From: Clostridia bacterium
GTDB lineage: Bacteria; Bacillota; Clostridia; Christensenellales; Aristaeellaceae
Direction: 5' to 3'
DNA length: 64,000 nucleotides
Assembly (NCBI GenBank): GCA_017470145.1
Contig: JAFUFB010000003.1
Span: 186,001 to 250,000 of the forward strand
Below the pieces are notes generated by a model, which was given only the letters and a program-made list of their open reading frames with translations, did no database searches and was not told the DNA's origin. Made by a program: the position numbers and the translations under genes. The stretch's first letter is position 1. Every line of letters starts with the position of its first letter. Positions 1 through 64,000 of this stretch are shown here, piece after piece.

Positions 1-1684
1 CGGAACGGGGGTCAACGCTGTTCAGGTCGTATTGATCGAAAAAGACCGTACCTTTTTCCGGCTTTTCAAAACCCAGCAGCAGCCGGACCAGCGTAGATTT
101 GCCGCACCCGGTACGTCCAACGATGGCGACGTATTTACCCGCTTTGATCTTCAGGTTCATATCGTCCAGAATATACGGCGTGTTTTCCTCATACCGGAAA
201 GATACATGGTTCATCTCGATGCTCCCGCTCAACCGGGTCACGGGTTCTTTTTCGGCTGCCACCTCCGGCTCCGCCTTCAGGATAGGTTCCGCCATTTCCA
301 ATACAGGCTTGATGCCCGCCACGGAAATCGCAATGCCTGCCAGGGCGGAAAACGCGCCCATCACCCGTCCGTAAGCGGCGCTGAAGGCATAGTATTCGCT
401 TTCGCCGACGCCGTTTTTCACGGCCAGATAATACAGGATGATCGTGCCAACCAGAGAAATAGCGGAAATCATCGCACCATTCAGCTTCAGGAAAATCGGC
501 GGATCATATTCCAGCTTCGCTTCGCTGGCATACAGCCGCCCCCAGCGAGCGAAAACCCGTTTCTCCGCCCCGGACAGGCGGATTTTCTGCACGCCGTTCA
601 GGATCGCATAGCTCATGCCGGTTTCCTCTGCCGACAGCTTCATCTGCTTTCTGGAAACGCCGATCTGAACCAGCGAAGCCGCTACGCTGAGCAGAACGGT
701 GGCCAGAATGATCAGAATGGAGGGCCATACCAGCGACGGGGCGAAAGAAAAGATCTGCGAGATATACAGGAGCGACATCAGGCTGGATAAGCCAATGGAA
801 AGGATATTGTTGAGGATCATGCTGCACAGTGAATTGACGGATGAGGCATGGCTTGCCAATTCACCGGAGGCAAATCTCCTGAAAAAGCTCACCGGCAGAG
901 ACAGAATCCGCATCATAACGGACGCCTCTACGCATTGCGACGTTTTTGTGTTGATCCGTTCCATTAGAAGGGAGCGCATAAGACCCACCAGCTGCGCCGC
1001 AAAAGCCGAGCATAACAGGAACACGCCCATACCGATCATCAGGTGCATCCGCTTATCCTTTAGGACCGAGCCGGTGATCAGATGATAAACCCTGGGTTCG
1101 ATCATCCCCACCAGCGTCATGGTCAGGGTCGCCAGAATGATCAGGGCCAGGTCCCTGCGGGAGATACAGCTTTTCATATACAGCAGCAGGTCGGGGATGC
1201 CCAGGCGCTTCATGGGCATCGGGCGATAAAAGCACAGCGCTTCCCGTTCAAAAAGGCCGGCTGTTTTCCGCGTCACTTTCCGCCGTTTTCCCGTTTCCGG
1301 GTCTTTGAAATAATACCCGAACAGGCCGGATGGAATCAGTGCCACCGCCTGGCCGCTTTCCCGGATGGTCCCCAGCAGGGGTCCGTAGGCATCGTTCTGC
1401 CAGCCATCCTCCAGATCAATTTCCCGCACCATCAGGCCGGAAGGCCGAAGGACGGCTTCCATTTGCTCTGCCAGACTCTTCGAGTCATCCGGGATTTCGA
1501 CCGGCTTCTGCCGATAATATTTCAAAATATCATCCAGCGCCGCTTTGGCAATCAGGCGGCCGTCTTCCAGGTGATTGGTTTCCCATTTGTCCAGCACCAC
1601 GCTGATCATGCGGACAAATGAATCCTCCAATACCTCCTGATCGTTTTCCATGCGCTGTCGGATTTGTTCATCAAACCATCCCAT
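1..1684 (-). CDS. NHLM-type bacteriocin ABC transporter, second permease/ATPase subunit (partial)
   Basis: I translated the minus strand from ATG at 1684 (GGAGG seven bases upstream); the frame stays open to base 1, so the C-terminus is missing. The product begins MGWFDEQIRQRMEND, has a long soluble N-terminal region of about 200 residues, then an ABC exporter membrane domain and the start of a nucleotide-binding domain with Walker A GRTGCGKST near 70-100 bp from the edge. A soluble N-terminal extension before the membrane domain is typical of the second ABC protein of NHLM (Nif11/nitrile-hydratase-leader) peptide export systems. It follows the C39-peptidase transporter by 66 bp, so it is almost certainly the third gene of the export operon. 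It probably forms the exporter together with that protein. Walker B and signature motifs lie outside the window. Confidence 0.88.
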   Translation of the reverse strand, partial: MGWFDEQIRQRMENDQEVLEDSFVRMISVVLDKWETNHLEDGRLIAKAALDDILKYYRQKPVEIPDDSKSLAEQMEAVLRPSGLMVREIDLEDGWQNDAYGPLLGTIRESGQAVALIPSGLFGYYFKDPETGKRRKVTRKTAGLFEREALCFYRPMPMKRLGIPDLLLYMKSCISRRDLALIILATLTMTLVGMIEPRVYHLITGSVLKDKRMHLMIGMGVFLLCSAFAAQLVGLMRSLLMERINTKTSQCVEASVMMRILSLPVSFFRRFASGELASHASSVNSLCSMILNNILSIGLSSLMSLLYISQIFSFAPSLVWPSILIILATVLLSVAASLVQIGVSRKQMKLSAEETGMSYAILNGVQKIRLSGAEKRVFARWGRLYASEAKLEYDPPIFLKLNGAMISAISLVGTIILYYLAVKNGVGESEYYAFSAAYGRVMGAFSALAGIAISVAGIKPVLEMAEPILKAEPEVAAEKEPVTRLSGSIEMNHVSFRYEENTPYILDDMNLKIKAGKYVAIVGRTGCGKSTLVRLLLGFEKPEKGTVFFDQYDLNSVDPRS

Positions 1685-1750
1685 TGTTTTCCTCCGTTTA
1701 GCCGAGGGTGATGCGTGATTATCTTGGGCACAGCCATTCCTTACAAAGCA

Positions 1751-3937
1751 CTACTCGCTGGTCACTAACTCGGCGTAAGCGCCGCCCTTGGCAAAAAGCT
1801 CTTCGTGTGTGCCGCGTTCCACGATTTTTCCTTTGTCCAACACGATGATTTGATCGCAATCCCGAATGGTGGACAAGCGGTGCGCCACTACGATGCAGGA
1901 AATGCCCCGATCTTTTATGGCCCTCGTCAAATCATATTCCGTTTTCGCGTCCAGGGCGCTGGTGGCTTCGTCCAGAATGATAATAGAGGGGTCCTGCGCC
2001 AGCACCCTGGCGATTTCCAGCCGTTGCCGCTGCCCGCCGGACAAATCCCTTCCGTTTTCGCTCAGCCTGCCCTGATAACCGCCGGGGCGCTTGAGAATGT
2101 CGTCGTGGATCTGCGCGTCCCGGGCAGCCAGGATCACCTCATAATCCGCAATGGTTTCATCCCACATCCTGATATTGTTGGCGATGGTATCTTCAAACAG
2201 CACGATGTCCTGATCCACCATGGCGACCGAGCCTGTGAACACGCCGCGGTCAATGTCCCCGATGGGCTTTCCGTCAAAAAGGATCTCTCCGCTCCAGGGC
2301 GTATACAGCCCGGTGATCAGCTTACTGACTGTGGATTTTCCGCATCCGCTGGTCCCCACGATGGCCACGCGCTGTCCCGGACTCATGTACATGGAAAAAT
2401 CGGAAATAACGGGAGCGCCCAAGCGGGAATAGCCAAAGGTCAGCCCGTTAATCTGGATTTCACCCTTGAGCTTGGCATAGCTTTTCCCGGGATCTGCAGG
2501 CGCTTCCCGCGACATGACGGGGTCGTCCGGATATTCCATTACGTCTTCGATCCGCTCCATCTCCGTGCGCATTTCCTGAATGGATTGGCCGGCGTTGATG
2601 AGGGTCATGGCCGGATTCATAAAGGAAGAAAGGAGGCCCTGAAAGGTAGCGATCATGCCCAGGGTGAAGCTGCCTTCCATCGCCAGTCGCACGCCCAGGA
2701 AAAGCACCAGATAATTGGATGCCGTGCTGATGAATTGCGGGATCAGCCCGATGCGGGCATTCAGGGTGGAAAACTTTACATTCTGCGTTGTTACGGATGC
2801 CTGATAGCCGCTCCATTTTTTGAAAAAGCCTGCTTCCGCACCTGATGCCTTGATTGTTTCTGTCATGCTGATGCCGGCCAGGGTTGTGGCGGAAAGCTTT
2901 CCGGCATCCCGAAGCTCCACTCGTTTCAGGTTCACGCGTTTCGCGGACAAGTATTGGGCCACAAGCAGATTGAGGGTCAGCGAACAGAGCCCAACCGCCG
3001 TCATTACGGGGCTGTAACGCAGCATGACAAACAGGTAAAATACCATCATGACCGTATTCAGCGCCAGGGGAGCCACTGTATCCACTAATGTGCCGGCAAT
3101 GGAGGCGTTTGTGCGTTGCCGCTGGAGGATATCACCAGACAAACGCTGGGAGAAAAACTCCATGGGCAGATGAAGCACCTTCCACATATAAGAAGCGTTG
3201 CCCTCAATCGCCATTTTTCCATTGATCTTCAAAGAATAAACGGCCTGCGTCCACTCCACGATCAGTTGGAACGCCGCCAGCGCCGCCATCACACCGATAA
3301 ACGGGATCAGCCATTCGGGCGCTCTGCGGGTCAAAAGACGATCATAGAATATCCGCGACATGGTGGGATTGATGACGCCAAACAGATAAGCGATCACGGA
3401 AGACAGCGTCACAAAAGTGACGGCAGGCCCCGCGCCCTTGAGCCGCTTCCGGGCAAAAGCCAGGGTGCTTTTCCGTTTCCCGGAGGGAACAAAGCCCGCT
3501 CCCGGCGCGAAGGTCAGGCAAAGACCCGTGAACGACCGGTCAAACTGCTCCATGCTCACCTGCACCTTGCCCCGGGCCGGATCGTTCAGGATGGCCTTGT
3601 CGCCCCGAAAACCGTCCAGCACCACAAAATGATTGAATTCCCAATGAATGATGCAGGGAAAAGTGGCTGCTTTTTTCAGCCCGCTGATTTCCATTTTGTA
3701 TCCGTGGGCTTCCAGACCATAGTGCTGTCCAGCCAAATAAATATTTCTCATTTTAGAGCCGTCTCTGGATACGCCGCAATCCAAACGCACCTGCTCCAGA
3801 GGCACCCATTTCTGATAATAGGCCAGGATCATCGCAAGGCATGCGGCCCCGCACTCCAGCGTCTCCATCTGCATGATGACAGGCACTTTGGCGACGCCGC
3901 TTTTAAGCGGCTGCCTGATCTTCGCTTTCTCCTTCAT
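1751..3937 (-). CDS. NHLM-type peptidase/ABC exporter (C39 protease-containing)
   Basis: This 728-residue protein is a double-glycine-cleaving peptide exporter. Residues 1 to about 150 are a C39 cysteine protease: Cys29 in LECGAACLA, His102 in EFNHFVVLDG and Asp118 in NDPARG form the catalytic set. Residues about 160-460 are the ABC transmembrane domain. The C-terminal ATPase has Walker A GTSGCGKST, signature LSGGQRQR and Walker B IIILDEATSALD. It would remove leaders after GG and export the cores of the precursors at 8.9-12 kb, all of which end their leaders in AAGG. It lies 19 bp downstream of the HlyD-like gene. Length and domain order are normal for the peptidase/ATPase subunit of NHLM systems. 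Fully intact. Confidence 0.95.
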   Translation of the reverse strand: MKEKAKIRQPLKSGVAKVPVIMQMETLECGAACLAMILAYYQKWVPLEQVRLDCGVSRDGSKMRNIYLAGQHYGLEAHGYKMEISGLKKAATFPCIIHWEFNHFVVLDGFRGDKAILNDPARGKVQVSMEQFDRSFTGLCLTFAPGAGFVPSGKRKSTLAFARKRLKGAGPAVTFVTLSSVIAYLFGVINPTMSRIFYDRLLTRRAPEWLIPFIGVMAALAAFQLIVEWTQAVYSLKINGKMAIEGNASYMWKVLHLPMEFFSQRLSGDILQRQRTNASIAGTLVDTVAPLALNTVMMVFYLFVMLRYSPVMTAVGLCSLTLNLLVAQYLSAKRVNLKRVELRDAGKLSATTLAGISMTETIKASGAEAGFFKKWSGYQASVTTQNVKFSTLNARIGLIPQFISTASNYLVLFLGVRLAMEGSFTLGMIATFQGLLSSFMNPAMTLINAGQSIQEMRTEMERIEDVMEYPDDPVMSREAPADPGKSYAKLKGEIQINGLTFGYSRLGAPVISDFSMYMSPGQRVAIVGTSGCGKSTVSKLITGLYTPWSGEILFDGKPIGDIDRGVFTGSVAMVDQDIVLFEDTIANNIRMWDETIADYEVILAARDAQIHDDILKRPGGYQGRLSENGRDLSGGQRQRLEIARVLAQDPSIIILDEATSALDAKTEYDLTRAIKDRGISCIVVAHRLSTIRDCDQIIVLDKGKIVERGTHEELFAKGGAYAELVTSE

Positions 3938-3956
3938 TTCCTGTTTCCTTCCGCGT

Positions 3957-4646
3957 TCAGTTCAGCAGGAAGCTGATGGGGGTCGTATTTTCTGTCACGA
4001 TTTCCGCGTCATAGATGCCATGGCCCAGGCTGGTTTCTGCATCGTCCAGTATCGCATCTACCTCGGCGATCACATAGGGTTCGGCGTTGCTGACGGTCGC
4101 CAGCCGCCCTTCAGTCAAATTCTCATCTTTCGCATCCCAGATCCGCACCCGTGTATCGCGGTTCTCCAGCTGCTGCTGGATGCTTAATTCCGTGCAGGTC
4201 CACAAGCCGTTGCCGTATCGGATATAGTGCAAATCCTCCAGGCTTACGTCCGTGTCTTCCCCAAAGCTCATATAATAAAGGCCGTCCTCAAAATCCGCGC
4301 TGCTGTCCGGACTTATATCCAACAGGATTCGCGCACTGGAAAAAACGTTGCGGATACTTCCCGTTTCGCCTGCGATGCGCACGGGCATCCCGACAGAGAA
4401 GTGATCCATCTGATCGAATGGGATCTCCCCGGTGATATATTCCCATGAAAAGAATTCCATCTTCAGCGGATAGGTGCTTTCCATTCTGGATACAGCGGCA
4501 TAGATGATAAAGCCTGCCAGCAGCAGAATGACCGTGCTCAGCAGCATCCATAACTTCGGGCTGGTGACCCGCAGATACTTCCGCATCTGTTCGGGAGAAG
4601 CGATCCTTTCCGTACTTTTCTTTCTGAATAATGATTCCTTCGCCAT
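3957..4646 (-). CDS. HlyD-like secretion adaptor of the NHLM exporter
   Basis: A 229-residue protein with a short cytoplasmic N-terminus (MAKESLFRKK), one membrane anchor at about residues 37-58 (WMLLSTVILLLAGFIIYAAV) and an extracytoplasmic beta-rich region with lipoyl/HlyD-like segments (GMPVRIAGETG and YVIAEVDAIL). It ends with a hydrophobic TPISFLLN. I chose ATG at 4646, with AGGAG about ten bases upstream, rather than an upstream in-frame ATG at 4694 that lacks a good ribosome site and has a promoter-like sequence over it. It is the first gene of the export operon, directly downstream of SARP-like site A at 4713-4729. The position and topology fit the NHLM secretion protein family; the family call rests on context as much as on sequence. 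Confidence 0.8.
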   Translation of the reverse strand: MAKESLFRKKSTERIASPEQMRKYLRVTSPKLWMLLSTVILLLAGFIIYAAVSRMESTYPLKMEFFSWEYITGEIPFDQMDHFSVGMPVRIAGETGSIRNVFSSARILLDISPDSSADFEDGLYYMSFGEDTDVSLEDLHYIRYGNGLWTCTELSIQQQLENRDTRVRIWDAKDENLTEGRLATVSNAEPYVIAEVDAILDDAETSLGHGIYDAEIVTENTTPISFLLN

Positions 4647-4699
4647 CTTTGAAAGCTCCTCTCGGAAAATCAGTGGCAGCACATACAAATCCAAAATAA

Positions 4700-4729
4700 A
4701 GATACCATCCTCTGTCCATCAAATGTCCA
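4700..4729 (-). promoter_or_regulatory. SARP-type direct-repeat operator and promoter, site A (export operon)
   Basis: On the minus strand the sequence reads TGGACA-TTTGA-TGGACA (4729 to 4713), an 11-bp-period direct repeat. Eight bases later comes TATCTT (4704-4699 region), a 4/6 match to a -10 box. The same layout occurs at site B. The repeat overlaps where a -35 box would be, as at promoters activated by SARP proteins. The start of the HlyD-like gene is about 55 bp downstream. The direct repeat is plainly visible; binding by the nearby response regulator is inferred. Confidence 0.7.
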
Positions 4730-4745
4730 CCCGGAACCATTAAAA

Positions 4746-4790
4746 AAACCATGCGGCTGACGTTCATTATTTGTCAGGCGCATGGCTTTT
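4746..4790 (-). terminator. Rho-independent terminator of the precursor/rSAM operon
   Basis: Arms ccatgcggctgac (4749-4761) and gtcaggcgcatgg (4772-4784) pair with one mismatch. Read on the minus strand the stem is followed by GGTTTTTTTA, a good U-tract. It closes the transcript that includes the secreted protein at 4802-5698 and separates it from the export operon promoter. Confidence 0.8.
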
Positions 4791-4801
4791 CAACACAAAT
4801 T

Positions 4802-5698
4802 TTAATACCAGTTGTATTTGTAATAGGAGCTTTCAGGGCCCATCAGAAAACTGTTGATCATCTGTGCATAGCGGCTGGGCGTCGTTTCTATATCCGAATA
4901 TTCGAAGGTGAAGCGGGATTGACTGATCCAAGGGCCATTGCTTGTTGGAGAGAAGACGATCCCTTCTGTTACAGCGCCGCCCTCTTTCGTCGTTTCGTAA
5001 CGATTCTCGATCCCGGAAGGCCCGACCCTGTGCACCGCGGATGTGACTGCTACGATACCGTCTTCATCGTATTCGGCGGTATAGGTGCCGCTGAAGCGCA
5101 GCCATTGCTTTTCTTCTTCGCCGCCCCAGTTGGCATACATGCCGGTATTCACCGTTTTGACCAGCAAGCCGCTTCGCACGGTGACGGAAACGGCATCCAC
5201 CTCCTCGGCGAAATAACCCACATGATCAGCCCCTTCGGAATAATAACTGCGTTCATCCCGAAGCACCAGCGTAAAGTACTCGTCACCGTTTCCATATTGA
5301 TAGAACAGGGAGCAGTTTTTGATATCGCTCTGTTCATACACATTATAAATACAGCCGTTTCGGTATTCTGCCGTTGAAAGGAGCCCGCCTGTTGAATCAT
5401 GGGTTTCCCGTTTTGTTGGAACGCCGTTTTCAAAGACATACGAAAAGCTGGTCACTACGTGGATATCCGCATCGATTTCATACAGATCAACGGACACGGG
5501 ATACTCGTTTTCATATGTGAAGTTCCATATCCTGAGAGGCGTCCACTCATTTGTTTCAAAGTCGATCCCGTATTCCGTCACTGTCTTTACCAGCCGTGGC
5601 GTGATGACTGTTTCTTCCGCATGGACGCCGCCCACGAAAGAGATCGACAGGACCAGCGCCAATAGATGAAGGATCATTTTCTGTACTTTATTTTTCAT
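4802..5698 (-). CDS. Secreted protein of unknown function in the RiPP island
   Basis: A 298-residue protein not recognised as a known family. It starts MKNKVQKMILHLLALVLS and has a clear signal peptide that would be cut after GVHA, before EETVITPRL. The rest is soluble, beta-rich and rich in Tyr, Glu and Thr, with repeating motifs of the kind seen in bacterial wall-less beta-repeat proteins; no catalytic motif is evident. I chose ATG at 5698 because GCAGGGG precedes it; an in-frame TTG slightly upstream is possible. Before the IS66 element landed 49 bp upstream it would have followed the radical SAM gene by about 110 bp, so it was probably the last gene of that operon. A second secreted protein (10943-11701) has similar size and character, so one of the two could be an immunity or target-binding protein, but that is a guess. 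Confidence 0.7.
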   Translation of the reverse strand: MKNKVQKMILHLLALVLSISFVGGVHAEETVITPRLVKTVTEYGIDFETNEWTPLRIWNFTYENEYPVSVDLYEIDADIHVVTSFSYVFENGVPTKRETHDSTGGLLSTAEYRNGCIYNVYEQSDIKNCSLFYQYGNGDEYFTLVLRDERSYYSEGADHVGYFAEEVDAVSVTVRSGLLVKTVNTGMYANWGGEEEKQWLRFSGTYTAEYDEDGIVAVTSAVHRVGPSGIENRYETTKEGGAVTEGIVFSPTSNGPWISQSRFTFEYSDIETTPSRYAQMINSFLMGPESSYYKYNWY

Positions 5699-5738
5699 GG
5701 AACCCCTGCCTTTCTTCAACACATATATAAAAAATCTC

Positions 5739-5746
5739 CTTCTGTT
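5739..5746. repeat. Left copy of the 8-bp IS66 target-site duplication
   Basis: CTTCTGTT here is repeated exactly at 7336-7343, immediately outside the two ends of the insertion. Eight base pairs is the usual duplication for IS66-family elements. Confidence 0.93.
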
Positions 5747-7335
5747 GTAACTATTCAGTCGTCCCATCCTTCGACCAGCGCAAGAGCAGTGCCATTGCGC
5801 AGTGAAAGACAGGCATCAAAAGAAGAGATGCCATGACGCACTGCTGTTGAGATGAAACTCAACACACGTGCAAATTGTTCGGCACCCTTCTCGGTCCGAA
5901 AGCATCCGGATACCTTCTCTTTCACGCGAGCAAAACGAATGGCCTGTTCCGCTGCGTTGTTAGTATAAGGAACGCGCCAATCGGTTGCGAATCGGAGGAT
6001 ATCCTCTTTGCAATCCTGGAACCTTTCCAGGAGGCAGCGTATCTTTCCTTTCTTAATCCTCCCTCGTTTTCCCGGTATCCGTTCCGGTAATGGGTTTGCT
6101 GCCAGGCCTTCAGCAACGATGCGGTCATACTGCTTCATGTACCGTTGCAATTCTTCGTCCGTAAAGGACGTACGGTCTTCCGCCATCAGTAGATTCTTTG
6201 CATGGCACATTCCCTGCAGCAGCTTCCGAAGTTTTTGGGCCCATTCCTGGTTTCCGGTTTCCTCAGCATATACCAGTTCGCGTTCAAGGTGCTGGCAGCA
6301 CATAGCGTGGAACACATCCTTGAACTTTTTGTAGGAAGACCAGAAATCATGGACAGCAATTCCTGTGAATCCAGGAAGCACGCCCATGGCTTCCATCCCT
6401 TCCTCACCACGTTTCTTATGCACGGTGTAGAATCTCCAAGGACCACTGCAGGCACAGTGAAGCCAATGGAGAGATCCGGCTGCACGGAGTCCGGTTTCGT
6501 CGAAGTTGACTACATCTTTAACGGACACCTTGCCCTTGATTCTATCGACTGGTGCAACAGCCTCCGCGGCTGCCTTGTCCAGCATATTCTGGATCGCACC
6601 AGTACTGATCGGAATTCTCAGGCAGGATAGCAGTTGCTTCGTCCGGTCGACACTTACGTAGCCTACGGTCAGAAGCATATTTACCAGTGAAAACACTCCT
6701 GCACCGTATTGCTTGCTTCCGGTAATTCCCACCGGAAAATTGCCCTGGAGTTTCTCTCCGGAAAGGGGGCATGTACAGCCCATTACTTTATGAGCGATGA
6801 GTTCCGTTTCGACGCGAACCTCGTACTCATAGCGGGTGTCACAGCATTTCATCTTGCACTGACCGAACCGAGGACAGCCCTTGCATTTGTCCGGAACATG
6901 TTCCTCTATATGATCAGGTTTACGGTCAAGCTTCATCCCGGTTCCTTTATGACCAGGTTGTCCACCCTGCTTCTTTCCGCTCTTCCCGCGAAGGCTCTTC
7001 GGAGCAGGCTTCTCCAATCGTCCTTCGGACGGTGGTTTGGAACTGTTATTGCTGTTCTTCTTATGTGTCAGTTCCTCTATCCTGGCGGTGAGTTTGGCAA
7101 CTTGTTCTGTCAGTGCGGCTATCTGAGCGTCCTTGGTAAGGATGAGGTCATTCATCATTCGGAGCTGTTCCGACATTGCTGCAAGCACTGCTTTTAATTC
7201 CTGCAGTTCCTGCTCCATGGCGAACACCTCCATCCTTTGTTTCCCTTATGATAGAAGTATTCGACACTCGGGTTTTGGAATCCTTTTGGGAAATCGACCT
7301 TTTTGAATCTTTTTATCCTACGACTGAATAGTTAC
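5747..7335 (-). mobile_element. Complete IS66-family insertion sequence (ISBst12-like, tnpC only)
   Basis: The 1589-bp element is bounded by perfect 15-bp terminal inverted repeats (16 bp counting one more matching base): GTAACTATTCAGTCG at 5747-5761 and its reverse complement at 7321-7335. It is flanked by the direct repeat CTTCTGTT. Ends beginning GTAA and an 8-bp duplication are characteristic of IS66. It holds a single transposase gene and lacks the tnpA and tnpB genes of classic IS66, as in the ISBst12 subgroup. The duplication is perfect and the transposase intact, so the insertion is probably recent. It splits the RiPP operon between the radical SAM gene and the downstream secreted-protein gene. 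Confidence 0.95.
5755..7218 (-). CDS. tnpC: IS66-family transposase (TnpC)
   Basis: A 487-residue transposase. The N-terminus is a leucine-rich coiled coil (about 1-50) followed by the family hallmark NNSSKPPSEG. Next is a zinc-binding cluster (CKGCPRFGQCKMKCC). The catalytic core has the acidic motifs NFDETGLR and VHDFWSSY, and near the C-terminus NNAAEQAIRFARVKEKVSG, the IS66 signature. ATG at 7218 is preferred because GGAGGT lies eight bases upstream; an in-frame ATG at 7233 has worse spacing. The stop codon lies inside the left terminal repeat, a compact arrangement common in this family. No frameshift is seen. Confidence 0.95.
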   Translation of the reverse strand: MEQELQELKAVLAAMSEQLRMMNDLILTKDAQIAALTEQVAKLTARIEELTHKKNSNNSSKPPSEGRLEKPAPKSLRGKSGKKQGGQPGHKGTGMKLDRKPDHIEEHVPDKCKGCPRFGQCKMKCCDTRYEYEVRVETELIAHKVMGCTCPLSGEKLQGNFPVGITGSKQYGAGVFSLVNMLLTVGYVSVDRTKQLLSCLRIPISTGAIQNMLDKAAAEAVAPVDRIKGKVSVKDVVNFDETGLRAAGSLHWLHCACSGPWRFYTVHKKRGEEGMEAMGVLPGFTGIAVHDFWSSYKKFKDVFHAMCCQHLERELVYAEETGNQEWAQKLRKLLQGMCHAKNLLMAEDRTSFTDEELQRYMKQYDRIVAEGLAANPLPERIPGKRGRIKKGKIRCLLERFQDCKEDILRFATDWRVPYTNNAAEQAIRFARVKEKVSGCFRTEKGAEQFARVLSFISTAVRHGISSFDACLSLRNGTALALVEGWDD

Positions 7336-7343
7336 CTTCTGTT
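7336..7343. repeat. Right copy of the 8-bp IS66 target-site duplication
   Basis: CTTCTGTT, identical to 5739-5746, directly follows the right inverted repeat. Confidence 0.93.
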
Positions 7344-7404
7344 TATATTTACTGCATGACGTCATGCGCCTGCTCCCGCACGATGATAGCTTTTCTTTGC
7401 GTGA

Positions 7405-8871
7405 TCAGCAGGGTGCTTCGAGTATAGATGACCCTTTGTCCGCCTGATTCCCTTTAACGGGCGGATTCCTCTTCAGATACGCCTCGAACGCGGGCTGCGC
7501 AGCATCACGTATCCGCTGATCCCAGCCGTTTTCAAAGAACGCGCACAGATCGGGATCAACCCCGTAATAGTTGTCTCCGGCCATCAGCGCGGCGTTCCGG
7601 CAGCCTCCGGCGCAGCGGTCGACAAAACGGCACGTCCTGCATTTTCCGCTGCCATCGCGGACATCCCGGACGGTGGTGTATTCATACCTGATCAGTTCTG
7701 AATCGGTCAGGATCTCGCTGAGGGTCATGCTCTTCAACGTCGGGAAATGCTCCGCAAAGTCGCAGTCCGCCATACCCATGCAGGGACAGACAAGGCCTTC
7801 CGCGCTGATGTGGAAGGAATGAGCCAGCACACCGCAGGAGAGCGCTTCCGCCTCGTCCTTCTCATCGCATTTCCGCTCATTGTAGATAACCCAGCGATCT
7901 TCACCGGGGGTGTACATGAAGGCGCCGCTCAGCATGATGGAAACAGGAGCATCGTCTTCAAAATACTGGGGGATGTAGGCTTCAAAGATCGCCTGCTCCT
8001 CGGCGCGGCTGAGCTGCAGGTCTTTCACGTCGTCCTTCGCCCATTCGCCCAGATTCATCATGCTGCCGCACTTCACGGCGGTCACACCCAGGGAGGCGAG
8101 CAGATTGATAGATTCCCGGATGGTATGGGCGTTTTTCCTGTGCACGCACATGGAGACGGAAGTTTTGTATCCCCTCTCGTTCAGCAGGCGAAGGGCTTTC
8201 AGCGTTCGCTCCTCCGCGCCGGGAATGCCGCGGAGAAAATCATGCCAGCCGACACCGTCAAAGCTCAGCTGAAAACTGGGATGCATTCCCCGCTCCTCCA
8301 GCGTGTCCAGCAGCTTTTCATCCACCAGCCAGCCGTTGGTATAAAGGATGGTCAGAGCGATTTCCCGCTCCTTAAGCGCATCCAAAATCTGCGTGAAATC
8401 AGAGCGGATCAGCGGCTCCCCGCCGGTTATGCCCACCCGGAAAACGCCGCATTCCGCCAGCATATCTGCGATACGGAGGATTTCCTCGTGGGAGGGATTT
8501 CCGTGCTTGCCGGACGGTGCGGACATAAAGCAGTGCCTGCACCGCAGATTGCATTCCCCGGTGATGGACCAGTGCGCATCCTGGCGATAGCGGGCGGGAT
8601 AAGCTTTGTACCTTTGCTCCGGCAGGAGAAAATCCAGCCATCCCGCCGGATGAATGATGTGTTCTGCCTGCAGTTTTTCCAGAAACTTTCGCTGCTTCTC
8701 CGGCAGCGTATCCGGGTCGATATCATGTGCAGCGTCACACTTCAGGAGCAGCTTGTACAAATCGGGCGCGAAAAACTGCGCCTCATGCTTCTGTGCGTCA
8801 TACAGGCCGGTGGGCAGCTTGTGCCAACCCCGCAGGCGATAACGCGGATCGATCATGTACTTCATCTTCAT
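7405..8871 (-). CDS. Radical SAM/SPASM RiPP maturase
   Basis: A 488-residue radical SAM enzyme. Residues about 1-90 form a small N-terminal region that resembles a RiPP recognition element (PqqD-like), but that is a weak call. Cys107, Cys111 and Cys114 in CNLRCRHC bind the SAM 4Fe-4S cluster. GITGGEP follows at about residue 145. The C-terminal SPASM domain carries the cysteine pattern CGVL, CPCMG, CRTC and DRCAGGC for auxiliary clusters. It overlaps the upstream Nif11 precursor by four bases (ATGA), so the two are translationally coupled and the precursors are the likely substrates. Known SPASM maturases make thioether, C-C, epimer or spliced products; which chemistry applies here cannot be told. 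The IS66 element lies about 60 bp past its stop codon. Confidence 0.92.
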   Translation of the reverse strand: MKMKYMIDPRYRLRGWHKLPTGLYDAQKHEAQFFAPDLYKLLLKCDAAHDIDPDTLPEKQRKFLEKLQAEHIIHPAGWLDFLLPEQRYKAYPARYRQDAHWSITGECNLRCRHCFMSAPSGKHGNPSHEEILRIADMLAECGVFRVGITGGEPLIRSDFTQILDALKEREIALTILYTNGWLVDEKLLDTLEERGMHPSFQLSFDGVGWHDFLRGIPGAEERTLKALRLLNERGYKTSVSMCVHRKNAHTIRESINLLASLGVTAVKCGSMMNLGEWAKDDVKDLQLSRAEEQAIFEAYIPQYFEDDAPVSIMLSGAFMYTPGEDRWVIYNERKCDEKDEAEALSCGVLAHSFHISAEGLVCPCMGMADCDFAEHFPTLKSMTLSEILTDSELIRYEYTTVRDVRDGSGKCRTCRFVDRCAGGCRNAALMAGDNYYGVDPDLCAFFENGWDQRIRDAAQPAFEAYLKRNPPVKGNQADKGSSILEAPC

Positions 8872-9260
8872 CCGTGGCTCAGCTGGACGCAGAGGCCGGA
8901 CACGCAGGCCTTAGCATAATAGGTTATCTCGCACCAGGTGCCGGTCTCTTCGCTGTAAGTATGATCGTGGAAGAAGAGGCGGCAGCCCATCTCATGTCCG
9001 TCCGGAGCTTCTTCTCCATTCCACCATGCGCCTCCCGCTGCGCCGTCCATGTCCGTCTCGTTCAATTCCACGACTTCTGCATTGCCCTGTTCGCTCTGCA
9101 TGCGAAGTTCTTTTTCCGCTGCAATGAGCTCCTCCTCGGTCACCTCAAAGCCCAGTTCCGCCGCGACTGCCACCGCCTGGCTGGGATCGGACACGCGGGC
9201 CTTCAGCGCCTCGTCCGAAAGGACTTTCTTCAGAAATTCCGTTGCTGTGCTATTCACCAT
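8868..9260 (-). CDS. Nif11-leader RiPP precursor 1
   Basis: A 130-residue precursor. Residues 1-77 are a Nif11-type leader (TEFLKKVLSDEAL and AVAVAAELGFEVTEEEL) ending in the double-glycine site MDGAAGG (Gly76-Gly77), the expected C39 protease cut. The 53-residue core has four cysteines, and histidines and aromatics: DGHEMGC, HDHTY, TWCEI and CVSGLC. It overlaps the start of the radical SAM gene. Its core shares the pattern DGHE-x-GC-x2-F-x-H, Tyr, then WCE with precursor 2, so the two products are probably related. The leader is nearly identical in all three Nif11 precursors while cores diverge, as expected for a modular RiPP family. Confidence 0.9.
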   Translation of the reverse strand: MVNSTATEFLKKVLSDEALKARVSDPSQAVAVAAELGFEVTEEELIAAEKELRMQSEQGNAEVVELNETDMDGAAGGAWWNGEEAPDGHEMGCRLFFHDHTYSEETGTWCEITYYAKACVSGLCVQLSHG

Positions 9261-9315
9261 GGTTCTTTCCTCCTTTTTTCATCAAAGGTGTTTCCCTTTG
9301 GAATTGCGCTGGTTT

Positions 9316-9663
9316 TCAATGCGTGTGAAACTCATATTCGCACCACTCTTTGTTGTCCCTGACATATTCGTAATGATGATAGAAGAAGAGGCAGCCTTTT
9401 TCATGCCCATCTTTGGCGTCCTCGCCAAACCCAAAGAGGCCGCCGGCAGCCTGATCCATGTTCTCTTCGTTCAGTTCCACGACTTCCGCATTTTCCTGTT
9501 TGCGTAGCTCTTTTTCCGCCGAAATGAGTTCCTCTTCAGTGATCTCATAACCCAGCTCCGCTGCGACAGCCACAGCCTGACTGGGATCGGCCACGCGGGT
9601 TTTCAGCGCCTCGTCCGAAAGAACTTTCTTCAGAAATTCCGTTGCCGCATGGTGGTTTTCCAT
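9316..9663 (-). CDS. Nif11-leader RiPP precursor 2
   Basis: A 115-residue precursor with a Nif11 leader ending MDQAAGG (Gly74-Gly75). The 40-residue core, LFGFGEDAKDGHEKGC onward, contains only two cysteines (one in KGC, one in EWCEY), several Tyr/Phe and a His-rich tail (FHTH). Its DGHE-x-GC and WCE motifs match precursor 1. The ribosome site AGGAGGT lies just before ATG at 9663. It sits between the other two precursors with no promoter or terminator visible in the 55- and 84-bp gaps, so it is co-transcribed with them. Confidence 0.9.
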   Translation of the reverse strand: MENHHAATEFLKKVLSDEALKTRVADPSQAVAVAAELGYEITEEELISAEKELRKQENAEVVELNEENMDQAAGGLFGFGEDAKDGHEKGCLFFYHHYEYVRDNKEWCEYEFHTH

Positions 9664-9747
9664 TGTGTTTACCTCCTATGGTCATATTGATTTCTGCTTC
9701 GGTTGCAATCATGTGAACCTTAAGTCCCAGGGAGAAAGCGGTTCGCC

Positions 9748-10215
9748 TCAGCGAACTTCCCCATACATCGTTCGGGTCGTTTCAGTTCCGCAGTTCGGAC
9801 AGATATAATGTGCCTTCGCACCCCCTTTCGTCGTATATCCGTTATAGCACATTGCATTGCCGCATTTCGGGCATTCTTCGCATGTGGGTTCGTGGCTGTA
9901 TTCTACATTAAGTATAATACAGAAATCATTGCTCCAGCAGCGGCTGCCTGCCTCTACGGTCGCTGCGCAGCCCTGTTTTATCCAATCCCTGCTGCCTCCG
10001 GCAGCCCGATCCATATCCGCCTCGTCCAGCTCCACGACCTCTGCGCTGTTCTGTCTGCAAAACTCTTTCTTTGCCGTAACGAGTTCCTCCTCTGTCACCT
10101 CGAAGCCCAGCTCCGCTGCAACTGCCACTGCTTGAGCGAGATCGGCCACGCGGGCCCTCAGCGCCTCGTCTGAAAGGACTTTCTTCAGAAATTCCGTTGC
10201 TGCGTTGTTTGCCAT
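9748..10215 (-). CDS. Nif11-leader RiPP precursor 3 with zinc-ribbon-like tail
   Basis: A 155-residue precursor. The leader matches the other two and ends MDRAAGG (Gly73-Gly74). The 81-residue core has an N-terminal half with spaced cysteines (QGCAATVEAGSRC, SNDFC) and a C-terminal half that looks like a zinc ribbon: CEECPKCGNAMC, then CPNCGTE about 20 residues later. It ends TMYGEVR. GGAGG precedes ATG at 10215. The first half resembles cores found in other NHLP-type precursors. A zinc-ribbon-like part in an exported peptide is unusual: it may be a metal-binding product or a fusion of a leader to a small cytoplasmic-type domain. Confidence 0.87.
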   Translation of the reverse strand: MANNAATEFLKKVLSDEALRARVADLAQAVAVAAELGFEVTEEELVTAKKEFCRQNSAEVVELDEADMDRAAGGSRDWIKQGCAATVEAGSRCWSNDFCIILNVEYSHEPTCEECPKCGNAMCYNGYTTKGGAKAHYICPNCGTETTRTMYGEVR

Positions 10216-10248
10216 TGTGGTTTCCTCCTTTGATGTGTGTTTCCCGTT

Positions 10249-10914
10249 TTATTTCTCCGCAAGCATCCGCTTGGCGCTGGACAGGGTCTTCAAATATACG
10301 ATAAAAGCGATCAGCTCAAATATCAGCGAGGCCAGCGCCAGCAAGGTCACAGCGATTCCAATGAGGCCAAGGGTGGTTTGATCCTGCACGCCGGCGATCG
10401 TAAAAATAGCGCCGATAGCAGCAGCAATGGAAATGATTTGGGCAGTGATGAACCGATTGATCGCCTTCTTGGCCAAATCGCCTACTGCCTGATCCAGCAT
10501 ATGCTTTGCCAGAGAAATGATCCCCGTCAGGATGTAGTAGACCGCCAGCAGATCGCCGATATTTCCGATGACGGCAGCCAAAGATGAAAGGAGCGTGTTG
10601 CTGCTTTGGAACACGCTTGCAGCCACAGAGCCTATGATCCCTACACATAGCCAGATCAGCGCTTTTCTGAAAACGGGCTCGTCCTGGGAGGCGTCGATGG
10701 TTCCTTTCACATTTAGAATGAAGGAAACAAAACCGGCAACAACGCCAGCAATCATCAGCACACCCGCGACTGCCGCGACGCTTTCGGCAGCATCCCGCAC
10801 CTGCCCGACAGATACGATCATAGACATACATGCGAAAGCGATCGCCGACAGAAGCTGTAAAAACACAGCGGTATATATGTTCTTGACGCCATTGTAAGCA
10901 TGAGGAAATTTCAT
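10249..10914 (-). CDS. Multi-pass membrane protein in RiPP operon (possible immunity)
   Basis: A 221-residue hydrophobic protein with about five or six membrane segments, for example AVFLQLLSAIAFACMSMIVS, SVAAVAGVLMIAGVVAGFVS, ALIWLCVGIIGSVAAS, ITAQIISIAAAIGAIFTIAG and IGIAVTLLALASLIFELIAF. No family is recognised. I chose ATG at 10914 with GGGTGG upstream. It lies between the upstream secreted protein (28-bp gap) and precursor 3 (33-bp gap), inside one operon. Integral membrane proteins in this position in bacteriocin clusters often give self-protection, but nothing in the sequence proves it. Confidence 0.72.
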   Translation of the reverse strand: MKFPHAYNGVKNIYTAVFLQLLSAIAFACMSMIVSVGQVRDAAESVAAVAGVLMIAGVVAGFVSFILNVKGTIDASQDEPVFRKALIWLCVGIIGSVAASVFQSSNTLLSSLAAVIGNIGDLLAVYYILTGIISLAKHMLDQAVGDLAKKAINRFITAQIISIAAAIGAIFTIAGVQDQTTLGLIGIAVTLLALASLIFELIAFIVYLKTLSSAKRMLAEK

Positions 10915-10942
10915 CGTACTTCCACCCTTTCCATCATCAATA

Positions 10943-11701
10943 TCAGTTGCAGCGCTCAAAAGCAATGATTTCGTCAGGTGCATCGGACCTGATCCAGATC
11001 AGATTGAAGGTTTCATCATCCACCGCATCGAGCTTTAATCCGCCCAATGCACCGGCTTCCACCGGCTCGCCCCGTTCTTGGCCGTCCAGCGGCAAATCGT
11101 ACAGCTTGCCTTTGTCGTAGAGGAAGCCGTCTTCGTAGCAATCGTAGTAAACGGTAGCAATGAAAATATATGCGCCATGGCTCACAGGGGAAGTGATTTC
11201 CACATCCCAGCCCATTGCTTCATTCTTTTCAATGCGCATTTGGGTGAACTGCGTGTCCTTTTCCAGCCATTCCCCGGAGAGAAAAGCGTCCTGCTCTTCC
11301 TCCATGGGGGAGGCGGTATAGGAGCCGCCCACGTTTTCGATGATTTTTCCGTCCTCCACAGCCAGATCCCACGTCATGGCCTGGTCGCAGGCCACGGCGC
11401 AGTAATAATGCCGCACGGAAACGGTGGCTTCTCCGTCTCCCACGGGATCATACTGTACCACAAAGCAGCCATCCTCAATCTGCGCTTTGGAAAGCCTCAC
11501 GACTGTATCATCTTCGCTCATCTCATCTGCATACCATCCCTGATCGTCCTCCTCTACGGGGATGCGGATGACGTAGCTTCCATTTTCAATTTCGCAGATA
11601 ATTGCCGCGCTTTTCTCTTCCTCCGCCAGCGCAACGCCGGTCATTATCATACACAAGGCGCACAGCAGTGCGAAGGTTTTCCTCAGATAGGTGTTCTTCA
11701 T
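10943..11701 (-). CDS. Secreted acidic protein of unknown function
   Basis: A 252-residue protein with a signal peptide (MKNTYLRKTFALLCALCM, cleavage likely after GVALA) and a strongly acidic mature part. Pieces such as YYCAVACDQAMTWDLAVEDGK and YFIATVYYDCYEDG-like segments suggest a beta-sandwich, with four cysteines that could pair outside the cell. ATG at 11701 follows AGGAGGAAACCACG. It comes directly after the double-glycine peptide gene. It is like the protein at 4802-5698 in size, signal peptide and acidity, but I see no alignment that proves homology. Family not recognised. Confidence 0.7.
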   Translation of the reverse strand: MKNTYLRKTFALLCALCMIMTGVALAEEEKSAAIICEIENGSYVIRIPVEEDDQGWYADEMSEDDTVVRLSKAQIEDGCFVVQYDPVGDGEATVSVRHYYCAVACDQAMTWDLAVEDGKIIENVGGSYTASPMEEEQDAFLSGEWLEKDTQFTQMRIEKNEAMGWDVEITSPVSHGAYIFIATVYYDCYEDGFLYDKGKLYDLPLDGQERGEPVEAGALGGLKLDAVDDETFNLIWIRSDAPDEIIAFERCN

Positions 11702-11718
11702 CGTGGTTTCCTCCTCAT

Positions 11719-11988
11719 TCATTTTTGATTTTTCTCCAGTGAGCCGTGCTGTTCGATCCAGACGTACTCCGCCCACTCGGAAGGATTCAGGAAGATACGC
11801 GCTGCCACATACGGCTTCTCCCGTGCATCGCTTTTCTCCATGATCCTGGCGAACAGGTTTTCATCCATGCACGATTGCAAATATGCGATGGCCTCCTTTT
11901 TGAATCTGCCCGGCGTGTATTGCCCGCCTGCGGCAGCGTTCATTTCTTCGATGCTCAGTTCTTCAAAAGCGGCGTTTTTTTGCTCCAT
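11719..11988 (-). CDS. Small double-glycine-leader peptide (non-Nif11)
   Basis: An 89-residue peptide. Its leader is only 22 residues, MEQKNAAFEELSIEEMNAAA followed by GG, with the ELSIEEM-x-AA-GG pattern of classical bacteriocin or pheromone leaders cut by C39 peptidases. The predicted 67-residue core QYTPGRFKKEAIAYLQSC onward has one cysteine and is helix-prone and charged. I chose ATG at 11988 (AAGGAATAAG upstream). The longer in-frame reading has no ribosome site and crosses the promoter. It is the first gene after SARP-like site B, so it would be the most highly made product of that promoter; it could be a bacteriocin, a signal for the two-component system, or another RiPP substrate. Confidence 0.78.
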   Translation of the reverse strand: MEQKNAAFEELSIEEMNAAAGGQYTPGRFKKEAIAYLQSCMDENLFARIMEKSDAREKPYVAARIFLNPSEWAEYVWIEQHGSLEKNQK

Positions 11989-12094
11989 CTTATTCCTTCT
12001 CTCCTTATATAAGCCCGCCGAGCCGGTCGATATAGGCTTCCAGCTCACCCAGGGGGAGGCATACATAGCACACCCCTCTCCACGGGTCTGTCCG

Positions 12095-12127
12095 AATTCT
12101 ATCATGGGCTGTCCATCATATGTCCAC
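12095..12127 (-). promoter_or_regulatory. SARP-type direct-repeat operator and promoter, site B (precursor operon)
   Basis: Minus-strand TGGACA-TATGA-TGGACA (12127 to 12111) is followed after eight bases by TAGAAT (12102-12097), a 5/6 match to a -10 box. The repeat, 11-bp period and 8-bp gap match site A. This promoter drives the double-glycine peptide and, with no terminator seen before 4.8 kb, probably the whole precursor/rSAM operon. Confidence 0.75.
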
Positions 12128-12130
12128 CCA

Positions 12131-12165
12131 AGAAAAAAGGGCTGCTGCGTTTAGCAGCATCCCCG
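12131..12165 (-). terminator. Rho-independent terminator of the two-component operon
   Basis: On the minus strand GGGGATGCTGC-TAAAC-GCAGCAGCCC is followed by TTTTTTC. It ends the transcript from the histidine kinase and response regulator about 165 bp past the regulator's stop codon. Confidence 0.8.
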
Positions 12166-12280
12166 AAATCCCGTTATTCTTCATGAATTACGCCGCAAAG
12201 TCAGCTTTACCCTGCCGCAGCGGTCAAGCTTGGCCCATTCGGGACGCCGGTGGCGTGAACCGGCAGGGAATGTGCTTGCC

Positions 12281-12297
12281 TGTCCATCAGACGTCCG
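12281..12297 (-). promoter_or_regulatory. Degenerate third copy of the SARP-type repeat, site C
   Basis: Minus-strand CGGACG-TCTGA-TGGACA has the same 11-bp period with two changes in the distal half. No good -10 box is at the 8-bp position and no gene starts before the terminator at 12131-12165. It may be a decayed site or a regulator-binding site without a promoter. The rest of 11989-12326 holds site B and the terminator; nothing else is seen. Confidence 0.45.
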
Positions 12298-12326
12298 CCC
12301 GGCAGCTATGACCGTTTGTACATGAT

Positions 12327-13136
12327 TTATTCCATTTCCTTTCCGAACGCCTTTCGGGCGATGTAACTTTCCGTGATGCTTGCCCAGGAATACGCGCTCA
12401 TATACTCGCCGCGGAACATATTGACGGCCTCCGGGTCTCCCTGAAAGAAACGGTAAACATCGCATGAAAACGTCTCCGGCACAATACGCATGGTGCCTTT
12501 CTTCAGAGAAAACATTTCCTGCGCGCCGCAGGAATCCAGGGCATCCCGCAGGATGCGAATGATCACGTCCAGCTGCTTTTGCATGGATCGGTCGTATTCC
12601 CGATCCTCCCATAAGATGGAAAAGGCTTCCGCACGGGTCACGCTGCTGCCCTGTTTATCCACCAGGTAGGCGAGCAGCTCCTTGGACTTCGCTTTTCGGA
12701 AAGTCACCTGCTCCCCATCCACGAAGAGATCGAAGCCCCCGAAGGTTTTTACCTCGATATGAGCCGCTTGCTTTCTGTCCTTTCCTTCCGACGCATAGGA
12801 GATTTCCTCCGCCAGTTTATCCGGCTCCACAGGTTTTAGCAAATATCCCGAGGCGTGCACGCCGAACGCTTTCAAGGCATACTGGGAATAAGCCGTCAAA
12901 AAAACGATCGCTGTTTTCGGGCAAATTTTCTTGATGGCGGCAGCCAGCTCGATGCCGTCCATTTCGGGCATATCGATGTCCAGCAGCGCAACATCGACGG
13001 CATGATCCCGGCAATATGCCAGCGCCTCCCCGGCTTCCGTAAAGCCCAGCGCCTCCCGCACCGAGGGGAGCTTTTGACATTGTGCCGTAACCTCCGCCAC
13101 GATCAGGTATTCGTCGTCCACACAAATCACTCTCAT
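12327..13136 (-). CDS. Response regulator with SARP-like DNA-binding output domain
   Basis: A 269-residue regulator. Residues 1 to about 120 form a receiver domain with phospho-acceptor Asp53 (LLDIDMPEMDG), acidic pocket DDE at 7-9, Thr in FLTAYSQYALKAF and Lys in LLKPVEP. Residues about 128-220 form an OmpR-type winged helix of the SARP kind (VKTFGGFDLFVDGEQVTFRK, KSKELLAYLVDKQGSSVTR), followed by a short BTAD-like helical end. This is the receiver-plus-SARP (SAPR family) layout. It overlaps the kinase gene by four bases. Direct-repeat sites A and B match how SARPs bind, so it is the likely activator of both RiPP operons. Full BTAD domains are longer; the end here is reduced. Confidence 0.88.
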   Translation of the reverse strand: MRVICVDDEYLIVAEVTAQCQKLPSVREALGFTEAGEALAYCRDHAVDVALLDIDMPEMDGIELAAAIKKICPKTAIVFLTAYSQYALKAFGVHASGYLLKPVEPDKLAEEISYASEGKDRKQAAHIEVKTFGGFDLFVDGEQVTFRKAKSKELLAYLVDKQGSSVTRAEAFSILWEDREYDRSMQKQLDVIIRILRDALDSCGAQEMFSLKKGTMRIVPETFSCDVYRFFQGDPEAVNMFRGEYMSAYSWASITESYIARKAFGKEME

Positions 13137-14443
13137 GTGCGTTCCTCCCGTTTTCCTTCGTCTGCCATCTTCTTTTTTTCGGAGGGCGTGAAGGGAATAT
13201 CGATCATAACGGCGGTCCCCTCACCGATACGACTTTCGATTTTCAGCGTGCCTCCGCAGAGCCTTTCGATTCGCTCCCGGACATTACGGATGCCGATGTG
13301 CCCATCCGTTTCGTTCGTTTTCTCCACGTCAAAGCCTTTCCCATTATCCCGGATCACGATCTGATGGCCCGTCTGGCTCCTGTCTGCTGTGATTTTGACG
13401 ATACCGTCCTTCCTGACGCGCACGCCATGACGGATGGCATTTTCAACCATGGGCTGAATCGAAAGCGCCGGCAGCAGGAAATCCTCGTCCTGAATGTCAT
13501 AAATGATCTGGATAAAGGGAAAGCGGGTGATTTCGATATCCGCATACGTTCTGGTGTGCTCGGTTTCCTTGCTCAATGAAATCAACTCGCATTTTCCCAG
13601 AGAATCCAGGTTTTGCCGAAGATACGCGCTGAATTTCCCCGTGACCTCGTAAGCCTTTTCCGGGTCGATATGACAAAGCGACTGGATCGTGGAAAGAGTA
13701 TTATACAAAAAGTGCGGCTGGATCTGGGTCATCATGATCTGGATACGCTGCTCCGCTTCCAGCGCCTTTTCATGCTCCCGGACAAATTGCAGATGCAGCC
13801 AGATATAGAAAAACAAGCTGCTGACGACAATCGCAATCGACAAAAAAGAAACGATCTGCACCTTGTCACCTACGCTGTAATCCAGAAAAATCGAGGAAAC
13901 GATCAGCAGCACATTCAGCATGGGGATTAATATCTCCAGCCGACGGAGATTCCTGAATTTGCGGATGGTCAGCACCGTCAGTTCAACCAGCAAAAGGATA
14001 CAAACGTACAGGGAAACGTTCCGCAAGGGGCCAGGAATCCAAGCGCCGCCTGGTTCGTAGTAAAAGGTGATCGGCCAGATCAGAGCGGACAGGTAGAGCA
14101 GCGCGTTGATGCCGCATAGCACCCATTCCCATACGCATTTCCGATCCGGGCTGACAATCATAACAAACAAGACCAGGATCACGGGGCGGATGCTGTATCC
14201 AAATGCGGAATCCAGGGTGGCCAAGGGAATGGATCGCTTCGGCAGCGCCATCAGCACGGCGGCGCAGTTTTCGGCGATCAGGAAGAAGGACAGCACGGCG
14301 ATACAGTGAATCACGGTCTTATGCTTTTTACTGATATAAGAATCAAATTGAACCGCCAAGCTCAGCGCGATCAGGATCAGCGTCAGAGGGAGGATCATCG
14401 TAAGCGTGTCAATCGCTTCCTGGCTCAGAAATTCTGTGATCAA
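13133..14443 (-). CDS. 7-TM LytS/AgrC-like sensor histidine kinase
   Basis: A 436-residue kinase. Seven membrane segments lie in residues 13-220, with no large extracytoplasmic domain, so the membrane part itself likely senses a hydrophobic or peptide signal. A short coiled region (221-236) leads to the His_kinase domain: His244 in QIQPHFLYNTLSTIQ, then N-box PMVENAIRHGV and glycine motifs DNGKGFD and GHIGIRNVRERIE. Start is TTG at 14443 with AAAGGAG eight bases before; no better ATG is found. It overlaps the response regulator (ATGA), so they form one two-component pair. Kinases of this class are often peptide-pheromone receptors, and a small exported peptide is made by the same island. Confidence 0.9.
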   Translation of the reverse strand: MITEFLSQEAIDTLTMILPLTLILIALSLAVQFDSYISKKHKTVIHCIAVLSFFLIAENCAAVLMALPKRSIPLATLDSAFGYSIRPVILVLFVMIVSPDRKCVWEWVLCGINALLYLSALIWPITFYYEPGGAWIPGPLRNVSLYVCILLLVELTVLTIRKFRNLRRLEILIPMLNVLLIVSSIFLDYSVGDKVQIVSFLSIAIVVSSLFFYIWLHLQFVREHEKALEAEQRIQIMMTQIQPHFLYNTLSTIQSLCHIDPEKAYEVTGKFSAYLRQNLDSLGKCELISLSKETEHTRTYADIEITRFPFIQIIYDIQDEDFLLPALSIQPMVENAIRHGVRVRKDGIVKITADRSQTGHQIVIRDNGKGFDVEKTNETDGHIGIRNVRERIERLCGGTLKIESRIGEGTAVMIDIPFTPSEKKKMADEGKREERT

Positions 14444-14508
14444 CGGAGGCTCTCCTTTCGCTTCTGCGGAATAAAAGATTTGTCCAGGAACAATACGCCT
14501 TCATCTTT

Positions 14509-15966
14509 TCATCCCAGCACCATGGACAATACGCCAAAGAAGGCAATCAGCACGATCAGGAAAATGATTTCCTGCTTCCACCTTTTTTGAAGCAGGCCCG
14601 CGCATTCCCGCATGAAGGCATTGGGCCAGTACCACCATTTGGTTTTTTCGCCCATGCCTTCGGCTTTGAGCCCCGCCATGTTTGCCCATACGCCGCTGCG
14701 GAACACATGATAATTGGTGGTGGCAAATACCGTTTTGCCCTCCGGATTGATGCTGTTGATGATCTGTTTGGAAAAGGCCATGTTCTGGTAGGTGTTTTGA
14801 GATTGCGCTTCGGTGTGGATTCTATCTTCCGGCACGCCCTGGGAAATCAAGTACCGCCGCATGGCTTCGGCCTCCGGCATGGGCTCGTCCCGCCCCTGGC
14901 CGCCGGAAGGGATTAAAATCGCTTCCTTGCCGATCTCTTCCTTTTGCTGCCGCCAGAAGGAAAGCGTGCGATCCACACGGCCCCGGAGCAGCGGTGGGAG
15001 CGATCCGTCTTTTCTGAACCAGCAGCCCAGGATCACGATAAAATCCTTATCCGCCTTCGGCTGGTATTTGGCGGCCTTTATGCCGCAGACGGCAGAGCCG
15101 ATCAGCATGCACTCAAAGTAAACGAACGCTGTAGCATACACGTTTTCCAGCGTGCTTTGGATTCTGCCCTCCCATTCCGATCCCATAAAATCACGGGTGA
15201 ACAGATAAAAGCCCAGGGCTTCTCCGGCGATCAGAAAAACACTGACAGCCAGCCCCAGCACATTTTGAACGTGAGCCCGTTCATGCCGCAGCAGCGTAGC
15301 GTTACTGACAGCCATAGCCAGCGCAAACAGCAGAATAAACGGCATGGTCTGCATCATAAACAGTTTGCTTGCCCCATTGATCGTATTGTACGCGGAAAAC
15401 ATATTGTAGGATTCCGGATGGACGATGTGTTGCACAGTTGAGAGCAGCATGGTGATGCCCGTCAGCATCGCAAATAAGGAAAAGCCGGCATAGTAAATCG
15501 TGGAATAAGCGTAATAGTCCGGCCCCTTTGCCTGGAAGTAATGCCAAATCATGATCGCGCTGACAAAGAACCAGAACAGCGTCACAGCGATCAGCACGGC
15601 AGTATCGCCGGTAAACCCTCCCGTCTGCGGATCATATACCGTGCCCAGCGGGCCTACGCGAAAAACCTGAAAGGCGATCTCATTACCCTGCTGATCGTAC
15701 AGGCGGACGTCCGCCTCGCCCGCCTGATTCGGATGAATCGGAATGCTGACCGAGCCCGGACGAAGCGTTATATCGCCCAATCGCAAAACGTCCGCATGAT
15801 CGATTTCCGTCCGCGGTATGCTGTTGTCTTCCCGCAGTGCTTGTTCCACTCGCTCCTGGATCGGAATATGAGCAGTGTATGTGCGAAACACCGTCAAACG
15901 GCACAGTGCGCAAAAAAGAATCAGCGCTATCGCGCAAATCCCGATCTGCTTTGCAGCCTTCCGCAT
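14509..15966 (-). CDS. Membrane protein with YdcF/ElyC-like (DUF218) domain
   Basis: A 485-residue protein. One N-terminal membrane segment (IGICAIALILFCALCRLTV) precedes an extracytoplasmic stretch of about 100 residues; then come about five more membrane helices and a cytoplasmic or surface DUF218 domain at about 310-460. The domain has the family motifs FIVILGCWFRKDG, LIPSGGQGRDEPMPEAEAM, and the NYHVFRSG segment. A last membrane helix closes the protein. ATG at 15966 follows AGGAGGAAAACC. It lies 65 bp upstream of the kinase gene in the same direction and may share its transcript. DUF218 proteins are linked to cell-envelope polysaccharide or vancomycin-related processes; the role here is unknown. 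It could help signal sensing or immunity. Confidence 0.83.
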   Translation of the reverse strand: MRKAAKQIGICAIALILFCALCRLTVFRTYTAHIPIQERVEQALREDNSIPRTEIDHADVLRLGDITLRPGSVSIPIHPNQAGEADVRLYDQQGNEIAFQVFRVGPLGTVYDPQTGGFTGDTAVLIAVTLFWFFVSAIMIWHYFQAKGPDYYAYSTIYYAGFSLFAMLTGITMLLSTVQHIVHPESYNMFSAYNTINGASKLFMMQTMPFILLFALAMAVSNATLLRHERAHVQNVLGLAVSVFLIAGEALGFYLFTRDFMGSEWEGRIQSTLENVYATAFVYFECMLIGSAVCGIKAAKYQPKADKDFIVILGCWFRKDGSLPPLLRGRVDRTLSFWRQQKEEIGKEAILIPSGGQGRDEPMPEAEAMRRYLISQGVPEDRIHTEAQSQNTYQNMAFSKQIINSINPEGKTVFATTNYHVFRSGVWANMAGLKAEGMGEKTKWWYWPNAFMRECAGLLQKRWKQEIIFLIVLIAFFGVLSMVLG

Positions 15967-16089
15967 GGTTTTCCTCCTGCAGTACATCACAATATCATAG
16001 AACTTTCTCACGGTGTTTGACTGTACCGTCATGCCCGTTCTTCAGCACAATTTTGTCCTTACACCGTTATGCATGATCGTGGCAAGCAA

Positions 16090-16371
16090 TGCAATCCGGC
16101 CCGAATTGCCGGATGCTTGTTGGATGGCTCCGCCCCCAAGCCCTTAAATACCAGAGCTGGTGCTCTGTGGTTGTGACGTTTGTCTGCGACAAACGCCTTT
16201 GCGGCTCGCATCGAAAATGAAAAATCGCCCCTTTCGTTTATGGTGAACAAGTGATACTACTGCCTGACCCGCCTTATATTTGTTCAGCTCATCCGGCTTT
16301 GCCGGATGTTCAAAGGAGACCGGGGACGCTTCCCCGGCGAGCCGCATCCCGCCCATTGGGGCCGGGATGCA
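16090..16371 (-). ncRNA. Candidate structured non-coding RNA (at least five stem-loops)
   Basis: The 455-bp gap between the YdcF-like gene and the XRE gene is packed with perfect or near-perfect hairpins. These are ATCCGGC/GCCGGAT (16094-16114), CAGAGC/GCTCTG (16152-16167), CGTTTGTC/GACAAACG (16177-16195), CATCCGGC/GCCGGATG (16290-16308), CCGGGGA/TCCCCGG (16320-16337) and GCATCCCG/CGGGATGC (16344-16370). An 86-codon open frame crosses it on the minus strand but has no ribosome site and I do not regard it as a gene. The pattern suggests a large folded RNA on the minus strand, or a mobile-element origin region. The raiA-type RNAs of Bacillota came to mind but I cannot confirm the match. Confidence 0.5.
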
Positions 16372-16421
16372 TTGCTCGCGATGTTTTGTTTTCGTTTTCG
16401 CCATTTTGCGTTCTGAAAAAA

Positions 16422-17021
16422 CTATACTTCACTGCGCCGCCACTGTTTTGCCGGCTTACGCTTTCCGCATTCGTCACAAGTATAGGGCCAACCGATTTTC
16501 CACTCGAAGTATTTTTCTCTTGTGATGACATTCTCTTTCAGTTCCTGTTGATGATAAAGCCATTCCCGCATGAAGCCGTTCAGCAATGGATTGTCGATCC
16601 ACAAACCACATGGAGCGTGCGCAGGCCAATTGTCGCCATCACGATAATAAACATTGCTGTCCGTTTGGCTTTCGGTATCATCACTATGATGCGCTTCCTG
16701 ACTCAGGCCATGGCGCGCTTTCTGCTTCAGCCGATGCATCTCAAAAGCATGGAACATCCCCGGATGCTCTTCCTCCAACCAGAAGAGAAGCATCATCAGC
16801 TCTTCTACGCTTTGCCCGGTTACGTCCATCAGCGCCAGCGGATTGCAGTCCAATACCTCCGCCATCGTATTCAGCAATTTCGGAGAAGGCACACGATAGC
16901 CGGACTCATATTGCGCGACACGCGGCGCGGCGTTTTCGCCCAGGCCGATCATCACGGCAAAATCCGGCTGATTGTATCCGCGAAATTTGCGGATGCGCTT
17001 GAGCTTCTCTCCCGTTTTCAT
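16422..17021 (-). CDS. XRE-family transcriptional regulator
   Basis: A 199-residue protein. Residues 1-65 are a helix-turn-helix domain of the XRE type (LKRIRKFRGYNQPDFAVMIG, ESGYRVPSPKLLNTMAEVL). The middle is helical and polar. The C-terminus carries a CxxC pair (YTCDECGKRKP) that may bind metal. It is transcribed away from the recombinase operon and is separated from it by two copies of a 14-bp operator-like repeat and two facing promoters. It therefore probably represses the recombinase genes and itself. ATG at 17021 is used; the ribosome site (GAAAGGAAACACATCGG) is spaced slightly far. Confidence 0.85.
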   Translation of the reverse strand: MKTGEKLKRIRKFRGYNQPDFAVMIGLGENAAPRVAQYESGYRVPSPKLLNTMAEVLDCNPLALMDVTGQSVEELMMLLFWLEEEHPGMFHAFEMHRLKQKARHGLSQEAHHSDDTESQTDSNVYYRDGDNWPAHAPCGLWIDNPLLNGFMREWLYHQQELKENVITREKYFEWKIGWPYTCDECGKRKPAKQWRRSEV

Positions 17022-17097
17022 CCGATGTGTTTCCTTTCAGGTTTGCTGAATCAGCGTGTCAGCGTTTTTCCGACATGCCGTATCATCCTTCTTCTGC

Positions 17098-17126
17098 ATT
17101 ATACAGGGAAGCGTTCTATTCGTCAA
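17098..17126 (-). promoter_or_regulatory. Promoter of the XRE regulator gene
   Basis: Minus strand TTGACG (17126-17121), a 17-bp spacer, TATAAT (17103-17098). Transcription would start about 70 bp before the XRE start codon. The operator-like repeat at 17138-17151 lies just upstream. Confidence 0.8.
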
Positions 17127-17137
17127 GAAAAATTTAT

Positions 17138-17207
17138 CAAATATGCGAAACAGCTATTGACAAGGTTCTTTTCATGTGATAATATAAGTTTAGCAAATAT
17201 GCGAAAC
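17138..17207. promoter_or_regulatory. Recombinase-operon promoter flanked by two operator-like repeats
   Basis: CAAATATGCGAAAC occurs exactly at 17138-17151 and 17194-17207, 56 bp apart. Between them on the plus strand lie TTGACA (17157-17162), a 17-bp spacer and TAATAT (17180-17185), a near-ideal promoter. The flanking repeats are natural binding sites for the divergent XRE protein, which could loop and shut the promoter. Confidence 0.8.
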
Positions 17208-17235
17208 TACTTTGAAGGAGGTTTTCCCCAGTTCC

Positions 17236-19256
<2,021 letters not shown>

Positions 19257-19295
19257 CCATCACGGCTGCGCGGTATCCCCAAGGATTAGTTCCTT

Positions 19296-19763
19296 ATGAA
19301 ACTTAACCCTCCCCTTACCGTGGCGTCCTTTGCGGAAGAGGCAAACAATGGTTTCTTTGATGGGCTGTGCTTTTGCCGAATTGTGAAGGGATATGTGATT
19401 CAGGGCGGATCGCCGGATAATGATATCATGACGGACAGCAATTTCCATTTGAAGGGCGAGTTTGCGGAAAATGGGGTGGATACCGGGCTGGACCATCGGC
19501 GTGGGGCCATCTCCATGGCGCGGGATGATGATTTCGATACTGCGGGAACGCAATTCTTCATTTGCCATCAGGATGCGCACAAGTTGGATGGGAGATACGC
19601 ATCCTTTGGGTATATGACCCGGGGCTTCGAGGTGTTGGATCAGCTGGCGGAGCTGCCAACCTCCGGTACGGATACCTGGAACAAGCCGCTGGAAATGCCT
19701 GTGATCGAAAGCATCCGGGTAAGCTCGGATCATCCATTGCCGCCGGTGAAGAGACTGCCTTGA
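19296..19763 (+). pseudogene. 5'-truncated cyclophilin-type peptidyl-prolyl isomerase
   Basis: The readable 155 residues match the core and end of a cyclophilin: NGFFDGLCFCRIVKGYVIQG, FAENGVDTGLDHRRGAISMA, AGTQFFICHQD and GRYASFGYMTRGFEVLD. The first beta-strands (roughly 20-25 residues before the LTVASF segment) are absent; a stop codon (TAG) lies a few codons upstream of the ATG. It starts within 40 bp of the recombinase stop, so an element inserted in, or recombined into, this gene and removed its start. A short protein could still be made from ATG at 19296 but lacks a clear ribosome site. The active-site arginine (in CRIV in place of the usual FHR context) is present, but FH is FC here. 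Confidence 0.8.
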
Positions 19764-19802
19764 TCTATGGCGAATAAATAATGCAAAAAAATAAAAATGC
19801 GA

Positions 19803-20466
19803 TTAAATCACTTCCCAGTAACCGCTTCTGGGAGAACCATGGCGAATCAGCAAACCTTCTGCTTGCAGCTCTGAAAGGATACGCTGCGTTTGCCGCGTGG
19901 ACAGCGCTATGAGTTCACCTATCTCGCGCGCTGATGATTTTGGACGTTTTTTCAAAATCATCAGCACAGACTGAGCGATTCTGTCTTGATGTTCTACGAC
20001 ATCATTTACGCCATTATCTACGCCATTATCTATGTCATTATCTACGTCATGATGTCGCTGATCTTCATTTATCTCCATGAGCGTATCCCGGAGCATTCGC
20101 AGCATAAACGCCGCAAAATCCGTTGCTTCGCCGTTATGCTGACCAATATTTAGTGTGTGATAATACTCCTCCTGATGTTCGTGAACCAGGCTTTCCACAG
20201 GCAACCAGCTCAGGATCGGCCTCCACTGCTGCAAAATCAGAGAATGCCACAAACGTCCTGTGCGCCCGTTTCCATCAGAGAATGGATGAATATACTCAAA
20301 CTCGAAGTGGAACACACAGCCTTTGATAAGCGGATGCACCGTGGTGGATTGAAGCCAGGCAAACAGTTGGCGCATGACCTCCGGCACATACGCCGCCGGT
20401 GTGCCCGCATGTATCAGCTGATCGCCATTGAAAACACCGACATTGCCACTGCGGAAGCAGCCTGCA
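19803..20466 (-). pseudogene. 5'-truncated Fic-domain protein (AMP-transferase fold)
   Basis: The frame reads in the minus direction from about 20466 with AGCFRSGNVGVFNGDQ, LIHAGTP, PEVMRQLFAWLQ and the catalytic motif HPFSDGNGRTGR, then a C-terminal winged-helix region (SAREIGELIALSTRQTQRIL). The stop is at 19803. Usual Fic proteins of this class have about 100-150 more N-terminal residues, including the regulatory helix; here the frame meets a TAG near 20530 with no start. An internal ATG at 20387 could give a 194-residue fragment keeping the HPF motif. The middle holds a repetitive DNDIDNGVDNGVNDVV segment from imperfect codon repeats. The break coincides with the toxin ORF on the opposite strand. 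Confidence 0.8.
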
Positions 20467-20555
20467 TGAGTGCTTATGAGATCATTATGGTGACTCTGAC
20501 GGCAATCGACGTGATCGTCTCCCTAGTGTTAGCAATAACCCGGGGCAAGAAATAA
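20466..20555 (+). CDS. Holin-like type I toxin peptide
   Basis: A 29-residue peptide, MSAYEIIMVTLTAIDVIVSL followed by VLAITRGKK: one membrane helix with a short polar start and a basic end. This is the shape of the TxpA/Hol_Tox-like type I toxins of Bacillota. No good ribosome site precedes ATG at 20466 and the upstream sequence is the antisense of the broken Fic gene, so its own promoter and leader seem lost. A strong promoter on the opposite strand at 20651-20678 produces an RNA that overlaps its 3' end, as in type I systems. Confidence 0.65.
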   Translation: MSAYEIIMVTLTAIDVIVSLVLAITRGKK

Positions 20556-20644
20556 AAAAGTCCCACCGCATATTCGCTGTATGCGGTGGGCAATTGGCAT
20601 TTCCGCCAAGTAGGCGTGAGGTTCCGAGACCCATCATCTCCTCG
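20553..20644 (-). ncRNA. Antisense RNA antitoxin of the type I module
   Basis: A consensus promoter (TTGACA 20678-20673, 16-bp spacer, TATAAT 20656-20651) predicts a start near 20644. A perfect 11-bp hairpin, CCCACCGCATA with TATGCGGTGGG (20590-20562), followed by ACTTTTTT (20560-20554), predicts an end near 20553. The resulting RNA of about 92 nt reaches the stop codon of the holin-like toxin gene and is complementary to its 3' untranslated region. This is the usual geometry of TxpA/RatA-like systems. Confidence 0.75.
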
Positions 20645-20650
20645 CCTTTT

Positions 20651-20678
20651 ATTATATCCACCGCGAAGGGGATGTCAA
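20651..20678 (-). promoter_or_regulatory. Promoter of the antisense RNA
   Basis: TTGACA and TATAAT are both exact consensus hexamers with a 16-bp spacer, stronger than nearly all other promoters in the window. A strong antitoxin promoter is expected. Confidence 0.85.
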
Positions 20679-20761
20679 CCCCCAAAATGACCGCTGAGTA
20701 TCTCTGAGTACTTCTCTCATTTCTTTTTCCCCTTCTCATACATCCTCGTATACCTTCATAC

Positions 20762-20948
20762 ACGAAAGCAAGACCAAGCGACCTATGAAGGCAAGCTGAG
20801 AGCTTCGACAGAACTGGACAACCTACTTGACGCGGGCACTTTCATTGGGCATCAGGATGACGGTGCGGACGGGCATGTTCATAAAGACGTCACCGGTGGT
20901 TATGACTATTACCGAAAACATCCTTTCCAACGTTGTTTGACAGTGTGA
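20762..20948 (+). pseudogene. Orphan C-terminal coding fragment
   Basis: One plus-strand frame reads TYEGKLRASTELDNLLDAG, then TFIGHQDDGADGHVHKDVTG and GYDYYRKHPF to a TGA at 20946-20948. The composition is protein-like, but no start codon or ribosome site precedes it and it begins in non-coding sequence. It looks like the last 50-60 residues of a protein left by a deletion. Family not recognised. The promoter of the next gene overlaps its end. Besides this and the antisense RNA, I see nothing in 20556-21007. Confidence 0.5.
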
Positions 20949-20965
20949 AGAGAAGTGATTATACT
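20937..20965 (+). promoter_or_regulatory. Promoter of the phosphodiesterase gene
   Basis: TTGACA (20937-20942), 17-bp spacer, TATACT (20960-20965). It marks the start of the compact GC-rich region that continues to the right edge. Confidence 0.8.
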
Positions 20966-21007
20966 GCAGTGGTTGAAAATACGCAGCGTAGGAAACGGAG
21001 AAAAACG

Positions 21008-21550
21008 ATGAAAGTAATGATTGCCTCGGATATTCATGGGTCCGCTTATTATTGCCGGCAGATGCTGGCGGCCTGGGATCGGGAAGGGGCGGAGCGGCTG
21101 ATTCTATTGGGGGATATACTTTACCATGGGCCCCGGAACGACCTGCCCCGGGAGTACGCCCCCAAGGAGGTCATCGGGATGCTGAACGCGCGGAAGGATC
21201 AGATCCTGTGCGTGCGGGGAAATTGCGACACCGAGGTGGACCAGATGGTGCTGCAGTTCCCCATCCTGGCGGATTATGCCTGGCTGGTGCTGGACGGGAT
21301 TTCCATCTTCGCCACCCATGGCCATGTGTACAACACCGCCCACCTGCCGCCGCTGGGGCCCAGGGATATCCTGCTGCATGGGCACACCCATGTGCCGGCC
21401 TGGGAGGTGGGAGAGAATTATACCTACCTGAATCCGGGCTCCGTTTCCATCCCCAAGGAAAATTCCGCCCATAGCTACCTGACCCTGGAGCAGGGCCTTT
21501 TCCAGTGGAAAAACCTGGAGGGGGAAGTGTATCACGAATTTCGGCCATAA
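21008..21550 (+). CDS. yfcE: YfcE/MJ0936-type metallophosphodiesterase
   Basis: A 180-residue calcineurin-like phosphoesterase. The metal-binding motifs are in order: SDIHGS (residues 6-11), LLGDILYHGP, RGNCDTEVD, THGH and LLHGHTHVP. ATG at 21008 follows CGGAGAAAAACG. It likely hydrolyses phosphodiesters with Mn; the natural substrate of this family is not known. It stands alone behind its own promoter. A weak hairpin with T-tract at 21700-21733 may end the transcript. Confidence 0.93.
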   Translation: MKVMIASDIHGSAYYCRQMLAAWDREGAERLILLGDILYHGPRNDLPREYAPKEVIGMLNARKDQILCVRGNCDTEVDQMVLQFPILADYAWLVLDGISIFATHGHVYNTAHLPPLGPRDILLHGHTHVPAWEVGENYTYLNPGSVSIPKENSAHSYLTLEQGLFQWKNLEGEVYHEFRP

Positions 21551-21699
21551 GACGGAATTTTGCTGACATAGAAGGGGCGGAGCAGGGGAGCGGATCAGCA
21601 GCGAAGAGAAGGCAGACGCCCCATGGAAGCTTTCCCAGAAAGAAAACAACCCGCTCAATCCTTCGGACCAAGGAGTTGGAAAAGAACACGGGAAGAACA

Positions 21700-21733
21700 G
21701 GAAACCTCTTGATTTTGGAGGCTTCCTTTTTCA
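21700..21733 (+). terminator. Possible terminator after the phosphodiesterase gene
   Basis: GGAAACCTC and GAGGCTTCC pair with one A-C mismatch and are followed by TTTTTC. It is 150 bp past the stop codon. The remaining part of 21551-21797 holds no gene I can support. Confidence 0.5.
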
Positions 21734-21785
21734 TAATATTCCCCGAAACAGGCGGGCAATCCGGCCCGACTGAGGAAGGATGTAA

Positions 21786-23135
<1,350 letters not shown>

Positions 23136-23166
23136 TCAGCGGATATTTTCCATTCGATTCCTTTGT

Positions 23167-23190
23167 CCTCCCCTTCGGGGGAGGATTTTT
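23167..23190 (+). terminator. Rho-independent terminator of gdhA
   Basis: CCTCCCC-TTCG-GGGGAGG followed by ATTTTT. The TTCG tetraloop makes it very stable. Confidence 0.92.
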
Positions 23191-23287
23191 CATGCCCGGG
23201 GAGGGAAAAACAAATTGAAAGCGGAGGCCTTTCATGGTATCCTTACCGGGAAAGGCGAGGGAGCCTTTCCAGAAGGGAAGCGGAAAA

Positions 23288-24667
23288 ATGGCGAAAGCGA
23301 GATCGGTCTATGCCTGCACGGCCTGCGGATATGAGACGCTCCGATGGGTGGGGCGATGCCCCAGCTGCGGGGCCTGGAATACTTTAGAGGAAAGCGTCGC
23401 CGCCGTGGCGGAGAAGGCCGCCCCGGGCAAGCTGGCGGCGAATCAACGGCCCGGCACCGGGGCCAGCCCCTTGCTGCTGAAGGACATCCCGGAGGACGCG
23501 ACCCTGCGGACGCCCACGGGCATCAGCGAGCTGGATCGGGTGTTGGGAGGCGGCATTGTGGAGGGGGGCCTGATGCTGATCGGTGGCGACCCGGGCATCG
23601 GCAAGAGCACCCTGCTGCTGCAGGTTTGCGCCAATCTGGCGGGGGAAGGGAAGCGAATTCTCTACATCTCCGGGGAAGAAAGCGCCCGGCAGATCAAGCT
23701 GCGGGCCCGGCGGCTGGAAATCGCCTCCGATGGGCTGTATGTGCTGGCGGAGAACGCCTTGGACGCGGTGGAAACCCAGCTGCGGAAGCTGCAGCCGGAC
23801 GTGGCGGTGGTGGACTCCATCCAGACCATGTATCGCCCGGAAATGGCCTCCGCCCCGGGGTCTGTGTCCCAGATTCGGGAAAGCACCAGCCTTTTGATGC
23901 GTATCTGCAAGGAGACGGGGACGGCCATGTTCGTGGTGGGCCATGTCACCAAGGACGGCGCCATTGCAGGCCCCCGGATGCTGGAACACATGGTGGATGT
24001 GGTGCTGTATTTCGAAGGGGACCGGCAGCAGGATTATCGGCTGCTGCGGGCGGTGAAGAACCGCTTCGGTTCCGTGAACGAGCTGGGGGTTTTCCGCATG
24101 ACGGGAAAGGGAATGCAGGTGGTACCCAACCCCAGCGAGGAGCTGCTGAGCCACCGGGCTCAGGGGGCCAGCGGCAGCACCGTGTTCTGCGGCTTGGAGG
24201 GCAGCCGGCCGCTGCTGTGCGACGTGCAGGCCCTGACCAGCCAAAGCTATTTGAATTCTCCCCGGCGGACGGTGAACGGCGCGGACGCCGGGCGCATTGC
24301 CATGCTGCTGGCGGTGCTGGAGAAGCGGGCCGGGCAGCGGACCTATAACCAGGATGTATATATCAATGTGGCCGGGGGGCTGGAGCTCAGCGAACCGGCG
24401 GCGGATCTGGCCCTGTGCGCGGCGGTGGCCTCCAGCCTGAAGGATCAGGCCGTGGGGGCGGAGGTGGCTGTCATGGGGGAGGTAGGCCTGGCGGGGGAGA
24501 TTCGGACGGTGCCCCAATGTGAGCGCCGGGTGGCGGAATGCGCGAGGCTGGGGTTCACCACCCTGATCGTCCCCCGGGAGAACGCCCGCCGCATTCCGAA
24601 TCCCCCGGAAGGGGTCAAAATCATTGGCGTGGATACCATTCTCCAGGCCCTGAGCGTGTTGTTCTAA
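23288..24667 (+). CDS. radA: DNA repair protein RadA
   Basis: A 459-residue RadA (Sms). The N-terminal zinc finger is CTACGYETLRWVGRCPSCG (residues about 10-30). The RecA-like ATPase has Walker A GGDPGIGKSTLL, and the RadA-specific KNRFGS motif is at about 257. The C-terminal half is the Lon-protease-like domain (INVAGGLELSEPAADLA). RadA acts in branch migration during recombination. I chose ATG at 23288 (MAKARSVYAC) because RadA proteins start here; an in-frame ATG at 23234 would add 18 unmatched residues. A terminator-like hairpin lies at 24736-24767. Confidence 0.96.
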   Translation: MAKARSVYACTACGYETLRWVGRCPSCGAWNTLEESVAAVAEKAAPGKLAANQRPGTGASPLLLKDIPEDATLRTPTGISELDRVLGGGIVEGGLMLIGGDPGIGKSTLLLQVCANLAGEGKRILYISGEESARQIKLRARRLEIASDGLYVLAENALDAVETQLRKLQPDVAVVDSIQTMYRPEMASAPGSVSQIRESTSLLMRICKETGTAMFVVGHVTKDGAIAGPRMLEHMVDVVLYFEGDRQQDYRLLRAVKNRFGSVNELGVFRMTGKGMQVVPNPSEELLSHRAQGASGSTVFCGLEGSRPLLCDVQALTSQSYLNSPRRTVNGADAGRIAMLLAVLEKRAGQRTYNQDVYINVAGGLELSEPAADLALCAAVASSLKDQAVGAEVAVMGEVGLAGEIRTVPQCERRVAECARLGFTTLIVPRENARRIPNPPEGVKIIGVDTILQALSVLF

Positions 24668-24735
24668 ATTCATCAAGGGAAAGCGAAGAAACACGAAGAT
24701 ACATCCATCTTGAATGGATATGATCCTACCGCTGG

Positions 24736-24767
24736 GAGGACTGCTGGAAAGGGCAGCCCTCTTTTTC
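24736..24767 (+). terminator. Terminator after radA
   Basis: GAGGACTGC and GCAGCCCTC pair (one mismatch) around TGGAAAGG and are followed by TTTTTC. Confidence 0.75.
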
Positions 24768-24826
24768 ACATCGAAAATGTATCTATAATGGTAAACAAAC
24801 CGACAAATCGATCGAAATTACATTAA

Positions 24827-24857
24827 ATTTAGTAAATTAAGCAACGATTTACTAAAT
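24827..24857. promoter_or_regulatory. Tandem LacI-family operators before the sugar isomerase operon
   Basis: ATTTAGTAAAT (24827-24837) and ATTTACTAAAT (24847-24857) are perfect 11-bp palindromes whose centres are 20 bp apart. The exact ATTTACTAAAT also lies in the promoter of the LacI-family gene at 51427-51437, with a degenerate copy 20 bp away there too. These should be sites for that regulator. The region is very AT-rich compared with its surroundings. A clear -35/-10 pair could not be picked. Confidence 0.75.
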
Positions 24858-24915
24858 TATTTATAGAAATTTAGCTATCGGGATGCTAAAATACCCTCAA
24901 AAGGAGGGTTATCCC

Positions 24916-26340
24916 ATGAGAGCGAAGATTAAACTCGGTTTTGCCCCCACTCGGCGGGCTATCTTCAGCGCCCCGGCGGCGGTGGAGTATCGCAAGCTGA
25001 CCGCGGATCGCCTGCGGGAGCTGGACATCGACTTTGTGGATATCGACGACATCAACGAGGAAGGCCTGCTGTACGACGACGCGGGCATGTACGCTATCGC
25101 GGAGAAATTCCGCCGGGAGAAGGTGGATGGCCTCTTCCTGCCCCATGCCAACTTCGGTACGGAATACGAATGCGCCCGCCTGGCCAAGGAGCTGAACGTG
25201 CCCGTGCTGCTGTGGGGCCCCCGGGATGAGCGGCCCGACGCCAACGGCATGCGGCTGCGGGACAGCCAGTGCGGCCTGTTTGCCACGGGCAAGGTGCTGC
25301 GCCGGTTCCGGATTCCCTTCACTTATATGAACAACTGCAACCTGACGGATCCGGAATTCGAACGGGGGATTCGGGATTTCCTGGCGGTGTGCAATGTGGT
25401 CAAGGTGTTCCGGCATACCCGGGTGCTGCAGATCGGTCCCCGGCCCTTCGACTTCTGGTCCACCATGTGCAACGAGGGTGAGCTGCTGGAGAAGTTCAAC
25501 ATCCAGCTGGCTCCCATTCCGCTGCCGGAGCTCTACGCCGAAATGAAAAAATGGCGGGCGGAGAAAAATGAGGTGGACAAGGTGGTGGCCTACTGTGAGG
25601 AAAACATGACCTGCAGCATCGTGCCAGAGCAGCTGCGGAGCGTGGCGGAGCTGAAAGTGGCCATGAAGAGCCTGGCGGAGAAATATGGCTGCAACGCCAT
25701 TGCCATCCAATGCTGGAACGCCCTGCAGGACGAGATTCACATCATGCCCTGCGCGGCTAATGCCCTGCTGAACGAAGAGGGCATCCCCGTGGTTTGCGAG
25801 ACGGATATCCATGGGGCTATTTCCCAGCTGATCGCGGAGGCGGCGTCCATGAACGAGCGGCGGGTGATGTTCTCCGACTGGACAGTGCGGCACCCGGACA
25901 ACGATAATGGCGAGCTGCTGCAGCACTGCGGCCCCTGGCCCATCTCCGTGGCCAAGGAAAAGCCCACCATCTGCGTCCCTGTGGCCTTCAAGCAGAACGG
26001 CGCGGTGTCCGCCGAGGCGAAGCACGGGCCCATGAGCCTGGTGCGGTTCGATGGGGATGAAGGGGAATATTCCATCCTGCTGGGTCATGCCCGGGGCATT
26101 GATGGCCCCTGGACGAAAGGGACCTATGTCTGGGTAGAGGTGAACAACCTGAAGCGGCTGGAGGCCAAGGTGGTGGAGGGACCCTACATCCATCACGTGG
26201 CTGCCATCCATGGGGATGTGGTGCCGATTGTTTACGAAGCCTGCAAGTATATCGGCGTCAAGCCGGATCTGTACGACCCCATCGAGGAGAAGGTGAAGGC
26301 CTATCTCCACGGGGAAGACGTGGTCTTTGACGAAGTATAA
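24916..26340 (+). CDS. L-fucose isomerase-family ketol isomerase
   Basis: A 474-residue protein of the FucI/AraA fold. It has an N-terminal substrate domain with a fucose/arabinose-isomerase-like start (KLGFAPTRRAIFSAPAAVEY) and a C-terminal metal site with CETDIHGAISQLIAEAAS and HHVAAIHGDV. Such enzymes interconvert an aldose and a ketose with Mn. AAGGAGGG stands before ATG at 24916. It is first in an operon with a split transketolase and an FGGY kinase; no aldolase is present, so the classical fucose route is unlikely. Isomerising apiose, arabinose or a related sugar is possible; the sequence alone does not decide. Confidence 0.85.
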   Translation: MRAKIKLGFAPTRRAIFSAPAAVEYRKLTADRLRELDIDFVDIDDINEEGLLYDDAGMYAIAEKFRREKVDGLFLPHANFGTEYECARLAKELNVPVLLWGPRDERPDANGMRLRDSQCGLFATGKVLRRFRIPFTYMNNCNLTDPEFERGIRDFLAVCNVVKVFRHTRVLQIGPRPFDFWSTMCNEGELLEKFNIQLAPIPLPELYAEMKKWRAEKNEVDKVVAYCEENMTCSIVPEQLRSVAELKVAMKSLAEKYGCNAIAIQCWNALQDEIHIMPCAANALLNEEGIPVVCETDIHGAISQLIAEAASMNERRVMFSDWTVRHPDNDNGELLQHCGPWPISVAKEKPTICVPVAFKQNGAVSAEAKHGPMSLVRFDGDEGEYSILLGHARGIDGPWTKGTYVWVEVNNLKRLEAKVVEGPYIHHVAAIHGDVVPIVYEACKYIGVKPDLYDPIEEKVKAYLHGEDVVFDEV

Positions 26341-26362
26341 CCGGGACGAAAAGAGGTTCAGA

Positions 26363-27220
26363 ATGAATGCATTAGCGTTGAAAGCCTATGATCTTCGCCA
26401 GGATGTGCTGGATATTATCGTCGCCGGCGGCGGAGGCCATATTGGCGGGGACATGAGCAGCATGGAAATTATGCTGACCCTGTATCATCGGATGAACGTG
26501 GATCCCCAGCAGCCCAAGGATCCGAACCGGGATCGGTTTGTGCTGTCCAAGGGGCATTGCGTGGAAACCCTGTACGCCGTGCTGGCGGATAAGGGCTTCC
26601 TGGATATTGAAGAAGTAAAGGCCCAGTTTTCCCGCTTCGGCTCGGAATACATCGGCCATCCCCACAACACCCTGCCGGGGATCGAGATGAATTCCGGCTC
26701 CCTGGGCCATGGGCTCTCCGTCTGCGTTGGCATGGCCCTGGCAGGACGGATGGATCAGCGGCCCTATCGGGTGTATACCCTGATGGGAGATGGGGAGCTG
26801 GCGGAGGGCTCCATCTGGGAGGCCCTGATGGCCGCCGGGCATTACGGATTGGACAACCTATGCGCGGTGATCGACCGGAACCATCTGCAGATCTCCGGCA
26901 ACACGGAGGAAGTTATGGGTCACCATGACCTTCATGCCCGGTTCGCGGCCTTCGACTGGCACGTGATCGACGTGGCGGATGGAAACGATGTGGATCAGCT
27001 GGAAGCGGCCTTCCAGGAGGCAGAGCGCACCAAGGGCAAGCCCACCATCCTCATCGCCAACACCGTGAAGGGAAAGGGCTCCCCCCTGATGGAGAACAAG
27101 GCCTCCTGGCACCATCATCTGCCCAACCAGGCGGAGTATGAACAGATTTCCCGGGACCTGAAGGCGCGGAAGGCGGAGCTGGCGGAAGCGCTGGCGAAAG
27201 GAGGAGCGGCTCATGAATAA
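26363..27220 (+). CDS. Transketolase N-terminal subunit (TPP-binding half)
   Basis: A 285-residue protein equal to the first half of transketolase. It has GGGGHIGGDMSSMEI, SKGHCVETLYAVLA, GHPHNTLPGIEMNSGSLGHG and the thiamine-diphosphate motif GDGELAEGSIWEALMAAGHY continuing to IDRNHLQ. It works only with the C-terminal subunit encoded next, whose start codon overlaps its end by eight bases. I chose ATG at 26363 (AAGAGG upstream); an ATG at 26327 overlaps the isomerase gene. In sugar operons this pair usually acts on a ketose phosphate made by the neighbouring kinase. Confidence 0.95.
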   Translation: MNALALKAYDLRQDVLDIIVAGGGGHIGGDMSSMEIMLTLYHRMNVDPQQPKDPNRDRFVLSKGHCVETLYAVLADKGFLDIEEVKAQFSRFGSEYIGHPHNTLPGIEMNSGSLGHGLSVCVGMALAGRMDQRPYRVYTLMGDGELAEGSIWEALMAAGHYGLDNLCAVIDRNHLQISGNTEEVMGHHDLHARFAAFDWHVIDVADGNDVDQLEAAFQEAERTKGKPTILIANTVKGKGSPLMENKASWHHHLPNQAEYEQISRDLKARKAELAEALAKGGAAHE

Positions 27221-28148
27221 GATCGCCAATCGGGCAGTCATGTGCGAAGTGCTGAAGGAAGCGGCGGCGAAGGATCGGGACGTGGTGGTGCTGTGCAGCG
27301 ATAGCCGAGGTTCCGCTTCCCTGACCTCCTTTGCGGAGGAGTATCCGGCCCAGTTTGTGGAAATCGGCATCGCGGAGCAGAACCTGGTCAGCGTGGCGGC
27401 GGGCCTGGCCTCCTGTGGAAAGAAGGCCTTCGCGGTCAGCCCGGCCTCCTTCATCTCCACCCGCAGCTATGAGCAGTGCAAGGTGGATTGTGCTTATTCC
27501 AACACGAATGTCAAGCTGGTGGGCATCTCCGGCGGCGTCAGCTATGGTGCCCTGGGCATGACCCATCATTCCGCCCAGGATATCGCCGCCATGAGCGCCA
27601 TTCCGGGCATGCGGGTGTACCTGCCCAGCGACCGGCATCAGACCCGGAAGCTGTTTGAGGCCCTGCTGCAGGATCAGCAGACGGCCTATATCCGCCTAGG
27701 GAGAAACCCGGTGGAGGATGTGTACGAGGAAAACTGCGTTCCCTTTGAAATGAACAAGGCTACCGAAATTGCCCAGGGTAGCGATGTGCTGATCGTGGCC
27801 TGCGGGGAGATGGTGAAGCCGGCCAAGGAAGCGGCGGAGCTGCTGGCGAAGCAGGGGGTCTCCGCCGGTGTGCTGGATATGTACTGCATCAAGCCCCTGG
27901 ATGCGGAGGGTTTGCTGAAGGCGGCTGCTGGGAAGAAGCTGGTGGTTTCCGTGGAGGAGCACGCCCCCTTCGGCGGGCTGGGCAGCATGGTGGCGCAGGT
28001 GATTTCTGCCAATGATCCGAAGCGGGTCATCAACCTGGCTCTGCCGGACGCCCCGGTCATCACCGGAACCTCCCAGGAGGTGTTCCACCACTATGGCCTG
28101 GACGCGGAGGGGATTGCGAAAACCGTCTCCCAGGCGCTGGAGGGCTGA
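27213..28148 (+). CDS. Transketolase C-terminal subunit
   Basis: A 311-residue protein equal to the second half of transketolase: pyrimidine-binding domain (DVVVLCSDSRGSASL, FVEIGIAEQNLVSVAAGLAS, with the conserved Glu in GIAEQN) and C-terminal domain (VLIVACGEMVKPAKEAAELL). The ribosome site AAAGGAGGAGC lies in the end of the preceding gene. Translation of the two subunits should be coupled. The kinase gene starts 4 bp after its stop. Confidence 0.95.
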   Translation: MNKIANRAVMCEVLKEAAAKDRDVVVLCSDSRGSASLTSFAEEYPAQFVEIGIAEQNLVSVAAGLASCGKKAFAVSPASFISTRSYEQCKVDCAYSNTNVKLVGISGGVSYGALGMTHHSAQDIAAMSAIPGMRVYLPSDRHQTRKLFEALLQDQQTAYIRLGRNPVEDVYEENCVPFEMNKATEIAQGSDVLIVACGEMVKPAKEAAELLAKQGVSAGVLDMYCIKPLDAEGLLKAAAGKKLVVSVEEHAPFGGLGSMVAQVISANDPKRVINLALPDAPVITGTSQEVFHHYGLDAEGIAKTVSQALEG

Positions 28149-28151
28149 GGC

Positions 28152-29630
28152 ATGGCAAAGTATGTGCTGTCCGTGGACCAGAGCACCCAGGGCACCAAGG
28201 CGCTGCTGTTCAGCGAGCGGGGAGAGCTGCTGTGCCGGGCGGATCGGCCGCATCGGCAGATCACCAACGACCAGGGCTGGGTGGAGCACGACCCGGAGGA
28301 AATCTATGCCAATACCCTGGGCGTGATTCGCGACCTGGTGGAAAAGGCGGGGATTGACCGGAAGGATCTGGCGGTCATGGGCATCAGCAACCAGCGGGAA
28401 ACCTCCGTCTGCTGGCATCGGGAGACCCATCGGCCTGTGTGCAACGCCATCGTCTGGCAATGCGCCCGGGCCACGGAGCTATGCGCCGCCCTGGAAAAGG
28501 CTGGCTATGGAAATCTGGTTCGGCAGAAGACGGGCCTGCCCCTGTCCCCCTATTTCCCGGCGGCGAAGCTGAGCTGGATTTTTCAGCACGTGGAAGGCGC
28601 TGCGGAGGCGGCGAAGCAGGGGCAGCTGGCAGTGGGAACCATCGACAGCTGGCTGGTGTGGAAGCTGACGGGGGGAAAGCGGCATCAGACGGATTATTCC
28701 AATGCCTCCCGAACTCAGCTGTTCAACCTGCGGACCCTGGCTTGGGATCCGGAGCTGCTGGCCATCTTCGGCATTCCGGCTTCCTGCATGGCGGAGGTCA
28801 CGGATTCGGACGGGGACTTTGGCGAGACGGACCTGGAGGGCTGGCTGGATCATCCGATTCCCATCCGGGGCGTGCTGGGGGATTCCCATGGCGCGCTGCT
28901 GGGGCAGGGCTGCCTGCAGCCGGGGATGATCAAGGCCACCTATGGCACCGGATCCTCCATCATGATGAACATCGGGGAAAACCCTGCCTGGAGCGACCAG
29001 GGGGTGGTGACCTCCCTGGCCTGGAAGCTGGGGGGAAAGGTGAACTACGTGCTGGAGGGGAACATCAATTACACCGGCGCGGTCATCTCCTGGCTGAAAA
29101 ATGATTTGGGACTCATCTCCTCTCCCGGGGAGACGGAGGCCCTGGCCCGGGCGGCGTCTCCGGGGGATCGGACCTATCTGGTGCCCGCCTTTAGCGGGCT
29201 GGGGGCCCCCTACTGGGACAGCGAGGCCCGGGCGAGCCTGACGGGCATGTCCCGGTCCACGGGGAAGAATGAAATTGTCCGGGCAGCCCTGGATTGCATC
29301 GCCTATCAGATTACGGATATCGTGGAGGCCATGCGAAAGAGCGCGGGGATGCCCATCGGGGAGCTGCGGGTGGACGGCGGGCCCACGCGGAATGCCTATC
29401 TGATGCAGTTCCAAAGTGATCTATTGAACATTCCAGTTCGTGTGCCGGATCAGGAGGAGCTCAGCGGCATCGGCGCTGCCTACGCGGCGGGGCTGTCCGC
29501 AGGGATCTATGACGCATCCGTCTTCTCCCTCCTGAATCGGCTGGAATATACTCCCCAAATGGCGGCCGAGGATCGCCAGGCTAGGCTGGAAGGCTGGCAG
29601 GGCGCGGTGACCAGGACCCGCGGCAGATGA
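28152..29630 (+). CDS. FGGY-family carbohydrate kinase
   Basis: A 492-residue sugar kinase: phosphate motif SVDQSTQGTKALLF at the N-terminus, MGISNQRETSVCWH, second ATPase motif YGTGSSIMMNIGE and adenosine motif ELRVDGGPTRNAYLMQF. The sequence is nearest in style to the glycerol kinase/xylulokinase branch, but this does not fix the substrate. As last gene of the isomerase-transketolase operon it should phosphorylate the ketose produced by the isomerase. The resulting ketose phosphate would be cut by the split transketolase. This gene order matches the known transketolase route for D-apiose (isomerase, apulose kinase, two-subunit transketolase). Confidence 0.93.
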   Translation: MAKYVLSVDQSTQGTKALLFSERGELLCRADRPHRQITNDQGWVEHDPEEIYANTLGVIRDLVEKAGIDRKDLAVMGISNQRETSVCWHRETHRPVCNAIVWQCARATELCAALEKAGYGNLVRQKTGLPLSPYFPAAKLSWIFQHVEGAAEAAKQGQLAVGTIDSWLVWKLTGGKRHQTDYSNASRTQLFNLRTLAWDPELLAIFGIPASCMAEVTDSDGDFGETDLEGWLDHPIPIRGVLGDSHGALLGQGCLQPGMIKATYGTGSSIMMNIGENPAWSDQGVVTSLAWKLGGKVNYVLEGNINYTGAVISWLKNDLGLISSPGETEALARAASPGDRTYLVPAFSGLGAPYWDSEARASLTGMSRSTGKNEIVRAALDCIAYQITDIVEAMRKSAGMPIGELRVDGGPTRNAYLMQFQSDLLNIPVRVPDQEELSGIGAAYAAGLSAGIYDASVFSLLNRLEYTPQMAAEDRQARLEGWQGAVTRTRGR

Positions 29631-29687
29631 AAGAATGAATGGCATCTGCCCTGATCAGACGAGAGGAGGAAAAAATGTATCAGGGGC

Positions 29688-29716
29688 TTGACAAGCCGGA
29701 GTTTTTCCCGTATAGT
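29688..29716 (+). promoter_or_regulatory. Promoter of the sugar importer operon
   Basis: TTGACA (29688-29693), 17-bp spacer, TATAGT (29711-29716), about 65 bp before the binding-protein gene. No copy of the ATTTACTAAAT operator is seen here. Confidence 0.82.
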
Positions 29717-29778
29717 CATAAACAACAAACATATTTGGGCTGATTTCGCCCAGAACGGACAAAAGAAGGAGGTACCTC

Positions 29779-31359
29779 ATGAAAAGATTCCTTTCTATGC
29801 TGTTGGTTGCCTGTTTGGCACTTACCATGATCTTCAGCGTCAGCGGCCTGGCTGTGGCGGAAGATCTGCCCCGCCTGGAAAAGGCTGACGATGGCTCCGC
29901 CGCCGCCAAGGCTGCCCAGGACCGTATCGATTCCGGCAAGTATCCCACAGTGGTTATCGCATTCATGACCTGGGCCGGCCGCCTGCAGGGCACTGATCGG
30001 GTTGCGGAAAAGATGAGCGAGATTACCCGGGAGAAGATCGGCGTGAACGTGGAGCTCATGCCCATGGACTCCGCTTCCTATTCCCAGAACATGAACCTGA
30101 TGCTGGCCTCCGGCGAGCAGGTGGATCTGTTCAACGCTGTTTCCGTCGGCTTCATGCCCTGCTACAACAAGGGCTATCTGTACGACCTGGAAGAGGATGA
30201 CCTGCTGGCGACCTATGGCCAGGGCATCATCGACACCTTCACCTCCATCGAACTGGGTGGCTGCCGCGTGGGCGGAACCCTGTACGGCATCCCGGTGAAG
30301 AAGGACGACGCCTCCGGCAAGTTCGGCATCTCCATCCCCACCAAGTATCTGGACGAGATCGGCGTGGACTGGCAGTCCATGTACGCCAATCCGGAAGATG
30401 AAATCATCTACACCGATTTCGACTTCATCGAAGACACCTTCGCCAAGCTGCATGAGAAGTATCCGGACAAGGTGACCTTCTACACCGATCCCGGCAGCAC
30501 CGTTTCCCAGTGCCTGGCCATGGACTATCCCAGCGATATGTTCGGCGTGCTGCTGGATCCCACCAACAGCCTGGAGCTGAGCGATCTGTTCTCCAGCGAT
30601 ATGTATTATGAGCTGTGCGAGCGGTTCTACCGCTGGAACCAGAATGGCTGGATTTCTCCGGACGCCATCACCGAGACCAACGCCACCACCACCCAGGTAA
30701 AGGCTGGCAGCCTGTGCGCTTACAAGACCGCTACCAAGCCCGGCATCCGTCAGCAGGAATCCAACCTGTGCGGCACCCCCGTGGCCATCTTCCAGCTGGG
30801 CCCGGACTTCAAGGGCTCCAGCGCTTACAACACCATGCCCTGGGCCATGAACCAGAACACGGATGATCCCATCGCCGCCATGCAGGTGCTGAATCTGCTG
30901 TACACCGATCCTGACCTGGCCACCCTGATCTGCTGGGGCGAGGAAGGCAAGGAATGGCAGGAATCCGGCGATGGCCACATCAAGTTCGCCGAGGGCGTGG
31001 ATGCTCAGACCTCTGAATTCTACAACAACGTGAACTGGCAGATGCCTAACCAGTTCATCGCCCGCATCTGGGAAGGCGACAGCCTGGATCTGTGGGAGCG
31101 GATGCAGAACTGGAACGACAACGCGCTGACCAGCAAGGCCATGGGCTTTGTGTTCGACAACAGCGACGTGTCTGCCGAGTATACCGCCCTGACCAACGTA
31201 TACAACGAGTATCAGCGCCAGCTGGAGCTGGGCTTCCTGAATCCGGATGAAGGCATCCCGAAGATGGAAGAGCGGCTGAAGTCCGCCGGCCTGGAGGACT
31301 ACATCGCCGAGAAGCAGGCGCAGCTGAACGCCTGGGCCGAGGCCAACGGCATCCAGTAA
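29779..31359 (+). CDS. ABC importer substrate-binding protein (LipO-like, DUF3502 type)
   Basis: A 526-residue exported solute-binding protein of the large CUT1 class. The signal peptide (MKRFLSMLLVACLALTMIFS) ends near GLAVA; the only Cys in it is inside the hydrophobic core and no standard lipobox follows it, so whether it is a lipoprotein is doubtful. The mature part has the usual periplasmic-binding features (NLMLASGEQVDLFNA, NNVNWQMPNQFIARIWEGDS). AAGGAGG precedes ATG. A terminator-like hairpin between it and the permease genes suggests it is made in excess over them, as is usual. The ligand is probably an oligosaccharide. Confidence 0.92.
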   Translation: MKRFLSMLLVACLALTMIFSVSGLAVAEDLPRLEKADDGSAAAKAAQDRIDSGKYPTVVIAFMTWAGRLQGTDRVAEKMSEITREKIGVNVELMPMDSASYSQNMNLMLASGEQVDLFNAVSVGFMPCYNKGYLYDLEEDDLLATYGQGIIDTFTSIELGGCRVGGTLYGIPVKKDDASGKFGISIPTKYLDEIGVDWQSMYANPEDEIIYTDFDFIEDTFAKLHEKYPDKVTFYTDPGSTVSQCLAMDYPSDMFGVLLDPTNSLELSDLFSSDMYYELCERFYRWNQNGWISPDAITETNATTTQVKAGSLCAYKTATKPGIRQQESNLCGTPVAIFQLGPDFKGSSAYNTMPWAMNQNTDDPIAAMQVLNLLYTDPDLATLICWGEEGKEWQESGDGHIKFAEGVDAQTSEFYNNVNWQMPNQFIARIWEGDSLDLWERMQNWNDNALTSKAMGFVFDNSDVSAEYTALTNVYNEYQRQLELGFLNPDEGIPKMEERLKSAGLEDYIAEKQAQLNAWAEANGIQ

Positions 31360-31393
31360 GCTTGGCTTTTCGGAAGCTGTGAAAGACTGATTT

Positions 31394-31432
31394 CCGGGCA
31401 GGGAGAGCATTCCTTTCCCTGCCCGGTTTTCT
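31394..31432 (+). terminator. Attenuating hairpin between binding protein and permease genes
   Basis: CCGGGCAGGGA and TCCCTGCCCGG form an 11-bp perfect stem followed by TTTTCTT. It probably stops most transcripts after the binding-protein gene. Confidence 0.88.
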
Positions 31433-31447
31433 TGTGAGGTGAAAGAA

Positions 31448-32395
31448 ATGGCGAAAACTCGGGACAAATCTAAAATGTCCAAAGCCTGGCGTCAGGCGAC
31501 GCTGAAGAGGTCTATTCCCATTTACCTGATGGCGCTGCCGGGGCTGATCTATCTGTTCATCAACAACTATATGCCCATGCCCGGCATCATCCTGGCCTTC
31601 AAGAATTACAAGGCAAAGTTTGGCATCTACGGTTCCCCCTGGGCGGGATTAAAGAATTTCCAGTATCTATTCTCCACCCAGGACGCATTTATCATTACCC
31701 GAAACACCATCCTATACAACGTGGTGTTCATCATTGTGAACCTGATCTTCGCGGTGGGGGTGGCCATCATCCTGTCGGAGCTGACCCACAAGGTGAAGAA
31801 GGTCTATCAGTCCATCATCCTGCTGCCCTACCTGCTGTCCGCAGTAATCGTCAGCTATCTGGTGTATGCCTTCCTGTCCTCTGAAAACGGCTTCTTCAAT
31901 AACTCCATTTTGAAGCCCTTGGGGAAGGCTCCCATCGCCTGGTATCAGGAGCAGAAATACTGGCCCTTCATCCTGGTGTTCGTCAACCTGTGGAAGGGCA
32001 TCGGATACAACTGCATCATCTACCTTTCCACCATCATCGGCTTCGACCGCAGCCTGTATGAGGCGGCTTCCATCGACGGGGCCACCAAGTGGCAGCAGAT
32101 CACAAAGATCACCCTGCCGCTGCTAAAGCCGACGATCATCATGCTGACCCTGATGGCGGTTGGCCGGATTTTCTACTCCGACTTCGGTCTGTTCTATCAG
32201 GTGCCCCAGAACTCCGGCGCCCTGTATCCCGTGACCAACACCATCGATACCTATGTGTATCGCGGACTGCTACAGCTGGGCGACATCACCATGTCCGCCG
32301 CGGCGGGCGTGTATCAGAGCCTGGTGGGCTTTGTGCTGGTGCTGAGCGCGAACCTGCTGGTTCGCAAGCTGGACCCCGAAAACGCCCTATTCTGA
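31448..32395 (+). CDS. ABC sugar importer permease 1 (LplB-like)
   Basis: A 315-residue permease with six membrane segments and the CUT1 loop EAASIDGATKWQQITKITLP that contacts the ATPase (EAA motif). ATG at 31448 follows GAGGTGAAAGAA; the GTG three codons earlier is part of the ribosome site. It pairs with the next gene. No ATP-binding subunit is encoded here; such systems usually share a multitask ATPase (MsmK type) encoded elsewhere. Confidence 0.94.
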   Translation: MAKTRDKSKMSKAWRQATLKRSIPIYLMALPGLIYLFINNYMPMPGIILAFKNYKAKFGIYGSPWAGLKNFQYLFSTQDAFIITRNTILYNVVFIIVNLIFAVGVAIILSELTHKVKKVYQSIILLPYLLSAVIVSYLVYAFLSSENGFFNNSILKPLGKAPIAWYQEQKYWPFILVFVNLWKGIGYNCIIYLSTIIGFDRSLYEAASIDGATKWQQITKITLPLLKPTIIMLTLMAVGRIFYSDFGLFYQVPQNSGALYPVTNTIDTYVYRGLLQLGDITMSAAAGVYQSLVGFVLVLSANLLVRKLDPENALF

Positions 32396-32413
32396 GAAAG
32401 GAGGAAAGAACAC

Positions 32414-33304
32414 ATGAAACAGGAAAAAAGATTCCAGGTCTTTGGTCACATCGTGATGACCATCATCACCCTGTGTGCGGTTTTACCGCTGATTCTGCTG
32501 CTGATCTCCTCCTTTACGGATAATGACGTGCTGATTCGGAACGGTTACTCCTTCACCCCGGAGAAGCTCAGCGCTTACGCCTATGAGTACATCTTTACCA
32601 GCGGCAACTCCGTGGTGCATGCCTATGGCATCTCCATTGTGCTGACCATTGTGGGCACGCTGCTGGGCTTGACGATTACCACCCTGCTGGGCTATGCCCT
32701 GTCCAAATCCTTCCTGCCGGGGCGCGGCGTCATCACCTTCCTGGTGTTCTTCACCATGCTGTTTAACGGCGGCCTGGTGCCCACCTACATCAACTATTCC
32801 GATGTATTCGGCATCAAGAACACCTTCTGGGCGCTGCTGGTTCCCGGCCTGATGATGAACGCCTTCAACGTGCTGATGGTGAAATCCTACTTCGTTTCCA
32901 GCATCCCCGACGCGCTGCTGGAGGCGGCGTACATTGACGGCGCCACGGAAGGCCGCGCCTTCGTGCAGATCGCGCTTCCCCTGGCCAAGCCCATCATCGC
33001 CACCATCGGCATGTTCATCGGCATCGGCTACTGGAACGACTGGATGAACGGTTACATCTACCTGACCAAGCGGACGGACCTGTATTCCATCCAGAACCTG
33101 CTGAACCGGATGATTCAGAACATCCAATTCCTGATGCAGAATTCCAGCACCATTTCCAACGCCAACCAGGGCCTGGCCTCCATCCCCAGCGTGTCTGTCC
33201 GGATGGCCATGGCTGTGGTGGGCGTGCTGCCCATCGTCATCGTTTATCCCTTCATCCAGAACAACTTCGTCAAGGGCATCACCCTGGGCGGCGTCAAGGG
33301 ATAA
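32414..33304 (+). CDS. ABC sugar importer permease 2 (LplC-like)
   Basis: A 296-residue permease with six membrane segments. Its EAA loop is EAAYIDGATEGRAFVQIALP, and GYWNDWMNGYIYL and the C-terminal FVKGITLGGVKG are typical of LplC/YtcP-like partners. AAGGAGGAAAG precedes ATG. A terminator (33328-33354) follows, so the importer is a three-gene unit. Confidence 0.94.
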   Translation: MKQEKRFQVFGHIVMTIITLCAVLPLILLLISSFTDNDVLIRNGYSFTPEKLSAYAYEYIFTSGNSVVHAYGISIVLTIVGTLLGLTITTLLGYALSKSFLPGRGVITFLVFFTMLFNGGLVPTYINYSDVFGIKNTFWALLVPGLMMNAFNVLMVKSYFVSSIPDALLEAAYIDGATEGRAFVQIALPLAKPIIATIGMFIGIGYWNDWMNGYIYLTKRTDLYSIQNLLNRMIQNIQFLMQNSSTISNANQGLASIPSVSVRMAMAVVGVLPIVIVYPFIQNNFVKGITLGGVKG

Positions 33305-33327
33305 GCAAAAACGCAACTTCACAACCG

Positions 33328-33354
33328 AAAACCGCATCGCAAGGTGCGGTTTTC
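33328..33354 (+). terminator. Terminator of the importer operon
   Basis: AAAACCGCA and TGCGGTTTT pair around TCGCAAGG and are followed by C and TT; the A-tract also allows partial bidirectional use. Hydrolase genes start 27 bp later, so read-through is likely. Confidence 0.8.
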
Positions 33355-33380
33355 TTATCGAGACAGAGGAGAAAGGCAAT

Positions 33381-34997
33381 ATGGAGTTTTTGATTCGAAA
33401 GGATACCCCGGTCATTCCCCATCAGAAGCACTGGCAGTTCTGCGTGGGCTCCGGCCATGCGCTGCTGGCCCTGCGGACGGACTACACCCGGCAGCTGAAG
33501 TTCATCCATGATACCCTGGGCATTCAGCGGGTGCGGTTCCATGGCATCTTTGACGACGACATGCGGACCATCAACGACCTGAGCGATCTGTTCCCCATTC
33601 CCGGCGGAGAGCAGTTCAAGGAGTACAATTTCAATGCCTGCGGCGTGGCCTATGATAATGTGCTGGAGGCGGGGATGAAGCCCTTTGTGGAGCTTTCCTT
33701 CATGCCGAAGAAGCTGATGAACCGGGAGGAGGGTCGGCCTAAGGAGGGCATGTTCTTCTACAAGCCCATCGTGGTGCCCCCGGAGGAGGATGCAGCCTGG
33801 AAGGAGTATATTCAGGCATTCCTGCGGTTCCTGATCCATCGGTATGGCATCGAAGAAATCCGCACCTGGAGCTTCGAGGTCTGGAATGAACCGGACCTGC
33901 CCGTGGCCTTCTTCAACGGCACCCGGGAGGAGTATTTCCATCTGTATGAGGTGACGGCCCGGGCCATCAAGGAGATCGATGATCAAATTCCCGTGGGCGG
34001 CCCCTCCACCAGCGGCAGCAAATGGGTCAAATCCTTCCTGCGCTTCTGTGAGGAGCACCAGGTGCCGGTGGACTTCGTCTCCACCCATCAATACGCCGGG
34101 GATCCCCTGGGCGGCGTGGAGGATCAGGGAGATCCGAAAAACGACGAGGAAGCGGGCAAGGACGAAATTGGAAATGCCATGCGGGAGACCATGATGCGCC
34201 AGGCTCAGACCATGGGAGAGATCAAGGAAAAGACACTGCTCCATGGGTTCCGGCACTTCATGCCTGATAAATCCGAGACGACGGAGATCCCCAACGATGT
34301 GTTCATTCAGAACTCCGCCGTCGTCCGCCAGCAGGCGGGAGACAAGCCCTTGTATTACACGGAATGGAACGAGAATGCCGGCTTCTCCTCCTACACCAAC
34401 GATACCCGGAAGGTGGCGGCCTACGACGTGAAGACGGCCCTGGACGTGGCGGGAAACGTGGATGGATCCTCCATCTGGTGCTTCTCGGATATCTTTGAGG
34501 AGCTGCATCCCTTCCCGGAGGAATTCCATGGCGGGTTCGGCATGCTGACCCAAAGCGGCATTCCCAAGCCGGTGTACCATGCCATGAAGATGCTGGCGGA
34601 TGCGGGGGATCAGCGGCTGGATTTGGGCCAGGAGGCCACCCTGGGCGAAATCGGCATTGCGGCGTTCCAGCAGCCGGAGAGCACCCAGGTGCTGCTGTTC
34701 CGCCAGAAGATGAAGAACTTAGATCTGCCGAAGGAAAAGGCTGTGGTTTGCCTGGAGCTGGATGCGAAGCCGGGCAAGGTCACCCTGCGCCGGGTGGACG
34801 AGGATCATGGTAATCCCCTGAAGCTGTGGGAAGCCATGGGATGCCCGGTTTCCCTGAATCGCCAGGAGGTGGAGAAGCTGAAGCGGGACAGCGCGGTGAC
34901 GGAGGAAGCATGGCCCTTCACCTATGAAAACGGCCTGCTGAAGATTGAGGCGGAGCTGGGCGTGAACGACGTCTACTTCTTCCAGATCGAAAAGTAA
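33381..34997 (+). CDS. GH39-type glycoside hydrolase (beta-xylosidase/iduronidase fold)
   Basis: A 538-residue cytoplasmic protein (no signal peptide). The TIM barrel carries the acid/base Glu in SFEVWNEPDLP and the nucleophile Glu in LYYTEWNENAG, the clan GH-A arrangement of GH39. GRSS-type segments are absent. A C-terminal beta-sandwich (about 430-538) completes the usual GH39 shape. Family members cleave beta-xylosides, alpha-L-iduronides and other sugars, so the substrate is open. It would act on sugars after import. Confidence 0.88.
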   Translation: MEFLIRKDTPVIPHQKHWQFCVGSGHALLALRTDYTRQLKFIHDTLGIQRVRFHGIFDDDMRTINDLSDLFPIPGGEQFKEYNFNACGVAYDNVLEAGMKPFVELSFMPKKLMNREEGRPKEGMFFYKPIVVPPEEDAAWKEYIQAFLRFLIHRYGIEEIRTWSFEVWNEPDLPVAFFNGTREEYFHLYEVTARAIKEIDDQIPVGGPSTSGSKWVKSFLRFCEEHQVPVDFVSTHQYAGDPLGGVEDQGDPKNDEEAGKDEIGNAMRETMMRQAQTMGEIKEKTLLHGFRHFMPDKSETTEIPNDVFIQNSAVVRQQAGDKPLYYTEWNENAGFSSYTNDTRKVAAYDVKTALDVAGNVDGSSIWCFSDIFEELHPFPEEFHGGFGMLTQSGIPKPVYHAMKMLADAGDQRLDLGQEATLGEIGIAAFQQPESTQVLLFRQKMKNLDLPKEKAVVCLELDAKPGKVTLRRVDEDHGNPLKLWEAMGCPVSLNRQEVEKLKRDSAVTEEAWPFTYENGLLKIEAELGVNDVYFFQIEK

Positions 34998-35013
34998 GAG
35001 AGGGAGGATGATC

Positions 35014-36300
35014 ATGGGATTGCTGTATTATCAAGTGATACAAGTCACTGACTTTGGCCCCTATGTGACCAAGCTGGTGCTGGCCATGCCCCGGGAGGTG
35101 GAAGCCGCAGAGCTTTCCCCGGAGGCCTTCAGCGTGTATGTAACCATCCTGAACAAGGATGGCTCCCAGGTGGAAATGCCCAAGAGCTTCATTCAACGGG
35201 ATGAGTTCGTGCCCAGCCGGGGCTATCGCCCCGTCTGCGCCGCCTATCCCAGTGACCTGCGGGGCAACAGGGTAGAGGGAAAGAGCAGCTATGTGACGCT
35301 GGAGATGCCCTATGGCCCCATCTATAAATGCTCCTCCGCCCTGGCGGCCAATTTCAAGAACATCAATGGCCACGAAAGCTATACAGTTCGGGATTACCGG
35401 GTAACTATGGTAGGGACCGTGGGCGAGGGAGACAAGGCACTGCAGGGGCTGGTGTTTGATAAATCCGCGGGAGAATTCAACCCCCAGGCGGATCGATTCC
35501 TGACGGGGGTCTCCTGCCATCCGGAGCTGCCCATCCGCTATGGCTATTTCGTGCCGGAGAAGATAGAGGGCCCCAAGCCCCTGATCATCTTTTTGCATGG
35601 CGCGGGAGAGGGTGGACAGGATCTGCCCATCGCCTGGTCCGGCAACAAGGTGACGGAATTCACCGAGCCCTGGCTGCAGGAGAAGTTTGGCGGCGCCTTT
35701 GTGCTGGTCCCCCAATGCGACACCATGTGGCTGGACGACGGCAGCGGAAAGTATGGAAATTCCGGAAAATCTAAGTATACAGAAGCGCTGAAGGCCCTGA
35801 TCGACCAATTCCTGGACCGGTTCCCGGCAGTGATCGACCGGACGCGCATCTATCTGGGCGGGGATTCCAACGGTGGGTTTATGACCATGCGGATGCTGAT
35901 GAGCTATCCGGATTTCTTCACCGCGGCGTTCCCCATCTGTGAGGCCATGCTGGATGCCCGGATTACGGAGGAGGACATCGCTCATCTGAAGGAGATCCCC
36001 ATCTGGTTTACCCATGCGCAGAACGACCCCATCGTGAAGCCAGCGGATTATGCCCTGCCCACCTATCAGCGGCTGATGGCCGCCGGGGCCAAGAATTGCC
36101 ACATGACCTATTGGGAAAAGATTATGGACATTCACGCCGGGTTTAAAAACGAGCAGGGCGAGCCCTGGGAATACATGGGCCATTTCGCCTGGATTCCTGT
36201 GTTCAATGACGACTGCCGGGTGGATTTCGATGGCCAGCCCGTTTATTGGGAAGGAAAAGAGGTCACCTTGATGGAGTGGCTGGCGGCCCAGAAAAAGTGA
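35014..36300 (+). CDS. Alpha/beta-hydrolase esterase with N-terminal beta domain
   Basis: A 428-residue protein. Residues 1 to about 150 are a beta-sandwich; residues about 165-400 are an alpha/beta hydrolase of the feruloyl-esterase/prolyl-oligopeptidase type. Oxyanion region FLHGAGEGG, nucleophile Ser in YLGGDSNGGFM, Asp in FTHAQNDPIV and a His near the C-terminus (YMGHFAWIPVF) form the triad. There is no signal peptide. AGGGAGG sits seven bases before ATG at 35014. It could remove acetyl, methyl or feruloyl groups from imported oligosaccharides. It follows the GH39 gene by 16 bp. Confidence 0.83.
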   Translation: MGLLYYQVIQVTDFGPYVTKLVLAMPREVEAAELSPEAFSVYVTILNKDGSQVEMPKSFIQRDEFVPSRGYRPVCAAYPSDLRGNRVEGKSSYVTLEMPYGPIYKCSSALAANFKNINGHESYTVRDYRVTMVGTVGEGDKALQGLVFDKSAGEFNPQADRFLTGVSCHPELPIRYGYFVPEKIEGPKPLIIFLHGAGEGGQDLPIAWSGNKVTEFTEPWLQEKFGGAFVLVPQCDTMWLDDGSGKYGNSGKSKYTEALKALIDQFLDRFPAVIDRTRIYLGGDSNGGFMTMRMLMSYPDFFTAAFPICEAMLDARITEEDIAHLKEIPIWFTHAQNDPIVKPADYALPTYQRLMAAGAKNCHMTYWEKIMDIHAGFKNEQGEPWEYMGHFAWIPVFNDDCRVDFDGQPVYWEGKEVTLMEWLAAQKK

Positions 36301-36327
36301 ACAAAAACACGAAAGCGTAAACCTTTG

Positions 36328-36445
36328 ATCAGCCCGCGGAGGAGCGGGTATGGACGTAGACCTTGCCCCTGGGGAATGGTTCCCTGGGGGCAGTGGTCTA
36401 TCGTGATATAGAAACAAAGCATTTCCAGATCAATCAGGCGTCTGG
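36328..36445 (+). pseudogene. Remnant of a GH95 gene start
   Basis: The nucleotide sequence matches the beginning of the intact GH95 gene (about 46355-46470) with long exact runs such as TGCCCCTGGGGAATGGTTCC. In frame it reads QPAEERVWT, stop, TLPLGNGSLGAVVY and later KHFQINQ. A CAG to TAG change creates the stop and homology ends at about 36445. It is a dead fragment of a duplicated or displaced GH95 gene. The rest of 36301-36609 shows no gene; a weak TAGAAT -10 may precede the GH78 gene. Confidence 0.88.
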
Positions 36446-36609
36446 CCGGTGAAGTTGGAAATTCAGGGGAAGACTCCGGAAATAAGAGCGGGACAAAAAA
36501 ACACAGAGTTAATAAAATTGGTCAACGAGAATTGATCCATTCGGACATTCTTTTTTCGGGAAAATAGGATAGAATGGGCTTACCAGCAATAAAAACGGAG
36601 GAAGAAAGA

Positions 36610-39600
36610 ATGAAAGAGAGAACGATCCTGAATTTGAGAACGAACCATCGGGTGGAACCGCTTGCTGTGGATGATCCACATCCTTCCTTTTCCTGGCAAA
36701 TGAGTGCTGCGCGCCGTGGCGCCTGTCAGAAGGCATATCGCGTGATGGTCCAGTCTGGAAACAGCATAACCTGGGATAGCGGAAGGGTGGAGGAGAGCCG
36801 TTCTGTAGGTATTCGCTATCCGGAAACGGCAGTTCCCCTTCAGCCGGAGACGGATTACACCTGGCAGGTCACCGTCTGGGATGAGTTGGGAGAGGCGCTG
36901 GAGGCCTCCTCCCGGTTCTCCACCGGATTCATGGGCCAGACCCTGGCAGCCTGGCATGGAGCGGAATGGATTGGCCCGGATGAGATCGCCTTCGCGGCGG
37001 AAACGCTGCCGGTTTTTCGAATGAAATTCCGGATGCAGATCACCCAGGGAGGGAAGTCCGCAGGAATTGTGTTTGGCGTAAGCGATCCCCGGTTGAATTC
37101 CTCCACGAAGAATAATTACCTGATTCATGGGGAAAACTATATCGCTTATCGCCTCGATGTGTCGGAGCTGCCCGCCCGGGTCATGGTGAGCCGAAAGGGC
37201 TATGCTCGCGGAGAGCAGGAGGAGAAGGTCATTGAGACCATGAAGGTTCCTCTGGAGGTAATCCACGCGGAGAATCGCTTCGAGGAGCATGCCTTTGAGA
37301 TTGTGGTTTCCGGCAACCAGATGGAGGTCATGACCATCGATGGTGTTCCCTTGGAAACAGGGGAGGATCCCCGGCTGGTGAGCACCAACATGCGACAGGT
37401 CACGGAACATACCCATTTGATTCTGAATCCCCTGCGACAGGTTTTGGATGTCCCCGTTTATCCCCGGTTATGTCAGGCAGGATTCACGACGGATGAACAG
37501 ACCACCGCGGTATTTTCGGATTATGCCATTCATCATTACGGCGGAGAGCAGGCGCAGATCTTTGGCGCCGAGACAGGCGCTACTTATGCCATCTTCGCGG
37601 GCTTACCAGGCGTCGCCCTGCAGGGGGATCAGATGCTGGTTTCTCCGGGAACGCTGGCCTACGCGGATCCTTCCTATGGCAGCCAGCCCATGCTGCGCAG
37701 GGAATTCTCCCTGGAAGGGGAGGTGGCCTCCGCCCGGCTGTATGTGGCGGCCCGGGGAATCTATGAGATGCGGATCAATGGGCAGAAGGTGGGAGAAGAA
37801 TACCTGGCCAATGGGGACATGGATTTCTGCTCCCGGATCTTCTATACCGCTTATGAAGTAACCTCCCTCCTGCAGGCGGGGCAGAATGCCCTGGGGGCAA
37901 CCCTGGCCTCCGGATGGTATCAGGATCAGCTGTTCTATGCCCTGGAGTTTCAGAACTGGTATGGAGACCGGGAGGGGCTGCTGGCGCTGATGGTAGTTAC
38001 CTACCGCGATGGACGCAAAGCGTATCTTCCCAGCGACGGCAGCTGGCAGTATTTCGGGCAAGGGCCCGTTCGCTATGCTGGCAATTTCAATGGAGAGATT
38101 TACGATGCAACCCGGGAGAAAAACGTGGAGGGGTGGGATCACCCTGGCTTCTCCGCGGAAGGATGGCGTGGCGCCTGCCGGATGGAGAGCCGGGTGCGGG
38201 GCCGGGAGCCCCTGCTGCAGGCCAAGCCCGATCCGGGGATTTTCCACACGGAAACGCTTTCTGCGTCCTATGTGGGCACGGAGACCCGGGGAGAGGATCA
38301 GGACACGGTCTATCTATATGATATGGGAATCAACATGGTCGGAATCCCGGAGATCACCTTCCCTCAGGGGGAGGCGGATAGGCAGGTGACCATCCGCTAC
38401 GCGGAGATTCTCTATCCTCGCCTGCCGGCGGAAAACCCCTATTGCTACGGCGATCTGGCCGGAATGATTTTGACGGAGAATCTGCGGGGCGCCCTGGCGA
38501 CGGATCGGTACACCATGAAAGGGGAGAAGGACGAGGTATTTTGCCCGGTTTATACCTTCCATGGCTATCGCTATGTGGAAATCTCCGGGCTCTCCGCGCC
38601 CCTGCCGGCGGAAAACATCCGAGGCATTGTGCTGAGCTCTGTTCATGAAACGGCCCATTATGAATCCTCCCATCCCCTGGCCAATCAGCTGTTTACCAAT
38701 TGCCTCCGCTCCACGATGGGAAATCATCTTTCCATTCCTACGGATTGTCCCCAGCGGGATGAGCGGCTGGGCTGGGCGGGGGATGCCCAGGTTTTCAGCG
38801 AAACTGCCACCTATCTGGCGGATATGTCCGCCTTCTATGGATTCTATAACCTGCTGCAACGGGATGCCCAGGGGAGGGACGGCACCTTCCATCTCTATGC
38901 ACCTCCTTACATGGAGGCGGGCGAGGCCTTTGCGCTGGGATATACCTGGAACGCGGCGGGGGTGGTGATCCCCTGGCAGACCTTCCTGCAGTATGGGGAT
39001 CAGAAGACCCTGGAGGAGAATTATCCCAGTGTGCGGCGGCACATCGAAGGGATGATGACGGAAAAAGCGCCGGGAAAACAATATCTGACGAGTCATATTG
39101 GCTTTCTGGGAGATCATTTGTCCCTGCAGGATACGGATTGCATGCTGATGGACAATGCCCAGTTCTATCGCAGCGTACGGATTGCGGAACGGATGGCCAG
39201 GCTGCTGGGAATCGATGCGGACGCACAGCGCTTTCAGGAGTATGGGGATGGGCTGCAGACGGAATGGAATCTTACCTTTGTGAATGACGAAGGTCAGACC
39301 CGGGCAGCGGACGGGACAATTCAGGATACGCAGGCGTCCTATGCGCTGCCGCTGATGTGCGAGGTGTTTACGGAGGAAAACAGGGCCCGGGCGAACCAGC
39401 GTTTGCAGGCGGCCTGCGAAAGAACGGGATATACCATGACGACGGGATTCATGGGCACGGGGCCGCTGCTGCCGGCGCTGACGCGGGGAGGAGAGGCAGA
39501 GACGGCCTATCGGCTGTTCGAACAGACCAACTACCCCTCCTGGTTCTATCCGGTGCTCAATGGGGCCACCTCCGTCTGGGAACGGTGGAATTCCTATACG

Positions 39601-40020
39601 ATTGAAAATGGCTTTGGCGGCCAGAACGGCATGAATTCCTTTAATCATTATTCGCTGGGAGCGGTGGCTTCCTGGATGATAGAATATCAGGCGGGGATCC
39701 AGCGGGAGGATGTGTCCGGCTTCCAAAGCTTCCTGCTGCAGCCCATGCCAGGGGGAAGCTTTACCTGGCTGAAGGCCTCCTATGATTCTATTTATGGCAC
39801 GATTCATTCGGAATGGACAGCGGAGCAAGGGAAGCTGAGGTCTTATCGGGCCGTGGTACCGGCCAATACGACGGCGACGCTGTATCTGCCGATTTCGAAG
39901 GAGGCAGCGGCCCGGATCCCTGCGCTGGAGGGCGCTTGCTTCCTGGGCAGGAGGGAACACCATGGCCAGGAAAAGGCGATCTTTGCCCTGCAGGCGGGTA
40001 CTTACGAGTTTCAGCTGTAG
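36610..40020 (+). CDS. GH78 alpha-L-rhamnosidase
   Basis: A 1136-residue protein with the GH78 plan: N-terminal beta-sandwich and carbohydrate-binding-like domains (1-700), (alpha/alpha)6 catalytic barrel (about 700-1000) and a C-terminal beta-sandwich. The catalytic signature CPQRDERLGWAGDAQVF, with the general-acid Glu in RDERLGW, is intact. There is no signal peptide, so it acts inside the cell. GGAGG precedes ATG at 36610; the upstream in-frame ATG is not supported by a ribosome site. It cleaves alpha-L-rhamnose from plant glycans or glycosides. A terminator follows. Confidence 0.93.
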   Translation: MKERTILNLRTNHRVEPLAVDDPHPSFSWQMSAARRGACQKAYRVMVQSGNSITWDSGRVEESRSVGIRYPETAVPLQPETDYTWQVTVWDELGEALEASSRFSTGFMGQTLAAWHGAEWIGPDEIAFAAETLPVFRMKFRMQITQGGKSAGIVFGVSDPRLNSSTKNNYLIHGENYIAYRLDVSELPARVMVSRKGYARGEQEEKVIETMKVPLEVIHAENRFEEHAFEIVVSGNQMEVMTIDGVPLETGEDPRLVSTNMRQVTEHTHLILNPLRQVLDVPVYPRLCQAGFTTDEQTTAVFSDYAIHHYGGEQAQIFGAETGATYAIFAGLPGVALQGDQMLVSPGTLAYADPSYGSQPMLRREFSLEGEVASARLYVAARGIYEMRINGQKVGEEYLANGDMDFCSRIFYTAYEVTSLLQAGQNALGATLASGWYQDQLFYALEFQNWYGDREGLLALMVVTYRDGRKAYLPSDGSWQYFGQGPVRYAGNFNGEIYDATREKNVEGWDHPGFSAEGWRGACRMESRVRGREPLLQAKPDPGIFHTETLSASYVGTETRGEDQDTVYLYDMGINMVGIPEITFPQGEADRQVTIRYAEILYPRLPAENPYCYGDLAGMILTENLRGALATDRYTMKGEKDEVFCPVYTFHGYRYVEISGLSAPLPAENIRGIVLSSVHETAHYESSHPLANQLFTNCLRSTMGNHLSIPTDCPQRDERLGWAGDAQVFSETATYLADMSAFYGFYNLLQRDAQGRDGTFHLYAPPYMEAGEAFALGYTWNAAGVVIPWQTFLQYGDQKTLEENYPSVRRHIEGMMTEKAPGKQYLTSHIGFLGDHLSLQDTDCMLMDNAQFYRSVRIAERMARLLGIDADAQRFQEYGDGLQTEWNLTFVNDEGQTRAADGTIQDTQASYALPLMCEVFTEENRARANQRLQAACERTGYTMTTGFMGTGPLLPALTRGGEAETAYRLFEQTNYPSWFYPVLNGATSVWERWNSYTIENGFGGQNGMNSFNHYSLGAVASWMIEYQAGIQREDVSGFQSFLLQPMPGGSFTWLKASYDSIYGTIHSEWTAEQGKLRSYRAVVPANTTATLYLPISKEAAARIPALEGACFLGRREHHGQEKAIFALQAGTYEFQL

Positions 40021-40035
40021 GAGAAGATGACAAAA

Positions 40036-40078
40036 CGACGCCCTGGGGGGAAGAAATCCCTCTAGGGCGTCGCTGTTT
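40036..40078. terminator. Terminator after the GH78 gene
   Basis: CGACGCCCT and AGGGCGTCG pair, followed by CTGTTT on the plus strand and preceded by AAAA, so it may also work for the AraC remnant on the other strand. Confidence 0.75.
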
Positions 40079-40080
40079 AT

Positions 40081-40225
40081 CACGATGGATTGCCGTTTTT
40101 TCGATACACGGAAGGGGAACAGCCATAAACCTTCTGGAAAGCGCGGATGAAGGATTCTGGATTTTCATAACCAACCATGTAACCAATGTCCGCTACGGAG
40201 GTTCGGGTGTGCAGCAGCATGGCGG
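40081..40225 (-). pseudogene. Remnant of an AraC-family regulator
   Basis: The minus strand encodes LLHTRTSVADIGYMVGYENP and ESFIRAFQKVYGCSPSVYRK, the second helix-turn-helix of an AraC-type regulator, ending at a TGA. Nothing upstream of about 40225 continues the domain; the reading frame turns into unrelated residues (STLR-like). Only the last 45-50 residues remain. It was probably once a local regulator of the hydrolase genes. Confidence 0.8.
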
Positions 40226-40313
40226 ATGCATGCTTCGATGCATTTGACGAAACAAGACGCAGGGTATAAAATGAAGAAAAGAAAATCCTCAAGGAGTTTC
40301 AGGAGGAGAACAT

Positions 40314-42011
40314 ATGGTTAATTTAAAAGCAAATCCCTTTTTTCTGGATGACGCGGCCATTGACTGGGTGAACCGAACCCGGGACGCCATGTCTGTGGAG
40401 GAAAAGGCAGGGCAGCTATTCTGTGTCCTGTTTAAGGAAGCCAAGCAGGAGGAGTTCGACTATGTGTACAGCATTCTGTCCCCCGGCGGATGCATGTACC
40501 GTGTCATCCCCACGGAGCGAGCAGTTCAGGCGACCAACACGCTGCAGCAGCGCAGCAGGATTCCGCTGCTGATCGCCGCCAACCTGGAAAAGGGCGGCAA
40601 TGGCATCGTTTCCGAGGGAACCCTGGTGGGCTCTCCCATGGAGATTGCCGCCACGGATGAGACCGCTATGGCGGAGAAAATGGCCGCTGTCTGCGCGGAG
40701 GAGGCAAAGGCCGTAGGGGCGAACTGGGCCTTCGCGCCGATCATCGATATCGACAGCAATTTCCGCAATCCGATTACCAACACCCGGACCTTCGGCAGCG
40801 ATCCGGAGCGGGTTCGGCGGATGGGGGCTGCCTATGTCCGCACGGTGCAGGCGCGGGGGTTGGCAGCATCCATTAAGCACTTCCCTGGAGATGGGCAGGA
40901 CGAGCGGGATCAGCATCTGGTGACCTCCATCAACAGCATGGATTGCGACACCTGGATGGAGACCTATGGCGCTGCCTACAAGGCAGGCATCGAGGCGGGC
41001 TCCCTGACGGCCATGATTGGCCATATTCTACAGCCCGCCTGGACCAGGAGGCTGAATCCGGCGATTCGGGACGAGGAGATGCTGCCCGGCTCTCTGAGCC
41101 CGGAGCTGTTGCAGGGGCTGCTGCGGGGAGAGCTGGGGTTCAATGGGCTGATCTGCACCGACGCTACCACCATGGCGGGATACACCTTGGCCATGAGCCG
41201 GCGGGACGCGGTGCCCGCCTCCATCGCGGCGGGATGCGATATGTTCCTGTTCGCCCGGAACCTGGAGGAGGATTATGGCTTCATGCTGGAGGGAATCCGC
41301 AAGGGCGTGATTACGCCGGAGCGGCTGAATGAAGCCGTAACGCGGATTCTGGCGGTGAAGGCGGCCCTGGGGCTGCACCGGGGTGTAAAGGAAGTGAACG
41401 CCGAAAAAGCCAAGGAGATCGTGGGCTGCGCGCAGCATCAGGCCTGGGCGGAGGAATGCGCGGAGAAGGGCATTACCCTGGTGAAGGAGCAGCCGGGGGT
41501 GCTGCCCCTGACGCCGGAGAAATATAAGCGTATTCTGTTCTACACCATCGAGCCCCCGGCAGGTGGAGAAGGAAATTACAAGGTGGCGGCCGCCTGTGCC
41601 AAGGTGCGTGGGCTGCTGGAGAAGGAAGGCTTCCAGGTGGACGATTTTGTTCCCCAGCCCTATGGGGAAGGCTTTACGACCAAATATGAAGAGATTGTGC
41701 AGAATTATGATCTGATTTTGTATGTGGCGAATCTTTCCACCAAGAGCAACCAGACGGTGGTTCGCATCGAATGGAAACAGCCCATGGGCGCGGACTGCGG
41801 GCATTACATCAACGATGTGCCGACGGTGTTCGTCTCCCTGGAAAATCCTTACCATCTGCTGGATTTCCCGCGGGTCAAGACCTATATCAACTGCTATTCC
41901 AACAACGATCATTGCATCCATCAGCTGGTGGAAAAGCTGATGGGCCGGGGAACCTTCCAGGGGCAGAATCCTGTGGATCCCTTCTGCGGGAAATGGGACG
42001 CCCATCTGTGA
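40314..42011 (+). CDS. GH3-family hydrolase (NagZ-like catalytic domain order)
   Basis: A 565-residue protein. The GH3 barrel spans about 1-340 with KHFPGDGQDERDQHL and the nucleophile Asp in LICTDATTMAGYT. The second domain follows (about 370-565). No signal peptide. AGGAGGAGAACAT precedes ATG. The conserved KHFPGDG with following D-x-D/H pattern is typical for beta-N-acetylglucosaminidase-like GH3 members, but these overlap with other specificities, so the sugar is not certain. It lies between the GH78 and Sde182-like genes, all in one direction. Confidence 0.88.
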   Translation: MVNLKANPFFLDDAAIDWVNRTRDAMSVEEKAGQLFCVLFKEAKQEEFDYVYSILSPGGCMYRVIPTERAVQATNTLQQRSRIPLLIAANLEKGGNGIVSEGTLVGSPMEIAATDETAMAEKMAAVCAEEAKAVGANWAFAPIIDIDSNFRNPITNTRTFGSDPERVRRMGAAYVRTVQARGLAASIKHFPGDGQDERDQHLVTSINSMDCDTWMETYGAAYKAGIEAGSLTAMIGHILQPAWTRRLNPAIRDEEMLPGSLSPELLQGLLRGELGFNGLICTDATTMAGYTLAMSRRDAVPASIAAGCDMFLFARNLEEDYGFMLEGIRKGVITPERLNEAVTRILAVKAALGLHRGVKEVNAEKAKEIVGCAQHQAWAEECAEKGITLVKEQPGVLPLTPEKYKRILFYTIEPPAGGEGNYKVAAACAKVRGLLEKEGFQVDDFVPQPYGEGFTTKYEEIVQNYDLILYVANLSTKSNQTVVRIEWKQPMGADCGHYINDVPTVFVSLENPYHLLDFPRVKTYINCYSNNDHCIHQLVEKLMGRGTFQGQNPVDPFCGKWDAHL

Positions 42012-42090
42012 TGAATAGAAAATAAAAAGCCTGCCCCGCCCAGGGGAAGGAAAGAAAGTACATTTCGCGAAAATAAGGAGGAAATTGTTG

Positions 42091-43578
42091 ATGGACCAGA
42101 AGATTCGAACCATCATTACCCAGGACGCGGAGGTGGACGACCAGAACTCACTGCGCCACTTTCTGTTTTATGCCAACGAGGTAGAGCTGCAGGGCATTGT
42201 GCAGACCTCCTCTAAATTCCATTGGCAGGGGGTTCCCTGCGCGGTGAAACCGAAGAACATCCGGGAGGATGACTTTGGCTCCAGCGAGGGAAGCGGACCC
42301 TATGACGCGCCCTATCGCTGGCCGGGGACGGACTGGATGATGCAGGTCATCGACGATTATGAGAAGGATTATCCCCAGCTGGTAAAGCATGCGGAGGGGT
42401 ATCCGACGCCGGAATATCTGCGGTCCATCACCAAGATCGGCAATATCGGCTACGAGGGCGAGATGGAAGCCCCCAGCGAGGGCTCGGAGCTGATTCGCGC
42501 TCACATTCTGGATGACGACGAGCGGCCTCTCTACCTGCAGGTTTGGGGTGGAACCAACACCATCGCCCGGGCGCTGATGGATATCGAAAATGAATTTGGG
42601 GAAAGCCCGGAGTGGCCTGCACTGCATGAGAAGATTACCCAGAAGGTGATCATCACCGCCTGCGGAGAGCAGGATCCGGCTTATCGGCAATATGTGGCGG
42701 AAAGCTGGCCGGGAATCCCCTTCATTAAAACCTTGCAGATGCGGAGCTATGCCTATCCCTGGTTCGTGATGCCGGAGGGGGAGAGCAAGGATACCCTGCG
42801 GGCCGATTTCATGAAGAAAGAGATTCTGGAGGGTCGCAGCGCCCTGACGGCGGGGTACTGCACCTGGATGGACGGACATGAATACGAAGGGGAAGGCCCG
42901 GCGGGCCAGTTTGGCGCGAATCCGAATATCGTCAACGAATGGTTTGGGGCGAAGATGGGATTCAAGCCGGAAAAATATGATTTCCTCTCCGAGGGGGATT
43001 CCCCCACCTACATCTGCCTGTTCCCCTGGGGATTCCGGACGCTGGAAAACTTTGCCTGGGGAGGCATGGCGGGGCGGTACCGGCCCATCGAGGATCAATT
43101 TAATTCCAAGGGGGAAAAGCTGAATCTTTGGGATGTGGCACTGGATCATTATACAGACCGGGCAGGCAAGACCTCCGAGGTGGAATCCATGTGGCCCTAT
43201 GTGGCGGATGTGCAGCGGGACTTCGCAGCCCGAGTGGGCTGGGTGGATGCAGCTACCTTCGCGGAGGGGGAGCATGCCCCGCGGCTGACCATTGCGGAAG
43301 GGCTGGATCATGCGGTGAAGGCGGGAGAAGCCCTGACGCTGCATGCCCAGGCCACGTCTCCTGACGAGACGGAGGTCAAGGTAACAGCCCGGATCTACCC
43401 GGAAGCCAGCGCCCCATGGGCGGAAAAGGCCCAGGTGTTGCAGGAGGGGGAGGAGTTTACCGTATCGATTCCGAAGGAGGCCGCCCCGGGAGATACTCTG
43501 CATGTGGTTTTCAAGGCCCAGGCAGGAGGGCATTATCGGTTGACCTATTATCAGCAGGCGATTCTTCGAGTGCAATAA
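42091..43578 (+). CDS. Sde182-like protein with nucleoside-hydrolase-like domain (DUF1593)
   Basis: A 495-residue protein. The start, RTIITQDAEVDDQNSLRHFL, holds the Asp cluster that binds Ca in nucleoside-hydrolase folds. The PGTDWMMQVIDDYEKDYP and LYLQVWGGTNTIARALMDIE segments match DUF1593/Sde182 proteins, and the C-terminal part (about 410-495) is the beta-sandwich often called a cellulose-binding region. It has no signal peptide, unlike the secreted founder. The reaction is not known; a role as N- or O-glycoside hydrolase is likely. AAGGAGGAAATTG leads to ATG at 42091. Confidence 0.85.
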   Translation: MDQKIRTIITQDAEVDDQNSLRHFLFYANEVELQGIVQTSSKFHWQGVPCAVKPKNIREDDFGSSEGSGPYDAPYRWPGTDWMMQVIDDYEKDYPQLVKHAEGYPTPEYLRSITKIGNIGYEGEMEAPSEGSELIRAHILDDDERPLYLQVWGGTNTIARALMDIENEFGESPEWPALHEKITQKVIITACGEQDPAYRQYVAESWPGIPFIKTLQMRSYAYPWFVMPEGESKDTLRADFMKKEILEGRSALTAGYCTWMDGHEYEGEGPAGQFGANPNIVNEWFGAKMGFKPEKYDFLSEGDSPTYICLFPWGFRTLENFAWGGMAGRYRPIEDQFNSKGEKLNLWDVALDHYTDRAGKTSEVESMWPYVADVQRDFAARVGWVDAATFAEGEHAPRLTIAEGLDHAVKAGEALTLHAQATSPDETEVKVTARIYPEASAPWAEKAQVLQEGEEFTVSIPKEAAPGDTLHVVFKAQAGGHYRLTYYQQAILRVQ

Positions 43579-43595
43579 GCGAGAGGGGAAATAAG

Positions 43596-46232
43596 ATGAA
43601 CCAAACAATTCAGAAGGTATTGGCTGGGCAGGCAGAGAACCACATTCTTCCCTTCTTCTGGCAGCATGGGGAGGACGAAGCCACCCTGCGGAAAATGATG
43701 GAGGCGATTCATGGCGCCAACTGCGGCGCGGTATGCGTGGAGAGCCGGCCCCATCCCGATTTCTGAGGGCCTAAGTGGTGGCAGGATATGGACGTCATCC
43801 TGGACGAGGCCCGGAAGCGGGGGATGAAGGTTTGGGTGCTGGATGACAGCCATTTCCCCACCGGCTTTGCCAATGGCGCCTTGAAGGACAAGCCGGATGC
43901 CCTCTGCCGGCAAAGCATTTTTCTGAACACCTGGGATGTCCCGACCGAGGTGGAGGAAGTGACGGTGGATCTTCGGGTGGAAGGCTTGATGAAGGCTCCC
44001 ACCCGGGCGCCCGCCAATCTCATGGAACAGCATCTGTTCAGCATTCCCCCGGCCCGGACCTTTGAGGATGATCGCATCCTGCGGGTGGCGCTGGTGCAGG
44101 GAGGGAAAGTGACAGACCTGACGGATCGGTTCTCCGGTGAAACTGTATCCTTCCGGAAAACGCCCGGAGAGGCGGAGCTGCAGGTGACCGTCATCAGCCG
44201 GAACGCGGGATACCATCGGGATTATATCAACATGACCCAGCGGGACAGCGTGCGGGTGCTGATTGACGAAGTGTACGAGGCCCATTGGCAGCATTATCAG
44301 GAGGACTTCGGAAAGACCCTGGTGGGCTTCTTCTCCGATGAACCGGAGCTGGGCAATGGGTTCATGTATGACACAAATAATCCCCTGGGCTGCCGGCAGG
44401 ATCTGCCTTGGGGCCAGGAGCTGGAGGCTGCGGTGGCGGAAACCCTGGGAGAGAACTGGGCTGCGCGGCTGAACAGACTATGGAGCCAGGAGAAGGACCC
44501 GGAAACCACCCAGGTGCATATGGCCTATATGGACTGCCTGACCCGCCTGATCAGCCAGAACTTCAGCGAACAGATCGGCTCCTGGTGTCGGGAGCACGGC
44601 GTGATGTACATTGGCCACGTGATTGAGGATAATGGGCATCATTGCAAGACCGGCTCCAGCCTGGGGCATTATTTCCGGGGCCTGAGCGGGCAGGATATGG
44701 CCGGCATTGATGATATCGGCGGCCAGGTGCTGCCCCAGGGGGAGGAAGAACCCCGGCAGAATTCCATGGGCGCAGCCCGGGACGGTGTTTTCTATCATTA
44801 CGGCCTGGCCAAGCTGGGCCAGAGCGCGGCGGCGCTGGAGCCCCGGAAGCAGGGTCGCGCCATGTGCGAAATCTTCGGCAACTATGGCTGGGAGGAAGGC
44901 GTCCGGCTGGAGAAATATCTGGCGGATCATTTCCTGGTGCGGGGCATCAACTATTTTGTGCCCCATGCCTTTACCGGCAAGGCCTTCCCGGATCCGGACT
45001 GCCCGCCCCATTTCTATGCCCATGGGCATAATCCCCAGTATCGGCATTTTGGCCAACTGATCGCTTACATGAATCGTGTGGCGGAGCTAACCTCCTCCGG
45101 CAGGCATGTGATTCCTGCGGGGATCCTGTACCATGGGGAAGCGGAATGGTGCGATTCGGAGGCCATGGCCTTTGAGATTCCTGGCCGAGCGCTGTATGAC
45201 GCCCAGATCGATTACCATGTGCTGCCCGCGGAGCTGCTGGGGGATGATCACGCTTGCCAAGTTTCCGGCGAGGGGCGCTTCCAGATCAATGGACAGAAGT
45301 ATCAGGTGATGATTGTTCCGGGGTGCGCCAGCTTATGTGCGGCTGCGGCCCAGGGTTTAACGCGATTGGCAGAGGCGGGCGTGCCTGTGTTCTTTGTGGA
45401 GCGGAAGCCGGACTTTGTCAGCGAAACCGGCGATGCTTTGCCGGAAGCGCTGCAGGCTTGCCCGGTGATTTCGGTGGATTACCTGGCGGCACAGGTTCGC
45501 ACCTTGGGTGTATCCCTGCCGACTATTACCCCGGCGAATCCGCGGATTCGCTTGCTAGAGATTCAGGGGGATACGCCCCTGGCAATGATCATCAATGAGG
45601 GGACCGATCCCTGGCAGGGTGTATTGAAGCCTTCTATTTCCATGGAAGCGGCTTTCCTGTATGATCCCTGGGGAAACCTCTGTCTGCCGGTGGAACAAAC
45701 GGAGGATGGCTGTCAGCTGACTGTGCATCCCCTGAAGTCCCTGTTCCTGGTCAGCGGCGGTTGCGGTGAAGCGCTGCGTGGGCCGGAGACTCCGGGAAAA
45801 GAAATCACACTGCAGGGTTGGCGGCGTTCCACCTGCGAAGGGGCAGACTATCCCGCCTTCTCCGAAACGGTGGAAACCCTCCTGCCCGACGGAGACCAGC
45901 TGGCGGCGGAGCAGCCTGAATTCTCCGGCTTCGTCCGGTATGAATGTGAATTTGAGCTTCCAGAGGACGCCCGGCTGCAGTTGAACATCGAGGATGCCCA
46001 GGAGGGGGTGGAGGTTTTCCTGAACGGGGAGAGCCGCGGCATTCAAATCGCCCCGCCCATGGTGTACGAGCTTTCCGGCCGAAAGGGCGTCAACCACCTG
46101 CGAATTGAAGTGGCAACGACGCTGGAAAGGGAATGCTATCCCCTGTTGGAGGGATACCACAAGATGCTGGCCCCGGTGCCGTCCAGCGGCAGCGGGTTGA
46201 CGGGGAAGGTAACGCTGCGTGTTCTTGGATAA
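43596..46232 (+). pseudogene. GH106-like rhamnosidase with in-frame TGA at codon 57
   Basis: The frame from ATG at 43596 (AGAGGGGAAATAAG upstream) reads 56 codons ending SRPHPDF, meets TGA at 43764-43766, then continues in frame with GPKWWQDMDVILDEARKRGM for a total of 878 codons. Similar proteins of this large GH106-like family run straight through this region, usually (from memory) with Cys here, so TGA is best read as a one-base change of TGC or TGT. The C-terminal 814 residues can only be made from the internal ATG at 43788. The stop may be a true nonsense mutation, an assembly error or a recoded codon. The rest of the protein looks intact (FFSDEPELGNG, YHYGLAKLGQSAAALEPRKQ, C-terminal beta-sandwich). 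The remaining catalytic Glu cannot be assigned with certainty. Confidence 0.75.
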
Positions 46233-46235
46233 TCG

Positions 46236-46300
46236 CGGAAAACTGGGAAACCCGCTTCCTTCAGGGCCTGAATTGCGCCAATAGCGATCAAATATTTCCT
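46236..46300 (-). pseudogene. Remnant of a LacI-family regulator
   Basis: On the minus strand this gap encodes [16 protein letters not shown], nearly identical at DNA level to codons about 253-268 of the intact LacI-family gene at 51470-52489, for example TTCAGGCCCTGAAGGAAGCG. The rest of the gene is missing on both sides. It lies divergently before the GH95 gene, as if a lacI gene once sat there. It is inverted relative to the intact copy. Confidence 0.82.
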
Positions 46301-46327
46301 GCTGGAAAGAAGATAAGAAGACGAAGC

Positions 46328-48550
46328 ATGAGCACGAAACAATTGTTATTTCACCAGCCCGCGGATGAGCGGGTATGGACGCAGGCCTTGCCCCTGGGGA
46401 ATGGTTCCCTGGGGGCTATGGTCTATGGCGGAATTTCCGCGGAGCATTTCCAGATCAATCAGGAATCTGTCTGGTCCAAAGGGTTTCAGAATCGCGTAAA
46501 CCCCGAAGGAAAAACCCATCTGGAGAAGATCAGGAAGCTGCTTTTTCAGGGAGAGGCGGTGGAGGCAGAGCAGGAGGTCTATGAACATCTGCTGAATCCC
46601 GCGGTGGAATTAGGGCATTATGAACCCCTCTGCGATCTACGGATCTGCTACGATCGTCGGATTCCGCCTGTCAGCGAGCGGTTCCATCCAATCCCCATCG
46701 AATATAGCCATTATTCGCGGACGCTGGATCTGGAAACTGCCCTCTATCGCTGCGAGTTTGAACAGGCGGGAAGGCATTATCAGCGGGAAGCTCTGATTTC
46801 CTATCCGGATCAGACGCTGGCGATTCAGCTGACAGCGGATGCACCCATGAGTCTCCGGTTGGAATTGGGCCGGGAAGGCGCCTGCGAGTCCGTGACAGCC
46901 GAGGGGAATGGGCTCATACTAAAGGGTCGGACGGCAGGCGTGGGCTTCGTCGCCCATGCCCAGGTGACCTGTGATGGGCAGGTGGAGGGCGCCGGAAATT
47001 ACCTCTTCGTAGAGAATGCCCGGAGAGTTCAGATCTATCTGGCGGGTCGCACGGATTTTTATGGAGAAAATCCCGCAACATGGTGCAGGGAACGAGTGCG
47101 ACAAGCCCTCCAGAAGGGATATGAAGCCCTGCGGCAGGAGCATGTTGAGGATTATCGTGGGTTGTTCGATCGGATGAATTTGACCCTGGAGGGAAATGAA
47201 GAAGTTCAGAAAGCGGAAACCTTCTTCCACTTTGGTAGATATTTGCTGATTGCCAGCAGCCGGCCAGGAAGCCTGCCGGCGAACCTACAGGGGCTATGGA
47301 ATCGGGATTTCAAGCCGCCCTGGAATTCAGGATATACCCTGAATATTAACCTGGAAATGAATTATTGGCTGGCGGAGGCGGCGAATCTTTCCGAATGTCA
47401 TCTGCCGCTGATGACCCATATCCATCGCATGATTCCCCATGGGCAGGATGTGGCTGCACGCCTCTATGGATGCCGGGGCGCAGTGGCCTTCCACAATACG
47501 GATATTTATGGGGACTGTGCCCCCTGCGAAAGTTGGATGCCCGCCTCTGCGTGGCCTATGGGGCTGGCCTGGCTGGCAACGCACATCATGGAACACTATC
47601 GCTATACGGAGGATCTGGAGTTCCTGCGGGAGCATTATGAGGATCTGCGGGAAGTCGCGCTATTCTTCGTGGATTTTCTGGTGGAAACGCCGGATGGAAC
47701 CCTGGTCACCTGCCCTTCCTCCTCCCCGGAAAACACCTATGTTCTGCCCAATGGGCAGAAAGGGACGATTTGCTACGGGCCGGCCATGGACAGCCAGATC
47801 CTGCGGGAGATATGGGGCGGAATGGTCGAAGCTTCCGCCGCCCTGGGGAAGGAATCCGACCCGCTGATCCGGAGGATTCAGGAACGGATGCCTATGCTGG
47901 CGCGGGATCAAATCGGTGGGCATGGTCAGCTGCTGGAATGGCCAGAGGAATGGGGAGAGGAGGAGCCGGGACATCGGCATATCTCCCACCTTTTCGGCCT
48001 CTATCCGGGAAAAACCATCAGCCGCGCCAGAACGCCGCGTTTGGCGGAGGCTGCCAGGGTGACCTTGCGTGACCGGCTGGCCGGCGGCGGGGGACAGACG
48101 GGATGGTCCCGGGGATGGCTGATCAACCTTTGGGCCCGGCTCGGAAACGGGCAGGAAGCCTGGAACAACCTGGCCACCCTGCTGCGGGAGCAGACAGCGG
48201 AGAATCTGTTCGATCTGCATCCCCCTCTGTCGCCCGCCATGCCGACCGTGTTCCAGATCGATGGCAATTTTGGCGGGGCATCTGGGATGCTGGAAATGCT
48301 GGTGCAGAGCCAGGAGGGGAGCGTTCAGTTGCTGCCAGCCCTTCCGAAGGAATGGAAAAGTGGCTCTCTTCGGGGCGTAAGGGCGAGAGGAAACCTGACG
48401 ATCGACCTGTCGTGGCAGGATGGCCAGGTGACCGCCTGGGAGATTCGATCCCCAGAGGTTAAACGGGTGAAGGTGGAAATGAACGGAGAGGTTCAGGAAT
48501 GGACGGTAGGCCCTCAGGGGAAAATGAGTAAAATAATCAATGAGGAATGA
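46328..48550 (+). CDS. GH95-family hydrolase (alpha-L-fucosidase or alpha-L-galactosidase)
   Basis: A 740-residue cytoplasmic protein. The N-terminal beta-sandwich begins with the family start PADERVWTQALPLGNGSLGA. The barrel has LQGLWNRDFKPPWNSGYTLN, CPSSSPENTYV and EEPGHRHISHLFGLYPG, which together carry the Glu/Asn/Asp active-site set of GH95. A C-terminal beta-sandwich ends the protein. Known GH95 members cleave alpha-1,2-L-fucose or, in pectin RG-II, alpha-L-galactose. I chose ATG at 46328; the upstream region holds the LacI remnant and no ribosome site supports the longer reading. A bidirectional terminator follows. Confidence 0.93.
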   Translation: MSTKQLLFHQPADERVWTQALPLGNGSLGAMVYGGISAEHFQINQESVWSKGFQNRVNPEGKTHLEKIRKLLFQGEAVEAEQEVYEHLLNPAVELGHYEPLCDLRICYDRRIPPVSERFHPIPIEYSHYSRTLDLETALYRCEFEQAGRHYQREALISYPDQTLAIQLTADAPMSLRLELGREGACESVTAEGNGLILKGRTAGVGFVAHAQVTCDGQVEGAGNYLFVENARRVQIYLAGRTDFYGENPATWCRERVRQALQKGYEALRQEHVEDYRGLFDRMNLTLEGNEEVQKAETFFHFGRYLLIASSRPGSLPANLQGLWNRDFKPPWNSGYTLNINLEMNYWLAEAANLSECHLPLMTHIHRMIPHGQDVAARLYGCRGAVAFHNTDIYGDCAPCESWMPASAWPMGLAWLATHIMEHYRYTEDLEFLREHYEDLREVALFFVDFLVETPDGTLVTCPSSSPENTYVLPNGQKGTICYGPAMDSQILREIWGGMVEASAALGKESDPLIRRIQERMPMLARDQIGGHGQLLEWPEEWGEEEPGHRHISHLFGLYPGKTISRARTPRLAEAARVTLRDRLAGGGGQTGWSRGWLINLWARLGNGQEAWNNLATLLREQTAENLFDLHPPLSPAMPTVFQIDGNFGGASGMLEMLVQSQEGSVQLLPALPKEWKSGSLRGVRARGNLTIDLSWQDGQVTAWEIRSPEVKRVKVEMNGEVQEWTVGPQGKMSKIINEE

Positions 48551-48570
48551 TCTGTTCGATCATTCAAAAA

Positions 48571-48617
48571 AGGCTGCTCTTTCGAGCAGCCTAAGGGGGG
48601 ATTTCCCCCCTTTTTTT
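48571..48617. terminator. Double hairpin terminator between convergent genes
   Basis: AGGCTGCTC/GAGCAGCCT (48571-48592) is followed by GGGGGG-ATTT-CCCCCC and TTTTTTT (48595-48617). Preceded by AAAAAA, it can end transcription from both sides: GH95 on the plus strand and the reversed GH3 on the minus strand. Confidence 0.9.
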
Positions 48618-48636
48618 CGAATATTGTTGGTTTGCC

Positions 48637-51255
48637 TTATTTCTCCTGAGCGAAGGTAATGCACTTCCCGGGCACCTGGGCGCCATAGGGCTGATTCGCG
48701 TAGAGGTGGGTGCGCAGCATCAAGGTCAAAATGTTCCGGGCATTGCGCTCCAGGTGGGCCCGGGTAATCACTCCCTGGGCCAACCCTTCCAGAATGCGGT
48801 CAAAATCCGCTTTTTCGCCGGGCTCCACCAGGTCATTCTGGGCCTTTACGCAGAGGGCCGCGTCAGATTTATCGTACTTCACTTCCGCCGACGCCGCCAG
48901 ATGCTTGCTCAGGTCGCTGGTGGTGAGCCAGTCAGTCATTACCATACCCCGGAATCCCCATTCATCCCGCAGCAGATGGGTCACAGAGTCCACATTGTTG
49001 GCGGAATGGACGCCGTTCACCAGGTTATAGGATGTCATCAGGGACATGGGCTGGGATTCTTCCACAGCGATCTGGAAGTTCCGGGCATAGATTTCCCGAA
49101 TCGCCCGCTCGGAGATATGGGAATTGGTAAACATCCGATTGTCTTCCTGATTATTAGCCAGGAAGTGCTTAATCGTCGTGCCGTATCCGGGGTGCCGTTG
49201 CACGCCCTCCGTATCAGCGGCGGCGCATTTTCCCGCCAGCAGGGGATCCTCGGAATAGTATTCGAAGTTTCTTCCGCACAGGGGGTTCCGATGGATGTTC
49301 ATGCCCGGCGCCAGCCAAAGCGTCGCGCCAAATTCCTCCATCTCTGATCCCACCAGGTCACCCATCTCAGCGATTAGATCCAGATCCCAGGAGGAGGCCA
49401 GATTCAACGCGATGGGAATGGCAGTCAGGTACTGATAATGCCGGATGCCCTCGGCCTTCTCGTTGCCCCCAAAGGTCATCCCGCCCAGACCGATGGCGGT
49501 ACCGTCCGCCTGTTCAATATATTCTGGCGTCAGCCGCAGCCCCGCCGGGCCGTCGCACAGCTCCATCTGCTTCAGGCCATATTTATCCTCCAGCTTGCCG
49601 GTGGTTTCTCCCGCCGCGCCGGGCAGCGTCTTGGCCGCGGAGCCCAGTACGCTGGCGAAACCTACGTTGTCCACTGAATTGCCCACCATCAGATAGGCCA
49701 GCTCCTCCTCTGTCAGCTGGGCGATAAATTCATCCAGGGTGGCCTGCCCCTCCGCCACCTCCTGGAAGGGGATTACCCGGTCCGGCTTCTTTGTCAGCGC
49801 CTCAGCTAGCGGCGGATATTCTGCTACGGTAGAAGCAATGACCGCGGAATCCAGCGTCAGCTTGATCGCGGTAGCAATCTGCTCCGCATCCCCGGGCAGA
49901 ATCCTGCTCTCCTGGGGCGGCGTGATTTCCTGCAGAGACGTATCGGGATCCTGGAACAGGGGCCGCACCTGATTTACCGTCACGCTTTGGGGCAGCTGAA
50001 TCACCGCTGCCACCTTAGTGTTCCGGGAGCTATCGCCCACCCGCAGGAGGTAATCTCCGCTTTCCAGCACCCAGGCGGATTCAGCCTGGCTGAAGCTGGC
50101 CAGGGACGCCGCCTGAATGCGAATCTTCAACAACTCCTCCTCGCCGGGGGCCAGCACCCGGGTTTTTGCAAAGCCCCGCAACTCCTGCCAGGGCTTGGGA
50201 AGCTCCTTCTGAGGGGCGGACACGTACACCTGCACCACCTCGCGGCCTGCGTATTCCTTCCCCATATTACGAACCAAAACCTGTGCCAGGATGTCACTCC
50301 CCTCCAGGGAGACATCCTGGGTCTGGATTTCGAAATCGGTATAGCTCCGGCCAAAGCCGAATTCGTAGGCCGGCTTTACCTGGAAGGTATCAAAGTAACG
50401 ATATCCCACATAGACGCCTTCCGTATAATATTCATCGCTGACGTCCCCGTCGTTGTGGCTGAAGCCGGCGGAGGAGGGATAATCCCCATAATTCTCTGCC
50501 CAGGTGTCCGTCAGCTTGCCGGAGGGAATCGCCTTTCCGGTCAATAGATCCGCCACCGCCAGGCCGGTCGTGTTCCCCATCTGGCCGATGAGCACCAGGG
50601 CGTTGATGCCAGCAATCTGCCGCAGAGGCTTGGTGTCGATGACTCCGCCGACGTTCAGCAGCACGATCGTCCGAGCGTATTTTTCCGCCAGGAAGCGAAG
50701 AGCCGCAACCTCCGCATCGGACAGTTCATAATCTCCGGGCTCCGCGCTGCGATCCTTGCCTTCCCCGCTGTTCCGAGCCAGCACGAAAACCGCCGTATCG
50801 GTGTCGGAGGCCTGCACATCCTCTTCCGTGATCTCCGCCAGGGCTTTCGGCGTCAGAGGATTGAGCATCATCATGGTATGGGCGGCTTCCGGCGGCTGTC
50901 CCGCCGCGATGGCTGCATCAATGGCCGCCTGTTCATAGGCCTGTTTCTCCGCCGTGGCCGCCTGTTCCTGCCGGTCCAGCCAGGAGCCAGTGGTCACCTG
51001 GAAGCCCTCCCGCCGGAGGCCCTCTTCGATGTTGATGGTCTCCCTTACATATACGTCGCCGGAGCCTGTGCCGCCCTTCACCGTTGCCCGGGCGCCATTG
51101 CCATACAGCGCAATATTTCCCTTTTCCTTCAGCGGCAGCGTGCCGTCATTCTCCAGCAGAACCATGCAGTCGCCCGCGATAGCCCGAACCCGGGCCTGGT
51201 TTTTCGTCTCCCGCTCCGTAATTTCAGGGGAAGTAGGTGCTAAAAACTTGGACAT
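48637..51255 (-). CDS. GH3 beta-glucosidase with reversed domain order
   Basis: An 872-residue GH3 enzyme in which the usual C-terminal part comes first. Residues about 1-290 are the (alpha/beta)6 sandwich (DCMVLLENDGTLPLKEKGN, LLNVGGVIDTKPLRQI), 300-410 a Fn3-like domain (EYAGREVVQVYVSAPQKELP), and about 510-850 the catalytic barrel with LCDGPAGLRL, IKHFLANNQEDNR and the nucleophile Asp in VMTDWLTTSDLS. This permuted order is known in some rumen beta-glucosidases. No signal peptide. ATG at 51255 follows AAGGAGGAACAG. It is divergent from the lacI gene and shares its operator region, so the same regulator probably controls it. Confidence 0.92.
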   Translation of the reverse strand: MSKFLAPTSPEITERETKNQARVRAIAGDCMVLLENDGTLPLKEKGNIALYGNGARATVKGGTGSGDVYVRETINIEEGLRREGFQVTTGSWLDRQEQAATAEKQAYEQAAIDAAIAAGQPPEAAHTMMMLNPLTPKALAEITEEDVQASDTDTAVFVLARNSGEGKDRSAEPGDYELSDAEVAALRFLAEKYARTIVLLNVGGVIDTKPLRQIAGINALVLIGQMGNTTGLAVADLLTGKAIPSGKLTDTWAENYGDYPSSAGFSHNDGDVSDEYYTEGVYVGYRYFDTFQVKPAYEFGFGRSYTDFEIQTQDVSLEGSDILAQVLVRNMGKEYAGREVVQVYVSAPQKELPKPWQELRGFAKTRVLAPGEEELLKIRIQAASLASFSQAESAWVLESGDYLLRVGDSSRNTKVAAVIQLPQSVTVNQVRPLFQDPDTSLQEITPPQESRILPGDAEQIATAIKLTLDSAVIASTVAEYPPLAEALTKKPDRVIPFQEVAEGQATLDEFIAQLTEEELAYLMVGNSVDNVGFASVLGSAAKTLPGAAGETTGKLEDKYGLKQMELCDGPAGLRLTPEYIEQADGTAIGLGGMTFGGNEKAEGIRHYQYLTAIPIALNLASSWDLDLIAEMGDLVGSEMEEFGATLWLAPGMNIHRNPLCGRNFEYYSEDPLLAGKCAAADTEGVQRHPGYGTTIKHFLANNQEDNRMFTNSHISERAIREIYARNFQIAVEESQPMSLMTSYNLVNGVHSANNVDSVTHLLRDEWGFRGMVMTDWLTTSDLSKHLAASAEVKYDKSDAALCVKAQNDLVEPGEKADFDRILEGLAQGVITRAHLERNARNILTLMLRTHLYANQPYGAQVPGKCITFAQEK

Positions 51256-51384
51256 CTGTTCCTCCTTCATCCGTGTTAAAATTGCTTATTCTTTTTTCGC
51301 CCGGCTTTCAGGGGCATTCCGAAGAATGCCTTCTTCCGAGCCACCGGGAGAATATCTCCCTACACAAAGTCAGAATACCAAATG

Positions 51385-51446
51385 CATAACTAAATTTGAA
51401 TGAAAAATTTAGTCCCTATTGACTAAATTTACTAAATCTGTAAAAT
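51385..51446. promoter_or_regulatory. Divergent promoters with LacI-type operators
   Basis: ATTTACTAAAT (51427-51437) lies exactly between TTGACT (51419-51424) and TAAAAT (51441-51446), the lacI promoter with a 16-bp spacer. A half-degenerate copy, ATTTAGTCCCT, has its centre 20 bp upstream (51412), and a third imperfect copy is centred near 51390. On the minus strand TTCAAA, 17 bp and TATTCT form a possible promoter for the GH3 gene across the same sites. The layout implies autorepression and repression of the hydrolase. Confidence 0.78.
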
Positions 51447-51469
51447 GAAAAGCACAGGGAGGGATTCCT

Positions 51470-52489
51470 ATGAATTCGATTACAGCAAAAGAGCTGGCGG
51501 CACGGCTTCATCTTTCTGAGTCCGCCGTGTCCTTGGCGCTGAATGACAAGCCCGGCGTCAGCCGGGAAACCCGCCGCAGGGTGCTGGAGGCTGCCCAGGA
51601 ATATGGATACGATTTTTCCCGGAAGGCCGTCGCCCGGGATCAGAAGAAGGGCACCGTCTGCTTCGCGGTTTATCGGAAAAGCGGCGCGGTCGTAGGAGAT
51701 ACCCCCTTTTTCTCCGAGCTGACAGATGGGATCTCCATCCATTGCCGCCGGGAAGGGTATGAATGCGTCATTCGATATCTATACGAAGGAGAGGACTTGA
51801 GCGATCAAATCTATGAACTGCGCGCGGCTGCCTTCGCGGGGATCATTGTCCTGGCCACGGAGATGGAGGAGCAGACCCTTTCCTTGTTTGACCGGGTGGA
51901 GATTCCCCTGGTTTTTCTGGACGCCTATTTCGAGCGGTCGGAGTTTAACTTCATTCTGATCAATAACTCCCAGGGGGCTTATCAGGCCACAAAATACCTG
52001 ATTCGAAAATGCAGAACCCAGCCGGGCTATCTGCGTTCCTCCTACTGGATCAGCAATTTTGACGCCCGGGCGGATGGGTTTTATAAGGCCATTCGGGAGG
52101 CGGGCATGTCCACCTCTCATTCCCTGGTGCATCGCCTGGCCCCCTCTCAGGAGGGTGCTTACGCGGATATGAAGGAGCTGTTGAAAACAGAAAAGCCCGC
52201 AAAATGCTACTTTGCGGACAATGATTTGATCGCCATTGGCGCGATACAGGCCCTGAAGGAAGCGGGCTTCCGCATCCCGGAGGATGTCTCCATCGTCGGC
52301 TTTGACGATATCTCCGCCGCGGAATATGTCAGCCCACCCCTAACCACCATGGAGGTGCCCAAAACCTATTTGGGCGAGGTGGCGGTGGAACGGGTGGTAC
52401 AGATGATCGAAGGCCGCAGCCTCCAGCCGGTGAAGGTGGAAATATTTACTCGGCTCATCCCCCGCAAAAGCGTCGCCTGCGCGAAATAA
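51470..52489 (+). CDS. LacI-family transcriptional regulator
   Basis: A 339-residue repressor. Residues 1-50 are the HTH and hinge: [20 protein letters not shown] and [20 protein letters not shown]. The remainder is a sugar-binding periplasmic fold; an effector site includes [20 protein letters not shown] and [27 protein letters not shown] precedes ATG. Operator copies in its own promoter and before the isomerase-transketolase-kinase operon make it the likely master switch for the sugar block. The [13 protein letters not shown] recognition helix is unusual only in Ser/Ala content. A strong terminator follows. Confidence 0.95.
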
Positions 52490-52553
52490 GCCTACCACTT
52501 CGGAGATGGCGGGATATTCCGCAATGGCAGTAAGGCACTAAACTTAACAAGGA

Positions 52554-52593
52554 CGCTGGAAGCATAGGAATCTCAATGCTTCCAGCGCTTTTT
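52554..52593 (+). terminator. Terminator of the lacI gene
   Basis: CGCTGGAAGCAT and ATGCTTCCAGCG form a perfect 12-bp stem followed by CTTTTTC. Confidence 0.92.
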
Positions 52594-52626
52594 CGTTCGG
52601 AAAATTGTAACAGTTCTGCGAAAGGG

Positions 52627-52689
52627 TTGACAGGCGGGGATGGGGAGTGTATGATGCACATGAACTGTATTAAATGTGATAGTACAGTT
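52627..52689 (+). promoter_or_regulatory. Promoter and inverted-repeat operator of the GntR/ABC operon
   Basis: TTGACA (52627-52632), 17-bp spacer, TATGAT (52650-52655). Just downstream AACTGTA (52663-52669) and TACAGTT (52683-52689) are inverted repeats 13 bp apart, a natural site for autorepression by the GntR protein encoded first. Confidence 0.78.
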
Positions 52690-52762
52690 GAGACAAACTC
52701 AAAACGCGCGCGAAATGATTCAGGGAAACGACATAGGACGAAGGGGAAAGGAGCGATGGACC

Positions 52763-53131
52763 TTGTTTGTGATCGATCCGCGGAGCAAGGCGCCCATCTA
52801 TGAGCAGCTGCGAGATCAGCTGCGGTGGCAGATCACCATGGGGTTTCTGGCACCGGAGGAGCCGCTGCCCTCGGTTCGCAAGCTGAGCGGGGAATTGGGC
52901 ATCAATCCCAACACCATTCAGAAAGCCTACCGGGAGATGGAGCAGGAGGGGCTGATCTATTCCCAGCCGGGGCGGGGGAGCTTCGTGACCCCGGCCACGG
53001 GGGAACAGCGCCAGAAGCAGCAGGACAGCCAGATGGCCCTGCTGGAGAAGGAGATTCGGAAGGCGAAGGAAATGGGGATTTCCCGGGAGCAGGTAGAAGG
53101 CTTGACCCAGGAGATTTTTGAGAAGGGATGA
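52763..53131 (+). CDS. YtrA-subfamily GntR regulator
   Basis: A 122-residue regulator. The winged helix is complete: DPRSKAPIYEQLRDQLRWQI, LPSVRKLSGELGINPNTIQK and the wing SQPGRGSFVT. The short C-terminal helical tail is typical of the YtrA branch, which controls adjacent ABC transporter genes and often responds to cell-envelope stress. I chose TTG at 52763, with AAAGGAG nine bases upstream; GTG at 52769 is an alternative. The ATG at 52676 reading lies in the operator and is not supported. It is followed 144 bp later by its ABC transporter. Confidence 0.88.
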   Translation: MFVIDPRSKAPIYEQLRDQLRWQITMGFLAPEEPLPSVRKLSGELGINPNTIQKAYREMEQEGLIYSQPGRGSFVTPATGEQRQKQQDSQMALLEKEIRKAKEMGISREQVEGLTQEIFEKG

Positions 53132-53275
53132 AACATTTTCCGCCCGAAATGAGTCTAATTGATTGAGGATGGGAAAACCTTGGAGGCAGGTAACCAAAGC
53201 GGGCTGCTTTGGGGATGATTTGAAGCGAGCTGCTTCTAAGGGAGTACAGAAGGATTTTAGAAGGGAGCAATACCC

Positions 53276-54160
53276 ATGCTGAAAACGGTGGAGATTGACA
53301 AGAGCTTCGGCAGAAGGCAGGTGCTGGAAGGGATCAGCCTGGAGCTGGAGGGAGGACATATCTTCGGGCTGCTGGGAACCAACGGCGCGGGGAAATCCAC
53401 TCTGCTGCGGATTATCTCCGGCATTTTGCAGGCGGACCGGGGGGAGGTATATCTGGGGGATCAAAGCGTTTTTGAAAACCCGGCGGCGAAGGCGGAAATA
53501 TGCTATTTGAGCGACGATCCCACCTTCCTGCACGCCTCCACCATCCAGGAGATGGGGGCCTTCCAGCGGGCCTGGTATCCCACCCACGACCCGGAGCGGC
53601 TGAAGGAGCTGTGCAAGCGGTTCGATCTGCCCATGGAGGAGAAGATCAGCGGCTTTTCCAAGGGCACCCAGAAGCGGGTGCAGGTCTGCCTGGCCCTGGC
53701 TCGGCGGCCCCAGGCGCTGCTGTGCGACGAGACCTTCGACGGGCTGGACCCGGTGATGCGGGAAGCCTTTCGGAAGACCATCAGCGAGGAAACCTGGGAC
53801 CGGGGGATGATGACCATCCTGGCGGGGCATAACCAGCAGGAGATGGAGGATATCTGCGACAGCGTGGGCTTCCTGCATCAGGGGCGGCTGACCACCGTGG
53901 GGGATATGGAATCCGTGGTCAGTGGCATCTTCCGGGTCCAGTTCGCCACGGCGGAGCCCATCCCGGAGGAGGAGTTGCAGGCACTGCATCCCCTGCGGAG
54001 CCAGCGGCAGGGTCGACTGTGCGTCGTGACCCTGCGGGGAGATCAGGAAACCGCCCTGCGGAAGATTGCTACCTTCGGGCCGGAATTCTGCGAGGCCCTT
54101 CCCCTGACGCTGGAGGAGGTATTCATTCTGGAAATGGAGGAACAGGGATATGCGCAATAA
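53276..54160 (+). CDS. ABC transporter ATP-binding protein (YtrB-like)
   Basis: A 294-residue ATPase: Walker A GTNGAGKSTLL, signature FSKGTQKRVQ (a variant of LSGGQ common in this subfamily), Walker B ALLCDETFDGLDP and switch His in ILAGHNQQEM. It overlaps the next gene by 11 bp and partners it. Envelope-stress or peptide-resistance roles are known for related operons, but the substrate is unknown here. Confidence 0.92.
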   Translation: MLKTVEIDKSFGRRQVLEGISLELEGGHIFGLLGTNGAGKSTLLRIISGILQADRGEVYLGDQSVFENPAAKAEICYLSDDPTFLHASTIQEMGAFQRAWYPTHDPERLKELCKRFDLPMEEKISGFSKGTQKRVQVCLALARRPQALLCDETFDGLDPVMREAFRKTISEETWDRGMMTILAGHNQQEMEDICDSVGFLHQGRLTTVGDMESVVSGIFRVQFATAEPIPEEELQALHPLRSQRQGRLCVVTLRGDQETALRKIATFGPEFCEALPLTLEEVFILEMEEQGYAQ

Positions 54161-56243
54161 GAACACACAGGCGTCCCCCTTCCGGTGGATGCTGAAAAGA
54201 TATTTCTTCCTGTTCGTGGTGGTAGCGGTGATTTGCTTCGCTCTGTTCCCCATGCAGGGGATGATGCGGATTCTTTCCACCTCCCAGTCCCTATCTCGGA
54301 TGACGGAGCCGATGGAGAGGACACAGAGGGAATATTACACCCGGCAGCTGAGCCAGGACTTTATCTATTCTCCCCTGAACCTGGAGGTGCTGTGCCTGCT
54401 TTTTGGCGGCATGGGATATGTGACGGCTATGGTGCTGTTTCGACATTTGTTCTCCCGGAAGCAGGGGATGATGATCGCCAGCCTGCCCATGACCCGGGGA
54501 AAGGGATTCCTGCTGCGGCTGGGAGTTTATGGGGTCTGGTGCGTGGCGCCCATGGTGCTGTGCATGGCCATAAATCCCCTGGCGGTATGGGTCAAGGGCC
54601 TGGGGGAATATTTCAGCCTGACGGCCTATCTGCGCCGGGCAGGGCTGAGCCTGCTGATCAATCTGTACGGCTTCGCCCTGGGGACCTTGAGCGCTACCCT
54701 GTTCGGCACCATCTGGTCCGCGGCCCTGGGGAGCCTGCTGATGGCGGGATCGGTGGAAGTGGCCTTGATGATCTGGATTCGCTTCGCCGCCACCTATCTG
54801 CATTCCCTGTTCGTGGACCAGGCGATTCGGTCCATGCTGACTTTTTCCCCGATCTACAGCCTGTATAAGAGCTTCTATCAGCCTGGAGCTTACGGCCCCT
54901 GGCCGGGACTCGTGGCTGCGGTCATTTTCCTGGCCCTGGCTTTCCTGGCCTATCGCAAGGGCCGGCCGGAGCATGCGGGGCATACCCTGATCCAGAAGAA
55001 GCTGGAGCCCCTCCTGGTGGCCTGGGCGGCCGTGCTGGGCGGAACCGCCGGTGCCCTGGCGCTGGTGCTGTACTTGGGCAGGGAGATCATCCTGTATTTG
55101 GGGCTGATTTTAGGGACCCTGGCCCTGAGCCTGCTGGCCCGGATGCTGCTGGACCAGCGGATTGGCCTCCATTGGAAGCAATGGAAAATCCCGGCGGCGA
55201 CGACCCTGGTCATGATCTTGGCCTTGCTGGGGCTGCGGATGGACATCACCGGATTTGACCGCTACGCGCCGACGGTGGATCAGCTGGCCCAGGTGCGGGT
55301 CCGGCCCGGGTATGAATCCCAGCGGGAAATGCGCTTTGAGGATCCGAAGAGCCTGGCGGCCAGCCTGGGGTGGATCGGGCAGATGCGACAAGAGCTGCTG
55401 GCAGATAAGGAGAAGTACCCCTTCCAGCAATCCCTGCACCGGTCCGTGGAGGTGATCTTTGAGGATCAACAGGGCCGGGAGGTGCATCGGCAGTATATGT
55501 ACCTGGTGGATCAGGCGGCGGTGCTGCCCGAGCTGCGGATCATGGCGGAGAAGTATTCTCAGCAGCGGAGCGAGGAAATCCCTCTGGTAGGGAATGCCTA
55601 CTGCTATGGCTCCATTCCCACCTATGGACTGGACACCCAGGAATTCATGGACACCTTCGGCTTTTTCCGCAGCAATGACCGGTTTTCCTACCTGAACGTG
55701 AAGGAGGTTCGGGAAGCCCTGCGGCAGGATCTGCAGGCCCGTACCTTCGACACCCTGCAGGAGCCCACGCTGCTGAATCTTTACATGGAGGGGATGGACG
55801 AAGAAACCGGCGACTATCGCTATGATTACAGCGGATACAATGTTACCGCTGGGGATCAGCACCTGCTGGACTTGATCCTGGGGGAGGAGAAGGAAAAGTG
55901 GCTGGATTATGTCCGGGGTGGATTCGCGAAGAGCGAGAATCTGCGGGTTTTCCTGTGTGAATTTGAGGAGAAGGATACCAAATGGGAGCTGAAGTCCTAC
56001 CAGATGGCGGAGGATGAAAGCCAGGTTCAGGAATGGATGAGTCATGTGGACAGATGCGAGGAAGAAATCTTCTATCGGCCCCGGGATCAAAGATATCGGG
56101 TTCGGGTTTATTCCCTGAGCAATCTGCGGGACCAGGTGAGCTACGGCACGCTGGAGCTGGATCTGGAGGATCCGGAGGTGCTCAGCCATCTGCCGGAATG
56201 CGATGACGCCTGGGGAACCACTTACACCTATGTGAAGGAATAA
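54150..56243 (+). CDS. ABC-2-type membrane protein of the GntR operon
   Basis: A 697-residue protein. Residues about 1-370 hold eight or more membrane helices (for example YFFLFVVVAVICFALFPM, YGVWCVAPMVLCMAINPLAV, LVMILALLGL). A single large extracytoplasmic region, about 375-697, follows the last helix; it has no recognised fold and contains several charged and aromatic patches. This differs from shorter YtrC/D-type partners, which lack so large a soluble part. It is encoded right after the ATPase, so it should be the transporter's membrane component. Confidence 0.85.
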   Translation: MRNKNTQASPFRWMLKRYFFLFVVVAVICFALFPMQGMMRILSTSQSLSRMTEPMERTQREYYTRQLSQDFIYSPLNLEVLCLLFGGMGYVTAMVLFRHLFSRKQGMMIASLPMTRGKGFLLRLGVYGVWCVAPMVLCMAINPLAVWVKGLGEYFSLTAYLRRAGLSLLINLYGFALGTLSATLFGTIWSAALGSLLMAGSVEVALMIWIRFAATYLHSLFVDQAIRSMLTFSPIYSLYKSFYQPGAYGPWPGLVAAVIFLALAFLAYRKGRPEHAGHTLIQKKLEPLLVAWAAVLGGTAGALALVLYLGREIILYLGLILGTLALSLLARMLLDQRIGLHWKQWKIPAATTLVMILALLGLRMDITGFDRYAPTVDQLAQVRVRPGYESQREMRFEDPKSLAASLGWIGQMRQELLADKEKYPFQQSLHRSVEVIFEDQQGREVHRQYMYLVDQAAVLPELRIMAEKYSQQRSEEIPLVGNAYCYGSIPTYGLDTQEFMDTFGFFRSNDRFSYLNVKEVREALRQDLQARTFDTLQEPTLLNLYMEGMDEETGDYRYDYSGYNVTAGDQHLLDLILGEEKEKWLDYVRGGFAKSENLRVFLCEFEEKDTKWELKSYQMAEDESQVQEWMSHVDRCEEEIFYRPRDQRYRVRVYSLSNLRDQVSYGTLELDLEDPEVLSHLPECDDAWGTTYTYVKE

Positions 56244-56275
56244 AAGAATCAAACCATGGGAGAGGAGGAGCGAGC

Positions 56276-56533
56276 ATGAAGTCGGAGGAACGGCAGATTC
56301 GGGTCAATGGAAAGGACTGCCGGCTGACCCGGACGGAGTATGAATTGTATGAATGCATGCGGACCCAACGGGGGAGGGTAGTTTCCCGGGAGGCGCTGCT
56401 GCGGAATGTATGGGGATTTCCCCGAGGAGCGGACACCCGGTCGGTGGATATGTGTATCCGCCGGCTGCGGGCCAAGATTGGGTTCGGCGCCATCCAGACC
56501 ATCTATGGCAAGGGATATGTGCTGACGGTATAA
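56276..56533 (+). CDS. Orphan OmpR-type winged-helix DNA-binding protein
   Basis: An 85-residue protein consisting only of the C-terminal DNA-binding domain of OmpR-type response regulators: CRLTRTEYELYECMRTQRGR, VVSREALLRNVWGF, DTRSVDMCIRRLRAKIG and IYGKGYVLTV. The receiver domain is missing and no kinase is nearby. GGAGAGGAGGAGCG precedes ATG. It follows the membrane-protein gene by 32 bp in the same operon, so it may be a second regulator of the ABC system that acts without phosphorylation. Confidence 0.85.
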   Translation: MKSEERQIRVNGKDCRLTRTEYELYECMRTQRGRVVSREALLRNVWGFPRGADTRSVDMCIRRLRAKIGFGAIQTIYGKGYVLTV

Positions 56534-56538
56534 CAGAT

Positions 56539-56573
56539 GGAGCCCGGCGAAAGCTGGGCTCCGCTGGTTTTTT
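56539..56573 (+). terminator. Terminator of the GntR/ABC operon
   Basis: GGAGCCC and GGGCTCC pair around GGCGAAAGCT, followed by GCTGGTTTTTT. Confidence 0.87.
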
Positions 56574-56656
56574 CGGAAAAGAATTTCCTTTGAGGCCGGT
56601 TCTGTGGTAGACTATCCGCAGCGCGGGGAGCTGCCCCGCGTGCGAGGAGGAGCATT

Positions 56657-59032
56657 TTGAACGAGCAGGAACTGGAACAGCGCAGCCGCGAAGCCTATCA
56701 GCAGGGCATCCTGCGGGAGATGGAGCGGGACATTTATCAGCGAACGCTGAAAAAGGCGGAGGTCATTACCCGCAGCATGAAGCCCGGCGAGAAGGCGGAA
56801 TATTTGCAGAGCCGGGCTTTTCAGAACGCGCTGAACCAGACGCGAAAGAAGGACCGGGTGTATCAAGCCCTGCTGCAGGGAGATTTTCCGGAGGACTACG
56901 AGGCGGAATACCGCCGGCTGCGGCCCCTGATTCAAGCGGAGCTGAAAAATGGCCATCCGGTGGAGCTGCCCTTCCTGAAATCCGTAGCGCGGATTCATCG
57001 CCCCGTGCGGGAGGCCAGGCAGGCCCGAAAATGCCTGCAGGACCAGCAGCCCGTTCACTTTTTGCGGCGGAACGCCGGCCGCATCGCCGGGGATCTGGAC
57101 CATGACCTGATGGCCTATCTGACCAAGGGGGATCTGACCCACCTGCAGCGGCGGGAGGAGATTCATGGCTCCGTGGCGGAAAGCCTGATGAAAAGCGTTT
57201 TCCGCCAGGGGGTGCCCCAGCGGATATTAGAGGAAGCCCTGCCCGAGGGCAGCCTGGAGCGGAACCTGGAGCGGCGGGTCTGGGAGGCCTATCCCGCCCT
57301 GAGGAACTGCCGAAGCCTGCGGCTGGGGGAGGAGGGCTCCGTGGAGAGCCTGACCCGGGAGCAGATTCGGGGCGCCCAGGGGAACATCCTGCGGGCGGTA
57401 CAGGCCCATTTTCCCCAGGGCCGGCTGCGGAAGCACCTGAAGCAGAACCCCACCCTGCGGGCCATGCAGCGCCAGCGGGAGCGGACCCAGAGCGACCGGA
57501 AAAACCTGCGGGAGGCGCTGCTGAAGGCGATTCCCGAGGAGATGAAGGATCTGTATCCCCTGGCCCGGAACCTGCATCGCCGGTTCATTCTGCATCTGGG
57601 GCCCACCAATTCCGGGAAAACCTGGGAGAGTATCCAGCGCCTGCAGACCGCCAGCCATGGCATCTATCTGGGCCCCCTGCGGCTGCTGGCTTTCGAGCAA
57701 TTCGAGGGCATGAACCTGGCGGATGTGCCCTGCTCCCTGGTGACAGGGGAGGAGCGCATTCTGGTGCCCGGCAGCCGAGTTCAATCCTCCACCATTGAGA
57801 TGGCAGACCTGGAGGATGAATACGACATCGCCGTGGTGGACGAATGCCAGATGATTTCGGACCGGGATCGGGGCGGCGCCTGGAGCGCCGCGGTGCTGGG
57901 GCTTTGTGCGGAGGAGATTCATCTCTGCGCCTCCCCGGACGCGGAAAGGCTCCTGACAGCCATGATTGCGGACTGCGGGGACGAGATGACCATTGTACGG
58001 CATGAGCGGATGGCGCCCCTGGTGGTGGAGGAGGGAGGCTTTCATTTCCCCTCTGGAGTGCGGAAGGGAGACGCCCTCATCGTCTTTTCCAAGGCCCGGG
58101 TCCATGCCCTGGCGGCGGAATTGAAGCAGATGGGCTATCGGGTTTCCCTGATTTATGGCGCCCTGCCGCCGGACGTGCGGCGGAACCAGGCGGAGCGCTT
58201 CCGCCAGGGGGAGACGGACATCGTCGTTTCCACGGACGCCATCGCGATGGGCATGAATCTGCCCATCGCCCGGGTGGTGTTCATGGAGGGGGAGAAGTAC
58301 GACGGGGATATCACCCGCCAGCTGACGGACTCCGAAATTCGGCAGATCGCCGGCCGGGCGGGGAGGTACGGCCAGTACGACATCGGCTATGTGAACGCCT
58401 ATGGCTTCAAGCCTGCGGTGGCGGCGGCCCTGGAAAGGCCGGCCCTGCCTCTGACCACGGCGGTGATCCGCTTTCCGGAATCCCTGCTGGGATTGCCCCT
58501 GAGCCTGACGGAGACCCTGAACCAATGGATCAGCATGAAGGACAAAAGCTATTTTTCCAAGGCGTCCACCATGCGAATGATGAGTCTGGCGGCCCGGATG
58601 GAAACCCGGAACACGGATAAGCGCCTGTTGTATGAATTTTTATGCATCCCCTTCGACGAGGAGGATCCCACCCTGCTTGCGGAATGGAAGAATATGTATC
58701 ACGCGGAGAGCACCGGCGGGCATTACGACGTGACGGAGATTTTGCCGGACCTGCTGGATCCAGAGAGCTGCACCGTGTCCATGCTGGACAGGCTGGAGGG
58801 GCATTATCGGCTGTGCGACCTATGCTACAACTATGCCCGGCGGTTCCTGCCGGAGCCGGAGAGCCTGCTGGCCACCATCCAGCAGCGGAAGGACCTGATT
58901 TCCTCCGGGATTATTCACGTCCTTTCCACCCAGAAGCTGCCGGGGCGGAAGTGCCGCCAGTGCGGCAAACGCCTGTCCTGGAACTGGCCCTATTCCATCT
59001 GTGACCATTGCTTCCATTACCGCCGGGGATGA
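56657..59032 (+). CDS. SUV3-like superfamily 2 RNA helicase
   Basis: A 791-residue helicase. Residues 1 to about 310 are helical, charged and unlike known domains. The helicase core has Walker A HLGPTNSGKTWES, DEAD-like box VVDECQMISDRDRG, motif V DIVVSTDAIAMGMNLP and motif VI QIAGRAGRYGQYD. The order and GPTNSGKT box are typical of SUV3, known from mitochondrial RNA decay, with bacterial homologues. The C-terminus ends with a zinc ribbon (CRQCGKRL, then CDHC). The start is TTG at 56657, with GAGGAGG six bases before. A role in RNA turnover is likely. It appears to be a single-gene unit. Confidence 0.88.
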   Translation: MNEQELEQRSREAYQQGILREMERDIYQRTLKKAEVITRSMKPGEKAEYLQSRAFQNALNQTRKKDRVYQALLQGDFPEDYEAEYRRLRPLIQAELKNGHPVELPFLKSVARIHRPVREARQARKCLQDQQPVHFLRRNAGRIAGDLDHDLMAYLTKGDLTHLQRREEIHGSVAESLMKSVFRQGVPQRILEEALPEGSLERNLERRVWEAYPALRNCRSLRLGEEGSVESLTREQIRGAQGNILRAVQAHFPQGRLRKHLKQNPTLRAMQRQRERTQSDRKNLREALLKAIPEEMKDLYPLARNLHRRFILHLGPTNSGKTWESIQRLQTASHGIYLGPLRLLAFEQFEGMNLADVPCSLVTGEERILVPGSRVQSSTIEMADLEDEYDIAVVDECQMISDRDRGGAWSAAVLGLCAEEIHLCASPDAERLLTAMIADCGDEMTIVRHERMAPLVVEEGGFHFPSGVRKGDALIVFSKARVHALAAELKQMGYRVSLIYGALPPDVRRNQAERFRQGETDIVVSTDAIAMGMNLPIARVVFMEGEKYDGDITRQLTDSEIRQIAGRAGRYGQYDIGYVNAYGFKPAVAAALERPALPLTTAVIRFPESLLGLPLSLTETLNQWISMKDKSYFSKASTMRMMSLAARMETRNTDKRLLYEFLCIPFDEEDPTLLAEWKNMYHAESTGGHYDVTEILPDLLDPESCTVSMLDRLEGHYRLCDLCYNYARRFLPEPESLLATIQQRKDLISSGIIHVLSTQKLPGRKCRQCGKRLSWNWPYSICDHCFHYRRG

Positions 59033-59065
59033 ATGTGACAAAAGTTTGAAATCTTTCGGATCGGG

Positions 59066-59094
59066 TTGTAAAACGGGAGATGGGAGAGTACAAT
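59066..59094 (+). promoter_or_regulatory. Promoter of the small secreted-protein gene
   Basis: TTGTAA (59066-59071), 17-bp spacer, TACAAT (59089-59094), about 50 bp before ATG at 59144. Confidence 0.72.
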
Positions 59095-59143
59095 ATTTTT
59101 CGCGGCGAGACCGCGGAGTGAAGAGAAAAGGAGTTGATACAAA

Positions 59144-59524
59144 ATGAAGTTTCTGGCGTGGATATTGAGTTTGATTTTTGCCTTCAATCTGGGCGCGGGG
59201 ACGACGACGGAGCCCAAGGAGACGGACGAGGAGCTGCGCAACCGGGTGCAGGAGCACATTGACACCATCGTGGACGAAGGCGCCGCCATCGTGGATGAGA
59301 TCGCGGAAGAGATCCGGAATGACGAGCAGGTGCAGGAAGCGGAGCAGTTCATCCAGGATGTGCAGGACGTGGCGGAGGAGACCTTGAAGGATCTGAACCA
59401 GGTCTATGAGAACGCCAAGGATCGGGTGGAGGAGAAGTTCGGCTCCCAGGAGACGGAAACGGAGGCCGCCCCTGAAACCGTGGAAGAAGAGCAGCCTGGC
59501 CCGGATGAACCTGTGAACGGATAA
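59144..59524 (+). CDS. Small secreted coiled-coil protein
   Basis: A 126-residue protein. It has a signal-like start (MKFLAWILSLIFAFNLGAG) and then a very acidic helical region from about 25 to 105 (ELRNRVQEHIDTIVDEG, VQEAEQFIQDVQDVAEETLK) with a heptad-like spacing, and a low-complexity Glu/Pro tail. There is no known family. It has its own promoter and terminator, so it may be abundant. It could sit in the cell wall or act as a periplasmic-like chaperone; this is a guess. Confidence 0.78.
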   Translation: MKFLAWILSLIFAFNLGAGTTTEPKETDEELRNRVQEHIDTIVDEGAAIVDEIAEEIRNDEQVQEAEQFIQDVQDVAEETLKDLNQVYENAKDRVEEKFGSQETETEAAPETVEEEQPGPDEPVNG

Positions 59525-59546
59525 TGCGCGCGGGAAATAATTGATG

Positions 59547-59573
59547 GGCGCCCAGCTTTCGGGCGCCTTCTTT
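59547..59573 (+). terminator. Terminator of the small secreted-protein gene
   Basis: GGCGCCC and GGGCGCC pair around AGCTTTC, followed by TTCTTTA. Confidence 0.85.
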
Positions 59574-59586
59574 ATCAGGAGACAGT

Positions 59587-62376
59587 ATGCTGACAATTCA
59601 GAACCTGAGAAAGGAATATCGCACCGGAACCCTGGTCCAGAAAGCGCTGGACGGGGTTTCTGTGTCCTTCCGCGAGAATGAGTTCGTAGCGATTCTGGGG
59701 CCTTCCGGCTCTGGGAAAACGACGCTGCTGAACATGATCGGCGGGCTGGATCGATACGACAGCGGCGATCTGCTGATTCGGGGCGTATCCACGAAGAAGT
59801 ACAGCGACCGGGACTGGGACACCTACCGGAACCACACGGTGGGCTTTATTTTCCAGAGCTATAACCTGATTCCCCATCAGACGCTGCTGGCCAATGTGGA
59901 GCTGGCCCTGACCCTGAACGGGGTCAGTCGGGAGGAGCGGAGAAGCCGGGCCCTGGAGGCCCTGGACCGGGTGGGGCTGAAGGAGCAGGCGCAAAAGAAG
60001 CCGGCCCAGCTTTCCGGCGGCCAGATGCAGCGGGTGGCCATCGCCCGGGCTTTAGTGAACCGGCCGGCTATATTGCTGGCGGACGAGCCCACCGGCGCCC
60101 TGGATACGGACACGGGCAAGCAGGTGATGGAGCTGCTGAAGGAAGTGGCGAAGGATCATCTGGTCATCATGGTGACCCACAACCCGAAGCTGGCCAAGAA
60201 GTACGCCACCCGCATCGTGAAGCTGAAGGATGGTGTGATTACCAAGGACTCCGACCCATACGAGGAGATACCGCGGGCGGACACGGGAGGAAAGCGGCTG
60301 CGGAAGCCCTCCATGTCCTATTTGACCTCCTTGAGCCTTTCCCTGGCTAACCTTTGGTCCAAGAAGGCAAGGACCATCCTGGTGGCCTTCGCGGCCTCCA
60401 TCGGCATCGTGGGCATCGCCCTGATCCTGAGCCTGTCCAACGGAGCCAACGCCTATATCCGGCGGATGGAGCAGGAGAGCCTGAGCCAATATCCCCTGCA
60501 GATCATGAGCTCCACCTTCTCCATGGCGGACAGCCTGGCCGCCTTCGCCCAGTTGCGGCAGGAGGCCGCCTCCGCCGAGGAGGACGGCAGCATCCAGGAG
60601 CAGCAGATGATGGGCGGGTTCATGGCCTCCGCCGCCACCAACGACCTGGCCTCCTTGAAGAAATGGCTGGACAGCGGATACAGCGGCATCGAGGATTACA
60701 CCCGGGGGGTGACCTATTCCTATGGCATTACGCCCCAGATCTATCTGACCCGGGAGGATGGCTATCGCCAGGTGAACCCGGACCAGACCCTGTCCACCTT
60801 TGGCGTCCAGGTGGACGACAGCCTGACGGGCATCTTTTCCAATTACGGCGCCAACGAGATTTTCCGGGCTTTGCCGGAAAACGAGGAACTATATATAGAT
60901 GAATATGACCTGATGGCCGGAACCTGGCCCCAGAAGGACACCGACTGCGTGGTGGTGCTCACGGGCAGCGGCAAAATTCCGGACATCATGCTTTACACCA
61001 TGGGCCTGCGGGATGGGGAGCAGCTGGATGCCATGATCGAAGGGGTTGTGGCGGGGGCCGATGTGGATACCAGTCTTACCGCCACCCGCACCTACGCTCC
61101 GGAGGACTTCCTGGGCATCACCTTCCGGTTGCTGCCGGCCTACGAGCGCTTCCGCTACGACGAAAAGCTGGAGATCTGGACTGACGGCAAGGAGGACGAG
61201 GCGGAGATGCTGCGTCTGCTGGCGGAAAAGGGCCAGGAGATGCGAATCACCGGCGTGGTCCGTCCCAAGGAGGGCACCTCCTTTGGCATTCTGGAGCTGG
61301 GAATTGAATACCCCGCCAGATTGATTCCTCGGCTGATGACGGAGGCGGCGGAAAGCCCGGTGGTGCGGGCGCAGCTGGCGGCGGAGGAAAAGGACGTGCT
61401 GACAGGGGCGGCCTTCGGCGAAACACCGGAGGAGGGCCTGGGCTTCCTGAAGGACATGATCGAGATCCATCCGGACCAGCTGGCGGAGGCGGTGGATTTC
61501 CGATGGGAGGATTTGGACAGCCTGGAGACGGAGGATACCCGGATGACCGCCGGCCGGCTGGTGAAGATTCTGCGGGAGCTGCGGCGCACCGGGGAATCGG
61601 AAACCCTGCGGGGCATGGTGGAAGCGGGGATCCCCCTGCTGCTGGACCTGATCGAGATCGACGAGGCGCAGCTGGGCAAGGCCATTTCCCTGGAGATGGG
61701 GGAGGCTCGGCTACAGGAATACTTTACCTCCCGGGCTTCCGCCCGCAGCGCCACCCTGGCGGGAAACCTGCTGAAATTCGGCTACGCGGAGGGTGAAAAG
61801 CCCATTATGATCACCTTCTATCCCAAGGATTATGAAAGCAAGGACGAGGTAATCCGCCTGCTGGAGGCCTATAACCAGGTGATGGAGGAAAGCGGCTATC
61901 CGGAGAAGGCCATCGCCTACACGGATTATGTAGGGGCGCTGATGTCCTCCGTAACCACGATCATCGACGTCATTACCTATGTGCTGATCGCCTTCGTGGC
62001 GGTGTCCCTGGTGGTGTCCTCCATCATGATTGGCATCATTACCTACATCTCCGTGCTGGAGCGACGGAAGGAGATCGGCATCCTGCGGGCCATGGGGGCC
62101 TCCAAGCGGAACGTGATCCAGGTGTTCAACGCGGAAACCTTTATCATCGGCCTGCTGGCGGGGGCCTTCGGCATCGGGCTGACCCTGCTGCTGCAGATTC
62201 CCATCAATTACGCGATTCATGCCCTGACGGATCAGGAGGGCGTTCGGGCCTTCCTGCCCCCTGGCGCGGGAGGCATCTTGATTTTGCTTTGCATTCTGCT
62301 GACACTGCTGGGTGGGTTCATCCCGGCCCGGAAGGCCGCGAAGCAGGATCCGGTGGAGGCCCTGCGCAGCGAATAA
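59587..62376 (+). CDS. MacB-like ABC transporter (ATPase-permease fusion)
   Basis: A 929-residue protein. Residues 1-225 are the ATPase (Walker [12 protein letters not shown], signature [15 protein letters not shown], Walker [13 protein letters not shown]). A transmembrane helix follows at about 258-285 ([20 protein letters not shown]), then a very long extracytoplasmic part (about 290-790). Three C-terminal helices (about 800-925) form the FtsX fold: [40 protein letters not shown], then the end [17 protein letters not shown]. MacB-type proteins do mechanical or lipoprotein/toxin transport. No outer-membrane partners are expected in this organism. The extracytoplasmic domain is much longer than in Gram-negative MacB. 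It has a strong terminator. Confidence 0.92.
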
Positions 62377-62399
62377 GCGCCTGAAAAGGCGCTTTTTTT
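62377..62399 (+). terminator. Terminator of the MacB-like gene
   Basis: GCGCCT-GAAA-AGGCGC followed by TTTTTTT. Confidence 0.93.
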
Positions 62400-62485
62400 G
62401 AGCTTGATCGAAGAAACTGTCGATGGATTCCCCGATTCCTTTTCGCAGAGGTTGCAAAAGCGAAAAAAGTATGATAAGATAACAA

Positions 62486-62502
62486 AGTCAAAGATAGTCA
62501 AT
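62486..62502 (+). promoter_or_regulatory. CtsR operator
   Basis: AGTCAAA-GAT-AGTCAAT matches the CtsR heptad direct repeat (A/G)GTCAAA-NAN-(A/G)GTCAAA. It follows a possible promoter, TTGCAA (62454-62459), 17-bp spacer, TAAGAT, so binding would block the ctsR-clp transcript. The ctsR start is 28 bp downstream. Confidence 0.85.
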
Positions 62503-62529
62503 TGCTTTTGACGAAAGGAAGCATGGAGC

Positions 62530-63000
62530 ATGAGAATCAGCGATTCCATTGAGCAGTTTATTAAAGAGATGCTGGGGGAGGACAGCCCCGAGGTGGAGCT
62601 CAAGCGCAACGAGTTGGCTGAATATTTTGGTTGCGCCCCCAGCCAGATCAATTATGTCCTGGCTACCCGTTTTTCCCCCTCCCAGGGATATCTGACGGAG
62701 AGCCGCCGGGGCGGCGGGGGATATATCCGCATCGTCCGGGTGGTGGAAACCGGGCCCCAGAAGATGGCCTACCTGGTGCGGGATCGCATTGGCGACAGCC
62801 TCAGCGAGGAGGAGGCCCTGCGGATCATCGCCCATCTGCGGGACAGCGGCATGGCCACGGGGGATGAAGCCTCCCTGATGGCCGCAGCCCTCAGTGGCAA
62901 GGCCCTGGCGGTGCCCCTGAGCCCGGAGATCAAGAACGCCCTGCGGGCCCGAACGCTAAAATCCATGATTCTGGCCCTGGCCAATAAAGAACAGAAATAG
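62530..63000 (+). CDS. ctsR: CtsR, transcriptional repressor of heat-shock genes
   Basis: A 156-residue repressor. The N-terminal winged helix ([40 protein letters not shown]) and the glycine-rich wing [13 protein letters not shown] that contacts the CtsR operator are intact. The C-terminal helical domain ([13 protein letters not shown]) follows. In B. subtilis it is heat-sensing and is tagged by McsB for ClpCP. AAAGGAAGC precedes ATG. It starts 28 bp after the operator, so it represses itself. Confidence 0.97.
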
Positions 63001-63016
63001 AGAGAGGGGACGCGCC

Positions 63017-64000
63017 GTGCTGTGCGAAGAATGCCATAACAACGAAGCGAACTTTACCATCTCGGTGGTGTCGGGGGAGGAAACCAGGACCCGCCGCCTT
63101 TGCGCGGACTGTATGAGCCGCATGAATGCCGACCTGATGAAGGGAAACCTGCGCAGCTTTCTGAGCACGGTGCTGGGGGCCCTGCAGGCGGGACAGGATA
63201 AAGGAGACAGAAAGGAATTCTCCATGCCCATTTTCGGACGATTTACCCAGCGGGCCCAGCAGACCCTGCAGCTGGCCCAGCGGATGGCCTCAGATCTGCA
63301 GATGTCCTACGTAGGGACGGAGCATATCCTGCTGGCCCTGCTGAAAACCAATGCCTCCGTGCCCGCGGCGGTTTCCAGCCGCATGAGCTTTGACAGCGCC
63401 GTGGAGGAAATTCGGGAGCGGCTGAGCGAGGAGGATCTGGCGGATCAGGGGACCCGGATTGAGCTGAGCCCCCGGGCGAAGAAGCTGCTGGAAACCAGCG
63501 TCTTAGAATCTCACAAGCTGGGGCAGAACTATGTAACGGTGGAGCACTTCTGGCTGGCCCTGCTGGGCAGCGACGACGGGGTGGCCGGAGCGCTGCTGCG
63601 CAAGGCGGGGGTGGATCTTTCCGCCGCCCGGGAGGAGATTTTGCAGCAGATGCGGGACAACGCCGCTTCCGGCGAAGGGGAGCGGAAGGCCCCCGGCTTC
63701 ATGCCCTTCATGGCCCAGTTCCAGCGCGGAAACGGGGGCCAGGAGCGGGGCGGACAGAAGACGGCACTGGATCAGTTCTGCCGGGATCTGACCCTGGCGG
63801 CGGAGAAGAATGAGCTGGACCCGGTCATCGGCCGGGATGCGGAAATCCAGCGGATTATCCAGATCCTGATTCGCCGGACGAAGAACAACCCCGTGCTCAT
63901 CGGCGAGCCCGGCGTGGGTAAGAGCGCCGTGGCGGAGGGGCTGGCCCAGCGGATCGTGCAGGGCAATGTGCCGGATATGCTGGTGGGCAAGCGGGTGCTG
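63017..64000 (+). CDS. clpC: ClpC-type AAA+ chaperone with in-frame McsA-like zinc finger (partial)
   Basis: The frame from GTG at 63017 (AGAGGGG upstream) stays open to the window edge. It first encodes a zinc finger with two CxxC pairs (LCEEC, then CADCM about 25 residues later) as in McsA/ClpE starts. After about 70 residues come two ClpN repeats ([27 protein letters not shown], then [28 protein letters not shown]). The first AAA+ module starts with [20 protein letters not shown] and Walker [16 protein letters not shown]. Another ATG (63224) with a ribosome site could start a plain ClpC, but no stop separates the parts. mcsA and mcsB genes are not seen here. It acts with ClpP in protein quality control. 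Confidence 0.88.

Follow-up and report, generated by a model that had tools for sequence, protein, structure and literature searches.

The closest described counterparts of the promoters considered here are those of the AfsR/SARP activators of Streptomyces. Passages of PMC10936776 set out their arrangement as a rule, in which direct repeats lie 11 or 22 bp apart and the 3' repeat stands 8 bp from the -10 box, and an excerpt of PMC10972967 describes heptameric repeats with 4- to 15-nt spacers that overlap the -35 region. According to sections of PMC10663231, which define a SARP by PF00486 plus PF03704, BTAD-containing regulators account for 0.6% of the response regulators surveyed in biosynthetic clusters; Nif11 is unmentioned in its text. 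Nif11 leaders, the exporters ABC1 and ABC2, and a radical SAM maturase are the components of the Nif11/NHLM (NHLP) RiPP clusters described in parts of PMC2887384.

Here, we analyze a 64-kb stretch of DNA (the window) from an uncultured Clostridia-type lineage in which such genes lie behind promoters of the Streptomyces kind. The locus resembles the AfsR/SARP systems, as portrayed in the same passages of PMC10936776, in its 11-bp repeats, 8 bp to the -10, poor -35, winged-helix regulator, and predicted control of secondary metabolism, but its regulator is fused to a receiver, paired with a kinase, and left with a BTAD stub, and the -10 is often extended. An earlier note on this DNA had reported TGGACA-N5-TGGACA twice on the minus strand, and both exact repeats were found. 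Element A, the direct repeat TGGACATTTGATGGACA with an 11-bp period, lies at 4713..4729 (weight-matrix score of 32.5, from a matrix built without element A), and element B, the direct repeat TGGACATATGATGGACA, lies at 12110..12126 (held-out score of 27.9), one base from the 12111-12127 given earlier. As claimed, a -10-like box follows the second TGGACA of each at exactly 8 bp, namely, TATCTT at 4699..4704 (minus strand) and TAGAAT at 12096..12101 (minus strand), the latter extended by a preceding TGA; that this period and gap are the SARP arrangement is borne out by the printed rule. The promoters come close to being identical, as had been stated: the N5 spacers differ at one base (TTTGA and TATGA), and the 8-bp gaps differ as well.

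Both elements sit just downstream of hairpins on the minus strand. A terminator-like hairpin with a T run (4743..4790; -23 kcal/mol; z, -5.0), which a simple terminator scan with a loop limit of 8 missed, precedes element A, and an intrinsic terminator behind the regulator gene (12134..12164; -16.4 kcal/mol; z, -2.5) precedes element B. A decayed third copy with two mismatches, a score of -4.3, and no -10 is found on the same strand at 12281..12297, about 30 bp past the regulator stop and near the usual position of the element in many relatives. Within the window alone, the repeat is mildly in excess over chance (nine occurrences with up to two mismatches versus 3.96 expected, a count reached by 2 of 100 shuffles).

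The genes behind both elements, all on the minus strand, include those of the Nif11/NHLM class. First behind element A is a gene for an HlyD-like membrane-fusion protein (3957..4646), a conserved neighbor of ABC1 in relatives and 38 to 47% identical to the NHLM ABC1 neighbors there; unlike the clusters in the parts of PMC2887384 cited above, it falls short of the NHLM HlyD profile TIGR03794 (E, 0.03; 13 of 156 bits). The NHLM peptidase/permease/ATPase exporter ABC1 follows (1751..3937; TIGR03796, 910 bits against a cutoff of 853), as does ABC2, which runs from 1684 to position 1 and past the left end of the window (C27:185498-187684; TIGR03797, 721 bits against 709). First behind element B is a leader-type small protein with a conserved core of about 60 amino acids (11719..12009), which matches the Mersacidin-like leader below cutoff and has homologs in 10 of 34 compared regulator loci. 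Next come a probably secreted protein (10943..11719; signal-like N terminus judged by eye, no Pfam match over cutoff) and a membrane-type protein (10249..10914) whose relatives stand immediately behind elements in three genomes (G017, G019, and G020). Three Nif11-leader precursors follow, at 9748..10215 (TIGR03798, 34.1 bits against 32.3), 9316..9663 (35.5 bits), and 8868..9260 (31.1 bits, 1.2 under the cutoff), and then a radical SAM/SPASM maturase (7405..8871; PF04055 and PF13186), a 35 to 37% homolog of which lies immediately behind an element in G160, G033, and G244. An IS66-family transposase gene (5755..7233; PF03050, 142 bits against 23) separates the maturase from the export operon.

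Upstream of element B, on the same strand, a response regulator (12327..13136) overlaps by 4 bp the gene for a His_kinase/LytS-type sensor histidine kinase (13133..14443; PF06580 and PF02518). Its receiver (PF00072; E, 5e-22) has a phosphoacceptor aspartate, D53, that is invariant in both regulator alignments (A1 and A2), and its winged helix exceeds the PF00486 cutoff; this domain reaches an E of 0.01 or less in 15 of 15 genus members. The BTAD domain (PF03704) was not found even at an E of 10 in this regulator or in those of L121, L122, L125, and L128; alignment with REC-wHTH-BTAD regulators and a structure model (mean pLDDT, 89; pTM, 0.55) indicate that only its first helices are left. Such REC-wHTH-BTAD response regulators go by the name SAPR type. 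Those of Paenibacillus, Lysinibacillus, and Formimonas (L130-L139) align with the window regulator over the receiver and winged helix at 27 to 33% identity and share with it the BTAD start Y.GEY....Y.WA, but their BTAD exceeds the Pfam cutoff in four of four scanned; no element was found in their flanks. The receiver and the DNA-binding half proposed in the earlier note are present, the latter as a Trans_reg_C domain, and a full SARP is not: the regulator lacks the PF03704 required by the definition in the sections of PMC10663231, although it recalls the OmpR/BTAD-type regulators described there, which place biosynthetic clusters under two-component control. Judged by its sequence, it is SARP-like in its working rather than a strict SARP, with BTAD cut to a stub.

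The alternative that survives best is that the regulator binds the element as an ordinary OmpR/PhoB-type activator of an 11-bp direct-repeat box, with nothing specific to SARPs, which we regard as possible but distinctly the less likely reading. OmpR/PhoB regulators also join a receiver to a winged helix and use repeat boxes in place of a -35, and PhoB, too, binds 11-bp repeats. Pfam names the DNA-binding domain Trans_reg_C, OmpR/PhoB regulators come first in a Foldseek search with the full regulator, which does not separate SARP from OmpR, and a profile of the short-type domains alone (A4), which likewise does not separate them, scores the OmpR-type 6iju (0.00096) and ArlR (0.001) slightly better than EmbR (0.0027). 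By BLAST, however, six REC-wHTH-BTAD regulators match the DNA-binding half more closely (E, 4e-15 to 2e-5) than do two OmpR-type regulators encoded in its own genome (8e-4 and 0.1), and EmbR is best once BTAD homologs enter the profile (A3; 5.6e-9 versus 1.9e-5). The box and gap differ as well: PhoB boxes generally stand some 10 bp ahead of the -10. A gap of 8 bp is what has been published for SARPs (PMC10936776, in part).

The interpretation in the earlier note withstood the test that the note had named, lack of conservation of the repeat or its spacing in homologous clusters: with its 11-bp period and 8-bp gap, the element recurs over several genera and tracks the regulator. The whole genome holds 11 exact repeats and 12 sites with repeat plus -10 at up to two mismatches, 10 of them perfect, against 0 in the reversed control, which is far above chance. 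Within the genus, 45 matches are spread over 13 of the 45 genomes (control, 0), and across the family, 31 of 300 genomes in 9 of 50 genera carry the element (one control match, in G232). A regulator homolog at an E of ≤1e-50 occurs in 25 of these 31 genomes versus 37 of the 269 others (Fisher, 2.4e-14), and in the genus, 12 of 13 element genomes have the regulator versus 6 of 32 others (7e-6). Moreover, a regulator homolog is no more than 15 kb away from 36 of 90 sites (binomial, 1.7e-23 even against a 5% null) and no more than 500 bp away from 14 of the 90. Among 22 regulator loci of other genera, which were fetched by protein alone and are not mutually independent (L208 nearly duplicates L110, whose site entered the matrix), 18 have a site scoring at least 15, and 16 have it within 300 bp behind the regulator; reversed hits number 0 in 77 kb. 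In 12 of the 18, the distance is 12 to 111 bp (at L220, the element is 56 bp from the regulator), and the 22, each counted once, include six wide loci with no exact pattern hit, five of which have a site.

The correspondence is incomplete in several places. The strict pattern is missing from 37 genomes that have the regulator, and there is no site at a score of 11 at three close regulators (L111, 50% identical; L123 and L124, 51 to 52%), none at a score of 15 at L211, L214, L217, and L218 (L211 and L217 being short contig ends), and none by mismatch count at L073 and L078. The negative controls, in contrast, favor the link to this regulator: the 76 loci of distant response regulators, which span 1.38 Mb, contained no element, nor did 10 loci of other response regulators in the same genome.

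The consensus unit across sites is TRYTGGACA-N2-TRYTGGACA-N8-TANNNT, with no -35. Of 46 sites, 32 have TANNNT at offset 8, and no other offset is shared by more than 8; the best -35 match covers one of six positions in 44 sites and two of six in the remaining two. The -10 is sigma-A-like and, in 28 of 46 sites, extended by a preceding TGN. For 40 of 46, the next 250 bp downstream include the start of an open reading frame with a ribosome site (mirrored control, 9 of 46). The half-sites covary, agreeing at the second position in 22 of 26 distinct sites versus 11.5 expected. Site class requires 7 changes on the regulator tree and at least 15 in 500 shuffles, a pattern that linked inheritance alone could produce. 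In the genome of the window, the eight exact sites carried by C1, C11, and C24 belong to the TRY...TT class, which differs slightly from the GGG...GA class of the three on C27; a second regulator missing from the 84% complete assembly could own the former, and neither a second regulator nor a kinase for them was found in that assembly.

That the element belongs to a different regulator, or to an alternative sigma factor, whose genes travel with the locus is improbable. STAS/anti-sigma genes are recurrent targets, with a STAS gene and its partner behind 5 of 46 sites and a STAS gene 1.2 kb beyond a sixth, and the regulator is missing at an E of ≤1e-50 from six of the 31 element genomes (completeness: G013, 68%; G240, 66%; G180, 80%; G146, 89%; G285, 91%; and G300, 96%). 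Nevertheless, the covarying halves of a direct repeat are as expected for a dimeric activator, and both the sigma-A-like -10 and the site's proximity to the regulator in loci found by protein alone argue against this view. A sigma-54 or ECF promoter is unlikely because the repeat halves covary and the -10 is of the sigma-A type and often extended. A chance or mobile repeat, for which the modest excess in the window might speak, is refuted because the reversed controls give almost no hits or none, the flanks differ between sites, the -10 spacing is fixed, and the sites point into genes.

The expectation that the element would stand upstream of NHLM exporters in relatives held in part. It precedes the entire co-oriented cluster in G160 and G244, and outside the genus of the window, a single element lies ahead of a complete radical-SAM/Nif11/NHLM cluster. 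Immediately before the HlyD-like gene, it was not found in six homologous clusters (L096 at a score of 11 and L231-L235 at 18), nor was it in L121 (score of 11); where homologous clusters have the element, it is nearer to the regulator or leader gene. The idea that the element is part of the NHLM genes themselves was rejected: ABC1 matches occur in 34 of 55 genomes, and a site within 1.5 kb was seen at none of the eight loci fetched, with G123 having sites further out. The second NHLM ABC1 of the same genome is on contig C13, where no element was found. Beyond RiPP genes, the targets include genes for SH3 secreted proteins, among them the SH3/secreted pair at C27:185412 that follows the exporter in the genome of the window. 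STAS partner-switch genes and MATE transporters are also among them, as is the regulator itself in G015, whose kinase-regulator operon carries the element. The notion of one two-component system for both operons is upheld by the recurrence of the element with the regulator, and the predicted regulon is wider than the RiPP operons.

We propose that the kinase and response regulator form one two-component system in which the regulator, presumably once phosphorylated, would bind as a side-by-side dimer to the 22-bp box TRYTGGACANN-TRYTGGACANN. The box sits at the -35 place, 6 bp ahead of the often extended -10, and the regulator would substitute for the missing -35 and recruit RNA polymerase as SARP activators do, whose side-by-side dimers touch sigma region 4, activating rather than repressing. 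Its targets in this genome would be operon A (NHLM export) and operon B (precursors and maturase), both of predicted extent, along with the SH3/secreted pair and probably eight to nine further promoters. We consider such SARP-like activation through the repeat box highly likely. Because the same 17-base signal stands beside the same regulator in many of its mostly uncultured relatives, one switch very probably turns on the peptide-export and peptide-precursor operons together.

The suggestion that SARP-type control of a Nif11/NHLM cluster in an anaerobe is undescribed agrees with the literature searched, in which no SARP-like two-component control of this kind was found. Nothing was found on SARPs together with Nif11 or on SARP-type response regulators at direct repeats in Firmicutes; judged by title, work on COG3947/SAPR did not bear on the subject, and work on response regulators at TGGACA direct repeats was unrelated. 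SARP-like control of RiPPs in anaerobes was in no title among those listed, and in PMC11747023, "sarp" and "btad" occur only in author names and DOIs.

A more speculative and rather doubtful extension is a feedback circuit, in which the SARP-like regulator drives the leader-type protein, with its strikingly conserved core, together with the NHLM exporter, and the neighboring kinase senses the exported product as its signal; G015, at least, has the element on the kinase-regulator operon itself. If true, a receiver-SARP hybrid working with a BTAD stub would exert autoinducing, population-sensing control over RiPP and envelope genes.

The repeat, gap, and -10 amount to a predictive promoter code for a two-component regulon in 9 of 50 sampled genera of one family of Clostridia-type bacteria that are uncultured and partly ruminant derived. 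The code comes with a likely regulator, under which Nif11/NHLM RiPP clusters may be placed, and suggests that little of BTAD is needed for SARP-style activation. It may also provide a means of inducing RiPP clusters that are otherwise silent.

Two TGGACA repeats followed at 8 bp by a -10 box, which the earlier note had placed ahead of both RiPP operons, are present before each as exact minus-strand matches: at 4713-4729 before the export operon (site A; -10 box TATCTT, 4704-4699) and at 12110-12126 before the precursor operon (site B; -10 box TAGAAT, 12101-12096), one base from where that note had put it. The 8-bp gap between the second TGGACA and the -10 box is common to both. Each site lies directly 3' of a terminator-like hairpin detected by folding (-23 kcal/mol, z -5.0 at site A, not listed by a simple scan; -16.4 kcal/mol, z -2.5 at site B, also listed in the terminator scan), and therefore both look like new transcription-unit starts. 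The HlyD-like gene behind site A has an ATG at 4646; its alternative TTG start, at 4694, would coincide with the expected transcription start or precede it.

Within the window alone, the excess of the repeat over chance is weak. The whole genome holds 11 exact TGGACA-N5-TGGACA repeats and 12 sites with repeat and -10 box at up to two mismatches, against none in the reversed control. In the genus, 13 of 45 genomes carry TGGACATNTNNTGGACA, with 45 occurrences in all (reversed control, 0). Conservation of repeat and spacing also extends beyond the genus: allowing one mismatch, the longer pattern recurs in 31 of 300 family genomes and 9 of 50 genera, with one control match seen, in G232.

The anatomy of the element was derived from 46 distinct sites in 112 loci, gathered by the repeat alone. 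The full conserved unit, TRYTGGACA-N2-TRYTGGACA, then 8 bp, then TANNNT, consists of two 9-mers with an 11-bp period and exceeds the repeat first described. In 32 of the 46 sites TANNNT lies at offset 8 (runner-up offset 10, 8 sites), and TG stands one base 5' of the -10 box in 28. A -35 box is absent, the best TTGACA match at 16-18 bp being 1/6 in 44 sites and 2/6 in two; the positions compared fall on the conserved repeat, and the repeat by itself rules a -35 out. An open reading frame with a ribosome site begins within 250 bp downstream in 40/46 sites, versus 9/46 in the mirrored direction. In PMC10936776, the AfsR box spans -40 to -19 and an 8-bp rule is given for the gap between SARP boxes and the -10. 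Counted as 11 bp each, the repeats described here end 6 bp from the -10 box, and so does the AfsR box if its -10 is assumed to lie at -12 to -7. Two elements at G000:C11:197721 and 197772, 51 bp apart, point away from each other, and similar divergent pairs occur in G230:C20, G274:C40, G146:C403, and G091:C108.

The element travels with the window's response regulator (12327-13136, minus strand), homologs of which (E ≤ 1e-50) occur in 62 of the 300 family genomes: 25 of 31 element-bearing genomes versus 37 of 269 others (Fisher 2.4e-14). For the genus the figures are 12/13 versus 6/32 (7e-6), the homologs in G043 and G003 being partial. Of the 90 sites listed for genus and family, 36 are no more than 15 kb from a regulator homolog and 14 no more than 500 bp. 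A weight matrix was built from 43 genus sites with the three sites on the window's contig withheld; those three score 27-32.5, and the reversed window has no score of 9 or more. When 22 new regulator loci, all outside the genus, were retrieved by protein only, 18 had a site scoring at least 15, although these loci are partly non-independent (L210, L212, and L215 are closely related, and L208 is almost a copy of L110, a locus of the genus that contributed its site to the matrix). Sixteen sites follow the regulator match within 300 bp, 13 of them on the same strand and 12 of those at 12-111 bp; the reversed control gave no match in 77 kb. No site scoring at least 15 was found at L211, L214, L217, or L218, and, among earlier regulator loci, L111, L123, and L124 had no site by weight matrix at score 11, and L073 and L078 none by mismatch count. 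Sites were likewise absent from 1.38 Mb surrounding 76 distant response regulators and from the own genome's 10 other response-regulator loci. Receiver-only matches that share 41-45% identity with the receiver of the regulator (L101:5722-6126, L104:6279-6644, G006:C11:16221-16586, and G020:C1:2624021-2624389) adjoin a regulator or lie no more than about 2 kb from an element; a phosphate sink or decoy is a possible role.

Variation between sites favours the view that the repeat is recognised as such. Both half-sites read GGGACA in G016 and G230, CTT precedes both in a clade of ten regulators, and TGTTGGGCATTTGTTAGGCA occurs twice near the regulator of G021. In 22 of 26 distinct near-regulator sites the two half-sites have the same base at the second position, where 11.5 would be expected under independence (kinship uncorrected). 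Along the regulator tree, site class switches 7 times, against at least 15 with shuffled labels, an agreement for which linked inheritance may account in part. The window shares its GGG class with G017:C6, whose regulator lies near the window's in the tree, not firmly grouped.

The proposed receiver and DNA-binding half are borne out as REC and Trans_reg_C domains, but by alignment and structure model the BTAD portion ends after its first helices, whereas BTAD is above cut-off in all four scanned REC-wHTH-BTAD regulators of the Paenibacillus/Lysinibacillus/Formimonas group. Regulators of this type (Paenibacillus and kin, Lysinibacillus, and Formimonas) match the window protein at 103-145 bits, over residues 1-252 or more in 5/6, while the own genome's other response regulators reach at most 70.5 bits, mainly via the receiver. 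For the DNA-binding half, E is 4e-15 to 2e-5 against six REC-wHTH-BTAD regulators and 8e-4 and 0.1 against two own-genome REC + Trans_reg_C regulators. Structure comparisons divide between SARP and OmpR. An alignment profile that included BTAD homologs (A3) ranked EmbR first (5.6e-9), then AfsR (0.0023) and PhoB (0.05); with short-type domains alone (A4), 6iju (0.00096) and ArlR (0.001) came slightly ahead of EmbR (0.0027). Foldseek ranked OmpR/PhoB at the top for the structure model (mean pLDDT 89, pTM 0.55). We class the protein as SARP-like in its predicted working, not as a SARP.

Homologous clusters put the window's arrangement in perspective. NHLM ABC1, 76-80% identical, lies near the regulator in G008 (partial copy), G038 (24 kb off), G053, G123, G160, and G244, in five genera. 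In G160:C37 (which matches L121, from a RUG11012 metagenome bin, in length and content) kinase and regulator are followed by the element, radical SAM, three Nif11 precursors (all above the TIGR03798 cut-off), leader protein, SH3 pair, HlyD-like, ABC1, and ABC2, all on one strand; G244 has nearly this order, likewise on a single strand, and its element lies 1 kb past the regulator. In both, a single element precedes the whole RiPP set, whereas the window's set has several elements and is interrupted, between maturase and export operon, by an IS66-family transposase gene (5755-7233, PF03050). We infer that site A exists because this gene split the set. The kinase-regulator-radical SAM loci L110 (G033:C29) and L121/L233 (G160:C37) are nearly identical across two genera, owing either to a transfer in the recent past or to one of the bins being contaminated. 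The own genome's second NHLM ABC1 exporter (G000:C13:29999-32107) is on a contig without an element. A small protein at 11719-12009 has a conserved core of about 60 aa (YVAARxFLxxxxWxxYVWIExxGSL), with or without a GG-type leader, and homologs in 10 of 34 compared regulator loci (L096, L103, L106, L110, L232, L233, L234, L239, L246, and L247); one leaderless copy scanned had no Pfam match. This core is too conserved for the usual RiPP core; the protein is perhaps a signal or folded partner.

BTAD-type response regulators have been described in biosynthetic clusters, and both SARP geometry and Nif11/NHLM clusters are known; neither the combination of the three, nor the element, nor the regulon turned up in the literature searched, a library with few subscription papers. 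The predicted target of element A in the own genome is HlyD-ABC1-ABC2, and those of element B are a leader protein, a secreted protein, a membrane protein, Nif11 precursors, and a radical SAM maturase, whose gene order suggests one operon. A further element, at C27:185412, about 0.6 kb past the window's left end, precedes an SH3 secreted protein and its partner. Elements on C1, C11, and C24 precede genes for a membrane-type protein, secreted-type proteins, MATE transporters, an SH3 protein, STAS partner-switch proteins, a dihydroorotate-dehydrogenase-like enzyme, and a sortase-like protein. Among the 46 sites, an SH3 gene comes first behind six and second behind one, a STAS/partner pair first behind five, and a kinase-regulator operon (G015) or second regulator (G008) behind two; downstream genes at 18 had no match to the references used. 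Six elements fall within 23 kb at G000:C24:55847-78413 (L032, L033), among NRPS (Condensation and PP-binding domains), SH3-pair, STAS/MATE partner-switch, and sortase-like genes; this may be another biosynthetic locus controlled in the same way. Only one such regulator and one such kinase (13133-14443, minus strand) were found in the own genome, whose assembly is 84% complete. In the two-contig genome G020, one full-length close homolog, one receiver-only homolog, and four dispersed sites were found, and it is therefore plausible that one regulator serves sites in trans. The variety of genes behind the elements points to a predicted regulon that mixes envelope, secretion, and RiPP functions.
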